Origin: Planctomycetota bacterium | Lineage (GTDB): Bacteria; Planctomycetota; Planctomycetia; Gemmatales; Gemmataceae | Reading direction: 5' to 3' | NCBI GenBank assembly: GCA_016873095.1 | Contig: VGYC01000042.1 | Coordinates: forward strand, 1 to 44,345 | Length of the DNA stretch: 44,345 nt | Shown here: one piece after another, positions 1 through 44,345 of the stretch | Numbering within the stretch: position 1 is the stretch's first letter | How the letters are laid out: the number at the start of each line of letters is the position of its first letter | Translations under genes and position numbers: made by a program | The notes under the pieces: generated by a model | Database searches by the model: none | Told to the model about the DNA's origin: nothing | The model's input: only the letters and a program-made list of their open reading frames with translations

Positions 1-89
1 GCCTCGAGAAGGACACGCAGCGATTGCAGCGACGGCGAATCCTCCAGGGCGTCCCAGGCGAAAAGTGGTTTGGTGATCGCGATTTTCAT
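1..89 (-). CDS. Probable transposase, N-terminal fragment cut by window edge
   Basis: The minus strand opens with ATG at 89-87 behind a strong ribosome site (TGGAGG at 100-95, 5 nt spacing) and reads 29 residues before the window ends. The visible peptide begins MKIAITKPLFAWDALEDSPS and continues LQSLRVLLE. This resembles, from memory, the N-terminus of a DDE transposase family common in Gemmata-type genomes, in which a short 'SPSLQTL' segment precedes the catalytic part. No catalytic residues are in view, so the assignment rests on resemblance only. No terminal inverted repeat could be identified because the other end is outside. It is divergent from the HEAT gene that starts at 397. Confidence 0.45.
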   Translation of the reverse strand, partial: MKIAITKPLFAWDALEDSPSLQSLRVLLE

Positions 90-396
90 GACGGCCTCCA
101 ATGCCGAACGGGGAAGGTGGCGGGCGCCACCATTACAACACAATATATCCCCGTTTGGTTTGGAGGATGGTCGAAAAATTCTGAAAAAAACTGCAACCGC
201 GGGCTTATTCTTACGAAGTCGAGAGTTCTGCGGGGGAAGAGATTTTTGCCCCTCGGTGAGAACCGAAAAAAGACTGGCTCGTCGTACATCGCAACGGGCT
301 CCGATTCCGTTGGCGGCTCTTGCACGGAATCGCCTCAACGGATTACAATCTTCCACGTGCCAGGGTTGCCTTGTCACCATTTCAAGGGGAAACGTC
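90..396. other. Intergenic region between divergent genes
   Basis: This 307-base stretch is more AT-rich than its surroundings, with several A or T runs between 150 and 260. I see no convincing gene in it: open frames that cross it have no ribosome site and lack family features. It probably carries the promoter of the fragment on the left and that of the HEAT gene on the right (see 320-349). If the left gene is a transposase, one end of its element should lie here, but no inverted repeat can be recognised with only one end visible. Confidence 0.5.
320..349 (+). promoter_or_regulatory. Candidate sigma-70 promoter of HEAT-repeat gene
   Basis: TTGCAC (320-325) and TACAAT (344-349) are separated by 18 nt. 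The predicted start of transcription lies about 40 nt before the ATG at 397, leaving room for the ribosome site AAGGGGA at 384-390. Found by eye. Confidence 0.4.
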
Positions 397-2040
397 ATGG
401 CGAAATCCACCCGGTCCATTTCGCTGTGGTTGCTTGCCGGCTGCCTCGTCTCGCTGGCGGCGCTGGCAAGCGCGGATGTCGCTGGCGGACAGGCGCCAGA
501 CGCGCCCAGGCCAAATGACCCAGCGCCTCCGCCAGCGCCGACGCTGATTCCTCCCACGCCGGCACAGCCCAGCGGCGGTGGTTCACCGGGTCCGTCAACG
601 GGGACTTTCAGTCCGCCCCTCGGTCCGGCTGGGTTCAGCGGCGCGCCCATGAGCGGCCCCCGCTTCCACTTCAAGTTTGACCCGAAGACGCCCATCGCCG
701 ATTTGCTGCCCGTGGCCCCGAAGGCATCGACGTCTCGCCTGCTGCCGGACGACCTCGCGCATGTCCCCGAAGTCTCGTTTCAGCAACCCATCGCCAAGGG
801 GGAAAAGGCCCTGGAGCAGACGGCCTACACCATCGCCAGGATCAATCATGTGAACGGCAAGAAGAAGACCGATGCCTACATGGTAGCCATGATGAAGCAG
901 CGCAGCGATCTTTCCGGCCTGCCGTTCACGCTCGGCGATGCGTGCCGGATGAAGGGGGAGCGCAGCGCGGATTTCGCCAGGGCGCTGAAAGTCGTCCGGA
1001 CTTGCTTGAACCTGCAAGTGTCCGTGACGGTCGCGGATGCCGCGACCAAGGCGTCCCAGTCATTCTGGGCGAACTTCCAGGCCAGATCCGGCCCCGAGGA
1101 TGCCACCTTGCCCCGCAGCCGCGCGCAGAAGGACAGCGTCACGCGTGGCCAGATCGCCGCCCTCATGCAAATCCTAGGCCCGGAGACACCCGCCTTGCGC
1201 CGCGGCCTGGTCCGCTACCTTGCCACCGTTTCGCATCCCGAGGCGACCAGGGCGCTGGCGCGGCTGGCGATCTTCTCCGCCGAGGAGGAAATCCGCCACG
1301 ACGCCATCGACGCCCTCAAGGTCCGCCGCGACAAGGACTACACCGACATCCTCCGCGACGCCCTCCGCTATCCCTGGCCCGCCATCGCCCGGCACGCCAG
1401 CGAGGCCCTTGTCAAGCTCGAACGCAACGACCTGCTGCCCGAACTGGTCGCCATGCTCGATGAACCTGACCCGCGCGCCGCCGTGACGAAGGAGGTCGCC
1501 GGCAAGAATGTGCCAGTTGTCCGCGAACTGGTGCGGATCAATCATCATCGCAATTGCGTGATGTGTCACGCGCCTGGAAGCATGGAATCGGTCAGCCTGC
1601 AGCCGGGCTTGACTCCGGGAAGTGGCCCGTTAGAACCCAAAATGAGCGGCATGGGCATGCCGGTTTCCTTGGCGAACCCGCTGGCCGCCGAGATCCCCGT
1701 ACCCGGCTCGCCATTGCCCACGCCCTCGCAAGGCTACGGCAGCTCGCAGCAGGACATCCTGGTGCGGATCGACGTGACGTATCTGCGGCAAGATTTCTCG
1801 CTCTTGCAGCGCGTCAAGGAGGCTCAGCCCTGGCCGGAGATGCAGCGATTCGACTTCCTGGTCCGCAGCCGGGTGCTGAGCGAGGCCGAGGCGGCCGCCA
1901 ACCGCGCGGAACTCAAGAAGCGTGAGGCCAACGGCCAGGCGCCATACCGGCACGCCGCCCACGTCGCCCTGCGCGAGCTCACCGGCCGCGACGCGCCGCC
2001 CAGCGCCGCCGCCTGGCGACGCGTGCTCAATACTCATTGA
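397..2040 (+). CDS. Exported HEAT-repeat protein with a CxxCH motif
   Basis: A 547-residue protein. The ATG at 397 is chosen because AAGGGGA stands 6 nt before it and it is followed at once by a signal peptide (basic MAKSTR, then a hydrophobic stretch ending near residue 29, ASADVAGG). Upstream in-frame starts lack both. A proline-rich linker (residues about 35-70) follows, then a mixed domain, then helical repeats around residues 250-370 that look like HEAT repeats: alternating Ala/Leu-rich helices with conserved Asp-Ala-Leu and Arg-His-Ala positions. At residues 387-391 is CVMCH, a c-type heme attachment motif, so it may be a periplasmic heme protein; a single CxxCH can also occur by chance. 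Function is not known. It converges with the minus-strand lipoprotein gene, 40 bases apart. Confidence 0.8.
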   Translation: MAKSTRSISLWLLAGCLVSLAALASADVAGGQAPDAPRPNDPAPPPAPTLIPPTPAQPSGGGSPGPSTGTFSPPLGPAGFSGAPMSGPRFHFKFDPKTPIADLLPVAPKASTSRLLPDDLAHVPEVSFQQPIAKGEKALEQTAYTIARINHVNGKKKTDAYMVAMMKQRSDLSGLPFTLGDACRMKGERSADFARALKVVRTCLNLQVSVTVADAATKASQSFWANFQARSGPEDATLPRSRAQKDSVTRGQIAALMQILGPETPALRRGLVRYLATVSHPEATRALARLAIFSAEEEIRHDAIDALKVRRDKDYTDILRDALRYPWPAIARHASEALVKLERNDLLPELVAMLDEPDPRAAVTKEVAGKNVPVVRELVRINHHRNCVMCHAPGSMESVSLQPGLTPGSGPLEPKMSGMGMPVSLANPLAAEIPVPGSPLPTPSQGYGSSQQDILVRIDVTYLRQDFSLLQRVKEAQPWPEMQRFDFLVRSRVLSEAEAAANRAELKKREANGQAPYRHAAHVALRELTGRDAPPSAAAWRRVLNTH

Positions 2041-2080
2041 CCACTCGTTCCCAGGGCCTTGCCGGGAGCGGGTGTCACGT

Positions 2081-3028
2081 TCAGTCCAGCGTCGAATCCT
2101 TCATGCCATCCGCCTGCCGGTACAAGCCCGTCGGGATGAGGATCTCGGCCGGGACTTCCTCGCCATCGAAATAACGGGCGATGGTCGCGGCAGCGGTGCG
2201 GCCGATCTTGTCGGGATACTGGACCGGGTCAGCGTAGATGTTGCCGTCGCGGATGGCACGCTTGCCTTCGGGCTGGCCGTCGAAGCCGATGATCTTGACG
2301 CGTCTGGCCCGGCCGGCTTTCTCCAGCGCAGCGCGGGCGCCAAGCGCCGACGGATCGTTGATGGCGAAGATGCCGGCGAGGTTGCCGTGGGCTTGCAGGA
2401 TGTCCTCGGCCGATTTGTAGCCCTGGTCCTTGGAGCCGCCGCTGGGCAGTTCGGCGACGATGTCGATGCGGCCCGTGCCGGGCTTCTGATTGTGCTCGTC
2501 GAGAACCTCCTTGAACCCCTTGACGCGCAGCTGGCACGACTCGACCATGCGATGATCGAGGACGGCGATGCGGCCGCCGGCAGGCCCGAGCGCCTCGATC
2601 ATCGCTACCGCCGCCTGCTTGCCGCCGGCATAGTTGTCGGTCGCGATGTGAGTCACGACCTTCGCACCCGGAGCCAGGCAGCCGATATCCACCGTGAACA
2701 CCGGAATCCCGGCCGTGTTCGCCTTCTGGATCGCCTGGCCAATCGACTTCGAGTCGCAAGGGCTGAGCACGATGGCGTCCACCTTCTTGACGATGAAGTC
2801 CGCGAGTTGCTTGTCCTGCTTGACCACGTCATCGTCGCCGCTGACGGTGATGACGCGGTAGCCATGCTTGGCGCCTTCCTCCGTCATCGTGTCGGCGATC
2901 TCCTTGAAGAACGGATTGGTCGTGTTCAGCACGGACAGGCCGACAGTCCAGCGTGCTTCCGGCCCCGAGGCGGACGAACAGCCACCGAGGATCACCATCA
3001 ACAGCCAGATTCGGTTGAGTCGCAACAT
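2081..3028 (-). CDS. RbsB-like sugar-binding lipoprotein (ABC transporter solute receptor)
   Basis: A 315-residue periplasmic binding protein of the RbsB/LacI fold. The N-terminus is a lipoprotein signal (hydrophobic run, then LGGC with the lipidated Cys at 17). It is followed by the family opening 'GLSVLNTTNPFFKEIADTM', the 'DAIVLSPCDSKSI' segment where ribose-type receptors have 'SPxDS', a 'GIPVFTVDIG' segment, and near the C-terminus 'GFDGQPEGKRAIRDG', all at the usual places. The substrate is probably a sugar but cannot be read off. Ribosome site AAGGA lies 5 nt before the ATG. The gene begins 9 nt after the stop of the M50 protease gene, so the two are probably co-transcribed. No permease or ATPase gene lies next to it, which is unusual for this family. 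Confidence 0.88.
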   Translation of the reverse strand: MLRLNRIWLLMVILGGCSSASGPEARWTVGLSVLNTTNPFFKEIADTMTEEGAKHGYRVITVSGDDDVVKQDKQLADFIVKKVDAIVLSPCDSKSIGQAIQKANTAGIPVFTVDIGCLAPGAKVVTHIATDNYAGGKQAAVAMIEALGPAGGRIAVLDHRMVESCQLRVKGFKEVLDEHNQKPGTGRIDIVAELPSGGSKDQGYKSAEDILQAHGNLAGIFAINDPSALGARAALEKAGRARRVKIIGFDGQPEGKRAIRDGNIYADPVQYPDKIGRTAAATIARYFDGEEVPAEILIPTGLYRQADGMKDSTLD

Positions 3029-3037
3029 CGTCGTCCT

Positions 3038-3796
3038 TCAATAGCCGTCGCCGCGACTGCGGCCGACCTGGCCAAGCATCGTGAAGTTCTCGAACGCCAG
3101 CAGGCCGAGAAGAATGGCCGCGAACAATGGACTGATGGGCGGATACGGCAAGCCTTCCCTGACCTTGAAGTGGATCGCGAGTGAGTAGGCGGCCCCGGCG
3201 GCGGCGAGCAGGATGGAAAAGATCAACGCGAGCCGCAAGCCATCCGCCGGCCGGGCCAGGCAAAACAGCTCCTTGCTGATCTGCCCGCCGTCCAGCGGAA
3301 AGATGGGAATGAGATTCAGCAGACTCCACATCAAGTTCATGAACACGAGCATCTCGATGCCGACCACGACCATGCGCGTCAGCATAGGATTCTCGGCGAA
3401 CCAGCCCAATGGCAATCGAGGCAAGCCAAAAACCTGGACGGCGATGACGGCGCCGTAAAGCAGAAACCCTGCTGCCGGCCCCGCCGCCGCCACGGCAATG
3501 CGCTGCCCGGACCGCCGCAGTTCGTAGTCGCCGATGGCCAGCCCGCCGAATGAGTAGAGAACGACATGTCCGGGCCGGCCGAAGAACCTCGCCATCAGAA
3601 TATGGCCGAATTCATGGACCAGGATCGACAAGAACATGCAGCCGATCCACAGGAGCAAGAACCCGAGATGCCCTTCGCGCTCGTAATAGCTCCAACCGAA
3701 AAACGCGCTGAACAGCCAGAAAGTCGGATGAACGCGGACCGGCGTGCCGAGCAGGCGAAATCGCAAATCGAATGCCGTGGGATTGGGATCGAGCAC
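3038..3796 (-). CDS. M50-family (site-2 type) membrane zinc protease
   Basis: A 252-residue integral membrane protease. The zinc site HEFGH is at residues 61-65, and the second motif, NLIPIFPLDGG, supplies the third ligand Asp at about 169. Several hydrophobic segments surround both, as in S2P and SpoIVFB-type peptidases, which cut substrates within the membrane. I start it at the GTG at 3796: GGAGG lies exactly 6 nt upstream, and the protein then begins VLDPNPTAFDLRFRLLGTP, the usual N-terminus of the planctomycete members. An upstream ATG at 3838 would add 14 residues with no ribosome site. No PDZ or CBS domain is present. It is the first gene of a likely two-gene operon with the RbsB-like lipoprotein; the substrate is unknown. 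Confidence 0.88.
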   Translation of the reverse strand: MLDPNPTAFDLRFRLLGTPVRVHPTFWLFSAFFGWSYYEREGHLGFLLLWIGCMFLSILVHEFGHILMARFFGRPGHVVLYSFGGLAIGDYELRRSGQRIAVAAAGPAAGFLLYGAVIAVQVFGLPRLPLGWFAENPMLTRMVVVGIEMLVFMNLMWSLLNLIPIFPLDGGQISKELFCLARPADGLRLALIFSILLAAAGAAYSLAIHFKVREGLPYPPISPLFAAILLGLLAFENFTMLGQVGRSRGDGY

Positions 3797-3840
3797 GTCT
3801 TGCCTCCGCGCGAATAGGATAAAGATGATTATATCCATAG

Positions 3841-3935
3841 TCAGTGTTCAGTTTTCAGTGTTCAGCGTTCAGAAAGCAGTGTGAAACTGCCCTGAACGCC
3901 GAACACTGAAAACTGAACACTGAAAACTGAACACT
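3841..3935. repeat. Long near-perfect hairpin built of CAGTGTTCAGTTTT-type units
   Basis: Left arm 3841-3872 and right arm 3892-3923 are inverted copies of each other at 31 of 32 positions. The 19-nt spacer itself contains a small stem (GCAGT/ACTGC around GTGAA). Each arm is made of reiterated TTCAG/CTGAA-type units, and one more unit follows the right arm to 3935. It sits between the divergent M50 gene and the aminotransferase gene, ending 5 nt before the latter's ATG. It could form a very stable RNA or cruciform structure. Confidence 0.85.
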
Positions 3936-3939
3936 CGTT

Positions 3940-5067
3940 ATGGACTGGCAAGCACTACGTTCCGAGTTTCCGGTGACGCGGCGATGGGCGTTCATGGACC
4001 ACGCGGCGGTAGCGCCGTTGACGGCGCGAGCGCAGCAGGCGCTCGCCGAATACGCCGCCGATCTGGCGGAGAACGGCGACGTCAACGAACCACGCTGGGT
4101 GAATCGCATCGAGGAGGTGCGCGGTCTTTCCGCCCGGCTCATCAACGCCGACCCGCTCGACATCGCCTTCGTCAAGAATACCAGCGAGGGCATCGGCATC
4201 GTCGCCGAGGGACTGCCCTGGGAACCCGGCGACAATGTCGTCACCGCTCGCGAGGAGTATCCCGCCAACATCTACCCCTGGATGAACCTCGCCGGCCGCG
4301 GCGTCGAGTTACGGACCGTCGCCAGCCGGCATAACCGTCTCGAACTCGACGACCTGTTTGCCGCCATCGACTCACGCACGCGGCTGGTCAGTGTCAGCTT
4401 CATCGAGTTCGCCAGCGGTTTTCGCAATGACCTGGATGCCATCGGGGCCGAGTGCCGGCGGCGCGGCGTTCTCTTCTTCGTCGATGCCATTCAGGGGCTT
4501 GGCGTTTTTCCGCTCGATGTGCGCCAGACTCCGATCGATTTCCTCGCGGCCGACGGGCACAAGTGGCTGCTCGGACCGGAAGGGGCCGGCATCTTCTTCA
4601 TCCGCCGCGAACTGGTGGAGCGGTTGCGGCCGGTGGGCATCGGCTGGAACAGCGTCGTCAATTCGCGGGACTTCTCACGCATCGATTTCGTGTTGAAACC
4701 GCACGCAGGCCGCTGGGAAAATGGCAGCCTCAACGTCGGCGGCATTGCCGCGCTCGGCGCCAGCATGGAGCTTCTTCTCGAGATCGGCATCCCGGCCATC
4801 GCCGACCGCGTAGTGAACTTGACAGACTATCTTTGCGAGCGCGCCGCAAGGGCAGGCTGGCCGGTATTCAGTAGCCGGAGTGACACCGACAGGTCGTCCA
4901 TCGTGTCACTGGTTCCGGCCCGCGGCGACCCACAGAGCTTGAAGCGGCTGTGCCGGCAGCGCGGCATCGCCGTCAACCAGCGTGCGGGCCGGCTACGCAT
5001 CAGTCCGCATTGCTATAACACTTGCGAGGAGCTGGATCGATTGATCGAGACGCTCGAATCCGTCTAG
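3940..5067 (+). CDS. Class V aminotransferase / cysteine-desulfurase-like PLP enzyme
   Basis: A 375-residue fold-type I PLP enzyme. The lysine that binds PLP is in ADGHKWLLGPEG, Lys208, with the upstream 'FVDAIQGLGVFPLDV' strand that carries the Asp/Gln contacting the cofactor and 'NTSEGIGIVAEGL' for phosphate binding. The N-terminus ('MDHAAVAPLTARA') and the C-terminal small domain ('ISPHCYNTCEELDRLIETL') fit the class V family that includes cysteine desulfurases, kynureninase-like and isopenicillin-N-epimerase-like proteins. There is no clear reactive-loop cysteine of the IscS/SufS type, so the substrate is open. The ATG at 3940 has no ribosome site because the hairpin repeat ends 5 nt before it; translation may depend on that structure. 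CoaD follows after a repeat-filled gap. Confidence 0.87.
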   Translation: MDWQALRSEFPVTRRWAFMDHAAVAPLTARAQQALAEYAADLAENGDVNEPRWVNRIEEVRGLSARLINADPLDIAFVKNTSEGIGIVAEGLPWEPGDNVVTAREEYPANIYPWMNLAGRGVELRTVASRHNRLELDDLFAAIDSRTRLVSVSFIEFASGFRNDLDAIGAECRRRGVLFFVDAIQGLGVFPLDVRQTPIDFLAADGHKWLLGPEGAGIFFIRRELVERLRPVGIGWNSVVNSRDFSRIDFVLKPHAGRWENGSLNVGGIAALGASMELLLEIGIPAIADRVVNLTDYLCERAARAGWPVFSSRSDTDRSSIVSLVPARGDPQSLKRLCRQRGIAVNQRAGRLRISPHCYNTCEELDRLIETLESV

Positions 5068-5200
5068 CCAGTTCGGGTAGGGCGGAGGCCCTTGCCGAGC
5101 CGTGAAGTGATCCAGTTCGGGGAGGGCGAGGCTCCTGCCGAGCCGTGAAGCGACAAGCGCCCTGCGGGTTTGGCTCGGCAGAAACCTCGCCCCTCCCGAA
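5068..5200. repeat. Two direct and one inverted copy of a GC-rich intergenic repeat
   Basis: Copy 1 (5068-5108) and copy 2 (5112-5152) are direct repeats sharing CCAGTTCGGG, AGGGCG, AGGC and TGCCGAGCCGTGAAG. Copy 3 (5171-5200) is the same core in reverse orientation (GGCTCGGCAG...CCTCCCGAA). Copies 2 and 3 can pair into a long stem. The element fills the space between the aminotransferase stop and the coaD ribosome site. Such head-to-tail plus inverted repeats are typical of mobile intergenic (REP/MITE-like) elements; that label is inference. Confidence 0.75.
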
Positions 5201-5223
5201 TGTCGCAATCCTGGAGGCATGTC

Positions 5224-5712
5224 ATGGACCGAATCGCGGTTTATACAGGAGTGTTCGATCCGGTGCATCGCGGGCACCTGGACGTGATTCGTCGCGGCAG
5301 CCAGCTTGTGGACCGGCTCATCGTCGGCGTCGGCGACAATCCGGAAAAATCGTCATTCTTCACGGCACGCGAACGCGTGCAGCTTCTGGAACAGGTCGTC
5401 AAACCGATCGGCAACGTGGCGGTCAAGTCATTCACCGGGCTGGCGGTCCGCTTCGTCCGTTCGGTCGGATCGAAGATCATGCTACGTGGCCTGCGCACCA
5501 CCAGCGACATGGAGTATGAGTTTTCGATGTCGCTCGCCAATCGCGTGCTGGCCCCCGAGATCGACACGGTCTTTCTCATGGCCCACGATACGGTCTCGCA
5601 CATCTCCGGCACGCTGCTCCGTCAAATCGCCAATTTTGGCGGCGAGCTGGAGTCGTTCGTGCCGCCGGAGGTCAAGGAAGCGCTGGAGAAACGCGTCAAG
5701 GAACGAGGGTGA
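5224..5712 (+). CDS. coaD: Phosphopantetheine adenylyltransferase
   Basis: A 162-residue enzyme that transfers AMP from ATP to 4'-phosphopantetheine in coenzyme A synthesis (cytosol). It has the nucleotidyltransferase opening 'YTGVFDPVHRGHLDVI' with the HxGH motif, the 'LRGLRTTSDMEYEFSMSLANR' segment that binds pantetheine, and 'HISGTLLRQIANFGG' where the family has ISSTxIR. Length is normal. The start is the ATG at 5224, 6 nt after GGAGG; an upstream in-frame start would add 18 residues without homology. Its stop is only 4 bases from the stop of the convergent histidine kinase gene, so the two transcripts must overlap or terminate inside each other. Confidence 0.95.
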   Translation: MDRIAVYTGVFDPVHRGHLDVIRRGSQLVDRLIVGVGDNPEKSSFFTARERVQLLEQVVKPIGNVAVKSFTGLAVRFVRSVGSKIMLRGLRTTSDMEYEFSMSLANRVLAPEIDTVFLMAHDTVSHISGTLLRQIANFGGELESFVPPEVKEALEKRVKERG

Positions 5713-5716
5713 ATCG

Positions 5717-7402
5717 CTACGATGCCGACGCCAGTTGTCCCAGCTCGCGACGTCGCGAACGCGCCGGCCGTTCGAGGGTCTCGTTGACTTTTTGCACCAG
5801 CTGCTGCGCGGTGAAGGGCTTGGGCAGGAAGGCGGCGCGGGACTTGGAAACCTTGAGCCGCACGTTGAGATCGTCCAGGTAGCCGGAGATGTACAACACC
5901 TTGATGCTGGGTCGCTCATCCAGCAAGCGTTGAGCGACCTCGCCGCCGCCCATCGTCGGCATGACCACGTCGGTCACAAGCAGGTCGATGGTCCCCTGGT
6001 AATGTTCACTGAGACGCAGCGCCTCGGCGCCGTTGGCGGCCTGCAGGACGATGAAGCCGGACTGCTCGAGTGCCTTGCACGCCATGGTGCGCACTCCATC
6101 CTCATCTTCCACGAGCAGCACGGTGGCGCGCTTGCCCGCCAGGTCGATCTGCGGCAGCGGCCTGCTGATCGACGACAGCCCCTCGGCGGCGTGCGGCAAA
6201 TAAATATTGAAAGCGGCTCCCTGACCCGGCCGACTTTGCACGACAATGCTGCCGCCGCTCTGCTTGACAATGCCGTACACCGTCGCCAGCCCAAGCCCCG
6301 TCCCTTTGCCTTGCTTGGTCGTGAAGAACGGTTCGAAGATATGACTGCGGACGGATTCGTCCATGCCACAACCCGTGTCCTGAACCGTCAGAAGAACATA
6401 GTTACCCGGCTGAATACCTGGCATTTCGCGGCTGGCGGATGCCTTCAACTCCACGTTGCTCGTCTTGATGGTGATCTGCCCGCCGTCCGGCATGGCATCG
6501 CGCGCATTGACCACCAGGTTCATCAGCACCTGGCCGATCTGCCCTGGATCGACCTTGACGGGAAACAGGTCGGGATCGAGCGTGCGCGTCAGGCGAATGT
6601 CCTCGCGGATGAGCCGGCCGAGCATTCTCTCGATGTCCTTGATGAGCGAGTTCAGGTTGACGATAACCGGAGCAAGAACCTGCCTGCGGCTGAACGCGAG
6701 CATCTGGTTGGTCAGTGCGGCGGCACGTTCGCCCACCTTGGCGATCTCTTCGATCGAGATGCGTCCGGGGTGATCATCCGGAAGCATCTGCAGGAGCAAG
6801 TCGCCATGCCCCAGAATCACCGTGAGGAAGTTGTTGAAATCATGGGCGACGCCTCCCGCCAGCCGGCCGATGGCTTCCATTTTCTGGGCCTGCAAGAGCT
6901 GCGATTCCAGGCGCTTTTGTTCGGAGACGTCTGCGAGCACGCCGACGTAGTGTGTCACTCTGCCCTCAGGAGCACGGATGGGAGCGAACGACAGAGTGCT
7001 CCAGAATGACGTTCCGTCCTTGCGCTGCACGAGGAACTCGACCAGGTAAGAGCGCGACTCTGCCATGGCCGCGTCGATCTCGCCAGCCACTCTCGGGTTG
7101 GCGTCCGGCCCCTGAAGCAGCGACCAGCCGCGCGTCAAAACCTCGTCGCGGCGGTAACCGGTCAGACACTCGAAGGCGTGGTTGACGTAGATGATCGGCT
7201 GACCAGGCCGGGCCGCGTCGAGAATGAACAGCCCTTCGGTGATTGCCTCGAGGGCGCGCTCGCGCAAGTTCAGGATCTCAGCCGAGCGCTTCTGCTCGCT
7301 CAGGTCGCGGATGACGCTGATGACCATCGGGCCGTCGCTCGTGTGCTGCGGGCACAGGCTGATCTCGACGGGAAACTCGCTGCCATCCTTGCGATGTCCC
7401 AC
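5717..7402 (-). CDS. PAS-domain hybrid histidine kinase with C-terminal receiver, 5'-truncated
   Basis: Numbered from the GTG at 7402 (561 residues): end of a PAS domain (about 1-40, beginning GHRKDGSEFPVEISL), a complete PAS/PAC domain (45-165), HisKA with the phospho-accepting His187 in AGGVAHDFNN, HATPase (N box NLVVNARDAMPDGG, DTGCGMD, FEPFFTTKQGKGTGLGL), and a receiver domain (phospho-acceptor Asp478 in VTDVVMP, Lys528 in PKPF). The frame stays open upstream to about 7570 and PAS-like residues continue to about 7495, but that stretch has no usable start and meets the decapitated membrane gene. The first PAS is thus missing its N-terminal half and any sensory or membrane part. It may be translated from the GTG as a soluble kinase or may be a decaying gene. 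No DNA-binding output domain is present. Confidence 0.85.
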   Translation of the reverse strand: MGHRKDGSEFPVEISLCPQHTSDGPMVISVIRDLSEQKRSAEILNLRERALEAITEGLFILDAARPGQPIIYVNHAFECLTGYRRDEVLTRGWSLLQGPDANPRVAGEIDAAMAESRSYLVEFLVQRKDGTSFWSTLSFAPIRAPEGRVTHYVGVLADVSEQKRLESQLLQAQKMEAIGRLAGGVAHDFNNFLTVILGHGDLLLQMLPDDHPGRISIEEIAKVGERAAALTNQMLAFSRRQVLAPVIVNLNSLIKDIERMLGRLIREDIRLTRTLDPDLFPVKVDPGQIGQVLMNLVVNARDAMPDGGQITIKTSNVELKASASREMPGIQPGNYVLLTVQDTGCGMDESVRSHIFEPFFTTKQGKGTGLGLATVYGIVKQSGGSIVVQSRPGQGAAFNIYLPHAAEGLSSISRPLPQIDLAGKRATVLLVEDEDGVRTMACKALEQSGFIVLQAANGAEALRLSEHYQGTIDLLVTDVVMPTMGGGEVAQRLLDERPSIKVLYISGYLDDLNVRLKVSKSRAAFLPKPFTAQQLVQKVNETLERPARSRRRELGQLASAS

Positions 7403-7489
7403 AAGATGGCGCTTGGAGACCGTCGGCTTGAGCGGGTCGTGCGACGAGATATCAGAAAATTGCTCGCGATTGCGCCGGCTTACCAGGCT

Positions 7490-7669
7490 GCGAACTTTGT
7501 TATTGGCGGCCTCACCGCATGGGCTGTTTTCACCCTGGCGTCTTTGGTTCTGGGAATCGGTGGATTATGCCAGAAGGGACGCAAAAAAGGGTTCGCCATT
7601 TGCGGTGTTACATTGAGTGGCTTTTTCATGCTGGCAGTCTTGGCTTTCGCACTCGCCGTGATAAGGTAA
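7490..7669 (+). pseudogene. C-terminal remnant of a small membrane protein (DUF4190-like)
   Basis: About 60 residues from FVIGGLTAWAVFTLASLVLG to LAFALAVIR form two hydrophobic segments separated by a basic loop (CQKGRKKGF), as in small two-helix membrane proteins of the DUF4190 type. Upstream of about 7490 the frame stays open, but there it is the antisense of the histidine kinase, so the proper N-terminus is missing. It therefore shares one breakpoint with the kinase: both genes have lost their 5' ends at the same place. Confidence 0.45.
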
Positions 7670-7676
7670 TTGGCAG

Positions 7677-8210
7677 ATGCTCAGCGTCTTTCGAATTCAG
7701 CCGCCGAACCAGGCATTGCACACCGACGGGGACCGCATTCTTGTTTTGCGCGACGCCACGCTGTTGCAGCGGCCCCGGACCACCTTCACAATGGGTCCGA
7801 CGACGAGAATCACGCCAAGCAGCTTTGCCAGGAAGATTGAGTGTTCCACGATAACTTCTGCCGCGCGTGACTTTGGCCGAACGCACCAGTTCACCCGGCA
7901 TAAGCAGTTCACCGAGGCATGTGAGCGAGCTTACGCGTCGCCAACCGCCGTCTTCGTCATCGGCGGATTGCTGTTCATCGTCAGCACGGCGTTCGTCCTA
8001 TCGCATCCGGTCTGGGTGGCCGATTGGCGGATCGTGGTGACGTTGATCGGCTGGCTGATGCTCTTTATCAGCCTATTGCAGTTGTTCGTGCCGCGCTCGG
8101 TGGCATGGCCGATGACGGTGCTGCCGCGGGCGAGGTATCGGTTCGTACTCGACCTCGGACAGGTGCTGGTCGGCCTGTACTTGGTGTATTGGGGCTTCCT
8201 GGCGTACTGA
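7677..8210 (+). CDS. Small membrane protein whose 5' part is repeat sequence
   Basis: The C-terminal 100 residues (from about 7917) look genuine: three hydrophobic segments (AVFVIGGLLFIVSTAFVL, IVVTLIGWLMLFISLLQLFV, LDLGQVLVGLYLVYWGFLAY) separated by short charged loops. The first 75 residues are translated from the dispersed repeat at 7703-7778 and the sequence after it, and look unlike a protein domain. No ribosome site precedes any in-frame start, and there is none between the repeat and the membrane part. The most likely reading is a gene whose 5' end was replaced by, or never accompanied, this repeat. The function is unknown. Confidence 0.4.
   Translation: MLSVFRIQPPNQALHTDGDRILVLRDATLLQRPRTTFTMGPTTRITPSSFARKIECSTITSAARDFGRTHQFTRHKQFTEACERAYASPTAVFVIGGLLFIVSTAFVLSHPVWVADWRIVVTLIGWLMLFISLLQLFVPRSVAWPMTVLPRARYRFVLDLGQVLVGLYLVYWGFLAY
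7703..7778 (+). repeat. Dispersed structured repeat, copy 1
   Basis: This 76-nt element matches 9072-9147 at 67 positions without gaps. It starts GCCGAACC and ends GCAGCGGCCCCGG. CGGGG-A-CCGC near the middle pairs with GCGGCCCCG at the end (one mismatch). It lies 33 nt after the stop of the membrane-protein remnant. Confidence 0.8.
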
Positions 8211-8347
8211 CCGGCGTGGCCCGGCCGAAAACCAGACGCGGCTGCAGACCGGCGGGGCATGTAGCGCTTCCCAGATATGTAGCTCACCCAGCCCCGCCGG
8301 CTGCTGAGCTTGGCCGTTCGACTTCAAGAAATCATGACTCGAAAATC

Positions 8348-8800
8348 ATGAGCAACGATAAGGGAGCAAGGGGTGCATCCAGACCGTCGCGTCGTGTGAC
8401 GTACGCACTCATCAGTGCTGTCGGTGCCGTCTTCTTGTGCGCCGGCGGCTGTACTGGCCTGTGGCTCCTGCTGCGACCAGATCCTTTCTTGGGACCCTGG
8501 CAAAGCCGGGACGCCAAAGGCAGAGACGACATTACTTTGGGCCTCTACGCTGAGGGCAATGGCGAGAAGACGGGCTTCTATCGCGCCGGCGAGGGCAAGA
8601 GCCAGTCCCTAAAGTGGAGGCTTGATGGCGATGTGCTCGAGTTCGAACTGATCGGGGACGGAACTTTCTGGACAGGCGAAAAAGTGGCCCGATTCAGCTA
8701 CTCCGTATCGTGGTCGGGCCGTGAGTTGACGCTGGTGCCGACGGCGGCAGGCCAACGGTCGGTTACCCTCAAGAGCACCAAGCGACCCTTCCCGACTTGA
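8348..8800 (+). CDS. Hypothetical membrane-anchored protein
   Basis: A 150-residue protein I do not recognise. A basic N-terminus (SNDKGARGASRPSRRVTYA) is followed by one hydrophobic segment (residues about 18-42, ISAVGAVFLCAGGCTGLWLL) and then about 105 residues of polar, beta-rich sequence with regular aromatic positions (GPWQSRD, LKWRLDGDVLEFEL, ARFSYSVSWSGRELTLVP). The pattern resembles lipocalin-like or TIGR03067-like 'how much, how folded' small exported domains. The CAGGCTG stretch could be a lipobox. There is no good ribosome site before the ATG at 8348; the frame is open further up but that part has no protein-like features. It lies in the islet of small plus-strand genes. Confidence 0.55.
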   Translation: MSNDKGARGASRPSRRVTYALISAVGAVFLCAGGCTGLWLLLRPDPFLGPWQSRDAKGRDDITLGLYAEGNGEKTGFYRAGEGKSQSLKWRLDGDVLEFELIGDGTFWTGEKVARFSYSVSWSGRELTLVPTAAGQRSVTLKSTKRPFPT

Positions 8801-8815
8801 TGTTGAGGTGATTAG

Positions 8816-9067
8816 ATGGGTTGGCAACATTTCACCGCGTTCACGCTTGCTGGCATTGGCGCGCTGGGCTTTTGTTTGATGATTGTCGCCTTCGTGATGA
8901 TTGCTCTTCAAGGCGGCTGGAAGCAATCGATCCAACAACCGATGGCCGAAGGCCGCTGGCCGATGGGAAGACGGCTTCTCCTCGTCGGCGCAGCGCTCGG
9001 CTTAGTGTTCGCCATCGGTATATTTGTTCTTGCCATGATCCCTGGTGGCATTCCGTGGCGTAACTGA
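8816..9067 (+). CDS. Hypothetical two-helix membrane protein
   Basis: An 83-residue protein with two transmembrane segments (residues about 8-30, TLAGIGALGFCLMIVAFVMI; and about 53-76, LLLVGAALGLVFAIGIFVLA) joined by a short polar loop containing GGWKQSIQQPMAEGRWPMGRR. GAGGTGAT lies 5-6 nt before the ATG. It starts 15 nt after the preceding gene, so the two are probably co-transcribed. Not recognised; no function suggested. Confidence 0.6.
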   Translation: MGWQHFTAFTLAGIGALGFCLMIVAFVMIALQGGWKQSIQQPMAEGRWPMGRRLLLVGAALGLVFAIGIFVLAMIPGGIPWRN

Positions 9068-9071
9068 AGAA

Positions 9072-9169
9072 GCCGAACCTGGCGTTGCACTCCGACCGGG
9101 GCCGCATTCTTGTTTCGCGCGACAGCACGCCGTTGCAGCGGCCCCGGCGGGTAAACTTTTTCGTTCGGC
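9072..9169 (+). repeat. Dispersed structured repeat, copy 2
   Basis: The first 76 nt match copy 1. Here the inner stem is perfect: CCGGGGCCGC (9096-9105) and GCGGCCCCGG (9138-9147) around a 32-nt loop. The outer ends also pair: GCCGAAC (9072-9078) and GTTCGGC (9163-9169). It begins 5 nt after the stop of the 83-residue membrane protein. The nested stems with outer 7-nt inverse repeats recall integron recombination sites, but the outer heptamers do not fit the attC consensus exactly. Confidence 0.8.
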
Positions 9170-9253
9170 GACCGAGACTGCGGGACCGCAGCGGCTCACC
9201 GGCGTCATACCAGTGTCGCCCGGTAACCATCTCTTACAATAGCGAGGTGCCGT

Positions 9254-9706
9254 ATGCGTCTGTGCGTAGCGTTGCTCCTGATGGCGGCCGTCGTCGCGGT
9301 TGCGGATGAGCCTAAAACCGGGGCGAAGGACAAGGAGGCCCTCCAGGGGCTGTGGCAGGCAGTCGAGTTGGAGGCCAACGGCAAGAAGGCTCCCGCCGAG
9401 GCGGTGAAGGCGTTCCAGGTCCAGTTCAAGGGCGACCAAATCGTGTTCAACCCGGCCTCTGAAAACCGCAAGCATGCCTTCGCGATCGACCCCGCGTCGA
9501 AGCCGAAGGCGATGGACCTGACGGCGGGCGATGGCCCGAAGAAGGGCCAGAAACTGCCGTGCGCAATCTATAAGCTGGAGGGCGACAAGCTCACCATCTG
9601 CCTCGACAAGGAGGGGGAGGCCGGCAAGCGGCCGACCGAGTTCAAGACGGCGGCCGGGGACGGCTTCGCGCTGCTCACCTTGGAGCGGGTCAAAGACAAG
9701 AAGTGA
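9254..9706 (+). CDS. TIGR03067-family exported protein
   Basis: A 150-residue protein with a signal peptide (MRLCVALLLMAAVVAVA, cut after ADE or nearby) and one TIGR03067 domain. This small beta-rich domain of unknown function is abundant in planctomycetes. The family marks are present in order: LQGLWQAVELEANGKKAP, FQVQFKGDQIVF, FAIDPASKPKAMDLT, CAIYKLEGDKLTICLD and RPTEFK. Ribosome site GAGGT lies 6 nt before the ATG, and TACAAT at 9235-9240 could be its -10 box. It lies downstream of repeat copy 2. A short match to the start of the repeat (GCCGCCGAACC) follows its stop at about 9712. Confidence 0.78.
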   Translation: MRLCVALLLMAAVVAVADEPKTGAKDKEALQGLWQAVELEANGKKAPAEAVKAFQVQFKGDQIVFNPASENRKHAFAIDPASKPKAMDLTAGDGPKKGQKLPCAIYKLEGDKLTICLDKEGEAGKRPTEFKTAAGDGFALLTLERVKDKK

Positions 9707-10201
9707 CACAAGCCGCCGAACCCACATCTATGGCCCGCCGAATCAATAGCGCGCACGCCGAAAGAGGGATGATTTCTGATTTTTTCATCCGGCATCCTTG
9801 CGGGCTTCAGGACGAATCCGTGAGTGTGCGCTCCAGGCTGCGTCGGCGTGTTTCATGGTTCGTGGTTGCGGCGCCCGGGTGTCACGTCGTTGTCAGCGAA
9901 TGCGGTTGCGGCTGCAACCGTTCGCGCGCGTGCTGCACCAAACACATCGACGGGGTCGGCCAGGTCTCCTTGCGGCGTCCCGACTGCGCGAGGCAAACGT
10001 CACGGTGTCCCGCCTGTGCCGTGGCTCTCCTCTGCGCCCCGGAGGGGTTGGGAGGAGGCCACGGCGTGATCCTCGTCGCGCCCTAGAAATTCAGCCGTGC
10101 CGCCACGTCGGCCAGTGCGATCATTCAAATGCACGGGCTCATCTTGCCGGCGCCAACTGGGCTCTCCTGGGCGGAGTGGGCGAGGCGCCGCCGAGCGGGC
10201 T

Positions 10202-10221
10202 GGGTGGCACGCGTGCCACCC
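10202..10221. repeat. Perfect 20-bp palindrome
   Basis: GGGTGGCACGCGTGCCACCC reads identically on both strands. It could be an operator for a dimeric regulator, half of an intergenic repeat, or a remnant. No neighbouring promoter supports the first option. Confidence 0.6.
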
Positions 10222-10449
10222 GTCGCCATGGATAGGTGTCACGCGCAATGAGCGTGGGCGCTGTCCGGCGGGCCTGGCAGTGCGGAGGCTGGCCGATTGC
10301 CGCATCGCGAGGCGGCGTCATATCTCGCAATGGCGACACGACTTATGAATAGGGCGCGGACAAAACCGCTTGCCACTTCTCAATGCATAAATGGGTTTTT
10401 ATGTCACATTCGGGTGGCGGGCGCTGACATGAAAAGAAAACGCAAGCGG

Positions 10450-10481
10450 GGCGAGCCTGGCTATAATGGCCATGAATCAGC
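10450..10481 (+). repeat. Direct repeat of the nadE start region, upstream copy
   Basis: GGCGAGC, TATAATG and CCATGAATCAGC occur here in the same order and nearly the same spacing as at 10801-10835, where they form the presumed promoter and start codon of nadE. In this copy the ATG at 10472 opens only a 10-codon frame. The two copies flank the DUF4058 remnant. Confidence 0.6.
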
Positions 10482-10490
10482 GGCGTTTGC

Positions 10491-10781
10491 GTGTCCATCG
10501 TTGACGTGGTGAGCACGAGCGATTTCAATCTGTATGCGGAGCTGTTGCATTTCCTCGAGAGCACCGACCCCGCCCTCGGCAACGAGCCGCCGCCCATGTA
10601 CGCGGTGACCTTGCGCATGCGGCACGAAGACCGGCGCCGGCTGATGGATAGCTGGTATCATCCGCTCGCCATCGGCCAATCCTTGCCGGCGCTCCCCATC
10701 TGGCGCAAGGAAACCAAGGCCATCTCCCTCGAACTCGAAGCAAGCTACGCAGAAACCTGCAAGACGCTCCGCATTTCTTGA
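10491..10781 (+). pseudogene. C-terminal remnant of a DUF4058-family protein
   Basis: Ninety-six residues from a GTG without ribosome site: SIVDVVSTSDFNLYAELLHF, then PALGNEPPPMYAVTLRMRHE, WYHPLAIGQSLPALPIW and ISLELEASYAETCKTLRI. This is the pattern I know from the C-terminal third of planctomycete DUF4058 proteins (normally about 250 residues, function unknown, PD-(D/E)xK-like features reported for relatives), which end with a 'LPLW... DLEASYEETCR.LRI' segment. The N-terminal two thirds are absent, so this is most likely a gene fragment, although a separate short protein cannot be excluded. It lies between the two direct repeats 10450-10481 and 10801-10835. Confidence 0.5.
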
Positions 10782-10800
10782 TTCGCACGCCGTGCGGCGC

Positions 10801-10835
10801 GGCGAGCTGCGTTATAATGAAGCCCATGAATCAGC
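10801..10835 (+). promoter_or_regulatory. nadE -10 box and start region; downstream copy of direct repeat
   Basis: TATAAT at 10813-10818 ends 7 nt before the ATG at 10826, and there is no Shine-Dalgarno sequence in between. If this is the -10 box, the transcript would start at or next to the start codon. No good -35 hexamer is visible. The segment repeats 10450-10481. Confidence 0.45.
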
Positions 10836-12838
10836 ATGGCTTTGTGCGCGTGGCCGCCGCCGTTCCGTCCCTCCGGGTCGCCGATTGCGCGTTCAACGGC
10901 GAGCGCATCCTCGCCATGCTGGCTCGAGCGGAACAGCAACAGGTGGACGTGCTGGTCTTTCCCGAGCTGTCCCTGACCGGCTACACCTGTGCCGATCTGT
11001 TTCAGCAGGCGGTCTTGCAGTCGTCGGCCCGCGACGCTCTCGAAGAACTGGTCCAGCGCGGCAAGGATGTCTTCTCCGGTCTGGCGGTGGTCGGCCTGCC
11101 GCTGGTGATCGACGACCGGCTCTTCAACTGCGCGGCGGCAATCCAGGGCGGCCGGCTGCTCGGCATCGTTCCCAAGTCGTTCATTCCAAATTACAAGGAG
11201 TTCTACGAGCTGCGCTGGTTCGCGCCGGCGGCCCAGGCGCAGAGCCGTGTCGTTTCCTGGGACGGAACGGCCGTCCCTTTCGGAACGGACCTGCTCTTCG
11301 ACGCCGCGCCGGGCGGCCCGGTCGTCGGCGTGGAGATCTGCGAGGATCTGTGGGTGCCGGCGCCGCCCAGCTCGATGCTGGCCCTGGGCGGCGCGACCAT
11401 TCTCCTCAATCTGTCGGCAAGCAACGAGGTCATCGGCAAGGCCGGCTATCGACGGCAGCTCGTGCAGAACCAGTCGGGCCGCTGCCTGGCGGCCTACGTC
11501 TATGCTTCCTGCGGCGTCGGGGAATCGACGACCGACGTCGTCTTCGGCGGGCATTGTCTCATCGCCGAGAACGGCGTGCTGGTCGCCGAATCCGAGCGCT
11601 TCAAGCCGGAGGAGACGCTGCTCGTCACCGACGTGGACATCGAGCGCCTCCGCAACGACCGTCTGCGCACCAATAGCTTTGGCGACCTGAGGACGGACGG
11701 CGCGCGCACGATCGCCTTCACGCTGGATCGTCCGGTGCCGCGGCGGCTGGTCCGCGAGATCGAGGCGCATCCCTTCGTGCCGCGCCGTCAGGAAAGGCTG
11801 CGCGAGCGCTGCCAGGAGATCTTTCTCACGCAGGTATCGGGACTGGCCCGGCGGCTGGAGCACGTTGGCAGGCCGCCCGTTGTCATCGGTATCTCCGGTG
11901 GGCTGGATTCGACGCTGGCTCTGGTCGTTACGTGCAAGACCGTCGATCGTCTGGGCGTGGCGCGCGGCAAGATCACGGGTATCACCATGCCCGGCTTCGG
12001 AACGACCGAGCGAACACGGCAAAACGCCCAGATCCTGATGAGACAACTCGGCGTCGCGGCGAAAGAGATTGACATCCGTCCTTTATGCCTGAAAGAGATG
12101 CGTGCCCTCGGACACCGGCCCTTCGGCATTGATTGTGGCCGGCTTTCCGTCGAAGAACTGACGGCCCGGCTGCGCGAGGTCCCGGCCGACCGGCGGCACG
12201 ACCTCACCTTCGAGAACATCCAGGCGCGGATGCGCACCAGCCTGCTCATGAACTCCGGTTTCGTCATCGGCACCGGCGATCTTTCCGAGCTGGCGCTGGG
12301 ATGGTGCACGTACAACGCCGATCACATGAGCATGTACAACCCGAACGTGAGCATCCCCAAGACACTGGTGAAGTTTCTGGTCCGCTGGGCGGCCGAGAAC
12401 GAGTTCGACGGCGAGGCGCGGCGCGTCCTGCTCGACATCGTCGACACGCTCATCTCGCCGGAGCTTCTTCCCATCTCGTCCGACGGCCAGGGATCGCAGT
12501 CCACCGAGCACACCATCGGCCCCTACGAGCTGCATGACTTCTTCCTGTTCCACGTGCTGCGATACGGGGCAGCGCCCGCGAAGGTGCTGTATCTCGCCGA
12601 GCAGGCGAAGTTCGACCGCGACTATTCGCCGCGCGAGCTGCGTCGCTGGCTGGAGGTCTTCATCCGCCGTTTCTTCGCCAACCAGTTCAAGCGTTCCTGC
12701 CTGCCCGACGGCCCCAAGGTCGGCTCGATCAGCCTGTCGCCCCGCGGCGACTGGCGCATGCCCAGCGACGCCGTGGCGGCAGGGTGGCTGAGCTGGCTGG
12801 AGACGGGCGAGCGAGTCAGCACGCTGGAACTTCCGTAG
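10826..12838 (+). CDS. nadE: Glutamine-dependent NAD+ synthetase
   Basis: A 670-residue two-domain enzyme for the last step of NAD synthesis: deamido-NAD plus glutamine plus ATP gives NAD. Residues about 1-275 are the nitrilase-type glutaminase with the triad Glu47 (FPELSLTGY), Lys117 (VPKSFIPNYKEFYELR) and Cys172 (GVEICEDLW). From about 340 on is the ATP-pyrophosphatase synthetase domain with its P-loop SGGLDST at 357-363 and 'GTGDLSELALGWCTYNADHMS'. Length and order fit the long, ammonia-channelling form. The start at 10826 (MNQHGFVRVAAAVPS) is the usual one; ATG 10817 three codons up is possible. No ribosome site is visible, which agrees with a leaderless transcript. All catalytic residues are intact. 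Confidence 0.95.
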   Translation: MNQHGFVRVAAAVPSLRVADCAFNGERILAMLARAEQQQVDVLVFPELSLTGYTCADLFQQAVLQSSARDALEELVQRGKDVFSGLAVVGLPLVIDDRLFNCAAAIQGGRLLGIVPKSFIPNYKEFYELRWFAPAAQAQSRVVSWDGTAVPFGTDLLFDAAPGGPVVGVEICEDLWVPAPPSSMLALGGATILLNLSASNEVIGKAGYRRQLVQNQSGRCLAAYVYASCGVGESTTDVVFGGHCLIAENGVLVAESERFKPEETLLVTDVDIERLRNDRLRTNSFGDLRTDGARTIAFTLDRPVPRRLVREIEAHPFVPRRQERLRERCQEIFLTQVSGLARRLEHVGRPPVVIGISGGLDSTLALVVTCKTVDRLGVARGKITGITMPGFGTTERTRQNAQILMRQLGVAAKEIDIRPLCLKEMRALGHRPFGIDCGRLSVEELTARLREVPADRRHDLTFENIQARMRTSLLMNSGFVIGTGDLSELALGWCTYNADHMSMYNPNVSIPKTLVKFLVRWAAENEFDGEARRVLLDIVDTLISPELLPISSDGQGSQSTEHTIGPYELHDFFLFHVLRYGAAPAKVLYLAEQAKFDRDYSPRELRRWLEVFIRRFFANQFKRSCLPDGPKVGSISLSPRGDWRMPSDAVAAGWLSWLETGERVSTLELP

Positions 12839-12978
12839 TGGACGCCGCTGATGGATCGGAAAATCGTTTGGTCGCCTGGGGACGTTGGTTTTCAACTGCC
12901 CTGCGGTCTGATACAATGCAGCGTCCGCTGTTGGCTGCCTCCCCGAGGCGAACTTGTCACTTTTCGAGGTGCGACACC

Positions 12979-15945
12979 ATGAGCAGGGCCCGAAGCATAC
13001 GCGTGCTGGTTTCGGCATTGTTGGCAGTGGCGGGAGTATGGTCGCTGGTGCGTTTGGTGGAAGCCCAGGCGCCGGCGCAACAGGCCGGGCAGCCGCCGGT
13101 GCCGCCGGGGGGCACCCCGATTGTGATCAAGCCAGCCGACGCCGTGCTGAAGGGTCTGGAAAAGGTGGTATCCACCAGCGACGGCAAGCCCAGCATGTTC
13201 ACACTGTACATCAACAAGCACGATGGCCGGGTCCTGGCTGAGTTGCCTCGTGAGTTTGACAAGAAGAAGTATTTCATCGCTCTGACCGTCGCAGGCGGCG
13301 AGATCTTCGCCGGTCTGCAAGCGGGCGACCTTTATGTCCAGTGGAAGAAGTACGGCGAACGGCTGGCCTTGATCGAGCCGGACCTGGAAACGCGTTCCAC
13401 GGGCGACCAGGAGTCGAAGGACTCGGTCCAGCGGCTCTTCACGGGCCGGGTGCTGGCCGACGTGCCGATTCTCGGGCAGACGCCGCAGCACGGCATGGTC
13501 ATCGACATGGTCGAGCTGCTGCTGACGAACGCCCCCAAGTTTTTCGGCAGTGGCTTCAGCTACTTCGGCGGCGGCGGCTACAACATTGATCCGCGTTCGT
13601 TGAGACTGCGCGAGATCAAGACCGCCAAGGCCTTTACCCAGAACATCGAGCTGGCCTTCGAGGTGCCGATGAGCAACGGCAAGCTCAAGACGCTGCATTT
13701 CTCGATCAGCGAGATTCCGGACAACACCGGGTACCATGCGCGAGCGGCCGACGACCGCGTTGGCTATTTCACGACTGCATTCGACGATCTGGGCAAGTTC
13801 AAGAAGGGCGAGTCGCGGACGCGTTACATCAATCGCTGGCATCTCGAGAAAGCCGATCCTTCGTTGAAGTTGAGCCCGCCCAAGCAGCCCATTGTCTTCT
13901 ACATCGAGCACACCACGCCGATCCGCTATCGGCGCTTCGTCCGGGACGGCGTGCTGCAATGGAACAAGGCCTTTGAGAAGGTCGGCCTGGCCAATGCGAT
14001 TGAAGTCTACTACCAGGACTCGCAGACCCACGCTCACATGGAGAAGGACCCCGAGGACGTGCGCTACAACTTCGTGCGCTGGTTGAGCAACAACCAGGGC
14101 ACGGCGATCGGTCCGAGCCGGGTGCACCCGCTTACCGGGCAGATTCTCGACGCCGACATCATTCTGACGGATGGCTGGATTCGCCATTTCGAGCGTCAGT
14201 TTGCGGAACTGCTGCCGCAGCTGGCGATGGAGGGCTTTGGCCCGGACACGCTGTCATGGCTGGAACGCAATCCGACTTGGGATCCGCGCTTCTTGCTGGC
14301 CTCGCCGCACAAGCGCAACGAGTTTCTTGCGGAGCTGAATCGTCGCGGCACGCAACCCCTGGGTGGACACGCGGCCGCAAAAGCCTCTGGCCGGCTCATG
14401 GGCAACAACGAGTTCGACGGCCTCGTCGGCCGCGTCAGCCAGGTCAACGGCATGTGTCTGGCTGCCCAGGGCAAGGCGTTTGACCTCGCCGTCATGCGCA
14501 TGTCGCTCGATCTGCTGATGCAGGCCGAGGCGCAGGAGGCCAACGACCAGCCGAAGTCCAAATCCACCGAGGATGAACTGGACGGCATCCCCGCCCGTTT
14601 CATCGGCCCACTGCTCGCCGACCTGGTGGCTCACGAAGTGGGACACACGCTTGGCCTGCGGCATAACTTCAAGGCCTCCGGTCTCTACAGCATGGCCGAT
14701 GTCAACAGCAAGAAGATCAAGGGCAAGAAGCCGTATGCCGGATCCGTCATGGACTATCTTCCCGTCAACATCAACATGAAGGACGGTGAGGTCCAGGGGG
14801 ACTACGCCATGATTGATATCGGGCCCTATGACATGTGGGCGATCGAGTACGGCTACTCATTCGAGAAGGATCTCAAGCCGATTCTGGCGAAATGCACGCA
14901 GCCCGAGCATCAGTATGGCACGGACCAGGACACACTGGGCCCGGACCCGCTGGCGCGCCGCTACGACTTCAGTGCCAATCCGCTTGATTTCGCTCGCAAT
15001 CAGATGAAGCTGGCGAAACACCATCGAGAAAAGCTGCTCACCAAGTTCGTTGCCGATGGCGAGAGCTGGAGCAAGGCACGCCGCGGTTACGAGTTGACGC
15101 TGGCTTTGCAAGTTCGGTCACTCGGCATGATGGCCAACTGGGTAGGCGGCGCCCTGGTCCACCGTGATCACAAGGGAGACAAGGGCACTCGCGCTCCCAT
15201 CGAGGCCGTGCCCGCCGCCACGCAGCGCGCCGCTCTCAAGTGGGTCATCGAGAGTACCTTCAAGGACGAGGCGTTCGGCCTGACGCCGGCAATCTTGCAG
15301 CGGATCCGCACCGACAGCCTGGCGTCGGACGAGAGTTTTTCAGGATTCCAGGAACCCACGTTTCCTGTCAACGACCGTGTCATGGGCATTCAGAGTTCGG
15401 CGCTGACGATGCTCTTGAATCCAACGCGGCTACGGCGAATCTACGACAACGAATTTGTCGTCGAGGCGGACAAGGATGCGGTCACGCTCCCCGAGTTGAT
15501 GGAGACGGTGACAACGGCCATCTACAGCGAACTGGACGACATGCCGGAGGGCAAGTTCACGTCGCGCAAGCCGTTGATCTCGACGCTACGCCGCAATTTG
15601 CAAAGGACACTGGTGGATCGACTCATCGACCTGGCTCAGCCTGGCGGCGACAGCGGAGCCGCCTCCAAGCCGATCTCGAACCTGGCATTGACGCATCTAC
15701 GGCAGCTGAAGACCAAGATCACCACGGCTCTCAAGGCCGATGGCTTGACGATGGATCCGTACAGCAAGGCGCACTTGCAGGACGCGCAGATCCGCATCAC
15801 CAAGGCGCTGGAAGCGCCGTTCATCTTCAACGTGCGCGATTTGCAGCCGCGGATGTCGTTCCCGCTCTTCCTGCACTCGCGCGGCGAATACTGTAGCCAG
15901 CCGGGATGCCGCTGCCGGACCGAGTCGTGGGACACGCGGCGGTGA
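12979..15945 (+). CDS. Large exported zinc-dependent metalloprotease (DUF5117-type)
   Basis: A 988-residue protein. The ATG at 12979 has GAGGTG 7 nt upstream and is followed by a signal peptide (MSRARSIRVLVSALLAVAGV, cut near AEAQA) and a Pro/Gln-rich spacer. The zinc site is HEVGHTLGLRH at residues 552-562, the metzincin-like HExxHxxxxxH form, followed by 'SVMDYLPVNINM', which could supply the Met-turn. Long surrounding domains ('GLEKVVSTSDGKPSMFTLYI', 'RWHLEKADPSLKLSPPKQPI', 'DGVLQWNKAFEKVGLANAIE') fit the zinc-dependent metalloprotease family with DUF5117/DUF5118 domains that is frequent in planctomycetes and Bacteroidetes. It is expected in the periplasm or outside the cell; substrates are unknown. 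The C-terminus is unusually Cys-rich (CSQPGCRC). It ends about 58 bases before the stop of the convergent minus-strand gene. Confidence 0.87.
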   Translation: MSRARSIRVLVSALLAVAGVWSLVRLVEAQAPAQQAGQPPVPPGGTPIVIKPADAVLKGLEKVVSTSDGKPSMFTLYINKHDGRVLAELPREFDKKKYFIALTVAGGEIFAGLQAGDLYVQWKKYGERLALIEPDLETRSTGDQESKDSVQRLFTGRVLADVPILGQTPQHGMVIDMVELLLTNAPKFFGSGFSYFGGGGYNIDPRSLRLREIKTAKAFTQNIELAFEVPMSNGKLKTLHFSISEIPDNTGYHARAADDRVGYFTTAFDDLGKFKKGESRTRYINRWHLEKADPSLKLSPPKQPIVFYIEHTTPIRYRRFVRDGVLQWNKAFEKVGLANAIEVYYQDSQTHAHMEKDPEDVRYNFVRWLSNNQGTAIGPSRVHPLTGQILDADIILTDGWIRHFERQFAELLPQLAMEGFGPDTLSWLERNPTWDPRFLLASPHKRNEFLAELNRRGTQPLGGHAAAKASGRLMGNNEFDGLVGRVSQVNGMCLAAQGKAFDLAVMRMSLDLLMQAEAQEANDQPKSKSTEDELDGIPARFIGPLLADLVAHEVGHTLGLRHNFKASGLYSMADVNSKKIKGKKPYAGSVMDYLPVNINMKDGEVQGDYAMIDIGPYDMWAIEYGYSFEKDLKPILAKCTQPEHQYGTDQDTLGPDPLARRYDFSANPLDFARNQMKLAKHHREKLLTKFVADGESWSKARRGYELTLALQVRSLGMMANWVGGALVHRDHKGDKGTRAPIEAVPAATQRAALKWVIESTFKDEAFGLTPAILQRIRTDSLASDESFSGFQEPTFPVNDRVMGIQSSALTMLLNPTRLRRIYDNEFVVEADKDAVTLPELMETVTTAIYSELDDMPEGKFTSRKPLISTLRRNLQRTLVDRLIDLAQPGGDSGAASKPISNLALTHLRQLKTKITTALKADGLTMDPYSKAHLQDAQIRITKALEAPFIFNVRDLQPRMSFPLFLHSRGEYCSQPGCRCRTESWDTRR

Positions 15946-15948
15946 CGG

Positions 15949-16015
15949 CCCCAGCGGCGAACCTGTCGCGTGGGGTTGTGTGCGAGCGAAAACGCACGCT
16001 GGCTTACCGCTGGGG
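15949..16015. terminator. Hairpins between convergent genes, possible bidirectional terminator
   Basis: CCCCAGCGG (15949-15957) is inverted at 16007-16015, and inside it GTGCG/CGCAC pairs around AGCGAAAA (about 15979-15998). There is no T-run, so Rho-independent function is uncertain. It overlaps the last codons of the minus-strand gene. Confidence 0.35.
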
Positions 16016-16384
16016 CAAGCCCGGGGGCGTCGTGACGGGCGGGGGTGAAATCGGCAAGGGCGGCGGCGCGGGGATGCTTGGATAGACGATCGTCCCGTCG
16101 CTGGTGGTCTTGAAGGACGTCGGCGTGCCGCTTGGCAGTTCGGGGGGCGTCGGCCGGATGACTTGCTGTGGTGCCGTGCCGCTATTGGTGCCTGGCGTGA
16201 GCCAGGTGCGCGCCTTTTCCTTGGCCTTGTTGATGTCCTCGGCGATCTTCGGGTTGTTCACGTCCACCTCGTAACGGGTGCCGGTGCCGTCCGTGGTGCG
16301 TTTCACGGCGTACCAGCCCTGAAAGTATCCGACGACGACGAAGGCGATGACGGCAGCCGCCGCCAGGGCCAAGAGATTGCGCAT
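16004..16384 (-). CDS. Hypothetical single-pass membrane protein with proline-rich tail
   Basis: A 126-residue protein. One hydrophobic segment (residues about 2-22, NLLALAAAAVIAFVVVGYF) is followed by a charged stretch (YEVDVNNPKIAEDINKAKEK) and then 60 residues rich in Pro, Thr and Ser (IPAPPPLPISPPPVTTPPGL). AAGGAG lies 8 nt before the ATG at 16384. The topology suggests a periplasmic, extended tail anchored by the N-terminal helix. I know no family for it. It is divergent from prkA, with 667 bases between the starts. Confidence 0.7.
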   Translation of the reverse strand: MRNLLALAAAAVIAFVVVGYFQGWYAVKRTTDGTGTRYEVDVNNPKIAEDINKAKEKARTWLTPGTNSGTAPQQVIRPTPPELPSGTPTSFKTTSDGTIVYPSIPAPPPLPISPPPVTTPPGLPQR

Positions 16385-17051
16385 GTCTGGGTCTCCTTGA
16401 ACGAGCGGGGACATTTGCCAACCAGCCACGACCGGCGAGGCTGTAACAGGATCCCCGTGATCGGTCCAGGCCAACCGGGGAACGCGAGGTTCCGTTCGGC
16501 CGGTGTCGAGTGGATTTGCTGCTGCATATCGCTGAGAGGGCGGGCTGAATAGAGGCAAACGGCATGACCAGGGTAAACCGGGCTTGACAACACCCCATGC
16601 CCGTTGCGTATGCTTTGGGGTAGGTGGGTTTGTAACGCAGGGTTCCCAGCCGCGACAACCTGAAAAACGCGATTGACCCGCATCTCTCCCGAGTCGGACG
16701 ACGTAAAATGAAGTAGGCCATCGGGCGAGCCTGGCCAAGGTCGCGAGGATGGCGGATGTCGGCGTTGGATGGCGCGATACGGAGTAGGCCAGGGAAGGCA
16801 TGAGCGGGCGGCAGCGCCGGGAGCGCGAGCGACCGGAATCGGCCAGGGGGGTAGCCCGGCGCGGTTGAGTGAGAGCATCCCCGGACGTTCCTACCCTGCC
16901 TCCCCTTCCTCTTTCGCATCACCGCCGCGGGGACTGCATAGCTCGTCATCATCGCAGGGATGCCTCCCGCCCAGGTCTTTTGCTCTTTCGGATTGGGAAT
17001 CACGGCGCCGCCGTCCATTGGGCGGACGCGCCGACCTACTGGAGGATTCAC
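16385..17051. other. Long leader region upstream of prkA
   Basis: I see no convincing protein gene in these 667 bases; frames on both strands lack starts with ribosome sites. The clearest signal is a possible promoter on the plus strand, TTGACA at 16584-16589 and TATGCT at 16609-16614 (19-nt spacing, longer than ideal). If it drives prkA, the leader would be about 430 nt, long enough for a structured RNA. GTAGGCCA occurs twice (around 16712 and 16787). No known RNA family (SRP, RNase P, tmRNA, 6S) could be recognised by eye. Confidence 0.4.
16584..16614 (+). promoter_or_regulatory. Candidate promoter upstream of prkA
   Basis: A consensus TTGACA is followed 19 nt later by TATGCT. It is the only consensus -35 hexamer I noticed in the gap before prkA. 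Confidence 0.35.
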
Positions 17052-19091
<2,040 letters not shown>

Positions 19092-19097
19092 AAGTCG

Positions 19098-19117
19098 TGG
19101 TTTGTTTACGTTTCGCG
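19098..19117 (+). repeat. Dispersed 20-nt element, exact inverted copy at 32450-32469
   Basis: TGGTTTGTTTACGTTTCGCG follows 6 nt after the prkA stop. The identical sequence occurs on the other strand before sixA, where it forms one arm of a hairpin. Both copies lie between genes. Confidence 0.7.
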
Positions 19118-19173
19118 CTCGCGCGACCCCGAGCAGGCGCGAACGTAGGCATGCCCGGTTATGAGGACCTGTC

Positions 19174-20274
19174 GTGAGCCAGAAGATCGAGCGAGATCAG
19201 CAGCGGTTCAAGAAGATCGTACGCGGCAAGGTGAAGAGCAACCTGTCGAAGTACATCGGCCGCGGCGAGATGATTGGCAAGAAGGGTAATGACCTGGTGA
19301 GCATTCCCTTGCCGCAGATCGACATCCCGCAGTTTCGCTACGGCGAGAAGGGGTCGGGCGGGGTAGGGCAGGGCGAGGGCCAGCCGGGACAGCCGTTGAC
19401 CGCGCCACGCGGCGACAGCGACGCTGGCGCCGGCGACCAACCGGGCGGACATATCCTGGAAGTTGAGTTGTCCCTCGAAGAACTGGCCGCGATCATGGGC
19501 GAGGAACTGGCGCTGCCGCGCATCGAGCCGCGTGGCAAGAAGAACATCGTCACCACCAGGGACAAGTACACCGGCATTCGCCAGGCCGGCCCAGAGTCGC
19601 TCCGCCATTTCAAGCGCACCTTCAAGCGCGCCTTGAAGCGGCAGATCTCCTCCGGCGTCTACGACCCGAAGAATCCGACGGTCATGCCCATCCGCGAGGA
19701 CAAGCAATACCGCAGCTGGAAGGAGATCCAGAAGCCCGAGAGCGTGGCTTGCATCATCTACATGATGGACGTTTCCGGCTCCATGACCGACGAGCAAAAA
19801 GAGATCGTCCGCGTCGAGTCCTTCTGGATCGACACCTGGATCAAGAAGCACTACAAGGGCATCCAGACCATCTACATCATCCACGATGCGGTCGCCCAGG
19901 AAGTGGACGAGCACACCTTCTACCACACTCGCGAGAGCGGCGGCACCAAGATCAGCTCTGCCTACGAGTTGTGCGACAAGATCATCAACCAGCGCTTCCC
20001 ACCCGACCAGTGGAACCTGTACGCCTTCCACTTCTCCGACGGCGACAACTGGGGCGACGACATCCCGCACTGCATCGAGATCCTCACCGAGCGGCTGCTG
20101 CCCAAGGTCAACCTGTTCGGCTACGGGCAGGTCGAAAGCCCCTACGGCAGCGGCGAGTTCTTCGACTACATCAAGGAAATGCTCGGCGAGAAGGCCAACG
20201 TCGTCGCCAGCCGCATCCCCGACCGCGAGGCCATTTTGGGGTCCATCAAGGAATTCTTGGGCACAGGACGCTGA
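19174..20274 (+). CDS. yeaH: YeaH/YhbH family protein (DUF444) with VWA-like domain
   Basis: A 366-residue protein. The family opening '[20 protein letters not shown]' is followed by a Gly/Gln-rich linker (57-95), '[20 protein letters not shown]', and a von Willebrand A-like domain from about 190 with the metal (MIDAS) motif DVSGSM at 199-204 and a later '[11 protein letters not shown]'. The GTG at 19174 is the start, with GAGG 7 nt upstream. DUF444 proteins are regularly encoded between prkA and spoVR and are thought to act with them in stress adaptation (YeaG-YeaH in E. coli) or spore formation; the biochemical role is not settled. It lies 82 bases after prkA and is probably in the same operon. 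Confidence 0.93.
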
Positions 20275-20278
20275 TCGA

Positions 20279-20359
20279 AGATTTCAGATTTGAGATTGCA
20301 GATTCAAGAAGCAACCCGGTTTGATGCTCTGACAATCTGCAATCTGCAATCTGAAATCT
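20279..20359. repeat. Hairpin of CAGATTGCAGATTT-type units between yeaH and spoVR
   Basis: Arms 20279-20304 and 20334-20359 are inverted copies at 24 of 26 positions, with a 29-nt loop. They are built of reiterated ATTTCAG/GCAATCTG units and a further unit follows to about 20367. The stem would form in the yeaH-spoVR transcript and could lower read-through or protect the upstream message. Confidence 0.8.
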
Positions 20360-20385
20360 GCAATCTGTGCTCCAAGGAAGGATGG

Positions 20386-20391
20386 TATAAT
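20386..20391 (+). promoter_or_regulatory. TATAAT box directly before the spoVR start
   Basis: TATAAT ends 6 nt before the ATG at 20398. The only ribosome-site-like bases (AGGA) end 1 nt before the ATG, too close to work normally. A promoter here would give a leaderless spoVR mRNA separate from the prkA-yeaH transcript. No -35 hexamer is evident. Confidence 0.4.
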
Positions 20392-20397
20392 TAGGAC

Positions 20398-21948
20398 ATG
20401 GGCATTCCCTACAACACCAACCTGCCGCCAGACCTGCGGGCCTTGCAAGTCGAGATTGAGGGCTATGCCCGCGAGTTCGGGCTGGATTTCTACGAGACCA
20501 TCTTCGAGGTTCTCGACGCCGATGATCTCAATGAAGTCGCGGCCTATGGCGGGTTTCCCACGCGCTATCCGCACTGGTCCTTCGGCATGGCCTACGAGGA
20601 GCTGCGCAAGGGCTACGACTACGGCCTGTCCAAGATTTACGAGATGGTCATCAACAACGACCCCTGCTTCGCCTACCTGATGCGCTGCAACCACGTCGTT
20701 GACCAGAAGCTGGTGATGGCACATGTCTACGGCCATTGCGACTTCTTCAAGAACAACGCCTATTTCGCGCACACCAGCCGCAAGATGATGGATGAGATGG
20801 CCAACCACGGCGTGCGCATGCGCCGCTATGTGGAGAAGCACGGCGAGGACGAGGTCGAGGCTTTCATGGATCGCTGCATGTCCATCGACGACCTGATCGA
20901 CGTGCACTCGGTGGCCATCAAGCGTCGCGAGGAAAGCCAGCGCTACGACTTCAAGGAGGAGGTCGATGAAGCGGTCAGGCTGACGCGCTTCAAGAGCAAG
21001 GATTACATGGATGACTACATCAACCCGCGCGCGGCGCTGAAAGCGGAAGAGGAGCAGCACAAGAAGCTCAGGGAAGCCACGGCCAAGAGCTTTCCGGAGA
21101 AGCCGGAGAAGGACATTCTGCTCTTCCTCATCGAGCACGCACCCTTGAAGCCGTGGCAGCGCGACGTGCTATCCATTGTTCGCGACGAGGCTTACTACTT
21201 CGCGCCGCAGGGCATGACCAAGGTCATGAACGAGGGCTGGGCCAGCTACTGGCACAGCACCATCATGACCGAACGCGCCCTCGAGCCCTGGGAGTGCATC
21301 GATTACGCCGATCACCACTCGGGGACGATGGCAACCAGCCGGACGCGCATCAATCCTTACAAGCTCGGTATCGAGCTGTTCCGCGACATCGAGGAACGCT
21401 GGAACACCGGGCGATTTGGCAAGGACTACGACGATTGCGACGACCTGGAGAAGCGGCGTACCTGGGACAGGAAGCTCGGCCTGGGCAGGCAAAAGATCTT
21501 TGAGGTTCGCCGCGTCCACAACGACATCACCTTCATCGAGACCTTCCTGACGCCGGAGTTCTGCCGCAAGCACCGGCTGTTCTCCTTCGCGTTCAACGAC
21601 CAGACCGAGCAGTACTTGATCGAATCGCGCGAATTCGAGAAGATCAAGAAGCGCTTGCTGTTCAGCCTGACGAACTTCGGCAAGCCCTGGATTTACGCGG
21701 TGGATGCCAACTATCGCAACCGCGGAGAGTTGCTGCTCAAGCACGAGCACAACGGTATCGACCTGGAAATGGACAAGGCGTCGGCCACGCTGGCCAACAT
21801 CCAGCACATCTGGTCGCGTCCGGTGCATTTGCAAACCGTGGTCGAGAAACAGCCCAGCATGATGTCATTTGACGGCTCCGAACACACCATCAAGACCCTG
21901 GGAGAAAGCGATGACGCTCGCAAACATACTCCGGCAAAATCTCGCTGA
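20398..21948 (+). CDS. spoVR: SpoVR/YcgB family protein
   Basis: A 516-residue SpoVR-family protein. Family marks in order: '[32 protein letters not shown]'-like region (split here at residues 29-60), '[15 protein letters not shown]' at about 108-122, '[20 protein letters not shown]', the strongly conserved '[15 protein letters not shown]' at about 276-290, and '[19 protein letters not shown]'. SpoVR acts in spore cortex formation in Bacillus, and its homologue YcgB belongs to the general stress regulon in E. coli; molecular function is unknown. The last 38 bases overlap the following gene in another frame, which indicates translational coupling. The C-terminal tail is slightly longer and more basic than I expect. 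Confidence 0.94.
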
Positions 21949-22387
21949 AACGCCGATTCTCAAGGAACGGCACGAATTGCTGGCGGCCGGGCCCGACCTG
22001 CCCTGGTCCGTAAACGTCACATTCGACAAGCGCGACGAACTGAGCGGCCTGGCGTGGGAGATTGCGGTCACGCGCACAGGCCCCGAGCCGGCCGGCGCAA
22101 CCATTCAGGTCTGGGCCGAGCGGATTGCTCAGTACGCTACCGGCCTGACCGAACCGCTGCGCATCGTCGAGATTGATCCGGAACGCAACGAGGGTTTCCT
22201 GCGCAGCGCGCAGCCGGCGCGCATGGACGACCGCATTGGCTACTTCGAGATCTTCCTCAAGGGCACGCGGCACGCGCAGGTCCGCCGTTACCAGGCCAGC
22301 GGCGCCAATGGCAAGCGCACCCAGACCGGCTTCGTGTTGACCCACGAATCGCTGTGCAAGCTCGTGGACGACATCTCGGGCGACTGA
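21911..22387 (+). CDS. Uncharacterised fourth gene of the prkA-yeaH-spoVR cluster
   Basis: A 158-residue soluble-looking protein, [20 protein letters not shown] onward, that I cannot place in a named family. The ATG at 21911 has GGAG 6 nt before it and lies inside the end of spoVR, so the two genes are translationally coupled. The sequence has a helical N-terminus, a beta-rich centre (WSVNVTFDKRDELSGLAWEI, IQVWAERIAQYATGLTEPLR, IVEIDPERNEGFLRSAQP) and a basic beta hairpin (YFEIFLKGTRHAQVRRYQAS) before a short C-terminal helix (ESLCKLVDDISGD). No signal peptide, membrane segment or catalytic motif is visible. The position suggests a partner or regulator of the PrkA/DUF444/SpoVR system; this is inference. 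Confidence 0.8.
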   Translation: MTLANILRQNLAETPILKERHELLAAGPDLPWSVNVTFDKRDELSGLAWEIAVTRTGPEPAGATIQVWAERIAQYATGLTEPLRIVEIDPERNEGFLRSAQPARMDDRIGYFEIFLKGTRHAQVRRYQASGANGKRTQTGFVLTHESLCKLVDDISGD

Positions 22388-22400
22388 CTGGAGGCGCAGC

Positions 22401-22616
22401 ATGGCCACCGCTGAGCTGAAGTCGAATCAACGACTGGTCTCGCGCGATGACTTCTACCGCCTTCTTGATTCCGGTGGTCCACTTCTCCCAGCGCCGCGCC
22501 TCCTGCAATCGAGCGAGCCGCTTGTCCTACGGCTGATCGATCAATACTCCGGCAACACCAGGCCATCGTTGCGGTTCGCCAGCAAGCCGAGTACCGCCGC
22601 CGGAATTGTGTCGTAA
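22401..22616 (+). CDS. Possible short or truncated gene after the spoVR cluster
   Basis: An open frame of 71 codons behind a good ribosome site (GGAGG 6 nt before ATG 22401), 13 nt after the preceding stop. The first 28 residues ([20 protein letters not shown] and on) look like a natural protein start. After about residue 35 the frame runs antisense to the 3' end of the DUF1559 gene and looks arbitrary. It may be a decapitated-downstream remnant, a real small protein, or noise. Confidence 0.3.
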
Positions 22617-23458
22617 ATCGGGCGCACCGAACCGTCGCCGAGTACGAACTGGCACAGGTGCGGATGCCGGCTGCCGAACTTCCAGCCCATGTCGTGCGGT
22701 GAGAGCGCCAGTGGGAAATCCGGACCGCCGCAGCGCATGCTGCAGGACGGATTGTGCCCGTCGTAGATGTTGCAATCCCACGGCACCTGTCCTTCCGAGC
22801 CATCGGGCACGTGCTTCTCGCCGACGAGAATGGTGTTGCTCAGGCCGTCGCGGATGTCGGCGAAGCGCAGGCCCTTGACGGCGTGAAAGGCGCCGTCGTG
22901 CGGAAGGGTCGAACCGTCCGGAAAGATGACGGTGTAGTCGAAGCCGGTCGTACCGATGCACGCCGCGTAGTCGCCCACCGAACCGGGCAAGCTGCTGTTG
23001 AGGACGCACACTTTCGGTGGCTGTGCGACTGGCGTGGACTGTCCGCTCGTGCGGAACGACGGGCAGAAGTAGTTGGGCACCGGCGTGCTGAAGATGGCGG
23101 CTGCCCGGTCGAGCGACTGCTGCGTGATGGGCACGTTGGCTGCGATGCCGGGGTAGATATCGCTGGCGCCCCAGAGTCGGTGGAGCGTTTCTTGTTCGAG
23201 ATTGGGCAGGATCAGCCACGCCCACGTGGGTGTCTCGCCGAAACTGGTGCGGCTGGGCGGCAGCTTGTGATACTGGTCATGATAGAGGTGCAGCGCCAGG
23301 CCGATCTGCTTGAGGTTGTTGGCACACTGGGTGCGGTTGGCCGCCTCGCGAGCGGACTGCACCGCCGGCATCAGCAAGCTGATCAAGATCGAGATGATGG
23401 CGATGACCACCAACATCTCGATGAGTGTGAAAGCGCGACGACGGGGGCAAGCATGCAT
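22541..23458 (-). CDS. DUF1559 protein with prepilin-type N-terminus
   Basis: A 305-residue member of the large planctomycete DUF1559 family. The type IV prepilin-like leader [26 protein letters not shown] is cut before Phe, with Glu5 of the mature protein conserved; Ala replaces the usual Gly before the cut. The family signature '[34 protein letters not shown]' follows (in two parts at about residues 35-68), and the typical C-terminal '[20 protein letters not shown]' is where others have 'SxHPGGxNxxxxDGSV'. These proteins are thought to form pseudopilus-like or cell-surface structures; individual functions are unknown. GGGAG lies 7-8 nt before the ATG. It lies 12 nt after the zinc-ribbon membrane protein gene, in one operon. 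Confidence 0.92.
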
Positions 23459-23470
23459 GATCAGTCTCCC

Positions 23471-24598
23471 TCAGCGGCCGGGCGCCGGCGCGTGGCGCAG
23501 GTCGCCGCCGGTGTCGTGGCGCATCAGTGACGCCGGAATTGTGAAGCGATATGTCCCCTGGCCGCCAAGCGGCCCGGCTGGAATCTCCAGGCGCAGATCT
23601 TGATTGCCCGCCGACTCCAGGGCGAATGCAAACACCCTGTCTTCAACCGTGACTGGAAACATGCTGGAACGGATGGTGTTATCCGCCAAGGTGGCTAGCG
23701 TGGCCTCGCGGCGCGGCAGGGAACGGCCCGTACTGTCCAGCAGTCGAGGTTGCAGGTCGTCGCCGCGTGACGTCTGTGGTTGTGCCTGGTGGCCGGCAAA
23801 TCGTCGGGCATCTTCGACCAGTTGCATGCGGACGCGGATGACCACCGCATCACCTCGAGATTCTACCTTCCTGGGGGCCTCGTCTTCCGCGGGAGCCAGC
23901 CGAATAAGCCGCACGCTGCCGATCCAGATGCGCAGCGGACCTTGCTGGATGGCCGATTTGGCGGCATTCACCCAGTCCTCGCCTGCCGCGGTGCCCTGGG
24001 AGTGACTTGCCGTCAATGGCACGGCACGGATCTCCATGCTGATCACTGGGGCCGATTGCCGAAACATCCAGTACGCCTGTCCCAGCAGTGCCGGGAAAAG
24101 CCAGGCGAAGATCGTTGCCGCCACTGCCGTCGCCGTGCCCAGTGCAGCCAAGTGGGCACGCTGGCCCCTCGACATGGCACAAAGCAGGGCGAGCAAGCCA
24201 AGCATGACGGCGCCGGCGCTGACCGGGAGGACAAGGCCAGCCCACGAGCGCGATGAGGTGCACAGCAACCCCGCGCCGGCAGCCAGAAAGGCTGCGACTC
24301 CCAGCACGTCGGACATGCGCAGCGGTTCTGGCGGAGCAGCTGGCTCAGTAGCCGAGCATTGCCCAGGTTCCGGCAACGCCGTCGCTTCAATCGGCGACTC
24401 AGCGGAGACGGACGCGGGGGCAGCGACGCTGCTTCGCACGGTCCGGCGGGGCCCGCGCGGGGACGGTGCCAGCGATTCCTCCATCGGCGCCAGCGTGAAG
24501 TAATTTGCACAACGCCGGCAGCGCGCACTCGCTCCCAGGGCGTGATCGGGCGCCTTCACACCGTGGCCGCAAAACAAACATCTTGCCTGGAATGGCAT
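23471..24598 (-). CDS. Zinc-ribbon membrane protein, partner of the DUF1559 gene
   Basis: A 375-residue protein. The N-terminus has CLFCGH at residues 6-11 and CRRC at about 27-30, a two-CxxC zinc ribbon as in the 'MJ0042'-type ribbons of planctomycetes. A Pro/Ala/Ser-rich linker follows, then three hydrophobic segments (about residues 96-116, 120-142, 148-172). The C-terminal 190 residues look exported and beta-rich, with 'SMEIRAVPLTASHSQG', 'GPLRIWIGSVRLIRL' and 'FAFALESAGNQDLRLEIPAG'. ATG 24598 is chosen over one 12 codons up because GGAGA lies 6 nt before it. It is the first gene of an operon with DUF1559. Function unknown; a link to secretion or assembly of the pilin-like product is inference. 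Confidence 0.75.
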   Translation of the reverse strand: MPFQARCLFCGHGVKAPDHALGASARCRRCANYFTLAPMEESLAPSPRGPRRTVRSSVAAPASVSAESPIEATALPEPGQCSATEPAAPPEPLRMSDVLGVAAFLAAGAGLLCTSSRSWAGLVLPVSAGAVMLGLLALLCAMSRGQRAHLAALGTATAVAATIFAWLFPALLGQAYWMFRQSAPVISMEIRAVPLTASHSQGTAAGEDWVNAAKSAIQQGPLRIWIGSVRLIRLAPAEDEAPRKVESRGDAVVIRVRMQLVEDARRFAGHQAQPQTSRGDDLQPRLLDSTGRSLPRREATLATLADNTIRSSMFPVTVEDRVFAFALESAGNQDLRLEIPAGPLGGQGTYRFTIPASLMRHDTGGDLRHAPAPGR

Positions 24599-24767
24599 CC
24601 GGTGTCTCCGCTGACTCGGTGCAACGGCCGGCACAGTCGCAACGGCTCACTCTCCTTGTGCGTGAAGGAGTGAAACCTTTCACAAGAAGTCATCTGCCTG
24701 AGTCGTTGTCTGCGAGTTGCCGCCGGCTACACTGTGATGATTGCGTAAATGCCGCACTGGAGCAGCA

Positions 24768-25523
24768 ATGGCCTCGCGATTTGAAACCAAGACAGCCCTG
24801 GTCACCGGCGGTTCGCGCGGCATCGGCCGGGCGATCTGCGAGTTGCTCGCGGCGCAGGGGGCCCGGGTCGCCGTCAACTATCGCGACCGGGAAAAGGAAG
24901 CAGCGGAGACCGTCGCCGCCATCGAAGCCGACGGCGGCCAGGCATTCGCCATTCGCGCCGATGTCGCCGACGCCGACCAGGTGTCCGGCATGGTTCGCGA
25001 GGTCACCAGCACGTTCGGGCCGATCGATTTTCTCGTCAACAACGCGGGTGTGTTTCACCTGCTGGGAGTTGGCGAAATCACGCCGGAGAACTGGCGGCAA
25101 ACTCTGGATGTGAACCTGACGGGGACCTATCTCGCGACATGGGCGGTGAAGGATGCGATGCTGGAGCGCGGCTTCGGCCGGATCGTCAACCTCAGCTCCA
25201 TCGGCGGGCTGCGGCCACGAGCGCGGGCCATCGCCTATTCCGTCTCGAAGGCCGGCGTCATCGCCTTCACCAAGTCTTGCGCGGAAGCCTGGGCCAGCCG
25301 CAATGTCCGCGTCAATGCCGTCGCCCCGGGACTTATCGACACGGAAATGATCGGCGGCGCCGAGCCGGAGTTGCTGGACAAGCTCACCGCCGAGACGCCG
25401 CTCGGCCGCATCGGCACGCCGACCGATGTCGCGTCCGTCGTCGCTTTCTTGCTCTCCGAGGAGTCCGGCTTCATGACCGGGCAGACGCTGGTAGTGTGCG
25501 GCGGGCGGGTGATGATACCTTGA
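24768..25523 (+). CDS. Short-chain dehydrogenase/reductase, FabG-like
   Basis: A 251-residue classical SDR. The nucleotide-binding glycine motif GGSRGIG is at 14-20, NNAG at 91-94, and the catalytic residues are Asn115 (DVNLTG), Ser144 (NLSSIGG), Tyr157 and Lys161 (YSVSK). The C-terminal 'GFMTGQTLVVCGGRVM' is the normal end, with Cys-Gly-Gly in place of the usual DGG. Arg39 after the second strand (NYRDRE) suggests NADP(H) preference. The substrate cannot be read: 3-oxoacyl-ACP reductase is possible, but no fatty-acid genes lie near. GGAG stands 5 nt before ATG 24768. It is divergent from the zinc-ribbon gene and convergent with the next gene. Confidence 0.9.
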   Translation: MASRFETKTALVTGGSRGIGRAICELLAAQGARVAVNYRDREKEAAETVAAIEADGGQAFAIRADVADADQVSGMVREVTSTFGPIDFLVNNAGVFHLLGVGEITPENWRQTLDVNLTGTYLATWAVKDAMLERGFGRIVNLSSIGGLRPRARAIAYSVSKAGVIAFTKSCAEAWASRNVRVNAVAPGLIDTEMIGGAEPELLDKLTAETPLGRIGTPTDVASVVAFLLSEESGFMTGQTLVVCGGRVMIP

Positions 25524-25567
25524 GTGCTTCAACGACTTGTTGCCGTGGACTGGCGCGGACGGTTGGC

Positions 25568-25996
25568 TCAGTCCCTCACGATGTCTGCTTTAATGACCTG
25601 ACCGTCCTCAAACTTGATTGCCAGCCATTCCGAGTCAATTCTGATGAAGCCGCGTTCAGGACCCAGCCAGTAGACGTAGTCATATCCCTCAAAAAAACTA
25701 CCTTCCGGTGGCACGCCAAATAGCTCGTCGATTTCCGCCTTTGATTTTCCAACGAGCTGGTGCCGGCCGAGTAGGTCGTCAATCATGCGCAGACGAATTG
25801 GATTGACGTTGCAAGTCTGACCCACCACGTTGTCCCTCCACGAGGCAGAGTCGAACGGAATGCGATTCTGGTATTCTTCGACAGCGCTACCTAGCCAGAA
25901 AAGAAATGGTAGATTGCACAAAACGCAAGGCGGAACGACGAGCAATGCGATGGCTATATCAATTGCCAGTTTTCTTCGCCTGTGCGACGGCGTCAT
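25568..25996 (-). CDS. Hypothetical membrane-anchored protein, BamE-like fold possible
   Basis: A 142-residue protein. A basic N-terminus and one hydrophobic segment (KLAIDIAIALLVVPPCVLCN and on) are followed by a polar domain with 'RLRMIDDLLGRHQLVGKSKAEIDELFGVPP', 'FEGYDYVYWLGPERGFIRID' and 'EWLAIKFEDGQVIKADIVRD' (each shown in part). The pattern 'helix, GKSxxEIxxLFGxP, then Y-x-Y-x-LGxE and a strand ending FxDGxV' is that of BamE/SmpA-type two-helix, three-strand domains, here attached to a membrane anchor. I start at ATG 25996 because AGGA stands 7 nt before it; ATG 26011 would add five residues. It lies downstream of the LptB gene on the same strand. Confidence 0.7.
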   Translation of the reverse strand: MTPSHRRRKLAIDIAIALLVVPPCVLCNLPFLFWLGSAVEEYQNRIPFDSASWRDNVVGQTCNVNPIRLRMIDDLLGRHQLVGKSKAEIDELFGVPPEGSFFEGYDYVYWLGPERGFIRIDSEWLAIKFEDGQVIKADIVRD

Positions 25997-26033
25997 GTGT
26001 CTTTCCTGCATTTCGCCGCTCGTCCGAGTGACT

Positions 26034-27167
26034 CTACCCGGCCTTGCGCTCGAACTGCTCGCGCAGCGATGCTAGTTGTTGTTTGCGCAGCACCTCGGGT
26101 GCGAACGGGTCGAAGGCCACCGGCCGTTTGAGGATGTTCTGCAAGACCTGCAGCGCCAGCCGGCGCATCTCCACATCGCGGCGTTCCAGGGCGGCCAGGA
26201 GCGCCGGCGTGACGCCGGGGCCGCGCTTCTCCAACTCGGCGGCGGCCAGGGCGTGGTCCGGTGTCTTGAGCCCCTCCACGAGGCGGTGGATCTTCTCCTG
26301 CTCGAGCACCGAGTAGATGGCCGGTTCGGTGCCGCGTGCCGGCGGCGCTGATTCGATGGAAATCGACGTGGCCGCCGGTGCTTGCTCGTAACGCGGATAC
26401 GGCGTGCCCATGCCGGGAATCGCCTCGTTGAAGCTCTTGCCCAGGTACTCGTTGATCGCAATGGGATCGTTGACGATCTCGGCCGGCGTGCCGTGGGTGC
26501 GCACCTTGCCGTCCTTGATGAGATAGCTGCGCGTCGTGATCTTGAGCGCCTCGCGGACGTTATGATCGGTGAGCAGCAGACCGATGCCCTGGCTGCGCAG
26601 ATCGCGGACGATGTCCTGGATGTCGGCGATCGTCTTGGGATCGATGCCGGTGAATGGCTCGTCGAGGAGGATCAGCAACGGCTCGCTGACCAGGCAGCGG
26701 GCGATCTCGAGCCGGCGCTTCTCGCCGCCGGACAGCCGGGCGCCGTAATTGGTCCGCACGTGTGTCAGGCCGAACTGATGCAGCACCTGCTCGGTGCGGT
26801 CCTTGCGTTCCTGCTTGGTGAGCTTCCTGCCGAGAGTGCGCATGGCCGGCATGATTTCCAGGATCGCGAGAATATTCTGCTCGACGGTCAGCTTGCGGAA
26901 GACGCTGGTCTCCTGCGACAGGTAACCCATCCCGAGGCGTGCCCGCTTGTACATTGGCAGGTAGGTGACATCGCTGCCGTTGAACCAGACCTCGCCGGCA
27001 TTGGGGGAAATCTGTCCGGTTGTCATGCGAAAGCTGGTGGTCTTGCCCGCGCCGTTGGGGCCCAGCAGGCCGACGACCTCGCCGGGATTGACTTGAAAGG
27101 AGACGCCATCAACAACCCGACGGCGACCGTAGTTCTTGATCAACCCGCGCACTTCCAGCAGAGGCAT
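26034..27167 (-). CDS. lptB: LptB-type lipopolysaccharide-export ATPase with C-terminal extension
   Basis: A 377-residue protein. Residues 1-245 are a complete ABC ATPase of the LptB kind: Walker [10 protein letters not shown] (36-44), Q-loop '[20 protein letters not shown]', signature LSGGEKRR (145-152), Walker B LLILLDEP with Glu170, and TDHNVREAL (200-208), the H-loop form typical of LptB rather than other ABC ATPases. LptB drives LPS extraction from the inner membrane with LptFG. The family normally stops near residue 245. Here 130 further residues follow: a Pro/Ala linker, then '[20 protein letters not shown]' and '[17 protein letters not shown]', which resemble one or two HEAT-like helical repeats. 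ATG 27167 has GGAGGG 5 nt before it. No other lpt genes are in the window. Confidence 0.9.
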
Positions 27168-27349
27168 GATCGCCCTCCATGGGGATTCTCGACATGCGGT
27201 CTTACCCCATGTTGCACCGCCAGACAAGGGCATTCAATGAACTGGCAAGATGGGAAGATCAGGTCGGTCCGGAACCTGGGCGAAATCGGAAACGTCAGGG
27301 CCAGACCTGCGACCACGAGCGCCCCGATTCAAGCCATGCCAACGACGTG

Positions 27350-28468
27350 CTATTTCTCCGGAATGCAGAAGCGCAGCGACAGCAGCGCGAAGGCCGTCGC
27401 CAGGTTGGCGTCCCCCTCGCCGAAGGTGCGATCGCCCTGGTTGCGCCAGCTACCGTCGGCTTGCTGTCGCGACTTGAGGGCATCGAACAACTCACGTCGC
27501 CAGGCATGCTTGATCCCCTTGGCATCGGCGAAGCGATCTTCGCCCAGCGCGGTCATGGCCTTGCCGAAGGTGTGGTAGTAGTAGTAGAGTCCTGCCTTGC
27601 CCATCCCGGGGTTCTCGTCGAGCGTGTAATGCTTACGAATCCAGTCGATGGCCGCCTTGACGCGCGTGTCGTCCTTGCTGACGCCGGCAAACAGGAAGCT
27701 CTTGAGGCCGCTGTAGGTCATGGCGCCGACGGAGCGCAGGCCGCCCTCCGGCGTCTGATGCCGCTTGTTGTCCGGATCAGGGACGTAGACGAAGCCGCCC
27801 TTGTCTTCCTTGGTCGTCTTCCTGGCGAAGGGCTGGTCGTTTAACTCCTTGCCGGGCAAGTTCTGGCAACGGCTGATGAACTTGAGCGCGTTCTGGATGG
27901 CCGGATCGTCTTTGGGAATGCCGGCAGCGAGAAGCGCCTCGATGGTGAAAGCGCTGTTGGACATGTCCGGCCGGCTTTTCTTGTCGTAGCCGAACCCGCC
28001 GAAGTTGACATGCTTCGGGTCGGTGGTCGATTCATCGAATTGCAGGCCCTTGAGAAAGGCGGCAGCATTTTTTAGCACAGTATCGTATTTGCCGCCCGTG
28101 TTTGCTTCCTTGAAGGCCATGGCCGCCACGCTGGTCGTGTAGTTGGCGAGGAACTTGTCGTAAACGCCGCCGTCCTTCTTGACCTGCTTTTCGAGGTACG
28201 CCAGCGTCCTGGCCAGGACCGGCTCCTTGGCGCTGACGCCGTTCTTGAGCATTCCGGCCGCGACGAGGGCCGTCACGCCCGGCCCGGCAATCCCCTTCGG
28301 AGAGAAGCTGCCGTTCTCCTCCTGCGAGGTTTTCAGAAAATCGATGCCCTTGTCGAGGACCGCTTTCACCTCCCTGTCGGACGGAACGACGGAGTCGTCC
28401 CCCGCGCGGAGATTGCTTGCGGCGACGCCAATCGTCAAAACAAGAACACCGGTCAATTGCGTTTTCAC
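27350..28468 (-). CDS. Exported terpenoid-cyclase/prenyltransferase-like repeat protein
   Basis: A 372-residue protein of the alpha/alpha toroid class (squalene-cyclase, prenyltransferase and alpha-2-macroglobulin-like repeats). Repeated units such as 'GIDFLKTSQEENGSFSPKGI', 'TLAYLEKQVKKDGGVYDKFL', 'ALKFISRCQNLPGKELND' and 'LFDALKSRQQADGSWRNQGD' each pair a helix with a Q-x-x-x-G-x-(F/W) turn. The GTG at 28468 is taken as start: GGAGA is 8 nt upstream and a signal peptide follows (VKTQLTGVLVLTIGVAASNL, cut near RAGDD). It lacks the DxDD or zinc ligands that would mark a real cyclase or prenyltransferase, so it is probably a structural or binding protein. It lies 62 bases after the DUF1501 gene and is probably co-transcribed with it. 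Confidence 0.85.
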   Translation of the reverse strand: MKTQLTGVLVLTIGVAASNLRAGDDSVVPSDREVKAVLDKGIDFLKTSQEENGSFSPKGIAGPGVTALVAAGMLKNGVSAKEPVLARTLAYLEKQVKKDGGVYDKFLANYTTSVAAMAFKEANTGGKYDTVLKNAAAFLKGLQFDESTTDPKHVNFGGFGYDKKSRPDMSNSAFTIEALLAAGIPKDDPAIQNALKFISRCQNLPGKELNDQPFARKTTKEDKGGFVYVPDPDNKRHQTPEGGLRSVGAMTYSGLKSFLFAGVSKDDTRVKAAIDWIRKHYTLDENPGMGKAGLYYYYHTFGKAMTALGEDRFADAKGIKHAWRRELFDALKSRQQADGSWRNQGDRTFGEGDANLATAFALLSLRFCIPEK

Positions 28469-28530
28469 GGCCCGGGTCTCCACTGGTATTTCGCTGCCAC
28501 AACTGGTTACGAAATCGACACAGTCTGTCA

Positions 28531-30030
28531 TTACCCTAGTAATTCTGGACGCAGTTGCCCCGTTCCCGCGATCGGCACAGGGCGGCCCTGGCTGTCAGCG
28601 ACGTGTGTCTGGGGATCGATGCCCAGCAGATGAAAGGTGGTGGCCAGGAGGTCTTTTGGCGAGACGGGAGCTTCGCGCACCTCGCCGCCGTGGCGGTCGG
28701 TGCTGCCGACAACGCGGCCGCGGGCGATGCCGCCGCCGGCGAGGGCGACGGAGTAGGCGTTTGACCAGTGGTGCCGGCCTGCGCCCGTTGGGCGCGAATC
28801 GATGCGCGGCGTCCGGCCATGCTCGCTCAGCCACAATACCACTGTCTCATCCAGCAAGCCGCGTGCTTCCAGGTCGAGCAGCAACGCCGGGTATGCCTGA
28901 TCGAAGCCTGGTAGTAGATATTCCTTCAGTCGCGGATAGTGATTGGCGTGAGTGTCCCAGGCGCAGCCGGCGAACTGGCCGAAGCCGTCCCAGAAGATGG
29001 TGACGAACTTGCAGCCGGCCTCGACGAGTCGCCGCGCGGCCAGGCAGGCTTGCCCGAACAGCGTCATGCCGTAGCGCTCGCGCAGCGCCATCGGCTCGCG
29101 GCCGATGTCGAGGGCTTGCCGCATCCGCGGCGAAGTCAATAGTCCGAATGCCATGCTGCGATGCCTGTCGTACGCCTGCGTGCTTTCGAGGCGCTCGACT
29201 GCCCGGCGTGCCTGGTCCATCTGCGTCAACAGGTTGCGGCGCAGGTTGACACGCTCGATCGGGACATCGGACATCAATTGCCCCGCCGACGAGATGCCGA
29301 ACCGGCCCGCCGCGGTACATCCCGCGAACGGATCGTGAAACAAGCGGCGCTGCCCTTGCGAGTAGGCCGGCGCCACGCGCGTGCCGGCTCCATCAAAATC
29401 GGTCCAGACGGGATCGTAACCCTGACCCAGGAAAGCAGCGTACGGACCGGCGCTCACATTCAGATCGGTCTTGGAGTTCAGGAGCCACGGCAGGCCGACA
29501 TTGCGCGGCATGGGCGGCAACGCGCCCGACGAGCGGCGCTCTTCCAGGTAATCAACGATGGAGCCGATGAACGGCCAGTGCCTCGTGTCGCGCGGCACTG
29601 TCTCCAGCGCCGGCGTGTATGTCGGGATGCCGGTCACCGCGTAGGCCACGCCATGCAGCGGATAGGGATGCGTCAGCGACCGCACGACCGTGACACGGTC
29701 CATGACGCGAGCGATGTTCGGCAGGCGTTCGCAGATGCGCAATCCCGGGACGGAGGTGGCGATGCTGCGCATTTCGCCCTGAATCTCCGCGGGCGCATCC
29801 GGCTTGGGATCAAAGGTCTCATGCTGTGGCGGCGAGCCGTAAGGAAAGAGCAGAATGCAGGCCTTGGCCTTGCCGAACCCGCCGCGCGACATGGCGTTGG
29901 CCTGAGCTTCGCGTAGACGCAACAGGTCTCCCAGGCCCAGGCCGAACGCGCCCAGCCCGCCCAGGTGCAGGAAATCCCGCCGGCTGAGACCATCGCACAG
30001 CGCTTTTGTCTGCCCCAGGATGCGGAGCAT
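28531..30030 (-). CDS. DUF1501 protein, Tat-exported (first copy)
   Basis: A 499-residue DUF1501 protein, an alkaline-phosphatase/sulfatase-fold relative very common in planctomycetes. Near the N-terminus is a Tat signal, LSRRDFLHLGGLGAFGLGLG. The domain starts 'KACILLFPYGSPPQHETFDP', where the family has 'LFMxGGPSHxDxFDPKP', includes 'CERLPNIARVMDRVTVVRSL' and 'WDTHANHYPRLKEYLLPGFD', and has the metal-site-like segments 'VVLWLSEHGRTPRID' and 'GRHHWSNAYSVALAGGG'. Substrate and reaction are unknown. ATG 30030 is used; a GTG five codons upstream is possible. DUF1501 genes usually pair with DUF1549/DUF1553 cytochrome-like genes; here the neighbour is a terpenoid-cyclase-like repeat protein instead. 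Confidence 0.93.
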   Translation of the reverse strand: MLRILGQTKALCDGLSRRDFLHLGGLGAFGLGLGDLLRLREAQANAMSRGGFGKAKACILLFPYGSPPQHETFDPKPDAPAEIQGEMRSIATSVPGLRICERLPNIARVMDRVTVVRSLTHPYPLHGVAYAVTGIPTYTPALETVPRDTRHWPFIGSIVDYLEERRSSGALPPMPRNVGLPWLLNSKTDLNVSAGPYAAFLGQGYDPVWTDFDGAGTRVAPAYSQGQRRLFHDPFAGCTAAGRFGISSAGQLMSDVPIERVNLRRNLLTQMDQARRAVERLESTQAYDRHRSMAFGLLTSPRMRQALDIGREPMALRERYGMTLFGQACLAARRLVEAGCKFVTIFWDGFGQFAGCAWDTHANHYPRLKEYLLPGFDQAYPALLLDLEARGLLDETVVLWLSEHGRTPRIDSRPTGAGRHHWSNAYSVALAGGGIARGRVVGSTDRHGGEVREAPVSPKDLLATTFHLLGIDPQTHVADSQGRPVPIAGTGQLRPELLG

Positions 30031-30221
30031 GTCGTTCTCGCACAATGGAAAGGAGGGATGGCAACCTCGCCGCTATTCTAACCCAAAAAGCGCGGCGCGG
30101 AAACGGCCTCAGGTGCCCGTGTCACCTTCTCACCAGGAATGGGCCAACCTGAATCATCGACCTTGCAAGAGCCGTCGCGATCCGCTATCAACGGCGAGGC
30201 CCATTTCTGAGGGATTGCCCA

Positions 30222-30449
30222 ATGAAGCGTTCCATCCGATTCCTGGCTGTTCTGGCTCTTCTCGCGCTTGCCGGGTGCGGGCCGCTTCTGGACCTGCGTA
30301 ACGCTGCCCAAGACGCGGTCGGGCCGCCGAGGGTCGGCCCAATGACGCCTCACGGGCAGATCAAGCATGACTTCTGGGGCAGGAAATACATCGAACCCTA
30401 TCGGCACGTTCCGCGTGAGTCGTCTGCCCCCGATCAGGACAGCAAATGA
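30222..30449 (+). CDS. Small lipoprotein
   Basis: A 75-residue protein with a lipoprotein signal: MKRSIRFLAVLALLALAGCG, lipobox LAGC with Cys19. The remaining 55 residues are polar, with charged patches (GRKYIEPYRHVPRESSAPDQ), and resemble no domain I know. GAGG is 9 nt before the ATG. It is convergent with typA, 24 bases from its stop. Confidence 0.6.
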   Translation: MKRSIRFLAVLALLALAGCGPLLDLRNAAQDAVGPPRVGPMTPHGQIKHDFWGRKYIEPYRHVPRESSAPDQDSK

Positions 30450-30473
30450 AGCTTGAAGCTGATTGCCGCACTT

Positions 30474-32288
<1,815 letters not shown>

Positions 32289-32346
32289 CTAATCAGTAAC
32301 CTGCGCCTGGGTTGGGGTTGTCTGGCCGGCCCTGGAGAGAGGAAGT

Positions 32347-32352
32347 ATTATA
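32347..32352 (-). promoter_or_regulatory. Candidate -10 box of typA
   Basis: TATAAT on the minus strand, 58 nt before the typA ATG. The -35 region is not recognisable. Confidence 0.35.
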
Positions 32353-32360
32353 GGTGAACA

Positions 32361-32469
32361 CCGGCGACGGCGCATAGAGCAGTCGCCGGTTTACGTTTTG
32401 CGATCGCAGGATCTCACGCAGCATCTCTCGCGGCGAGAGAGCCTGCGAACGCGAAACGTAAACAAACCA
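32361..32469. repeat. Nested hairpins between typA and sixA, with the dispersed 20-nt element
   Basis: Three stems occur in succession. CCGGCGAC/GTCGCCGG spans 32361-32389. The arms 32389-32410 and 32442-32463 are inverted at 20 of 22 positions (GTTTACGTTT...CGCAGG). Inside these, TCTCTCGC/GCGAGAGA is a perfect 8-bp stem at about 32424-32440. The right arm contains the 20-nt sequence (32450-32469) that is also found, inverted, at 19098-19117. Confidence 0.75.
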
Positions 32470-32479
32470 GGGACATCAC

Positions 32480-32968
32480 GTGGAGCTATTCCTCATCCGG
32501 CACGCGGACGCTCTGGCCCTGGGCGAGCGCGGCATCACGCACGACGAGGACCGGCCGCTGAGCGAGCGCGGTGAGACGCAGGCTCGCGTGGTCGGCGGAA
32601 GTTTGCGGCGACGCGGCATTCACCTCGACAGGATTGTCACCAGCCCGCTGCTGCGAGCCCGGCAGACGGCAGAGGAGATTGTGCGCGTCTGGTCGCCGCC
32701 GCTGCCAGAGATTCATGTCAGTCCCGAGCTGGCTCCAAAGGGCCGGCGGAAGAAATTGTCCCGCTTCTTGCGAGGACTGGGTGTGGAGTCGGTCGCTCTG
32801 GTCGGCCATCAGCCGGATCTTGGCGAGTTGACCGCCTGGCTGATCGGCAGCCGCAAGGCTCAGGTGGATTTCGCCAAGGCGGGCGTTGCCCAGATCGCCT
32901 GCCCCGACGGACCGGGAAAGGGGCTGGGCACACTTCTTCTGCTGCTGACGCCTGATTGGCTTGGCTAA
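32480..32968 (+). CDS. sixA: SixA-type phosphohistidine phosphatase
   Basis: A 162-residue histidine-phosphatase-superfamily protein. The catalytic RHG-type motif is RHAD with His8, as in SixA where RHG is replaced by RHA. The second His is His110 in LVGHQPDLGEL, and 'SPLLRARQTAEEI' holds the conserved Arg. SixA removes phosphate from HPt domains of histidine-to-aspartate relays, or from the nitrogen phosphotransferase system in E. coli. The GTG at 32480 is the start, with AGGGA 7 nt upstream. The nearest kinase with a receiver domain is about 25 kb away, so no partner can be inferred. Confidence 0.9.
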   Translation: MELFLIRHADALALGERGITHDEDRPLSERGETQARVVGGSLRRRGIHLDRIVTSPLLRARQTAEEIVRVWSPPLPEIHVSPELAPKGRRKKLSRFLRGLGVESVALVGHQPDLGELTAWLIGSRKAQVDFAKAGVAQIACPDGPGKGLGTLLLLLTPDWLG

Positions 32969-33060
32969 GAGCAGAATTGCTCCAGGCCTGTTACGTGTCG
33001 CGCTCGAGGCCTGTCTCGGACAGGTATTCATTGAACGCCCGTGAACATCGGAGAAGTCGG

Positions 33061-34086
33061 ATGGAACAGAGCCAGATCCGCCCCACCGTGGATTTCCAGC
33101 GCCCCGGCAAGCAGCATGGCCATCTCTGCGTGCCCTATTCCTACAACCTGGGTGGCTGGGCCAACCTGATGGTGCCGATCACGGTGATCGGCAACGGCAA
33201 GGGCAAGACGGCACTGGTGATGGCCGGCAACCATGGTGACGAATATCCCGGCCAGGTCGCCATTCTGCGCCTGATGCGCGAGTTGACGCCGGAGATGATA
33301 CAAGGCCGGTTGATCCTGATTCCTGCTCTGAACATGCCGGCGGCGAAGGCCTCCACTCGACTTTCGCCGCTCGACGGCAAGAACATGAATCGCGTCTTTC
33401 CCGGCAATGCGACCGGCTCGGTGACGGAGATGATCGCCCATTACCTGACGACGGTGCTGTTTCCGCTGGCGGACATCGTCATCGATATCCACACGGGTGG
33501 CCGGAGCCTGGACTTTTATCCGTGCGCCACCATGCACCTGGTCGCCGATCATGAGCAGCGCAAGCAAATGATGGACGGCACGCTGGCCTGGAACAGCGAC
33601 TTTGCCTTCCTTTACGCCGATATCGCGGGCACGGGGCTCTTGCCGGTCGAGGCCGAGCGGCAAGGCAAGATCGTCGTCACTACCGAGATGGGCGGCGGCG
33701 AGCCGGTGCCGGCCGCGGTGCATCGCCTGACGCAATCAGGCCTCCGAAACGTACTCGTCCACTTTGGCGTGCTGACCGGCGAAAAGGAGACGCGCCAGGG
33801 GCTGCGTTTGTCGCCAACGCGCTGGCTGCAATCGCTGTCGTGGGAGGATTATCGTTTCGCGCCGGAGTCGGGCATCTATGAAACGTTGGTCGAACTGGGG
33901 CAACCGGTGAAACCTGGCCAGCCGGTGGGGCAGATTCACTTCCTGGAACGCCCCGAGCGCGAGCCGGTTGTCGTCACGGCCCTGTCTGCCGGCCTGTTGT
34001 TTGCCTCGCGAGCGCCGTCGCTGGTCGCACAGGGCGATTGCGTCGCCTGCATCGCTCATGAGGTGGATCCGGCGACATTGCCGTAG
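33061..34086 (+). CDS. Succinylglutamate desuccinylase/aspartoacylase-family deacylase
   Basis: A 341-residue zinc carboxypeptidase-fold enzyme. Zinc ligands are His58 and Glu61 in AGNHGDEYPGQ and His144 in DIHTGG. The general base is probably Glu209 in VTTEMGGGE, and 'NMNRVFPG' provides the substrate arginine. A C-terminal beta domain (from about 250) ends 'LLFASRAPSLVAQGDCVACI', as in the AstE/DoeB group. The closest named activity by overall layout is N-acetyl-diaminobutyrate or N-acyl amino-acid deacylation (DoeB-like), but no ectoine genes are present, so the substrate is open. GGAG stands 7 nt before ATG 33061. A small CCTGTC/GACAGG stem lies in front of it at about 33011-33025. Confidence 0.88.
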   Translation: MEQSQIRPTVDFQRPGKQHGHLCVPYSYNLGGWANLMVPITVIGNGKGKTALVMAGNHGDEYPGQVAILRLMRELTPEMIQGRLILIPALNMPAAKASTRLSPLDGKNMNRVFPGNATGSVTEMIAHYLTTVLFPLADIVIDIHTGGRSLDFYPCATMHLVADHEQRKQMMDGTLAWNSDFAFLYADIAGTGLLPVEAERQGKIVVTTEMGGGEPVPAAVHRLTQSGLRNVLVHFGVLTGEKETRQGLRLSPTRWLQSLSWEDYRFAPESGIYETLVELGQPVKPGQPVGQIHFLERPEREPVVVTALSAGLLFASRAPSLVAQGDCVACIAHEVDPATLP

Positions 34087-34179
34087 ACAAGCGTCGCTAT
34101 CACCGCTCGGCGGCTTCGCGCAAGATGACGCGCGCAAAGGCGTCGAGCGAGCTTATTGATGTATGTCCGTGGGACGGTT

Positions 34180-35385
34180 TCACGCCCCGTATTTCCCGAG
34201 CCGGCCTGCGTGGGCCATTGCCAGCATCATCAGGTATTTCGCCTCGAATTGGCCTAGTCCGCCGCGGAGGCAAGTTGCTTCGCCGAACTCCGTTACCGCA
34301 TCCGGGCGACAAGTCGATGACAGCAACAGGGTCGGCACCGGGTGCCAGCTGTGGCTTTTCAGTTTGCTCGGCGTGCTGTGGTCGCCTGTGACGATCAGCA
34401 CATCTGGCTTCAGATTGCGAATGCGCGGCAGTTCGGCGTCGAGGCGTTCGATCATCTCGACCTTGGCGGGGAAGTTGCCGTCCTCGCCGGTGCTGTCCGT
34501 GTACTTGTAGTGCAGGAAGAAGAAGTCGTAGTTACTCCAGACACGGGTCAGGTGATCGACCTGGTCCTTGAGCGACGTGCCCGCACCGGCGATGTCCATG
34601 CCTACCAGTCGGGCCAGACCCTTGTACATCGGATAGACGGCCAGACAGACCGCCTTGAGTCCGTAGACTTCGCGCATGCTACTAATTCTGGGATAGCGCG
34701 AGAAGCCGCGGAGCGTGACCATGTTGGTGGGCCATTCATCTGCCAGAACCCTGGCCGCCTCGGCGGCGAAGTGATTGACGGCCAGCGCCGTCTTTTGCGA
34801 GGCGACATCAGCGCCCGATGCCAGCAACGGCGCGTGTCCGACCATCTGCGGGTCGGTGTCGTTGACGGCGTCGCCCAGATCGTCGCCGCGAAAGACGATC
34901 ACGAAACGGTGCTCGCGGACCGGCTCGACGAAGATTTCCACGCCGGGGACTTTGATGCCGGCCAGCTTAACACACATCTCCTTGCAGCGGTCGGTTGCTG
35001 GCCGGCCGGCGCGGCGATCGGTGATGAGTCCCTTGGCATCCACGGAGCAGAAGTTGCCGCGGACGGCGACGTCCTTGGGCCCAACGGCAAAGTTGATACC
35101 CAGAGCCTCCAGAATGCCGCGACCGATGCGATATTCCAGCGGGTCGTAGCCGAACAGCCCCAGGTGGCCGGGGCCGCTGCCAGGCGTGATGCCGGGAAGC
35201 ACGGGCAGACTCAGTCCGCAGACACCGTCGCGGACGCAGGCGTCCAGGTTCGGCGTGCGGGCGGTCTCCAGTTCAGTCATGCCACCCGGCTCCAGGGGCA
35301 GCCCGCCCAGACCGTCGGCCACCACCAGCACGATCTTGCCGCCGATCGGCTCCTTGAGTTCCTTGATGAGTTCGTGAATGTTCAT
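34180..35385 (-). CDS. apgM: Cofactor-independent phosphoglycerate mutase, archaeal type
   Basis: A 401-residue alkaline-phosphatase-fold enzyme that interconverts 3- and 2-phosphoglycerate in glycolysis. It belongs to the ApgM branch, distinct from the longer GpmI. Metal sites include VVADGLGG (Asp24), the presumed catalytic Ser70 in ITPGSGPGHLGLFGYDP, and 'VTGDHSTPSKLKSHSWHPVP', the ApgM hallmark. The domain inserted between them has 'FVIVFRGDDLGDAVNDTDPQ'. Length is normal. The start has no ribosome site; TAAAAT lies 6 nt before the ATG (35397-35392). It is divergent from pgi with 43 bases between start codons, so two glycolytic genes share one control region. Confidence 0.94.
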   Translation of the reverse strand: MNIHELIKELKEPIGGKIVLVVADGLGGLPLEPGGMTELETARTPNLDACVRDGVCGLSLPVLPGITPGSGPGHLGLFGYDPLEYRIGRGILEALGINFAVGPKDVAVRGNFCSVDAKGLITDRRAGRPATDRCKEMCVKLAGIKVPGVEIFVEPVREHRFVIVFRGDDLGDAVNDTDPQMVGHAPLLASGADVASQKTALAVNHFAAEAARVLADEWPTNMVTLRGFSRYPRISSMREVYGLKAVCLAVYPMYKGLARLVGMDIAGAGTSLKDQVDHLTRVWSNYDFFFLHYKYTDSTGEDGNFPAKVEMIERLDAELPRIRNLKPDVLIVTGDHSTPSKLKSHSWHPVPTLLLSSTCRPDAVTEFGEATCLRGGLGQFEAKYLMMLAMAHAGRLGKYGA

Positions 35386-35391
35386 GTGCGG

Positions 35392-35397
35392 ATTTTA
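35392..35397 (-). promoter_or_regulatory. TAAAAT box directly before the apgM start
   Basis: TAAAAT on the minus strand ends 6 nt before the apgM ATG, with no ribosome site between. If functional it would give a leaderless mRNA, as proposed for nadE and spoVR. Confidence 0.35.
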
Positions 35398-35428
35398 CCC
35401 AGGCTCAATTGTGACGTAGAGTTGAGGC

Positions 35429-36973
35429 ATGCTCTCAAACGCAACCCCCACGGCCGACGCCGATCCACAGCGTTCCTCCGAGCGCAACCGGCTTGCGTCC
35501 GCTCCCGCGCACAACCATTTTATGCAATTACCGGATGAAGCCATCACCTATCAGTATCAGGGATTGCTTCAGCCGGCGGTTGAGGACTGGACGGCAGCGG
35601 CCGAGCTGCGTCGGCAGCATTTCCTGGCCCCGGCTCGCGTCCGCGAGCTGGTGCCCAGGTTGACGCAGGTCCGTGGCCAGGTAGCCGCCGAACGCGAATT
35701 GCAGCAGGTTCCTCCGGATTTCCAGCCGATCGACGCCGGCTTCATCGACCTGCCGCAGAACACACTCGATCAACACCGCCGGCATGTCGATGTCAGCCCG
35801 CTGGGCCGCGTACTCGCGCTGGCCGACCGGCTGCGCGAGGACGCGGATCGAGTGGTCATCCTCGGCAGCGGCGCCGTGCACCTTGGCGCCCGCGCCCTCT
35901 TCGAGGCACTGTGCCCGGGCCATCACAACGAGCTGCCAGCCGAGAAGAGGCTCGGCACGCCGCGTATCTACTTCGAGGGGGACAGCTTCGACAACGATGC
36001 TCTGCAAGACTTGCTCGATCTCTTGCAGACGGTGTGCGTCGATCCAGAACTCCGCGCGGAACGCTGGGGCGCGGTCGTCATCAGTGATTCCGGCGCTGCG
36101 CTAGAGACCGCCGCGGCCCTGCGCACGTTCATGCGTGAAGCATCCGAATATTACGGCCAGCACTCAGGCAAGCTCCGTGAACTCTTCGTGACGGTGACCG
36201 GTGAGTCGGGCAAGCTGCGCGACCAGTGCAAGGCCGACGGCATCGCCGACGAGGATATCCTCACGATTCCAGGCGACGTGGGTGTTCGTTATTCCCTGTT
36301 CACGCCCGCCGGCCTGCTGCCCGCCGCGGTCATGGGACTCGACGTTCGCGCGTTGCTGCTCGGCGCCGCTGCCATGACGCGCCGTTTTCTCGAAGAACCC
36401 TTCGAGCGCAATCCGGTCCTGCAATATGCCGCGGTCAATTTTCTCCTCGCCCAGGACAAGCCGATTCGCGTGCTGGCCGTCGCATCGAAAAAGCTGGAAG
36501 CCGTCGGCCGCTGGCATGAGCAACTCCTGTCTGAAAGCCTCGGCAAGCAAGGGCAGGGGCCGACGCCGCTAACCATGGTGCTGTCACGCGATCTGTCTGT
36601 TCGCGGCCAGCAGAACCGGGATGGCCCGCGCGATCGCGTCATCAACAATCTCGTCACCGCGTCTGCCGCCAACCCGCCCATCATGATCGGCATGACCGAC
36701 CACAACGGCGACGATCTTAACTGCTACAACCGCAAGGGCTACCCTGACTTGCTCGACGCCGCCGTGCGCGGCGCCAATCTTGCTTACCTCGAGAACGCTC
36801 GTCCCACCGCCGACCTGGTCCTGCCCAGCATCTCCGAACACACCATCGGCCAGCTCCTGCAAATGCTCATGCTCGCCACCGTTGTCGAAGGTCGGCTCAT
36901 GGGTGTCAATCCATATAACCAGCCGGGGGCCGAGGCGTGCCAGCGACACATGAAGGCGTTGTTGAAGGCGTGA
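35429..36973 (+). CDS. pgi: Glucose-6-phosphate isomerase
   Basis: A 514-residue sugar isomerase of the PGI fold: glucose-6-phosphate to fructose-6-phosphate. Family marks are 'VVILGSGAVHLGARALFEAL', 'LFVTVTGESGKLRDQCKADG', 'SLFTPAGLLPAAVMGLDVRA', the PGI-type 'GRWHEQLLSESLGKQGQG', and the C-terminal 'HTIGQLLQMLMLATVVEGRL' leading into 'GVNPYNQPGAEACQRHMK' with the catalytic Lys region. The shape matches the bacterial PGI branch seen in Planctomycetes and Chloroflexi. The start is uncertain: ATG 35429 has GAGG only 1 nt upstream, while ATG 35522 gives the protein start MQLPDEAITYQYQGLL without a ribosome site. It shares its stop with the start of the methyltransferase gene. Confidence 0.9.
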   Translation: MLSNATPTADADPQRSSERNRLASAPAHNHFMQLPDEAITYQYQGLLQPAVEDWTAAAELRRQHFLAPARVRELVPRLTQVRGQVAAERELQQVPPDFQPIDAGFIDLPQNTLDQHRRHVDVSPLGRVLALADRLREDADRVVILGSGAVHLGARALFEALCPGHHNELPAEKRLGTPRIYFEGDSFDNDALQDLLDLLQTVCVDPELRAERWGAVVISDSGAALETAAALRTFMREASEYYGQHSGKLRELFVTVTGESGKLRDQCKADGIADEDILTIPGDVGVRYSLFTPAGLLPAAVMGLDVRALLLGAAAMTRRFLEEPFERNPVLQYAAVNFLLAQDKPIRVLAVASKKLEAVGRWHEQLLSESLGKQGQGPTPLTMVLSRDLSVRGQQNRDGPRDRVINNLVTASAANPPIMIGMTDHNGDDLNCYNRKGYPDLLDAAVRGANLAYLENARPTADLVLPSISEHTIGQLLQMLMLATVVEGRLMGVNPYNQPGAEACQRHMKALLKA

Positions 36974-38032
36974 CCACAGTGGACGTGTTGCCAGCGATTT
37001 CCTGCAAATCGAGCTGGCTCGATCTCGTTCGCTGCCCCTGTTGCGCTGCGGCGTTCGATTGCCGGCAGGCGGATAGCCTGTGTTCGAGTTGCGGTCAGCG
37101 CGGCTGGCTTGTGGGCGAGCGCATCGTCAGCTTCATTCAGCCCGGCGACCCCATCCACCACGACATGCTCGCCTGGCCCGAATGCTGGATGGACTGGGCT
37201 GCCGAAAGGCTCGATGCCACGCGGCGGCACGACCTGCACCCCGCAGAGTTGGCCGAACTGGTCGCACGCGGCCTGCTGGACGCCAGCGGCCGACTCACCA
37301 CGCTCGGCGACCAGTGCCATTACCACCACCTGGAGTATCAATGGCAAGAGTGCGGCGACCCATTGCAGGAGCTGCTGCGCGCGCACGGGGAGCTATCGGC
37401 GGCGTCACGCGTTCTCGACGTCGGCTGCGGAGCTGGACAATCGCTGCGTCTGATGGCTGACGTTCGCCCGTCGCTTCGCATTGGCGTGGACAACAACCTT
37501 GTCGGCGCTCACCCTCGGCTGCCATTTTGCCGCCAGGCCCGAGCAGCGTGACATCGGCTTCGTCTGTCAGAATGGTCATCGCCTGCCGTTTTCCGGCAAG
37601 TCGTTCACCCACGTGATCAGTCGCGTGTCTCTGAACTACATGCACCAGCGGACGGCAGTGGCGGAGATGGTGCGCGTCCTGAAGCCGGGCGGCTATTTCG
37701 GCTGCCGGTTTGAGGCGCTGGGTCACGACCTGTTGCTCTTCCGCCAGGCCACATCGCTGCGCCGCCGGCTGGCCTTGCTGCGCGACCTCGCCCTGGGTCT
37801 GATTCACGACGGTACTGGCTGGCAGAGGCCCTGCGGCAGCCGGCTGACCGGCGGTCGGGCCTTCGCCACGGCGAGGCGGCTCGGCAACATGCTGCAATCC
37901 CTCGGTTGCCAGGTCATCAACGTCCAGATGGTGCAGCGCCGTGGCCGGGTTGCCGGCTTCGCCTGCCAGATGGTCATCCTGGCGCGCAAGGTTCGTGACA
38001 CTGCCAACGATAGCCGAGAGACGACTGGCTGA
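36970..38032 (+). pseudogene. Zinc-ribbon SAM-dependent methyltransferase, split by a frameshift
   Basis: The first part (GTG 36970, overlapping the pgi stop by GTGA) encodes a zinc ribbon (CPCC at about residues 21-24, CSSCG near 40) and the SAM motif VLDVGCGAGQSLRL, then runs out of frame after GVDNN near 37500 and stops at 37551. The rest is in the next frame from about 37500: 'ALTLGCHFAARPEQRDIGFV', 'HRLPFSGKSFTHVISRVSLN', 'MVRVLKPGGYFGCRFEAL', to the stop at 38032. These are the second half of a class I methyltransferase (motifs post II to VI). Dropping one T from CTTG near 37499 restores GVDNNLSALTLG. It is either a recent pseudogene or a sequencing error; both halves look otherwise intact. 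The target could be rRNA or a small molecule. Confidence 0.75.
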
Positions 38033-38068
38033 CTGTGTGACACACTTCTACTTCGTCCCGGTTGCAGC

Positions 38069-38074
38069 TATAAT
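38069..38074 (+). promoter_or_regulatory. Candidate -10 box of the second DUF1501 gene
   Basis: TATAAT lies 35 nt before the ATG at 38110. A ribosome site GGGG lies between. No clear -35. Confidence 0.35.
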
Positions 38075-38109
38075 ATTGCTTCACACTCGCCAACTTGGTC
38101 GGGGCCAAG

Positions 38110-39546
38110 ATGCAGCCGCCACGAGCTACCGTTGAGAACCTGTTCCTCACCCGCCGCGACCTGCTGCGTCGTGGCGGTGCTGGCTTCGGCATGCTCGGCC
38201 TCGCAGGACTGCTGCATGACCAGGGCATGCTTGGCTCGGCCAGTGCCGCGCCGCCGAGCGTCAATCCGCTGGCGCCCAAGCGGCCGCACTTTCAGCCGAA
38301 AGCACGTCAAGTCGTGCACCTGTTCATGAACGGCGGCGCCTCGCATGTCGATACCTTCGATCCCAAACCATTGCTGGACCGCTACCATGGTCAGCCGCTG
38401 CCGCGCGCCAACCTGCGCACCGAGCGCAAGACCGGGGCGGCCATGCGCTCGCCGTACGCGTTCCGCCGTTACGGCCGCAGCGGCATCGAGGTCAGCGAAT
38501 TGTTTGCCCGCACCGCCGAGCGGCACATCGACGACATGACCATCATCCGCTCCATGCACGCCGACGTGCCCAACCACGAGCCGTCGCTGATGCTGATGAA
38601 CTGCGGCGACGGCCGGCTGCCGCGGCCCAGCATGGGAGCCTGGATCACCTATGGCCTCGGCTCCGAGAACCAGAACCTGCCCGGCTTCATCGCCATGTGC
38701 CCCGGCGGCTACCCCATCGTCGCCACGCAGAACTGGCGGGCTGCCTTCCTGCCCGGCGCCTACCAGGGAACCTACATCGATAGCCAGCACACGCAGATCG
38801 ACCGGCTCATCGAGAACATCCGCAATCACACGGCCAGCCAGCCGGAGCAACGCCGCCAGCTCGACCTGCTTCGCCGGCTCAACGAGGCGCATCTGCAAGC
38901 TCGCCAGCGCGACGCCCAGCTCGAGGCCCGGCTGCAATCCTTCGAGCTGGCCTACCGCATGCAGACCGAGGCGACCGACGCCTTCGACATCAACCGCGAG
39001 CCGCTGCGCCTCCGCGAGCACTACGGCAACAACATCATCGGCCGGCAGTTGCTCATCACCCGGCGGCTGCTGGAACGCGGCGTCCGCTTCATCCAGGTAT
39101 GGAGCGGCGCCGGCCAGCCGTGGGACAACCACGACAACCTGCCGAACGAACATCGCCGCCTCGCCGGCCCGTGGGACCAGGCCATCGCCGCCTTCCTGGA
39201 AGATCTCAAGCAGCGAGGCCTGTTCGAGAGCACGCTGACCATGTGGGGCGGCGAGTTCGGCCGGACCCCGGTGGCCGAGCTACCTCAGCTCAGCGGCCGC
39301 GACCACAACCACTACGGCTTCTCGATGTGGCTGGCCGGCGGCGGCGTCAAGGGCGGCCACATCCACGGCGCCACCGACGACTTCGGCTTCGCCGCCACCC
39401 GCGACCGCGTCCACGTCCACGACCTGCACGCCACCCTGCTGCACCTCCTCGGCTTCGACCATGACCGCCTGGTCTACCGCTACGCCGGCCGCGACTTCCG
39501 GCTGACCGATGTGCACGGCCACGTCGTCCGCGATGTGATCGCGTAG
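38110..39546 (+). CDS. DUF1501 protein, Tat-exported (second copy)
   Basis: A 478-residue DUF1501 protein. The Tat signal is FLTRRDLLRRGGAGFGMLGL. The domain has the canonical opening 'VVHLFMNGGASHVDTFDPKP', then 'HIDDMTIIRSMHADVPNHEP' and 'GAWITYGLGSENQNLPGFIA', and the metal-site-like 'LTMWGGEFGRTPVAE' and 'GRDHNHYGFSMWLAGGGVKG'. It is closer to the family consensus than the copy at 28531-30030 (which has LLFPYGSPPQHETF where this has LFMNGGASHVDTF), so the two belong to different subgroups. ATG 38110 has GGGG 5 nt before it. No DUF1549/DUF1553 gene stands next to it, although such pairing is usual. Confidence 0.95.
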   Translation: MQPPRATVENLFLTRRDLLRRGGAGFGMLGLAGLLHDQGMLGSASAAPPSVNPLAPKRPHFQPKARQVVHLFMNGGASHVDTFDPKPLLDRYHGQPLPRANLRTERKTGAAMRSPYAFRRYGRSGIEVSELFARTAERHIDDMTIIRSMHADVPNHEPSLMLMNCGDGRLPRPSMGAWITYGLGSENQNLPGFIAMCPGGYPIVATQNWRAAFLPGAYQGTYIDSQHTQIDRLIENIRNHTASQPEQRRQLDLLRRLNEAHLQARQRDAQLEARLQSFELAYRMQTEATDAFDINREPLRLREHYGNNIIGRQLLITRRLLERGVRFIQVWSGAGQPWDNHDNLPNEHRRLAGPWDQAIAAFLEDLKQRGLFESTLTMWGGEFGRTPVAELPQLSGRDHNHYGFSMWLAGGGVKGGHIHGATDDFGFAATRDRVHVHDLHATLLHLLGFDHDRLVYRYAGRDFRLTDVHGHVVRDVIA

Positions 39547-40088
39547 TTCGCAAGACCGCCAGGAACTGTCCCGAATATTCGTCCAGGATTCGTCCAGAAA
39601 GTGGCATACACCCCCTCGGCGCATCCTCCCAGATGGCAGCCCATAAGGTAACCGCCTACCCGGCCAAGGGTTACATTATTCCAGCGTTGGTCCTCCATTT
39701 CCCCGGGTGCGGCATTTCGGATTGCGTTGCGCTTGCGAGTTTTGCACACCCACGCGTGCCCTTGGCCGCTGACCGTTGAATGAAAAAGGGGACGCGACGC
39801 TGCGTCCCCTGGTATGGTGCTCGCCGGGTGAATTTGCTCAAGAATAGCACACGACAGTCTCATGCAATGCTGGTGTTTCGGACCGACGCCGTGTAGGACA
39901 TCATCGTCGGGTCCGACTCATGACAGTGCATGTCTGAATGGTTCATACCTTGCTTGTACCACGCTTACTGTGCCGGCGCGGGTCGAGGAATTCTGCTGAT
40001 ACCGTTTACTGACAGCGTGGAAATGGTTAAATATATGACACATCCACTTCCATAGGAACCTTCGCACGGATGGACGGGTGAGGTATTC
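39547..40088. other. Intergenic region with hairpin, no gene
   Basis: 542 bases without a supported gene. It holds a 10-nt direct repeat ATTCGTCCAG (39577-39586 and 39588-39597), an inverted GTAACC/GGTTAC at about 39648-39675, and a strong stem AGGGGACGC/GCGTCCCCT (39787-39810). The stem is preceded by AAAAA, so on the minus strand it is followed by a T-run, as in a Rho-independent terminator facing away from the sigma gene. The last 70 bases before the sigma factor are AT-rich and probably carry its promoter. Confidence 0.5.
39787..39810 (-). terminator. Terminator-like hairpin (minus-strand orientation)
   Basis: A 9-bp perfect stem AGGGGACGC/GCGTCCCCT with a 6-nt loop, followed by TTTTT on the minus strand. 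No minus-strand gene ends here, so its role is unclear; it could block antisense transcripts or be an intergenic repeat. Confidence 0.4.
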
Positions 40089-40655
40089 ATGTCTGACGTG
40101 ACGCGAATCCTGGCCTGTGTAGACCAGGGAGATCCTGCAGCGGCTGAGCAACTGCTGCCGTTGGTCTACAGCGAGCTGCGACGGCTGGCGGCCAAGAAAA
40201 TGGCGCAGGAAAAGCCTGGCCAGACCCTCCAGGCGACAGCACTGGTGCACGAGGCGTACCTTCGGCTGGTGGACCAGAAGACGGAACTGCGCTGGAACAA
40301 CCGCGGCCACTTCTTTGCCGCCGCCGCGGAGGCCATGCGGCGGATTCTCATCGAACGGGCCCGTCACAAAAAGAGTCTAAAAGCCGGCGGCACGTACCAA
40401 CGCGAGGAGCTGGCCGACATCGAAGCCCCGGCGGACCCGTCCTGCACCGACATGCTGGCTCTCCATGAAGCGCTGGCCAAGCTCGAAGAAAAGGATCGGC
40501 GCAAGGCGGAACTGGTCAAACTTCGCTTCTTTGCCGGCCTGACCAACGAACAGGCTGCCCAGGCCCTCGCCATCTCGCCTTCAACCGCCGACAACGATTG
40601 GGCCTACGCCCGCGCCTGGTTGCGCCTGGAAATGGACGGAGATTCAGTAAGTTGA
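40089..40655 (+). CDS. ECF-type RNA polymerase sigma factor (TIGR02999 group)
   Basis: A 188-residue sigma factor of the planctomycete/acidobacterial ECF group. Region 2 carries 'LLPLVYSELRRLAAKKMAQE', 'LQATALVHEAYLRLVD' and 'NRGHFFAAAAEAMRRILIER' (the -10 recognition segment). Region 4 has 'VKLRFFAGLTNEQAAQALAI' and 'STADNDWAYARAWLRLEM', the -35-binding helix-turn-helix. GAGGT lies 4 nt before the ATG. No anti-sigma gene follows; instead a serine/threonine kinase with WD40 repeats lies 172 bases downstream. Such sigma-kinase pairs recur in Planctomycetes, and the kinase is thought to act in place of an anti-sigma factor. Confidence 0.95.
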   Translation: MSDVTRILACVDQGDPAAAEQLLPLVYSELRRLAAKKMAQEKPGQTLQATALVHEAYLRLVDQKTELRWNNRGHFFAAAAEAMRRILIERARHKKSLKAGGTYQREELADIEAPADPSCTDMLALHEALAKLEEKDRRKAELVKLRFFAGLTNEQAAQALAISPSTADNDWAYARAWLRLEMDGDSVS

Positions 40656-40672
40656 CCTGCGTTTGATTCGTG

Positions 40673-40694
40673 GGTCGGGTCGCCAGGCCCGACC
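40673..40694 (+). terminator. Hairpin after the sigma factor gene
   Basis: GGTCGGG and CCCGACC form a 7-bp perfect stem with an 8-nt loop, 17 nt after the sigma-factor stop. No T-run follows, so it may slow or modulate rather than end transcription into the kinase gene. A short CCCTGGAGAGC duplication lies just behind it. Confidence 0.35.
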
Positions 40695-40827
40695 ACACCG
40701 GGCGGCCCTGGAGAGCGCCCTGGAGAGCCGTCCTACAGCGTATCCGAAAAAATTCGCCGTTCCGCCTGGGTATTCGAGGCTTCATTTTCGCACTGTTAGG
40801 TAGCTGGAGTGTCTGCGGAGGCTGACG

Positions 40828-43800
40828 ATGGCGGTTCAGATCAATGAAGAAGTCATCTTTAATGAAGCTCGCAACATTGAGTCGCCGGAGGCTCGTGGCC
40901 GGTACCTCGATGAGGCGTGTGGCGGCAATGCGGCGCTGCGCGACCGGCTCCAGGCCTTGATGCGCGTGTATGAACAAGATCGCAGCTTTCTGAAGCCCCT
41001 TTCCGCGACCAAGGCGACGGGCGACTCCGCCGTCCAGGAAGGTCCAGGCAGCGTCATCGGGCCGTACAAACTGCTGGAGCAAATCGGCGAAGGCGGCTTC
41101 GGCGTTGTCTTCATGGCCGAGCAGCAACGACCGGTGCGCCGAAAGGTTGCCCTGAAGGTGCTCAAGCCTGGGATGGACACGCGCCAGGTGGTCGCGCGTT
41201 TCGAGGCGGAACGCCAGGCGCTGGCGCTGATGGAGCATCAGAACATCTCCCGTGTCCTGGACGCAGGCGAAACCGCCACCGGCCGGCCGTTCTTCGTCAT
41301 GGAGTTGGTCCGAGGCGTGCCGATCACCAATTTCTGCGACGGCAACCACCTTCCCGTCCGGGAGCGCCTTCGCCTGTTTCTTGATGTCTGCCAGGCGGTG
41401 CAGCATGCCCATCAGAAAGGGATCATTCATCGCGACGTCAAGCCAACCAACATCCTGGTCACGCTGCACGATGGCACGCCGGTAGCCAAGGTGATCGATT
41501 TCGGCATCGCCAAGGCCATGGGCCAGCAGCTCACCGATAAGACACTGTTCACCGGCTTTGCCCAGATGATCGGCACGCCGAGCTATATGAGTCCCGAGCA
41601 GGCGGAGATGAGCGGGCTGGATGCAGACACGCGCAGCGACATTTACGCCCTTGGAATCTTGCTGTACGAACTGCTGACCGGCACAACGCCCTGCGAGCAG
41701 GAGCGGCTGCGGACCGTGGGCTTCGATGAGATCCGCCGCATCATCCGCGAGGAAGAGCCGCCCAGGCCGAGCACGCGCATCACCACCATGGGAAACCTGG
41801 CGTCGACGGTGTCCGCCAACCGCCGCAGCGACCCGCGCCGGTTGAGTCAGCTTTTTCAAGGCGAGCTCGACTGGATCGTGATGAAAGCGCTGGAGAAGGA
41901 CCGCAACCGCCGCTATGAAACGGCGTCGGCCCTGGCGGCCGACGTGCAGCGCTATCTGAACGACGAGCCTGTGCTGGCCCGCCCGCCGTCGAGCATGTAC
42001 CGGCTGCGGAAAACCATGCGGCGGCATCGAGGGCCGGTTATCGCCGCTGCCCTCATCATGCTGGCGCTGGTGGTCGGGATTATTGCCTCCGTGTGGGGCC
42101 TCCTTCGCGCCACCGACGCGGAAACGTCCGCTCGCGCGGAAGCCAAGCAAAAGGAGAACGCCCTCAAGGACAAGGAGGCAGCGCTTGCGACGGCTGAAGC
42201 AAATGAGCGTGACGCCAGGGAACAACTCTTCCTGTCACGCTTGAACCAGGCCCGGGCCAGCCGCTTCAGTCGCCAGATGGGCCAGCGTCTCGACAGCCTG
42301 GTCGCCCTGACAAAAGCCACTCGCCTGCGCCGCGACGACCGCCTGCGCGATGAGGCGATCGCCGCGATGGCTCTCCCGGACATCCGGCCCGGACCCTGCT
42401 GGCACGCCTTCCCCCCGGGTTATCGTTTCTGGGCTTTCGATGACAACTACCGCCTCTACGCCCGGGCCAACTATGACGGAATCATCAGTGTTCGCACCCT
42501 CCCCGACGACCGGGAAATCCAGAATATCAGCGCGCCGGACAAGACTGCGTCGCTCCTGCTCAGCCCCGACGGCCGTTACGTCGGCAGGTGGGAGAACACC
42601 CTTAGACTTCGCGTGTGGCGGGTATCCGACGGCAAAGAGGTCTTCCGTGAGCCGCCGGCGACCACCTCAGGACAGATCTTCAGCCCCGACAGCCGTCTAC
42701 TGGTAGTCGGCCTAGACGGTTGGCTCCTCCGCTTCGATTTGGCGACCGGTCAAGAGCTTAACCGCTGGCAGCTCCCCGAAAACAGCAATCCGTTGGTGCT
42801 CGCTTTTCATCCGGACAACCGCCGGCTCGCGGTCGGATACGTCGACTCGAAGAACGTTTCTATTTATGACTCCAGCAACGGCGACCTCGTCACCAGCCTT
42901 CCGGTAGGCGCGCGCCAGACCCAGCCGCTTGCTTGGCATCCCGACGGCAGGCGCTTGGCGGTCGGCCAGTCGCAGGTCATCCAGATATGGGACGTGGACG
43001 CCAATCGTAAATTGGCGACTCTCCAAGGGCATATTCAACAGGTAGAGACTCTGACCTTTCATCCGGACGGCGCTCTCTTGGCTTCAGATTCGGGGGACGG
43101 CGTGTTGCGGCTGTGGGATACTTCAACGGGAAGGCCCCTCATGCAGTTGCCCCAACGTCGATCTATGCGTTTCAGCAGCGATGGCCGCTGGCTCGGCGCA
43201 GGCAAGCGCGGCGAGGAGGCGCACCTTCTCGAGGTGACGCCGACCCGCGAGTATCGCACCCTCGTGAGCAACCAGGGTCCCGGCCAGGGCAATTACCAAG
43301 ACGGGGATGTTAGCCCCGATGGACGGCTGTTCGCCTTAAACATGACCCCGAGCGGTGTTCATCTCTTTGATCTGCCCAGCGGCCGCCAGATCGCAGTGCT
43401 GTCGGACGGAGTCCCGCTCTTCCAAGCCGATGGCAGAGAGCTGTTTATCTGCAACAGCGAAGGCTTGCACCGTCAATCAATCTCCCGAGGACTGAAACCT
43501 CTCCGGAACGCGACCAGAATCGAGTCCGAAGGCGAAATAGTCATCGGTCCGCCGCGCACCATCCCCTTGCCGGGCGCGCCGCAACGGGTCGCCCGCAGTC
43601 AGGATGGCCGTACTCTCGCCATGGTTTGTGAGACCAAGGGTATCGGCTGGCTCGTCGATATCGAGACCGAATCGGTCCGCAACCAAAGAATGGAACACCC
43701 CGCGGCCCGTTACGTCGCTCTCAGCCCCGACGGCAAGTGGATGGCGACCAGCGGCTGGCACGCCGGCTGGACGCGTTTATGGGACGCGCACCCGTGGCAC

Positions 43801-44280
43801 GCCGGCTGGACGCGTTTATGGAACGCGCACACGGCAGAAATGGTCCACGAATGGTCGCTGCAGCGGACGTCGGTTTTCTTTACGCCCGACAGTCGCGTGC
43901 TGATCCTGGGCAGGGAGGACGGGTTTAGCTTCCATGAAGTGCCAAGCGGAAAACTTCTCCACCGCATTCGCCGCGATGTCGCACTCCATCATGCCAAGGT
44001 CGCCTTCGCTCCGAAAACCGGCCTCATGGCCATGGAAATGGAGCCGGGCGTCGTTCATCTCAAGGACATTGCGACGGGCAAGACCGTTGCCAAGCTCGAA
44101 GATCCCCACGGCGACCGCGCCATCTGGATGAGCTTCACGCCCGATGGGAGCCAACTCGTCGTGAACGCCCTCTACGCCAAAGCGATCCATGTCTGGGACC
44201 TCCGCGCGATCCGCCAGCGGCTCAGGTCGATGAACCTCGATTGGGACTGGCCGGAGTTTCCCGACCCATCCAAAAAATAA
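40828..44280 (+). CDS. Membrane serine/threonine protein kinase with WD40-like sensor domain
   Basis: A 1150-residue protein. Residues about 80-345 are a Hanks-type kinase: glycine loop IGEGGFGVVF, Lys110 (VALKVLK), catalytic HRDVKPTN with Asp203, DFGIAKA (224-230), and 'GTPSYMSPEQAE'. One transmembrane segment (about 403-425, ALIMLALVVGIIASVWGLLR) follows, then a short coiled-coil-like stretch rich in Ala, Lys and Glu (428-465), and then about 650 residues of beta-propeller repeats, each near 'SPDGR.LA.G' and 'V.LWD..TG'. The propeller is predicted outside the membrane and the kinase inside. It probably controls the upstream sigma factor. A 13-residue segment is duplicated in tandem at 43756-43833. 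Confidence 0.95.
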   Translation: MAVQINEEVIFNEARNIESPEARGRYLDEACGGNAALRDRLQALMRVYEQDRSFLKPLSATKATGDSAVQEGPGSVIGPYKLLEQIGEGGFGVVFMAEQQRPVRRKVALKVLKPGMDTRQVVARFEAERQALALMEHQNISRVLDAGETATGRPFFVMELVRGVPITNFCDGNHLPVRERLRLFLDVCQAVQHAHQKGIIHRDVKPTNILVTLHDGTPVAKVIDFGIAKAMGQQLTDKTLFTGFAQMIGTPSYMSPEQAEMSGLDADTRSDIYALGILLYELLTGTTPCEQERLRTVGFDEIRRIIREEEPPRPSTRITTMGNLASTVSANRRSDPRRLSQLFQGELDWIVMKALEKDRNRRYETASALAADVQRYLNDEPVLARPPSSMYRLRKTMRRHRGPVIAAALIMLALVVGIIASVWGLLRATDAETSARAEAKQKENALKDKEAALATAEANERDAREQLFLSRLNQARASRFSRQMGQRLDSLVALTKATRLRRDDRLRDEAIAAMALPDIRPGPCWHAFPPGYRFWAFDDNYRLYARANYDGIISVRTLPDDREIQNISAPDKTASLLLSPDGRYVGRWENTLRLRVWRVSDGKEVFREPPATTSGQIFSPDSRLLVVGLDGWLLRFDLATGQELNRWQLPENSNPLVLAFHPDNRRLAVGYVDSKNVSIYDSSNGDLVTSLPVGARQTQPLAWHPDGRRLAVGQSQVIQIWDVDANRKLATLQGHIQQVETLTFHPDGALLASDSGDGVLRLWDTSTGRPLMQLPQRRSMRFSSDGRWLGAGKRGEEAHLLEVTPTREYRTLVSNQGPGQGNYQDGDVSPDGRLFALNMTPSGVHLFDLPSGRQIAVLSDGVPLFQADGRELFICNSEGLHRQSISRGLKPLRNATRIESEGEIVIGPPRTIPLPGAPQRVARSQDGRTLAMVCETKGIGWLVDIETESVRNQRMEHPAARYVALSPDGKWMATSGWHAGWTRLWDAHPWHAGWTRLWNAHTAEMVHEWSLQRTSVFFTPDSRVLILGREDGFSFHEVPSGKLLHRIRRDVALHHAKVAFAPKTGLMAMEMEPGVVHLKDIATGKTVAKLEDPHGDRAIWMSFTPDGSQLVVNALYAKAIHVWDLRAIRQRLRSMNLDWDWPEFPDPSKK
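43756..43833 (+). repeat. In-frame 39-bp tandem duplication within the WD40 region
   Basis: Two adjacent 39-base copies (43756-43794 and 43795-43833) differ at two positions and encode WHAGWTRLWDAHP and WHAGWTRLWNAHT. The reading frame is kept. The duplication lengthens one propeller strand-loop unit and appears recent. Confidence 0.9.
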
Positions 44281-44345
44281 TCCCATTCGCCTGGGTAAGG
44301 GACGCCCCGTTCTCGCACTATTGATAGCGGCACTCTCTCATCTCA
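44281..44345 (+). other. Start of the next intergenic region, resembling the kinase leader
   Basis: CGCCTGGGTA and, 17 nt later, TCGCACT-N-TT-N(2-3)-TAGC recur here in the same order and spacing as at about 40763-40804 in front of the kinase gene. This suggests that a paralogue with a related leader starts just beyond the window. Confidence 0.45.

Follow-up and report, generated by a model that had tools for sequence, protein, structure and literature searches.

attC-type sites in a Gemmataceae contig: a probable small cassette array without an adjacent integrase, and a variant core in the family

The structured repeats at 7.7–9.7 kb of the window are very probably attC sites that end integron cassettes, and together they make up a cluster of attC sites lacking an integron integrase (CALIN). 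The window is the whole stretch of 44,345 nucleotides analysed, which is all of contig C42; the genome has 8,355,748 bases on 548 contigs and is 95.5% complete. Because two of the sites, B and C, were matched by a covariance model (R1) trained on sites beside integron integrases of the same genome, and because no integrase was found on the contig, we regard the region as a small same-strand CALIN. Such an array is recognised by at least two attC sites with no intI nearby; here sites B and C are full-length and C42 has no intI. By kind the feature is an ordinary small CALIN, and a core variant that extends through the family may be new to specialists. The features are listed in Table 1.

Table 1. 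Features of the array, its flank, and the integrase genes found on two other contigs of the genome
Feature	Position	Strand	Basis and remarks
Hybrid histidine kinase gene, flank, not cassette	5717–7402	−	Pfam
Open stretch of small ORF at left array edge, start undefined	7451–7669	+	ORF list
Site A, attC-type, decayed	7703–7801	+	R'' GCCGAAC (7703–7709) and central stem kept
ORF of cassette A–B, 139 aa counted from ATG 7791; actual start uncertain	7791–8210	+	
Site B, attC-type	8224–8322	+	62.3 bits, E 1.4e-14, model 1–97; predicted fold
Cassette B–C ORF 1, 149 aa	8351–8800	+	ORF list
Cassette B–C ORF 2, 83 aa, stop 4 nt 5' of site C	8816–9067	+	ORF list
Site C (copy 2), attC-type, complete	9072–9169	+	69.4 bits, E 1.6e-16, model 1–97; fold
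TIGR03067 gene	9254–9706	+	98.8 bits, cut-off 40.15; no Pfam family
Possible fourth-site remnant, R'' side only	9712–9722	+	Exact 11-mer
Integron integrase gene	C132: 1808–2758		TIGR02249, 435.9–436.4 bits; open frame
Integron integrase gene	C83: 17532–18482		TIGR02249, 421.2–421.6 bits; open frame

Sites and cassettes in the window

The sequence-only reading had described two 76-nt copies, at 7703–7778 and 9072–9147, and these do agree at 67 positions (88% identity). Each lies, as that reading stated, just 3' of the stop codon of a small plus-strand ORF: copy 1 begins 33 nt after the stop at 7669, and copy 2 begins 4 nt past the stop at 9067. The 10-bp stem ascribed to copy 2 (CCGGGGCCGC/GCGGCCCCGG) and the outer pair GCCGAAC/GTTCGGC are both present in the predicted fold. 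The partial start noted at 9712 was also borne out, the sequence GCCGCCGAACC occurring exactly twice in the window (7700 and 9712) against an expectation of 0.08. What had been overlooked was a third, full-length site, site B at 8224–8322, which was found with the covariance model. When copy 2 was used as a DNA query against its own genome, it matched copy 1 (E 3.3e-21), a copy on C230 that is 91% identical (E 6.9e-28), and a partial copy on C183 (81%); the remaining listed matches had E-values of 0.0176 or worse.

Site C is the most complete of the sites. Its boxes are R'' GCCGAAC (9072–9078) and R' GTTCGGC (9163–9169), with L'' and the stem between them, and it can be parsed as an attC whose left arm, GTT(G)CAC..., leads into a GC-rich stem, followed by a right arm ending in GGGTAAAC and then R'. 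The extra G of the left arm is unpaired, like the extrahelical bases of attC sites. In site B, two additional bases split R'' (GCCGAAAAC), R' is GTTCGAC at 8316–8322, and three pairs are non-standard. The imperfect hairpin of an attC, with L''/L' arms and extrahelical bases on one side, was thus found in both, with slight departures in site C (one non-standard pair, and seven rather than six bases between the extrahelical positions, as read by eye from the model alignment) and larger ones in site B. In structure prediction, sites B and C folded only modestly better than shuffled sequences (z −1.5 to −2.5). The GTT/AAC triplets of the outer inverse boxes are kept in site C; site B keeps GTT, and AAC within its interrupted box.

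In site A, L' and R' are unrecognisable, the outer GTT triplet is not kept at the right side, and the model matches at its positions 23–75 only (7726–7777; 15.0 bits). The GTCCGAC at 7795–7801 may be a degenerate R' of this site. The fold of site A was no better than those of shuffles (z +0.5), and the remnant at 9712 gave no covariance-model match.

The ORF of cassette A–B stops 13 nt 5' of site B; it had no Pfam family at E 0.01, and its best NCBIfam match reached only 12.6 bits, which is below threshold. No Pfam or NCBIfam family matched the ORF at the left array edge, and no Pfam family matched either ORF of cassette B–C. Relatives of the two B–C ORFs were absent from the 94 other family genomes, each ORF matching only itself (1/95), and these ORFs therefore give no evidence of cassette movement. 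The TIGR03067 gene, which belongs to a planctomycete family by name, is probably a further cassette whose attC has been cut short.

The flanks of the array are chromosomal by Pfam: an aminotransferase, a cytidylyltransferase-like protein, and the hybrid histidine kinase are encoded on the left, and a CN-hydrolase/NAD synthase on the right. Elsewhere in the window, two copies of a 39-nt unit that are 95% identical lie head to tail at 43756–43833, and inverted repeats of 31–39 nt, composed of short units that resemble TTCAG or GATTTCAGATT, lie at 3834–3944 and 20273–20366.

Integrases of the genome and the integron-cassette reading

An integron-type integrase, for which a search had been proposed, is encoded twice in the genome: two genes, on C83 and C132, exceeded the curated TIGR02249 cut-off of 265. 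The profile search of the genome's contigs gave 25 matches, 23 of them below the cut-off, and none of the 25 was on C42 at E 0.001. All 14 of the 14 control genomes also gave TIGR02249 matches, none over the cut-off. The C83 integrase aligned to residues 14–328 of the 331 of VchIntIA (2A3V) with 284 bits, and residues R135, K160, H267, R270, H293, and Y302 (2A3V numbering), which we take to be catalytic, are conserved in both integrases. In a named collection, the integrase with the highest identity over most of the query was that of a Gemmataceae MAG (59% in the best segment). The best E-value was obtained with a Limisphaerales MAG (55%), and identities of up to 81% occurred in short fragments from other groups. 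The two integrase genes with their downstream DNA (L061, C83, 17523–18753; L063, C132, 1802–3012) are 76% identical over 1241 nt, and by eye the 3' ends of the genes are nearly identical, as if partly homogenised.

Five R1 sites adjoin the C83 gene and two the C132 gene; all seven lie 5' of intI, on the other strand. Both loci share a stretch (AACCATTGATT.AA.CG), a candidate attI, in the DNA separating intI from the first cassette. In their divergent layout they resemble sedentary chromosomal integrons. The contents of the C83 cassettes are also alike: by Pfam, its ORFs (n = 6) include one FAD-binding oxidoreductase, one PIN-domain protein, and four without a family. The PIN-domain gene (L061, 15638–16063, minus strand) lies within the array and may belong to a toxin-antitoxin pair with a stabilising effect on it. 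The two loci differ from sedentary chromosomal integrons in their short arrays and mostly GTTCGGC-like cores, and other members of the family differ in that the array is co-directional with intI.

The seven sites beside these integrases were the sole training set of R1, which is a model of this genome's own sites and not a published attC model. The attC covariance search that had been suggested for the repeats was performed with R1 and found sites B and C at full length. With filters off, the best match in the window outside the array reached 14.0 bits (63 rows to E 10), and the reverse strands of sites C and B scored 17.8 and 14.2 bits; R1 E-values are rough because the calibration was short. 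Copies had also been proposed for counting genome-wide, and R1 gave at least 21 matches to E 1, 15 of them above 50 bits (on C83, C132, C193, C230, C42, C340, C69, and C31), a lower bound from scoring the best 150 of 13,929 first-look candidates.

Base pairing is conserved in these sites. Among the seven integrase-side sites, 90.9% of 175 cells were paired, and 23 cells were double-changed, compared with a mean of 8.8 in shuffled alignments and 3–9 in slid ones; this covariation stems from the inner 18 pairs, the outer helix having no double change. In 15 sites of the genome, including B and C, there were 44 double-changed cells versus 7–14 in slid alignments, with 7 of the 15 being sites on which R1 had been trained. 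As for the proposed test of whether copies lie consistently 3' of small ORFs, sites followed same-strand stops more often than controls did: such a stop was present at −15 to 60 nt for 48 of 101 sites, compared with 510 of 2020 random positions and, for the other strand, 29 of 101. About half of the sites had no stop nearby.

Some of the copies are single on their contigs (those on C230, C340, C69, and C31 among the 15 matches above 50 bits), as would be expected of an ordinary dispersed intergenic repeat of the REP or MITE kind that happens to fold. We consider such a repeat very improbable, because sites of the same structure stand in ordered arrays beside integron integrases, the pairing is kept while the sequence changes, an unpaired base repeatedly splits the L''/L' arm in two, and same-strand stops precede the sites more often than they do the controls. 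Still less probable are gene-end elements acting in RNA or as transcription terminators. Hairpins directly past stop codons would suit them, as would the five T that follow the inner stem of site C after nine bases; however, site B has no T run, and a terminator scan of 7400–9900 gave 3 sites versus 2.9 expected from shuffles, none of them at sites A, B, or C. In addition, no Rfam family reached its gathering score in the window, and the sites show the outer GTT/AAC boxes and the pattern of bulges known from attC. The integron-cassette reading is favoured by the two integrases with their site arrays, by the recognition of the window sites by R1, and by the position of sites after stop codons.

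Bottom-strand binding by IntI, cleavage at GTT/AAC, and exchange of a single strand are the established mechanism of integrons. In the window, each cassette would consist of a small ORF or ORF pair followed by an attC. IntI from the other contigs would bind the folded bottom strand and cut it within the GTT/AAC triplet of R', and single-strand exchange would excise the cassette or insert it at attI or at another attC. IntI would act on the window sites in trans, and we infer that site C could still recombine, that site B would do so poorly, and that site A would have lost the ability.

Origin of the array

CALINs and their proposed origins are described in published work (PMC8618304, PMC9024848). 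The window array resembles them in its tandem same-strand sites B and C, its small ORFs, and an intI elsewhere in the genome; it differs in the C at position 4 of R' and in its decayed end sites.

The left edge of the array bears on its origin. The N-terminal half of the first PAS domain of the neighbouring kinase (5717–7402) seems to be missing, with the cut at about 7402–7475. Most of the listed homologues of this kinase sit in longer open frames, but at 37–52% identity they do not place the junction, and no empty site for the kinase gene and no clean left boundary of the array were found.

Off-target insertion of the cassettes by an IntI encoded elsewhere, one of the three origins put forward for CALINs in PMC8618304, has in our estimate slightly under an even chance. 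It agrees with the open-frame integrases on other contigs and with the single sites on several more; the missing clean boundary or empty site and the apparently truncated kinase argue against it. That the array is the relic of a larger integron, severed by rearrangement or loss of intI, we put at an even chance. The decay of the array ends (site A and the 9712 remnant) and the kinase truncation point to a relic, whereas the 44-kb contig shows no trace of intI in the form of a TIGR02249 match at E 0.001.

Integrons and the site core in the family

In the family Gemmataceae, R1 gave a match at E 0.001 in 82 of 95 genomes (own included), in scans that scored the best 43 and the best 20 candidates per genome; R1 was trained on its own lineage and may miss other attC types. 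An integron integrase was present in 39 of the 95 at E 1e-60 and in 35 over the cut-off. All 39 were among the 82 site-positive genomes, versus 0 of 13 site-negative genomes (Fisher p 0.0006, ignoring genome relatedness). Integrons of Planctomycetes have been published (PMC2426708, PMC8618304), and a taxon-specific covariance model for Planctomycetes attC is in print (PMC8352920); the window sites are probably of the same phylum. Gemmata was not named in the integron and attC literature among the matches listed.

A tree was built from 46 integrases: 28 of 32 family candidates and 17 of 36 others, these being the ones that a script could extract, plus 2A3V. Twenty-one of the family rows formed one supported clade (100/99; bootstrap not settled); the two integrases of the window's genome paired outside it, and five more family rows were also outside. 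The idea that the family's integrases fall into two unrelated lineages was not retained: a single clade of all 28 family rows was not rejected (p 0.381), and these rows formed one group in 54% of bootstrap trees.

At 13 of 22 loci the sites were co-directional with intI and on its 3' side (one of them, L189, on a single doubtful site); the layout was divergent at three (C83, C132, and G036), and six had no sites near intI. Co-directional loci within the 21-row clade were G004, G006, G011, G018, G023, G027, G094, and the doubtful G088; the other five have no tree row, and the three divergent loci fall outside the clade. Thus, of the 16 loci with sites near intI (own two counted), 13 carry intI and the sites on the same strand, a likeness to the reverse-oriented integrons reported with typical Spirochaetota IntIs (PMC9668308) and as 'atypical' in Treponema (PMC3607928), from which the window's genome differs by its ordinary divergent layout. 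GTTCGGC was found with both layouts.

The full core of attC is given as GTTRRRY, with inverse core RYYYAAC, in an account that also describes unpaired extrahelical arm bases (PMC3053210), and a structured-DNA motif with RYYYAAC has been reported as a likely attC variant (PMC8632094). Neither the full core nor the inverse is present in sites B and C, which have C in place of R at position 4 (GTTCGAC and GTTCGGC), the deviation to which the sequence-only reading had pointed. Cores were counted with a script whose only requirements are AAC, GTT, and L''/L' pairing with a bulge, core positions 4–7 being left free; it replaced a covariance model without outer boxes, which aligned poorly. In 20 family integrase regions chosen from those listed (335,806 bases), the script found 98 sites, compared with 4 in one shuffle and 5 in reversed sequence; five of the regions had none. 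Position 4 was C in 95 of the 98, and thus the GTTRRRY letter fails even where integrases adjoin arrays. The exact GTTCGGC occurred in 86 and GCCGAAC in 88.

The same script found 8 sites in 14 stretches of the window's genome (201,482 bases), with 0 in shuffled and 6 in reversed sequence, and therefore gives no independent support there. It found no site in the window because of the mispair in site C and the interrupted box of site B, so that the window sites rest on the covariance model. An earlier bulged-palindrome script missed the window's sites, gave two unrelated matches in the window, and was set aside. Among 20 of the 21 R1 rows of the genome, 15 had C at position 4 and 8 ended exactly in GTTCGGC.

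At 37 integrase loci of the named collection, mostly from other phyla, the 21 sites had A in 13, G in 4, C in 3, and T in 1; with 5 sites in shuffled and 7 in reversed controls, about a third of the 21 may be chance. One of the three C sites was in a Planctomycetaceae genome and two were at a Gemmataceae locus, both ending in GTTCGGC. Loci picked with R1, a choice that leans towards C, gave C 62, A 8, G 1, and T 1 of 72 at 29 family loci, and A 21, C 9, G 7, and T 1 of 38 at 29 loci from other families of the phylum (1 in shuffled, 7 in reversed sequence). Judged from these sequences, the change to C at position 4 is concentrated in the family; it occurs to some extent elsewhere, and some family sites lack it. 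It is a family trait and no sign against the integron reading.

The second extrahelical position is G in most attC sites, and blaVIM-2 is named as the sole example of C in the relevant passage of PMC3053210. On the bottom strand, 79 of the 98 family sites showed T-N6-C, 4 another pattern, and 15 no pattern that could be read. The use of T-N6-C as a mark of the lineage was weakened by its presence in 2 of 8 resolved named-collection sites, and results were mixed for an association of residue 210 with the extrahelical C (13 of the 28 family rows have Y).

The GTTCGGC core variant was not met in the integron literature consulted, mostly open-access and partly represented, and we do not claim its absence from print. 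Primers used in integron surveys end in ...GTTAGSC and ...GTTAGVC (PMC2669170). For the 92 of 98 family sites with R' GTTCG or GTTAG, comparison with the GTTAGSC primer showed a mismatch at the fourth core base, near the 3' end, in 92 of 92; the gene pool of the family may therefore be under-sampled. IntI1 is reported to need only a three-base motif, extendable to GTTRRRY (PMC10127599), compared with which one further core base is nearly constant over many family arrays. As a natural experiment, the family could show whether the core sequence itself is read by IntI or whether GTT and the structure suffice. Somewhat tentatively, we suggest that Gemmataceae perhaps have pervasive integrons whose sites have shifted jointly to GTTCGGC, mostly with T-N6-C, in both array orientations, and whose cassettes circulate and partly escape GTTRRRY primers and models.

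In L199 (G011:C1:1360000–1379999), a 20-kb region of a genome assembled as one contig, the script found 35 sites; all twelve of the sites listed end in GTTCGGC. By its sequence, L199 is a large sedentary integron.
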